DNA from: an uncultured Rhodospirillaceae bacterium | GTDB lineage: Bacteria; Pseudomonadota; Alphaproteobacteria; RF32; CAG-239 | Direction of reading: 5' to 3' | DNA: 11,120 bases | NCBI GenBank assembly: GCA_900313355.1 | Contig: OMQZ01000143.1 | Location: 1-11,120 of the forward strand | Part shown: positions 1 to 11,120 of the stretch, piece by piece | Layout: the number at the start of each line of letters is the position of its first letter | How positions within the stretch are numbered: position 1 is the stretch's first letter | Program-made: the position numbers and the translations under genes | The notes under the pieces: model-generated | Seen by the model: only the letters and a program-made list of their open reading frames with translations | Databases searched by the model: none | Told to the model about the DNA's origin: nothing

Positions 1-2
1 TA

Positions 3-44
3 AAAAGTGTAAAAAAAATAGGTTCGTTTTTTCTTTACACTTTT
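3..44 (+). promoter_or_regulatory. Long hairpin upstream of the pilin-like gene
   Basis: Two perfect 11-base arms (AAAAGTGTAAA at 3-13 and TTTACACTTTT at 34-44) form an inverted repeat. An inner A5/T5 pairing (14-18 with 28-32, C33 bulged) extends the stem around a short loop. It ends 3 nt before the pilin Shine-Dalgarno. It could be the bidirectional terminator of an upstream gene outside the window, or a leader structure that affects pilin translation. The sequence alone does not decide between these; the A/T-rich arms and following T run make a terminator slightly more likely. Confidence 0.5.
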
Positions 45-58
45 AATGGAGAAAACAA

Positions 59-637
59 ATGAATGATAAAGGCAGAAGTATGGTTGAGATGCTCGGTGTT
101 TTGGCCATCATCGGTGTTTTGTCTGCCGGCGGATTGGCGGGCTATTCTAAGGCGATGTTTAAACACAGAATGAATGAAACGATTAATATAACCACACGCG
201 CTCTTCAAAAAATTGAAGAACTAAATACAAAGGATTGGAATGGAGGAATAAGTAGTCCTGAAGATTTTATTTCTTATGGTATTATGGAAAAGTGTGATAT
301 TGAAGAATTTGGAGTAGTTAAATTTTGTCGCCTACCGGAGGGAGCTATTTCTTTTGAGCTTTACAATGAAGGAATTGGAAGTGATTATTCCACCCAGATA
401 GGTGCAATTACATTTCGTTTTACATCATCTAAAACATGTATTGCCTTTTTATCTGTTCATTGGGAATATGTGTTGCCCAAAAGTTACGGCTACCCTTTTG
501 GGGGAATTTGCACAAATGAAAAAAGAATTTATTGGCCTAGAGAAGATAAAAAAGAAGCTTCAATATCTGATATCAGTGAAGCTTGTGAAAGTTGCGAAAG
601 TGGTTGTGATGTTTATTTCATTTATGGAGATTTTTAA
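59..637 (+). CDS. Type IV pilin-like / pseudopilin protein
   Basis: A 192-aa protein with a class III (prepilin) N-terminus. A short charged leader ends at Gly5, followed by RSMVE and a hydrophobic helix (about residues 8-30, MLGVLAIIGVLSAGGLAGYS). Glu10 lies at mature position +5, as required by prepilin peptidase and pilus assembly. Position +1 is Arg where Phe or Met is usual. The rest is a soluble globular head without a recognisable family, with seven cysteines (79, 90, 127, 151, 176, 179, 183), four of them in the last 45 residues, so disulfides are plausible. The protein would be inserted in the inner membrane, cleaved, and built into a type IV pilus or type II secretion pseudopilus. 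GGAG at 48-51, 7 nt before the ATG, supports the start. No assembly genes are in the window, so this is an isolated pilin-like gene. It ends 1 bp from the convergent RgpF-type gene. Confidence 0.8.
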   Translation: MNDKGRSMVEMLGVLAIIGVLSAGGLAGYSKAMFKHRMNETINITTRALQKIEELNTKDWNGGISSPEDFISYGIMEKCDIEEFGVVKFCRLPEGAISFELYNEGIGSDYSTQIGAITFRFTSSKTCIAFLSVHWEYVLPKSYGYPFGGICTNEKRIYWPREDKKEASISDISEACESCESGCDVYFIYGDF

Positions 638-638
638 T

Positions 639-1460
639 TTACAGCCAATCGGAGATTTTGTTTTTGACGGTACGGGCGCTTTTTTTAGCATAATATTTAA
701 GGCCGAAACCATGAAAAGAAGCATCAGATTTTAAATGGTTATTGATTAAATCAGAATCGTATCCGGTTTTGTTTTCAATGCGCGAATCGATATAAAGAAT
801 CGGTTCTTTTAAATTGTGTTCGGGTTCTTTTAGGCTGTTTATTCGGATAAAAGGCATTCTATTTGTTCTAAATAAGCGCATGGGATAAGCTAATTGGTCT
901 TCTTTTTTGTAGTTTTTGATGTAACTGTTTCCGGTAAAACCAAGTTCGGTTAAAAACGGGGTTAAGATGCTTTCATATGTTTTTCGGTTCGTGTTTGGAA
1001 TAATGTTGTTCCAAAATTCGTGGAATTTCGGGTGTCGTAAAACATCATTTTTGAAAACCATAAAATAACTGTCGAGGTGGTAGTTGCTGTTATAATTTTC
1101 GGTTAAGCCCCAAAAGTCATAATCACGCAGGTCCATATAATCAAAAATGTCTTGCATATTGCTTATGGGACCGTAGATGCTGTCATTGCAGATAATCATT
1201 TCATCATAGGTTGTGATTTTTTCCCAGCCGACGTGGTTGATTAAAATTTGCCATGAACCGAAGTCATAACTCTTGTGTAAAACAGATGCGGCATATTTGG
1301 TGTAGGGTTCTATTTTTTTTAATTCTTTTTGAGAGATATTCCCGTCGGCAAGGTAATAGACATCGCTCAACTTTGAGAGTTTTCGCGCCAAGTAAAGCAC
1401 ATAATCCTGCAATATATTTTTTTTATCAAATCCGGCAAGTAAGCAAATTCTTTTTTTCAT
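639..1460 (-). CDS. Rhamnan synthesis F (RgpF)-type glycan protein
   Basis: A 273-aa protein matching the rhamnan synthesis F family (RgpF, PF05045), found in streptococcal rhamnose-glucose polysaccharide clusters and many Gram-negative O-antigen or capsule clusters. The family signature is present in order: YDFGSW (65-70), the NDSIYGP loop (92-98), DFWGLT (115-120), SYFMVFK (131-137) and FHEFW (146-150). The domain covers roughly residues 35-240. There is no signal peptide or membrane helix, so it should act in the cytoplasm, probably as a glycosyltransferase in cell-surface polysaccharide assembly; donor and acceptor cannot be read here. The ATG is preceded by GGAG (minus strand, 1467-1470). 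No other glycan gene is adjacent, so it may be an orphan or the last gene of a locus elsewhere. It converges on the pilin-like gene with one base between stop codons, so transcription must terminate inside the neighbouring genes. Confidence 0.8.
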   Translation of the reverse strand: MKKRICLLAGFDKKNILQDYVLYLARKLSKLSDVYYLADGNISQKELKKIEPYTKYAASVLHKSYDFGSWQILINHVGWEKITTYDEMIICNDSIYGPISNMQDIFDYMDLRDYDFWGLTENYNSNYHLDSYFMVFKNDVLRHPKFHEFWNNIIPNTNRKTYESILTPFLTELGFTGNSYIKNYKKEDQLAYPMRLFRTNRMPFIRINSLKEPEHNLKEPILYIDSRIENKTGYDSDLINNHLKSDASFHGFGLKYYAKKSARTVKNKISDWL

Positions 1461-1536
1461 TTTTTTCTCCGTTGTTATGCTATTTGTGAAATATAAGAAC
1501 GCTTGAGGTAGTTTAAATGGAAGTTGGCAAAAAAAA

Positions 1537-1564
1537 TTGACTTTTTGATAAAATAACGTATTCT
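1537..1564 (+). promoter_or_regulatory. Promoter of the Nudix-like gene
   Basis: TTGACT (1537-1542) and TATTCT (1559-1564) are separated by 16 bp. The -35 matches others in this window (TTGACT at 4265, TTGACA at 10741 and 10956). The predicted transcript would have a leader of about 130 nt before the ATG at 1700. Confidence 0.5.
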
Positions 1565-1699
1565 CTTACGAGTAGCGAAAAGGAAAATAAAAACGGTTAT
1601 TTTAGAATGCTTGAAAGAAATGCAGATAACCAAGGGCGAACTTGAAATACCGATTATTAAAATGTCCGTATAAAACGGATTAATGCAGGAGAAATTGCC

Positions 1700-2707
1700 A
1701 TGAAATATAATACGCAAAATGAATTAAAGATTGCTTTGAGGCGGGCGGCAAAAGGTGCTGAGCGAGCGGCAATTTTGTATGATGGTGAGAACAGAAAACT
1801 TATTCAAAGCAGCGGGGCTAATGTTACGCTCTATAGCGGTGAAGTGAAAACAGGAGAAAGCGTTAAAGAACAGCTTGAAGATATCAGCGTTCTTTTGATT
1901 GAGCGCTTAAACGCACGAAGGGGTGTTCGAGACGGTATCGGGGCATTGGGCGGATTGTCGGAAAGAACAACGCCTCTTTATTTTGCAAAGCTTTCAGAGC
2001 AAGAACGTATTTCTTTGATTGATCTCAGAGATGATGTTGTTGAAGAAAACGGAAAGGCTGTTTTAACAACAGATATTGATGTTATTCGCGTTAATAATGT
2101 TAAGCGCGAAATGAGAGAGGAACTCGGTGATTTGGGACTTTCTTGTCAAGAAACGGATTTTGATAAGATGGAATTAATAGAGATGAGCGGCGTGAAAGAT
2201 GATAATTTTTTAATTAATATCTGGAGCGGTGAAGGTGATGTTTGGGCAATTAACCCTTATTGTCATGTGTTGAAAGTTGAAGATGATTTTATTCAAAATT
2301 TGGTGGGTGCCAATCAAAAGAAAAAAGAGCATGCCGAGGTGAACAATTTAAGAAAAATGCCTTTGTTTGAAGCTTTGAAGCATTATGGCGAGTACGGAGG
2401 AAAGGTTCAAATGAATGACGGGAGGAATGCTGAAAAAGATTATCGGTATGTTCATGAGTGGCTCGCTGTATGGGGGCTCGCCTCGAAAGTTTTAGGGCAT
2501 GATGATGAAAAAATGCTCAAATTAATGAAAGAAGTTCAGAAAGAAACACCTTGGAAAATTGATTTTGAGAGTGCTGCCAAGAAAATGGGAAAAGATATTC
2601 ATTTTGTGGCGGAAGTATTGAAAATTAAGCCGGAAACGATTGAACAAATGCAAAGAATTCAGCCGCAAACGGATTTTTATAAAGAAAAAGCCAATGCTCG
2701 TTCATAA
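1700..2707 (+). CDS. Uncharacterised protein with interrupted Nudix-like box
   Basis: I do not recognise this 335-aa protein as a named family. Residues 136-146 (REMREELGDLG) match the second half of a Nudix box, RE-U-x-EE-x-G. GALGGLSER at 81-89 looks like the first half (GG...E), but the two are about 37 residues further apart than in a standard 23-residue box. Segment 90-135 (TPLYFAKLSEQERISLIDL...) would then be an insertion. If real, the Glu residues of 136-146 would bind Mg2+ for nucleoside-diphosphate-X hydrolysis. The C-terminal third (about 205-335) is charged and helical with aromatic-rich YRYVHEWLAVWGLA (248-261) and resembles nothing I can name. There is no signal peptide, so it is presumably cytoplasmic. 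GGAG at 1688-1691, 8 nt before the ATG, fixes the start. It is transcribed alone from the promoter at 1537 and converges on the TSCPD gene with a 10-bp gap. Confidence 0.55.
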   Translation: MKYNTQNELKIALRRAAKGAERAAILYDGENRKLIQSSGANVTLYSGEVKTGESVKEQLEDISVLLIERLNARRGVRDGIGALGGLSERTTPLYFAKLSEQERISLIDLRDDVVEENGKAVLTTDIDVIRVNNVKREMREELGDLGLSCQETDFDKMELIEMSGVKDDNFLINIWSGEGDVWAINPYCHVLKVEDDFIQNLVGANQKKKEHAEVNNLRKMPLFEALKHYGEYGGKVQMNDGRNAEKDYRYVHEWLAVWGLASKVLGHDDEKMLKLMKEVQKETPWKIDFESAAKKMGKDIHFVAEVLKIKPETIEQMQRIQPQTDFYKEKANARS

Positions 2708-2717
2708 AGTTAAATAA

Positions 2718-2990
2718 TCAGGTATTTTGAATTTTTTCTTTTGTTGCCAAAGCATTATCTAAAGCGCGGGCGAGTTGATCGGCGCAAGATGTCGGTTTGC
2801 CGGGGCAAAGATTGCCGCGTAGCAAATCAGCCGTTTTTTTAGGATCTGCCCCTTCAAGTAATTTTGAGATGGCGGCTAAATTTCCTGGACATCCGCCGAC
2901 AAATTTAATGTTGTGCAATTTTTGATCTTTAAGCTCAAAACTGATGTGTCTGGAGCAAGTGCCTTGAGGGGCGTAAGAATAAGAAGCCAT
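2718..2990 (-). CDS. Small TSCPD-domain protein (TIGR03905-like)
   Basis: A 90-aa cytoplasmic protein that fits the uncharacterised TSCPD family of roughly 80-residue anaerobe proteins, whose domain also occurs at the C-terminus of some ribonucleotide reductases. Conserved features are GTCS (10-13), FVGGCPGNL (30-38) and the signature block CPGKPTSCADQLARAL (62-77). The usual TSCPDQLA is changed to TSCADQLA here. Four cysteines (12, 34, 62, 69) sit in these motifs and could bind a metal or form a redox pair; this is inference, since the family's biochemistry is not established. It is the second gene of a minus-strand pair. Its Shine-Dalgarno GAGG (2996-2999) adjoins and reads into the flavodoxin stop codon, with the ATG 2 nt beyond, so translation is probably coupled. 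The shared transcript suggests a redox-related role. Confidence 0.8.
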   Translation of the reverse strand: MASYSYAPQGTCSRHISFELKDQKLHNIKFVGGCPGNLAAISKLLEGADPKKTADLLRGNLCPGKPTSCADQLARALDNALATKEKIQNT

Positions 2991-2992
2991 TG

Positions 2993-3613
2993 TTACCTCG
3001 AAAGTTTATTGAGCCAAGCGTTGATTTTGTTGGAAACCTGAGATTTAAATGAATCATCAACATTGTTGAAATTTTCGGAAGGAAGAATCTTTGCATTCTT
3101 GGCTGTTTTTTCAAAATCTTCAAAGAATTTTCCGTAATTGCTTCCCTGAGTTGAGAAAGGAACAACACGTGTGCCTTTGAAATCTGTCGAATTTAAGAAA
3201 GTAAACAGAGCAGGAGCCATTGTGTACCACCAAACAGGCGCACCGACAAAGACGGTGTCGTAATTTGACATATCAGGCGTGAAGCCTTTTTCAAGCTCGG
3301 GGTAGTTTTTTGAGGCAAGTTCTTTTTTGCTTTCAAGGTAAACAGCAGGGGATTTATATTCTTTAACGGTTTTAATTTCAAAAGTTTCGGCATTTGTTTT
3401 TTCAGCAATTTGAAGGGCAATGTCTTTTGTGTGACCTGTCCATGAATAATAAACAACTAATACTCTTCCTAAGTCAGCGTTCAGAGGTGTGTCTTTTTCA
3501 AAATTTGCCATTTCGGTTTTATTTTTTTCTTTGACCTGATAAAGATGGTAAGCACTTGCGCCGCTGATAGCGATGACAGCAATAACAATAAGGTAAAAAA
3601 TGATTTTAAACAT
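2993..3613 (-). CDS. Membrane-anchored or exported flavodoxin
   Basis: A 206-aa flavodoxin-fold protein (flavodoxin_4-like). The FMN phosphate loop is SWTGHT (57-62) after the beta strand RVLVVYY. GAPVWWYTMAPAL (124-136) is the second flavin-binding loop with tandem Trp, and PFSTQGSNYG (152-161) is the third. Before the flavodoxin domain lies a hydrophobic segment (3-21, ending GASA-YH) and a linker of about 28 charged residues. This could be an uncleaved anchor or a Sec signal with an Ala-x-Ala-type site at 19-21. Either way the flavodoxin domain would face the periplasm, unlike classical cytosolic flavodoxins. It should carry electrons or reduce quinones or small electrophiles using FMN; the partner is unknown. 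GGAG precedes the ATG by about 9 nt. It is the first gene of a two-gene operon with the TSCPD protein and is divergent from the azoreductase-type gene at 3687. Confidence 0.85.
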   Translation of the reverse strand: MFKIIFYLIVIAVIAISGASAYHLYQVKEKNKTEMANFEKDTPLNADLGRVLVVYYSWTGHTKDIALQIAEKTNAETFEIKTVKEYKSPAVYLESKKELASKNYPELEKGFTPDMSNYDTVFVGAPVWWYTMAPALFTFLNSTDFKGTRVVPFSTQGSNYGKFFEDFEKTAKNAKILPSENFNNVDDSFKSQVSNKINAWLNKLSR

Positions 3614-3640
3614 AGCTTTTTTCTCCGTTTGTTTTTATTA

Positions 3641-3670
3641 TATATAAGATTTAGATGATATAAGAGTCAA
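3641..3670 (-). promoter_or_regulatory. Minus-strand promoter for flavodoxin-TSCPD operon
   Basis: On the minus strand a TTGACT -35 (plus coordinates 3665-3670) is followed after 18 bp by TATATA (3641-3646). An overlapping perfect TATAAT at 3637-3642 is 22 bp from that -35, which is too far for a normal promoter, so the exact -10 is uncertain. The opposite strand carries a -10-like TATAAG (3659-3664) for the azoreductase-type gene but no convincing -35. Confidence 0.45.
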
Positions 3671-3686
3671 TAGAAAGGGTAAAAAT

Positions 3687-4250
3687 ATGGTTAAAGTTTT
3701 GTTTGTGAATGCGTGTGTGAGAAAAAATTCGCGCACAAAGCTTTTAGCAGATTATTTGATTAAAAAGCTCAATGTTCAAGTTGAGGAAATAAATTTGGGC
3801 AAAGATAAGCCTAAAGCCTTTGATAGGAAAATGCTTAAAAAAAGAGATGAGCTAATTGAAAAGCAAAAGTTTGATGATGAGATGTTTACATATGCGCGAA
3901 AATTTGCGGCTTCTGATATGATTATTGTGGCGGCACCGTTTTGGGATCTTTCTTTTCCGGCTCTTTTAAAGATTTTTGTGGAACATATTAATGTGAACGG
4001 AATCGTTTTTAAATATACAAGCTCGGGTATTAAAACACTTTGCAAAGCAAGCAAGCTTTATTATGTGACGACAATGGGCGGGTTTAATGTGACAGATTAT
4101 GCAATCGGACAAATTAAAGCTTTGTGTCGGACATTTTACGGGATTGATGATGTAAAGTTAATTCAGGCAGAGGGGCTTGATGTTGTCGGAAATGATGTTG
4201 AAGCGATTTTAAATAAAGCAAAAGAAGAAATTGATCAGTTGGTGGGATAA
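3687..4250 (+). CDS. FMN-dependent NAD(P)H oxidoreductase, azoreductase-type
   Basis: A 187-aa protein of the flavodoxin_2/AzoR-like family of FMN-dependent NADH:quinone or azo-dye reductases. It starts with the flavodoxin-fold strand KVLFVNACVRKNSRTKLLA, where the SRT loop replaces the usual S-x-S-x-S phosphate loop. It contains the typical flavin-contact block AAPFWDLSFPALLK (82-95), then FVEHINVNGIVFKYTSSG (97-114), which matches the D-x-x-x-x-G-x-T-F-x-Y-T-x-x-G region of AzoR, and TTMGG (128-132). Expected activity is two-electron reduction of quinones, azo compounds or other electrophiles in the cytoplasm; the substrate cannot be read. AAAGGG at 3674-3679, 7 nt before the ATG, supports the start. 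It is divergent from the exported flavodoxin and lies 80 bp upstream of the MerR-type promoter, so it is probably transcribed separately from the downstream operon, with some readthrough possible. Confidence 0.85.
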   Translation: MVKVLFVNACVRKNSRTKLLADYLIKKLNVQVEEINLGKDKPKAFDRKMLKKRDELIEKQKFDDEMFTYARKFAASDMIIVAAPFWDLSFPALLKIFVEHINVNGIVFKYTSSGIKTLCKASKLYYVTTMGGFNVTDYAIGQIKALCRTFYGIDDVKLIQAEGLDVVGNDVEAILNKAKEEIDQLVG

Positions 4251-4264
4251 GTTTTAATTTTTGT

Positions 4265-4295
4265 TTGACTTAGAGCCTACTCTAAAAGCTAAACT
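4265..4295 (+). promoter_or_regulatory. MerR-family type promoter/operator
   Basis: TTGACT (4265-4270) is followed by TAAACT (4290-4295) across an over-long 19-bp spacer. The -35/spacer region carries a perfect 6-bp inverted repeat, TTAGAG-CCTA-CTCTAA (4270-4285). An overlong spacer with a dyad between the boxes is the hallmark of promoters that MerR-family activators untwist. The sequence closely resembles the CTTAGAG...CTCTAAG operators of electrophile-sensing MerR proteins of the AdhR type. The gene it serves starts at 4331. No MerR gene lies in the window, so the regulator must act from elsewhere. Confidence 0.72.
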
Positions 4296-4330
4296 AGCCT
4301 ATATTTTTTAATTTCTGTGAGAGGTCGAAT

Positions 4331-5341
4331 ATGAAAAAATTTGTGAGATTTTTTATGTTTGTCAGTGTTTTGTTTTATGGAGGAAATTCAATGGCACTCA
4401 GTATGCAAGAACAAACAATCGTGAAGGTGTCGGCAAATGCGGCACTCGGTCATCAGGAAAACTTAAAAAGTGCGTTAATATACGGGCTTGAAGAAGGCGT
4501 AAGTATTAATGAATTTAAGGAAATTTTGGTGCAAGCGTATGCTTACTGCGGATTTCCAAGAAGTTTAAATGCACTTTCGACTTTGATGAATGTGGTCAAT
4601 GAACGAGGAAATCGCGATATGATCGGGGTTAAAGCAGGGCCAAAGCCTGAAGGAAATGCGCTTGAATATGGGACACAAAATCAGACAAAATTGGTCGGCT
4701 CCGAAGTTAAAGGCGGGCTTTTTGAATTTGTGCCGCAAATTGATGAATATCTTAAAGCACATCTTTTTGGAGATATATTTTCGCGTGATAATGTGAGCTG
4801 GAAGACAAGAGAGATTGCAACCGTTGCGATGCTTGCCGTTCGTGATGGTGTTGACGGGCAATTAAATGCGCATATTAACATAGCAAAGCATAACGGGGTA
4901 TCAGATGAAGATGTGGCGCAAATTTTAGAGATAGCTCGTGCGGAAAAAGCCAAAAATGTTATGTTTGGCTTTGGGGAGCCTAATACGGCCTATGCACAAT
5001 ATTTTGTCGGCAACAGTTATTTGAAGCCGTTGATTTCGGAAGGCGTCGGTATTGCTAACGTTACATTTGAGCCAAAATGCAGAAACAATTGGCATATTCA
5101 TCACAAAGGCGGACAGATTTTGCTCGTTGTCGCCGGTCGCGGTTGGTATCAGGAATGGGGCAAAGAAGCCCAAGAATTAAAACCGGGTGATGTTGTGAAT
5201 ATTGCGCCGGAGGTAAAACACTGGCATGGTGCGGCAAAGGACAGTTGGTTTACGCATATTGCGATAGCCGTTCCGGCAGAGGGCAGCTCAAATGAGTGGT
5301 TAGAGCCTGTTTCTGATGAAGAATATAATAAATTAAAATAA
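4331..5341 (+). CDS. Exported carboxymuconolactone decarboxylase-like/cupin fusion
   Basis: A 336-aa protein with a Sec signal peptide (1-22: basic MKKF, hydrophobic core, cleavage near NSMA-LS). Two CMD/AhpD-fold segments follow (about 26-95 and 135-210), the second with the family's KTREIATVAMLA...QLNAHINIAKHNGVS pattern. Neither contains the CxxC of peroxidase-type AhpD, so alkyl-hydroperoxidase chemistry is not supported. A C-terminal cupin spans about 240-318. Cupin motif 1 is HIHHKGGQ (255-262), with His255 and His257 as metal ligands and Gln262 where Glu is usual; His297 in KHWHG gives the third ligand. Proteins of this build are common next to flavodoxins and hydrolases in anaerobes, and their substrate is not established. 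GAGG at 4321-4324, 6 nt before the ATG, fixes the start. It is the first gene of the operon driven by the MerR-type promoter, 15 bp before the next flavodoxin gene. Confidence 0.88.
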   Translation: MKKFVRFFMFVSVLFYGGNSMALSMQEQTIVKVSANAALGHQENLKSALIYGLEEGVSINEFKEILVQAYAYCGFPRSLNALSTLMNVVNERGNRDMIGVKAGPKPEGNALEYGTQNQTKLVGSEVKGGLFEFVPQIDEYLKAHLFGDIFSRDNVSWKTREIATVAMLAVRDGVDGQLNAHINIAKHNGVSDEDVAQILEIARAEKAKNVMFGFGEPNTAYAQYFVGNSYLKPLISEGVGIANVTFEPKCRNNWHIHHKGGQILLVVAGRGWYQEWGKEAQELKPGDVVNIAPEVKHWHGAAKDSWFTHIAIAVPAEGSSNEWLEPVSDEEYNKLK

Positions 5342-5356
5342 AAGGAGTTTTTTAAT

Positions 5357-5953
5357 ATGAAAAAAATAATTACATTTATGGTAGCAATTTTATTTAACTT
5401 TAATGTACAAGCACAGGAGAATAATATGTCAAATTCAAAATCACTCGTCGTTTATTTTTCAAAAACAGGTGAGCAATACAGCGTTGGAAATATCAGCGAA
5501 GGCAACACGGCAATTATTGCCAAGATGATCGCCAAAAAGACAGGTGCAGATTTGTTTGAAGTGAAAGTTAAAGATGACAGTTATCCTAAAGCCTATAAAG
5601 CTTTGACCGAAGTTGCCTTAAAAGAAAAACAGGCGAATGCTCGTCCTGAGGTTGACGGAGATGTTGCCAATTTTGAAGATTATGATGTCGTGTTTTTGGG
5701 GTCGCCGAATTGGTGGGCAGATATGCCGATGGTTTTATACAGCTTTATTGAATCGCATGATTGGCAGGGTAAGAAAGTTGCACCGTTTGTTACGCATGAG
5801 GGAAGCGGTTTATCATCTATTCCGAGCAAAATTAAATCAGCAACGAATGCAGAGGTTTTAGACGGTTTTGAAGTTTATGGGCATGTGGCTCAAAATAAAA
5901 AAGACGAAGCGTCAGCGAAAGTTGATGCATGGCTTAAAAAACTAGGGCTTTAG
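5357..5953 (+). CDS. Flavodoxin with signal peptide and alternative internal start
   Basis: A 198-aa flavodoxin_4-type protein. Residues 1-19 form a Sec signal (MKKIITFMVAILFNFNVQA, cleavage VQA-QE). The flavodoxin core starts at Leu30 with LVVYFSKTGEQ (FMN phosphate loop from Ser35) and continues with EGNTAIIA (48-55), GSPNWWADMPM (115-125) and THEGSGL (146-152), all typical flavin-binding loops. AGGAG at 5343-5347 serves the first ATG. Inside the signal region a second AGGAG (5415-5419) lies 6 nt before an in-frame ATG (5426, Met24), exactly where a cytosolic flavodoxin would begin. The gene may therefore make both an exported and a cytosolic form, or the signal peptide was joined recently to a gene that once started at Met24. 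It is the second gene of the operon, 21 bp before the Isf-like reductase gene. Confidence 0.88.
   Translation: MKKIITFMVAILFNFNVQAQENNMSNSKSLVVYFSKTGEQYSVGNISEGNTAIIAKMIAKKTGADLFEVKVKDDSYPKAYKALTEVALKEKQANARPEVDGDVANFEDYDVVFLGSPNWWADMPMVLYSFIESHDWQGKKVAPFVTHEGSGLSSIPSKIKSATNAEVLDGFEVYGHVAQNKKDEASAKVDAWLKKLGL
5415..5428 (+). promoter_or_regulatory. Internal ribosome binding site and start inside flavodoxin gene
   Basis: The 14-base string AGGAGAATAATATG occurs here in frame with the flavodoxin. It recurs identically at 6603-6616 as the start region of the alpha/beta hydrolase gene of the same operon, where it is the real initiation site. That copy shows that the cell can use such a signal. 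Initiation here would give a 175-aa cytosolic flavodoxin without the signal peptide. Confidence 0.55.
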
Positions 5954-5974
5954 TTTAAGGCTTGGAGGCAGTGT

Positions 5975-6604
5975 ATGAAAGTTTTGCTTATTAACGGGTC
6001 GCCGCATAAAAACGGATGCACAAATGCGGCTTTGGAAGAAGTTTCAAAGACCTTAAAAGAGGAAGGTATTGAAACCGAAATTTACCATATCGGTGTTAAG
6101 CCGATATCAGGATGCATGGGGTGTTATGCTTGCCGAAAGACAGGTCAATGCGTTATTAAAGACGGCGTTAACGAGTTTGTGGAAAAGGCAAAGGAGTTTG
6201 ATGGGTTTGTTTTCGGGTCACCCGTTCATTATGCGGCCGCTTGCGGAAGTATTACCTCTTTTATGGACCGCGTGTTTTTTGTTGCTTTCGGGCGCAAAGA
6301 TGTGTTTGTGCATAAGCCCGCTGCCGCGGTGGTGAGTGCCAGACGTGCAGGAACGACGGCAACACTTGACCAACTGAACAAATACTTTTTGATGACACAA
6401 ATGCCTGTGATTGCGGGACGCTATTGGAATATGGTTCATGGTGCAACATCTGAAGAAGTCAAGCAGGATTTGGAAGGTTTGCAGAATATGCGTATTTTGG
6501 CACGTAATATGGCTTGGCATTTAAAATGTGTTGAGGCCGGCAAAAAAGCAGGTGTTCAAATGCCGAAAGAAGAAGAAATCATTTTTACGAACTTTATCAG
6601 ATAG
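5975..6604 (+). CDS. Iron-sulfur flavoprotein (Isf)-like NAD(P)H/FMN reductase
   Basis: A 209-aa protein of the NADPH-dependent FMN reductase/flavodoxin superfamily. The N-terminal strand and phosphate-binding loop are VLLINGSPHKNGCTNAAL (3-20). The compact cysteine motif C47-x2-C50-x2-C53-x5-C59 has the spacing used for the [4Fe-4S] cluster of archaeal iron-sulfur flavoproteins. GSPVHYAAACGSITSFMDR (81-99) is the second flavin loop plus dimer helix. Similar proteins in anaerobes reduce O2, H2O2, quinones or aromatic electrophiles, with electrons from ferredoxin or NAD(P)H. Whether the cluster is bound here is inference. There is no signal peptide, so it is cytosolic, unlike its exported neighbours. 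GGAGG at 5964-5968, 6 nt before the ATG, fixes the start. It is the third gene of the operon; the gap to the hydrolase is 9 bp. Confidence 0.87.
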   Translation: MKVLLINGSPHKNGCTNAALEEVSKTLKEEGIETEIYHIGVKPISGCMGCYACRKTGQCVIKDGVNEFVEKAKEFDGFVFGSPVHYAAACGSITSFMDRVFFVAFGRKDVFVHKPAAAVVSARRAGTTATLDQLNKYFLMTQMPVIAGRYWNMVHGATSEEVKQDLEGLQNMRILARNMAWHLKCVEAGKKAGVQMPKEEEIIFTNFIR

Positions 6605-6613
6605 GAGAATAAT

Positions 6614-7645
6614 ATGAAATTTTATATGTATGGTTTTACTGTTTTAAGTGTTTTGATGGTGGCAAACGGTGCATGTTTTGCGGCAGACGGAGAAGGCACT
6701 TGGGACAAGGTTTTTGAAAAGAGCGATTTGGTTGATGTTCAAAAAGTGCATTTTACGAATCGTTTCGGCATAGAACTCACAGGTGATTTATATGAACCGA
6801 AAGAAAAATCGGGCGAGAAGATGGCGGCGATTGCTGTTTCGGGACCATTTGGGGCTGTTAAAGAACAATCTTCGGGGTTGTATGCACAAGAACTTGCTAA
6901 GCGCGGTTTTGTAACACTCGCCTTTGATCCGTCATTTACGGGCGAATCGGGAGGCAATGTGCGGAACGTGGCCTCGCCGGATATTAACACCGATGATTTT
7001 TCTGCCGCTGTCGATTATTTGACAACACTTCCTGAAGTTGATGCCGAAAAAATAGGTATTTTAGGGATTTGCGGCTTTGGCGGGTTCGGATTGAATGCGG
7101 CCGCACAAGATACAAGAATCAAGGCAACTGTTGCCTCCACAATGTATGATATGACTCGTGTTTCGGCAAAAGGATATAATGATTCGATGAGCGAAGATGA
7201 TTTGTATCAATTTAGAGAAACCTTGAATAATCAGCGCACGAAAGATTATCAAAACGGCACATTTGAGGGGGCAGCGGGGTTGCCTGAAAAATTAACGGGG
7301 GAAGAACCTCAATTTGTGAAAGATTATTTCGGTTATTATAAAACACCGCGCGGATTCCATGAACGCTCAATTAACTCAAACGGGCATTGGAACACGACAT
7401 CTTCTTTGTCGCTGATCACACAGCCGATTTTGGCTTATGCGGGAACAATCAAAAATGCGGTTTTGATTGTGCATGGAGAAAATGCACACAGCCGCTATTT
7501 CGGCGAAGATGCGTTCAAAAAACTCAAAGGTGACAATAAAGAGCTTTTGATTGTCGAAGGGGCAAATCATGTCGATTTGTATGATAATATGGAAAAGATT
7601 CCGTTTGATAAAATCGAAAGTTTTTATAAAACTTATTTGAAATAA
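6614..7645 (+). CDS. Exported alpha/beta hydrolase with Cys nucleophile
   Basis: A 343-aa alpha/beta-hydrolase-fold protein of the dienelactone-hydrolase-like group. Residues 1-23 are a Sec signal (cleavage near CFA-ADG). Cys21 does not sit in a proper lipobox, so a lipoprotein is unlikely. The nucleophile elbow is GICGFGG (151-157), with Cys153 replacing the common Ser, as in dienelactone hydrolase. Glu289 in VHGENAHSRYF is a candidate acid residue and His319 in GANHVDLYD the catalytic His. A variable cap-like region lies between about 175 and 270. The protein should hydrolyse a small ester, lactone or thioester in the periplasm; the substrate is not evident. AGGAG at 6603-6607, 6 nt before the ATG, overlaps the end of the preceding gene. 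It is the last gene of the operon, followed by the terminator at 7663. Co-transcription with flavoproteins suggests a stress or detoxification role (inference). Confidence 0.85.
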   Translation: MKFYMYGFTVLSVLMVANGACFAADGEGTWDKVFEKSDLVDVQKVHFTNRFGIELTGDLYEPKEKSGEKMAAIAVSGPFGAVKEQSSGLYAQELAKRGFVTLAFDPSFTGESGGNVRNVASPDINTDDFSAAVDYLTTLPEVDAEKIGILGICGFGGFGLNAAAQDTRIKATVASTMYDMTRVSAKGYNDSMSEDDLYQFRETLNNQRTKDYQNGTFEGAAGLPEKLTGEEPQFVKDYFGYYKTPRGFHERSINSNGHWNTTSSLSLITQPILAYAGTIKNAVLIVHGENAHSRYFGEDAFKKLKGDNKELLIVEGANHVDLYDNMEKIPFDKIESFYKTYLK

Positions 7646-7662
7646 GTTTTTAGAGCTGTTGG

Positions 7663-7696
7663 AAATCCGTCAGGCATAGCTTGGCGGATTTTTTTT
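7663..7696 (+). terminator. Intrinsic terminator of the redox operon
   Basis: A stem AAATCCGTCA (7663-7672) pairs with TGGCGGATTT (7682-7691), with one G-T pair and a 9-nt loop. It overlaps a run of eight T (7689-7696). It ends the operon 4331-7645 and separates it from the lysozyme-like pair. Confidence 0.85.
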
Positions 7697-7708
7697 GACA
7701 AAAAAATA

Positions 7709-7737
7709 TTGATTCTTTTTTAAGTTTATGATAAGAT
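7709..7737 (+). promoter_or_regulatory. Promoter of the lysozyme-like gene pair
   Basis: TTGATT (7709-7714) and TAAGAT (7732-7737) lie 17 bp apart, just after the terminator and about 45 bp before the ATG at 7781. A second -35-like TTGACA (7695-7700) overlaps the terminator T run but has only a poor -10 at the proper distance. No clear GGAG precedes the ATG; the purine run AAGAGA at 7768-7773 is the best ribosome-binding candidate. Confidence 0.5.
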
Positions 7738-7780
7738 TTTAGATATAAAATCAGGCTGAATTTTTTTAAGAGACTCGTTT

Positions 7781-9406
7781 ATGAATAAAAAAGAACTGAA
7801 ACAAAAAGCAAAAGAAAAGATCGTTCGCATTAAATCTGATGTGAAAACGAGGCTTGATTCTATTGATTGGAAAGAAAAAAGACGCCGTGTTAAGAGCTTT
7901 TTTCAAAAAACAGGCAAAGCTCTGCGCAAGCAATTTTTGAAATTGCCTAAAAAAGTTCGCAGAAATATCATTCTAGCTGTTGTTCTTGCCGGTTCCGTCG
8001 GAGCGGTTAAAGTTGGAATGGATATAAAAAAGGTTGTTGACGATTATAAACAAAAGACTGAACAACAACGTCAACAAAAGCTTTTTGAAGATAAATTGAA
8101 ACAAAAATATCAAATTACCGATAAAGAAAGTTTTCAAAAACTTTATGAAGATGCTTTGCCGTTGATTCAAGTTTCAATGCTTCCGACAGAGTGTTTGATT
8201 TTGGATCCGTATTCAGACAATGGCAAGAAAGTTTGCAATACGATCGGGCTTGGCAGTTATTGGTATCCGAAAGATGGTAATCCCAAAAGTCCGGAATGGA
8301 TTTTGGCAAAAAATCATTTTGAAGAACATGGAGCACACAGTATTCCGGCTGAAACAGCGCTTGAATTAGCAGATGGGTGGTATCGACATCGTGAAGCCGG
8401 GCGTGTTTTTAAGAAAATGAGTGAGTGGCTTAATGGTTCAGAGCTTTCTGTTCACGAATTTGCGGCGATTGCGACTGTGATGTATAATAGCGAAAAAAGC
8501 GGTGCGGAGTTATGTATGTTTGTAAAAGACAATTATAAAGATGAGATGAAATGCGCACAAAAAATCGTCAGTCTTCATGCGAATTCTAAGAGGTTTAAAG
8601 GCCTTCCTAAACGGCATTTACATGAGGCATTTTTATATTTAAACTATGATAATTATACAGACAAGATGTATGATTTCTTCGTGAAAACAGGGAAAAATTC
8701 AAAAGGAAACTTTTATGCTCAAACTTCGGTTACGCAGCTTTCTGATGAAGATACACAAAAGGGCATAGATGCAATTTTATCCGGCGATAAGGATCAAATT
8801 ATTGCAACGCAAAATAAGATTTCAAGCTATATTTGTAAGGGCGGGCAAACGGTTCGAGAGATTATAAATGAAAATGTGTTAAATGAGACATATAGAAAAT
8901 CTTTGTTAAGCTTTCTTTCGCCGGACAAGAGAGAGATTTCTTTGCAAGAAGTTGTTAATGTTGAGGGTGCATCATTTGCAGAACAAAAGTATAAAGAAGC
9001 TCTTGAAGCCTATAACGCAGGTATGAAAATTGAAAAAGAGGGACAAAAAGAAAAAGCGCAACAAGAATTTCGGAAAGCTTTGAAGGGTTTTCAGGATATT
9101 ATTGACGGCGGGCACGACGGACCAGATTTACATAATGATATTGCGATTACGTATTATCATTTGGGCGAATATGAAAAGTGTATAGAAGAAAGCCGCAAGG
9201 TTTTACGAATGGGCGATGAAAACCTTTATCCAGCAGCGAATTTTAACGCGGCAATTGCTTATGAAAAAATGGGTAATATTGACGGAGCCATCAGAAATTA
9301 TGAGGCATGCGGAAAAAACAGCGGTGATTCAACAAAATTTGTGAAGAAAATTGACAGCCTTCGACTGATAAAAAATCAGGCTAATTCTTCGAGCTCAAGG
9401 GAATAG
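7781..9406 (+). CDS. Membrane-anchored lysozyme-like (GH24-type) protein with TPRs
   Basis: A 541-aa protein, probably a cell-wall hydrolase. Residues 1-61 are Lys/Arg-rich and should stay in the cytoplasm. One hydrophobic helix (about 63-80, IILAVVLAGSVGAVKVGM) anchors it, and the rest would be periplasmic. After a coiled-coil-like linker (85-112), residues 115-300 resemble phage T4/P22 lysozyme. Glu137, Asp146 and Thr154 occur as E-x8-D-x7-T-I-G-L-G, against E-x8-D-x5-T-I-G in T4 and P22. An AxxxxMYN helix (228-236) matches the family's ALxSFxFN, and GLPKRHLHEAFLYL (274-287) matches the G-L-x-x-R-R-x-x-E end motif. Cys245 and Cys258 may form a disulfide conserved in the paralogue downstream. 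Residues 320-395 are a second shared domain. About 398-516 holds three TPR-like repeats, absent from the paralogue. It is the first gene of a pair with a 14-bp gap. The lysozyme assignment comes from pattern matching by eye. Confidence 0.68.
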   Translation: MNKKELKQKAKEKIVRIKSDVKTRLDSIDWKEKRRRVKSFFQKTGKALRKQFLKLPKKVRRNIILAVVLAGSVGAVKVGMDIKKVVDDYKQKTEQQRQQKLFEDKLKQKYQITDKESFQKLYEDALPLIQVSMLPTECLILDPYSDNGKKVCNTIGLGSYWYPKDGNPKSPEWILAKNHFEEHGAHSIPAETALELADGWYRHREAGRVFKKMSEWLNGSELSVHEFAAIATVMYNSEKSGAELCMFVKDNYKDEMKCAQKIVSLHANSKRFKGLPKRHLHEAFLYLNYDNYTDKMYDFFVKTGKNSKGNFYAQTSVTQLSDEDTQKGIDAILSGDKDQIIATQNKISSYICKGGQTVREIINENVLNETYRKSLLSFLSPDKREISLQEVVNVEGASFAEQKYKEALEAYNAGMKIEKEGQKEKAQQEFRKALKGFQDIIDGGHDGPDLHNDIAITYYHLGEYEKCIEESRKVLRMGDENLYPAANFNAAIAYEKMGNIDGAIRNYEACGKNSGDSTKFVKKIDSLRLIKNQANSSSSRE

Positions 9407-9408
9407 AC

Positions 9409-9423
9409 AAGGAGGGCGTTTTG
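9409..9423 (+). promoter_or_regulatory. Strong Shine-Dalgarno deciding a TTG start
   Basis: AAGGAGGG (9409-9416) lies 4-5 nt before TTG at 9421. No in-frame ATG occurs for about 140 codons, and the N-terminus read from TTG (M-NKEEF) aligns with MNKKEL of the upstream paralogue. TTG is therefore the start. Confidence 0.8.
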
Positions 9424-10725
9424 AATAAAGAAGAATTTAAGCGAGGTCTAGAGAAAAACAGCGAACTTCGTAGACGACGCGCAAATGCGGTCGTGCAACA
9501 GACTTCTTTTAAACAAAAGCGTTCGGCTGTTCGCACTTTTTTTGATAAAGCAGATAAAAAAGAATATCGCCGCTTTAAATCTTTGCCGAAAGTTTTAAGA
9601 AAAGCGGCTCTTTACGGAATAGTTCTTTTTGCAACATGGAAGACGGTCGATATATTGCCACAGAAAATTAATAATTATCAGGCAAATAAAGAAAAAGACA
9701 GCCTCGAAACCCCTGAGATTAAGCCAGTTAGTGTGGAAGAATATAATAATAACATTAAAAGTGAGCTTGAAAAAAAATATGCAATTTCGGACAGAGAGAG
9801 TTTTGATAAGCTTTATGAAGCATCGCTTCCTTTAATTCAGATGTCGCTGTTTTCGGTAGAGGCTTTTGCTTTAGATTCTTATTCGGATCGAAAAGGCGCA
9901 TCTGCCAATACGGCAGGTATCGGATTGTTTTATTATCCGGCGAGCGGAGATCCTGATGATACAAAATGGGTTCAAACTTCAACATATATTCGGAAACATG
10001 GAACGATTAAAGAAACGCTGGAATCAGCCTTTAAGGGTGTGAACGGTTGGTATCGATCTTTGGATAACGGTGCTGTTTGTGATCAGATGTATGAAATGTT
10101 AAGAGGGGCAGAACTTACTCCTTATCAGTTTGCAAGCATTGCAACCGTTCGTTATAACAGTAAGTCAAAAGGTAATGATATATGCCGTTTTGTGCGTCGT
10201 AACTATCAAAATCCGCTTGCGTGTGCGCGAAGAATTGCCTCGTATCCTGTACCAGAAAACTTTCCGGGGACGGCAAAACGCCGAATGCATGAGGCTGCAC
10301 TCTATTTAAATTATGGCGATTATGTTCAGAAAATGTATCAGTCTGAGACCAAACTGGTCAAGCGTAGCGGTGGGGCTCGTATTTATGCAGCACCTGCAAT
10401 GAATATGAGATCGCAAGATGTTCTTGCGTGTCGGCAAGCGTTGAGCTCAGGAAATAAGGAAGCTATTATTTCTTCACAAAATCGTATTTTTCAGCCAATC
10501 AGGGGTTCTCAATCAATCTCAGATTTAGTTAAAGCAGAGATTTCTGACGAACAGTATCGGGATAATATTTTGAAATATTGTTTTAAGGAAGAAGAGAGTA
10601 TTACATTAGATGATGCAATTGAATTGGCTCAAGCAGATGAGGCAACAGCAAAGAAGACGTCAAAACGTTTTGGATCAAAGGCTGCGATTGCGCTGATTGG
10701 GAACTATCGGAGCGGCGGTCGATAA
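9421..10725 (+). CDS. Membrane-anchored lysozyme-like (GH24-type) protein, paralogue without TPRs
   Basis: A 434-aa paralogue of the preceding protein with the same layout. It has a Lys/Arg-rich cytoplasmic tail (1-60), a short hydrophobic helix (about 61-78, with LYGIVLFATW), a linker, then a lysozyme-like domain (125-310). The putative triad Glu147, Asp156 and Thr164 is kept with identical E-x8-D-x7-T spacing, followed by AGIG instead of IGLG. The ATVRYN helix (241-246) and GTAKRRMHEAALYL (283-296) match the family's later motifs. Cys255 and Cys268 align with Cys245 and Cys258 of the paralogue and may form a disulfide. The second shared domain (about 325-395) is present, but the protein ends soon after in a basic tail (410-434), without TPRs. 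It probably cleaves or binds peptidoglycan in the periplasm, perhaps as a partner of the first protein. It starts with TTG behind a very strong ribosome binding site. Confidence 0.66.
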   Translation: MNKEEFKRGLEKNSELRRRRANAVVQQTSFKQKRSAVRTFFDKADKKEYRRFKSLPKVLRKAALYGIVLFATWKTVDILPQKINNYQANKEKDSLETPEIKPVSVEEYNNNIKSELEKKYAISDRESFDKLYEASLPLIQMSLFSVEAFALDSYSDRKGASANTAGIGLFYYPASGDPDDTKWVQTSTYIRKHGTIKETLESAFKGVNGWYRSLDNGAVCDQMYEMLRGAELTPYQFASIATVRYNSKSKGNDICRFVRRNYQNPLACARRIASYPVPENFPGTAKRRMHEAALYLNYGDYVQKMYQSETKLVKRSGGARIYAAPAMNMRSQDVLACRQALSSGNKEAIISSQNRIFQPIRGSQSISDLVKAEISDEQYRDNILKYCFKEEESITLDDAIELAQADEATAKKTSKRFGSKAAIALIGNYRSGGR

Positions 10726-10740
10726 ATTAAAAAAAAGTGC

Positions 10741-10769
10741 TTGACAAGTGTTGATTAAGAGCGTATATA
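10741..10769 (+). promoter_or_regulatory. Promoter of the initiator tRNA gene
   Basis: TTGACA (10741-10746), a 17-bp spacer and TATATA (10764-10769) form a near-consensus promoter. Its start point would fall about 10 nt before the mature tRNA 5' end. It begins 16 bp after the stop codon of the lysozyme-like paralogue. Confidence 0.85.
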
Positions 10770-10786
10770 AAGCTCACTTTGTTTAT

Positions 10787-10863
<77 letters not shown>

Positions 10864-10871
10864 ATAAAATC

Positions 10872-10907
10872 AAGGCTTTCAGAAAATTCTGGAAGCCTTT
10901 TATTTTT
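10872..10907 (+). terminator. Intrinsic terminator after tRNA-fMet
   Basis: Stem AAGGCTTTCAGA (10872-10883) pairs with TCTGGAAGCCTT (10888-10899), with one G-T pair and a 4-nt loop. A T-rich tract (TTTTATTTTT, to 10907) follows. It lies 8 nt after the tRNA CCA. Confidence 0.9.
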
Positions 10908-10925
10908 ATCCTTAATCATAATTAA

Positions 10926-10937
10926 TGTCATATGACA
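10926..10937. promoter_or_regulatory. 12-bp perfect palindrome upstream of last promoter
   Basis: TGTCATATGACA reads the same on both strands. It ends 18 bp before the -35 of the promoter at 10956. Its position suits a dimeric DNA-binding activator or repressor; the protein is unknown. Such a short palindrome could also be chance. Confidence 0.4.
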
Positions 10938-10955
10938 CTTCTTAAATTAAGTAGA

Positions 10956-10984
10956 TTGACACACGAAAAATCGAGCGTTATATT
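10956..10984 (+). promoter_or_regulatory. Strong promoter of the partial last gene
   Basis: TTGACA (10956-10961), 17 bp, then TATATT (10979-10984). The leader of about 58 nt contains a small hairpin, TTCTTTT-ATC-AAAAGAA (11013-11029), ending 11 nt before the Shine-Dalgarno GAGG (11041-11044). Whether the hairpin has a role cannot be told. Confidence 0.75.
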
Positions 10985-11049
10985 GTTGTAGAATTTTTTG
11001 AGATTGATATATTTCTTTTATCAAAAGAACTTTTCACATTGAGGACGTC

Positions 11050-11120
11050 ATGCGCTTTAACATCGGAGATATAGTATACCATGAAACCTTTGGATTAGGA
11101 AAGGTTCTAGGTATAACAAA
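11050..11120 (+). CDS. N-terminus of a CarD/Tudor-like protein, cut by window end
   Basis: Only 23 complete codons are visible (MRFNIGDIVYHETFGLGKVL, then GIT). GAGG at 11041-11044, 5 nt before the ATG, and the promoter at 10956 support a real gene. The pattern F-x-I-G-D-x-V-x-H-x-x-F-G-x-G-x-V resembles the small beta-barrel start of CarD/CdnL-type transcription factors and the Tudor-like tail of UvrD/PcrA helicases or DUF3553 proteins. The visible part does not separate these options, and the protein's length is unknown. Confidence 0.6.
   Translation, partial: MRFNIGDIVYHETFGLGKVLGIT

Follow-up and report, generated by a model that had tools for sequence, protein, structure and literature searches.

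The window, meaning the whole 11,120-nucleotide stretch analysed here, carries two adjacent genes on the forward strand. The upstream gene, p1 (7781..9406), is an open reading frame for a lysozyme-like, apparently anchored protein of 541 amino acids with C-terminal TPRs, and the downstream gene, p2 (9421..10725), is an open reading frame with a TTG start that encodes a paralogue of 434 amino acids without TPRs. The gap between them is 14 nt and contains a sequence of the ribosome-binding type, AAGGAGGG (9409..9416, forward strand), read from the sequence ahead of the TTG; the start position of p2 is matched by its homologue P0002. Both proteins have the same order of parts, namely a basic N-terminus, a weak hydrophobic segment, a lysozyme domain and a second domain, and in pairwise alignment they are 32% identical over 416 columns (E 2e-77). 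The extent of this alignment bears out the view, taken in an earlier sequence-only reading, that a second domain is shared by both.

The GH24-type lysozyme domain of p1 comprises residues 108-300 (8102..8680, with E137, D146, T154, R278, C245 and C258), as supported by conservation, a PDB profile and homology with the p2 model. It is followed by the second domain (residues 301-385, 8681..8935), recognized from the alignments, and by the TPR array (residues 411-515, 9011..9325). Pfam TPR_2 scores 35.2 bits in p1, above its cut-off of 27, and gives no TPR match in p2, so the TPR fusion is confined to one protein, as had been claimed. In p2, residues 108-400 (9742..10620) hold the lysozyme and second domains (E147, D156, T164), as seen in an AlphaFold2 model of this region alone. 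Between p1 and p2 the lysozyme domain is 43% identical (83/192) and the second domain 25% (21/84).

The tails ahead of these domains are strongly basic, with net charges by count of +19 in 63 residues of p1 (residues 1-63, 7781..7969, predicted to be cytoplasmic) and +14 in 61 residues of p2. Across 10 rows of the p1 tail, K33 is invariant and F40, F41 and P56 are near-invariant. The hydrophobic segment that follows in p1 (residues 64-82, 7970..8026), a predicted signal anchor, has the highest 19-residue Kyte-Doolittle mean of the protein, 1.87; the best value for p2 is 1.26. Of the anchored layout proposed earlier, the basic N-terminus therefore stands, and the membrane helix is weaker than implied. 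Judged from these features, p1 and p2 appear to be tethered to the inner membrane.

Profile libraries said little about the lysozyme domain. Neither p1 nor p2 matched Pfam PF00959 at E-values up to 1, a level at which it matched 7 of 80 relatives (best E 0.0028), and Pfam, PHROGs and NCBIfam together returned the TPRs of p1, otherwise weak and useless matches, and nothing useful for p2. When the PDB was searched by sequence, the matches listed for full-length p1 and for the alignment of full-length proteins were nearly all TPR proteins, and p2 gave one chance-level match. The full-length AlphaFold2 model of p1 was confident (pLDDT 91.7, pTM 0.83). Fold searches with it returned TPR or other repeat proteins and, once, a phi29-type wall hydrolase (prob 0.06), GH24-type lysozymes being absent among the 50 matches listed in each search. 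These searches were uninformative on the lysozyme domain, and the p2 domain was therefore modelled alone (pLDDT 94.7, pTM 0.93). The best PDB structural matches of this second model in Foldseek were GH24-type lysozymes, at modest E-values with none below 0.001. Similarly, a domain-only profile run against the PDB ranked three GH24-type lysozymes first (E 0.001-0.006, also modest) and aligned the triad with E64/D73/T79 of AcLys. The predicted structure thus has the GH24 lysozyme fold, and the structural check suggested by the sequence-only reading came out in its favour. Against 11 small canonical GH24 proteins, hhalign, which used 73 of the 80 alignment rows, reached probabilities of only 4 to 5, and the second domain alone matched none of them. 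The profile of residues 100-400 aligns into the second domain against other large GH24 ORFs, and region 300-410 alone gave no match to these (hhalign probability 0.9). On sequence and model together, p1 and p2 probably represent a divergent, non-canonical GH24-related lysozyme family.

The catalytic motif reads E137-x8-D146-x7-T154 in p1 and E147-x8-D156-x7-T164 in p2, and is followed in both by YNS and then KR-x-x-HEA-x-LYL; the identical spacing and the later motifs are as first described. In an 80-row alignment the Glu is kept in 80/80, the Asp in 78/80, the Thr in 78/80 (Ser in the other two) and Arg278 in 79/80. Conservation of the triad in homologues accordingly holds for Glu, while Asp is not invariant, being replaced by Val in two p2-like relatives. 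Two near-copies, P0001 (99% identity to p2) and P0010 (97% identity to p1), are left out of alignment A3. The Glu-to-Asp spacing is x8 in all 80 relatives, and that from Asp to Thr is x7 in 50 rows, x6 in 29 and x9 in one. All published GH24 structures, according to PMC8228626, follow E-x8-(D/C)-x5-T, with the Thr exactly five residues on; the p1/p2 family has the catalytic Glu with an Asp nine residues on, and departs from this rule in its Asp-to-Thr spacing of 6-9.

Canonical GH24 proteins of the same bacterial family were represented by 29 readable ORFs from 30 PF00959 loci (L094, with no readable ORF, was dropped), a set drawn from the best-scoring matches and hence leaning towards canonical forms. 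Their Asp/Cys-to-Thr spacing is 4-5 (x4 in 5/29), and 18 of the 29 exceed 205 aa, so that large size, once taken to set p1 and p2 apart, is not unusual here. The large PF00959-positive proteins (e.g. L065, L071, L073) are chromosomal and apparently exported, like p1 and p2, but their triads contain Asp or Cys and are spaced x4-5, unlike the p1/p2 family. L065 and L073 have an N-terminal anchor part in common with window-family members and are without the TPR tail present in aligned window-family relatives. The genome to which the window belongs also has a phage-type endolysin, located on another contig.

The p1/p2 family is found in 25 of the 152 genomes of this bacterial family (CAG-239 lineage), with no other carrier in a 289-genome sample of the class. 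Adjacent full-length copies occur in 2/25 carriers (G000 and G004), a count that may miss a few pairs as some contigs end near the gene (e.g. G003, G005); the notion of a conserved tandem module is not supported by this count. No neighbourhood was conserved beyond close relatives at 21 loci (the window and 20 genomes, covering 21 of the 25 carriers, all but G005, G105, G148 and G150); the G005 locus was seen separately, as L044. The pair lies upstream of tRNA-Met in G000 and G004; a tRNA-island explanation was rejected, 17 of the 22 loci scanned having no tRNA. Purifying selection acts on both genes, with dN 0.13 and dS 0.86 for p1 and dN 0.32 and dS 1.47 for p2 against their G004 orthologues, and p2 falls within a TPR-less, faster-evolving clade. 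The patchy presence, an anchor-only remnant in G008 (an anchor without the window-type lysozyme domain) and a broken copy suggest that the gene is dispensable.

What the data show directly is the sequence with its conservation, the selection, the place in the genome and the predicted fold; for these resident bacterial proteins we infer in addition a topology, activity, partner and role, the envelope remodelling suggested by the sequence-only reading being a putative one. The basic tail would lie in the cytoplasm and the weak signal anchor would hold the protein at the inner membrane, leaving the lysozyme and second domains, together with the TPRs of p1, in the periplasm. The proteins would most likely cleave the MurNAc-GlcNAc bond in the cell's own peptidoglycan near the membrane, and the TPRs of p1 may bind a partner that decides the site or timing of cutting. 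The other gene, p2, would be a younger, TPR-less duplicate; in its clade the catalytic site is no longer strictly kept, and p2 may therefore be only weakly active, or bind p1 as a partner. Taken as a whole, an anchored, resident, periplasmic muramidase is the explanation we hold to be probable, though not strongly so. It is weakened by the missing PF00959 match, the modest E-values, the low hhalign probabilities, the Thr spacing, the Asp-to-Val changes, the weak p2 segment, the scaffold precedent of SpmX and the signs that the gene is dispensable.

SpmX is a precedent for a phage-type lysozyme domain that has become part of a bacterial membrane protein. Its GH24 domain retains the Glu and serves as a scaffold without detectable activity, as described in PMC5347347. 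By analogy, the lysozyme domains of p1 and p2 could be nearly or wholly without catalysis and bind peptidoglycan or partners, the proteins being envelope scaffolds. We consider this unlikely, but a serious competitor: the TPR-tailed majority of the family, with relatives down to 31% identity with p1, keeps Glu and Asp unchanged (with Ser in place of Thr in two members), the KR-motif Arg is nearly invariant over all rows, and the SpmX layout is the reverse of that of p1 and p2.

GH24 domains are typical of phage endolysins, and the weakly hydrophobic N-terminal segments are reminiscent of SAR endolysins; p1 and p2 might hence be phage-derived, either as prophage-remnant endolysins or as a defence lysozyme that kills the infected cell. 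This reading is already disfavoured and seems to us quite improbable. No relative was found in 50,697 phage records or in an IMG/VR pattern scan, and PADLOC, run on p1, p2 and three other window proteins, gave no match. Ten other window proteins gave no match to phage lysis or phage structural genes (one matched flavodoxin, E 0.0005), in agreement with the earlier remark that no holin or phage gene is adjacent. The neighbours named so far resemble ordinary chromosomal genes; those at 20 loci were compared with one another, without annotation. Least probable is an unrelated helical fold bearing the E-x8-D...T pattern by chance, which the lack of a Pfam GH24 match might favour, and which is refuted, as far as prediction can do so, by two confident models, the lysozymes matched by the second, the aligned triad and a conservation too nearly complete across 80 rows to be chance.

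The variation among relatives also deserves mention, since the lysozyme part unexpectedly seems, from sequence comparison, to have been swapped behind a similar anchor. In G005 the same upstream genes are followed by a p1-like anchor joined to a p2-like cartridge without TPRs, the contig ending inside the gene. Likewise, L073 and P0067 show an abrupt break on alignment, a stronger sign of a swap than low identity between types, although P0067, found on one contig of 5,534 bases, may be a chimeric assembly. Taken alone, low identity between types does not prove a swap, since divergence is rapid also among genes with the same type of cartridge (45-47% and 38% identity). The N-terminal tree was a quick one, with 27 rows, a single flagged long branch and somewhat clustered labels. 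Alignment A5 leaves out L047 as well as the fragments in L058 and L062, and keeps the equally cut G005 row (L013). It is conceivable, and we put it forward tentatively, that recombination swaps periplasmic lysozyme cartridges (canonical GH24 or divergent GH24-TPR) behind the tail and anchor at fixed chromosomal loci, the cartridge perhaps being selected by changing cell-wall chemistry, inhibitors or phages. Should this be so, the tandem pair of the window might, with similar reserve, be one site of exchange. Exchange by ordinary ectopic recombination, with no dedicated system, would produce this pattern as well.

Relatives of a cell-wall-cutting phage enzyme thus appear to be kept as ordinary bacterial genes, with a catalytic site that is mostly intact in the family. 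If active, p1 and p2 would show a bacterium keeping a lytic enzyme leashed to the inner membrane of its own cell; without activity, they would mark a second loss of lysis. Cartridge exchange, if confirmed, would be an unusual route to diversification of cell-wall enzymes.

With the GH24 phage-type lysozymes (AcLys 6et6, LysF1 7m5i, P22 2anv and T4 lysozyme), p1 and p2 share the predicted fold, the Glu and Asp separated by x8, a TIG-type turn, the Tyr-Asn and Arg-x3-Glu positions and the same motif order; they add the basic tail, anchor, second domain and, in p1, TPRs, with no phage setting found. SAR endolysins (R21 3hde, DLP12 4zpu), to which P1 Lyz also belongs, invite comparison through the weak segment. 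In p1 and p2, however, this segment lies about 60 residues from the N-terminus behind a basic stretch, the proteins are far longer, and the window offers no phage lysis-gene setting as for SAR or holin-dependent endolysins. NlpI, an outer-membrane lipoprotein described in PMC7049810 as a periplasmic TPR scaffold of peptidoglycan hydrolases, resembles p1 in tying a TPR module to cell-wall hydrolase function; it is a separate protein, whereas p1 has TPRs and lysozyme in one chain. The closest precedent is SpmX of Caulobacterales (6h9d), likewise a chromosomal membrane protein of Alphaproteobacteria with a GH24-type domain. It has, according to PMC5347347, an N-terminal lysozyme domain, a negatively charged proline-rich linker and a pair of membrane helices at the C-terminus; it has been argued to lie largely in the cytoplasm. 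This architecture is not that of p1 and p2, in which an N-terminal anchor precedes the lysozyme and a C-terminal second domain or TPRs, all predicted to be periplasmic; the two proteins would thus be a second, differently built radiation of lysozyme-fold membrane proteins in the class of SpmX, in an uncultured gut lineage.

The genes encoding p1 (541 aa; 7781-9406) and p2 (434 aa; 9421-10725) share a strand; the 14 nt between them hold AAGGAGGG upstream of the TTG start of p2, and a tRNA-Met (10787-10863) follows downstream. Judged from their sequences, both are resident, anchored, divergent GH24-related proteins, and most of their relatives carry TPRs (Pfam TPR matches in 70/80 rows of the family alignment). 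p1 begins with a tail of 63 residues (net charge +19) and a hydrophobic stretch (Kyte-Doolittle 1.87); the lysozyme domain comes next (residues about 108-300), then a second domain (about 301-385) and finally TPRs (about 411-515; TPR_2 35.2 bits against a cut-off of 27). p2 lacks the TPRs but otherwise keeps this order, with a weakly hydrophobic stretch (1.26). The two share 32% identity across 416 columns, with 43% (83/192) in the lysozyme parts and 25% (21/84) in the second domains. Since F40, F41 and P56 are near-invariant within the p1 tail (10-row alignment), the tail may do more than direct insertion. The relatives also have a hydrophobic segment upstream of the lysozyme domain, of varying strength and in some very near the N-terminus. 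Conserved cysteines C245 (80/80 rows) and C258 (79/80) could pair as a disulfide; together with the charge pattern and the upstream segment in relatives, they point to a periplasmic lysozyme domain.

The Glu-x8-Asp...Thr pattern and tandem layout described by the sequence-only reading were confirmed. Glu is present in 80/80 rows, Asp in 78 (Val in P0003 and P0004), Thr in 78 (Ser in P0058 and P0080) and Arg278 in 79. The Asp-to-Thr spacing is 7 in 50 rows, 6 in 29 and 9 in one, against 5 in the published GH24 rule (PMC8228626). Within the same bacterial family, 29 PF00959 ORFs were compared, which are high-scoring and hence biased towards canonical forms; their spacing is 5 in 24 and 4 in five. 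PF00959 matched neither p1 nor p2 in the Pfam search and matches just 7 of the 80 relatives (best E 0.0028). Because of a spacing of 6-9 against 5 or 4-5 and the near-absence of PF00959 matches, the proteins are called a divergent GH24-related family that is not a filed PF00959 member. The interpretation given in the sequence-only reading was partly supported.

PF00959 itself matches in 98/136 genomes of the bacterial family at E 0.01 (89 above cut-off), and a lineage-wide expansion of GH24 proteins has apparently taken place. Many of these matches sit in open frames of 270-700 aa. Of 29 readable PF00959 ORFs, 18 are longer than 205 aa. In 15 of the 18, the best 19-residue hydrophobicity upstream of Glu reaches 1.2 or more; it is 0.95 in L066 and L078 and negative in L090. 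The frames were read from stop to stop, so the true start may lie downstream of a few of the segments.

Relatives of p1 and p2 are found in 25/152 genomes and 5/16 genera of the bacterial family, the window's own genus among them. The isolate names of relatives retrieved by name suggest, among other sources, reindeer and the rumen and omasum of yak. In a class sample of 289 genomes, with few from the same family, only the window's own genome has them. A search of this draft (1.24 Mb, completeness 77.8%; the window is contig C80) with p1 returned p1 and p2 only. No relative was found in the IMG/VR pattern scan or in 50,697 phage records. The lack of phage-lysis neighbours was supported: the ten other window proteins scanned gave no match to phage lysis or structural families, the scan returning one flavodoxin match (E 0.0005). 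In contrast, a small GH24 endolysin (E-x8-C-x5-T; L102:2122-2589) on contig C146 of the same genome matches PHROG endolysin 7 (E 2.5e-19). Tail-fibre-type genes and unidentified small ORFs flank it, and this locus is phage or prophage. The window also encodes a protein with a prepilin-like N-terminus (59-637; N_methyl 15.9 bits, under the 21.2 cut-off), an RgpF-type rhamnan synthesis domain protein (639-1460, minus strand; 124.5 bits) and an ORF start at 11050-11120 (MRFNIGDIVYHETFGLGKVLGI), whose product may be CarD/CdnL-like.

A second adjacent full-length pair, with the same hydrolase upstream and tRNA-Met downstream, occurs in genome G004, and pairs were seen only there and in the window's genome, some other carriers stopping at a contig edge. 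Elsewhere, neighbourhoods are common to close relatives only (21 loci). The G004 locus has two copies, 191 bases apart (L045:14117-14332), of 25 bases from the 3' end of tRNA-Met and its flank (AATCCTTCTCCCGCAACCAATAAAA), where the window has a single such place, at 10845; G004 has probably gained a small insertion at the end of the tRNA. Both genes are maintained, as dN is well under dS against the G004 orthologues (0.13/0.86 for p1, 0.32/1.47 for p2). In a quick domain tree, p2 belongs to a clade of proteins lacking TPRs (SH-aLRT 98 for all 7 rows and 100 for the inner 6), and this clade sits within the TPR-tailed proteins. End branches are 0.23-0.53 in the inner six against 0.07-0.09 for p1 and two neighbours, and the clade contains both Asp-to-Val rows and three G156 changes. 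Duplication, TPR loss and relaxed site conservation are the simplest reading.

There is evidence of modular exchange of anchors and cartridges (the lysozyme part behind the anchor), which deserves a test. For example, L073, one of the 18 long PF00959 ORFs, and the family member P0067, which rests on one short contig, are identical at 347/352 positions before a break, past which L073 has a different, canonical GH24 cartridge without TPR. Similarly, L065 and P0065 share 57/60 residues just before a break and diverge beyond. The same identities (347/352, and 57/60 next to the break) describe L095 (gene 9280-11355) paired with P0067 and L096 (gene 8743-10392) paired with P0065, in which similar anchors bear different lysozyme cartridges. 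In genus g13, such a gene occupies one shared locus in the five genomes examined, as defined by flanking genes (most about 48-95% identical, one small gene 35-47%); it adjoins rnf-type genes, as named by eye. The cartridge there is window-type in G078, G090 and G103 and canonical in G081 and G108. Between types, identity of the gene is 27-36%, but genes of one type also differ widely (window type 45-47%, canonical type 38%), so the gene evolves fast anyway. A quick tree of 27 anchors requires at least three cartridge changes.

The window's cluster of CMD-cupin, flavodoxin, FMN reductase and hydrolase genes (4331-7645) recurs upstream of the family gene in genome G005 (L044); the window hydrolase resembles UilS lactonase (65.7 bits against a cut-off of 400). 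The N-terminus of the G005 gene product (residues 1-60) shares 67% identity with p1 and 28% with p2, but identity is 62% to p2 and 47% to p1 over 108-160, 60% to p2 and 42% to p1 over 161-220, and 57% to both over 221-300; its contig stops inside the gene, and a second gene may come after. The full-length copy of this gene, P0003, is 427 aa long and lacks a TPR tail. Fragments include an anchor-only protein of 114 aa in G008 (L064:8083-8424), which lacks the lysozyme and second domains and carries a short tail of uncertain origin. G120 has a broken copy that contains a TAA stop. In G116 a full gene (L058:7367-9451) is followed, about 2 kb after its end, by an orphan C-terminal part (11518-12414), which covers about half of the lysozyme-plus-second-domain profile and then TPR. 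The close orthologues L060 and L061 (G087, G088) keep 39-48/50 residues in most full blocks but 31/50 and 24/50 across residues 353-459, which lie within the lysozyme domain, and 17/29 at the C-terminal end; the second of the two lysozyme-domain blocks also has an elevated dS (1.68), so imported sequence is possible. Plain ectopic recombination would suffice for the anchor-cartridge pattern.

A literature search, with most subscription journals outside its scope, found no title on the p1/p2 family. The nearest precedent is SpmX, a chromosomal lysozyme-domain membrane protein of Alphaproteobacteria (PMC5347347; domain structure 6h9d), with a layout reversed relative to p1/p2. The same text argues that SpmX is largely cytoplasmic and reports that activity was not detected though the Glu is present. 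By analogy, the main rival reading is that the lysozyme domain of p1 and p2 would act with little or no catalysis. NlpI is a known example of a TPR scaffold for cell-wall hydrolases (PMC7049810), and a partner-binding role is therefore a reasonable one for the p1 TPRs.
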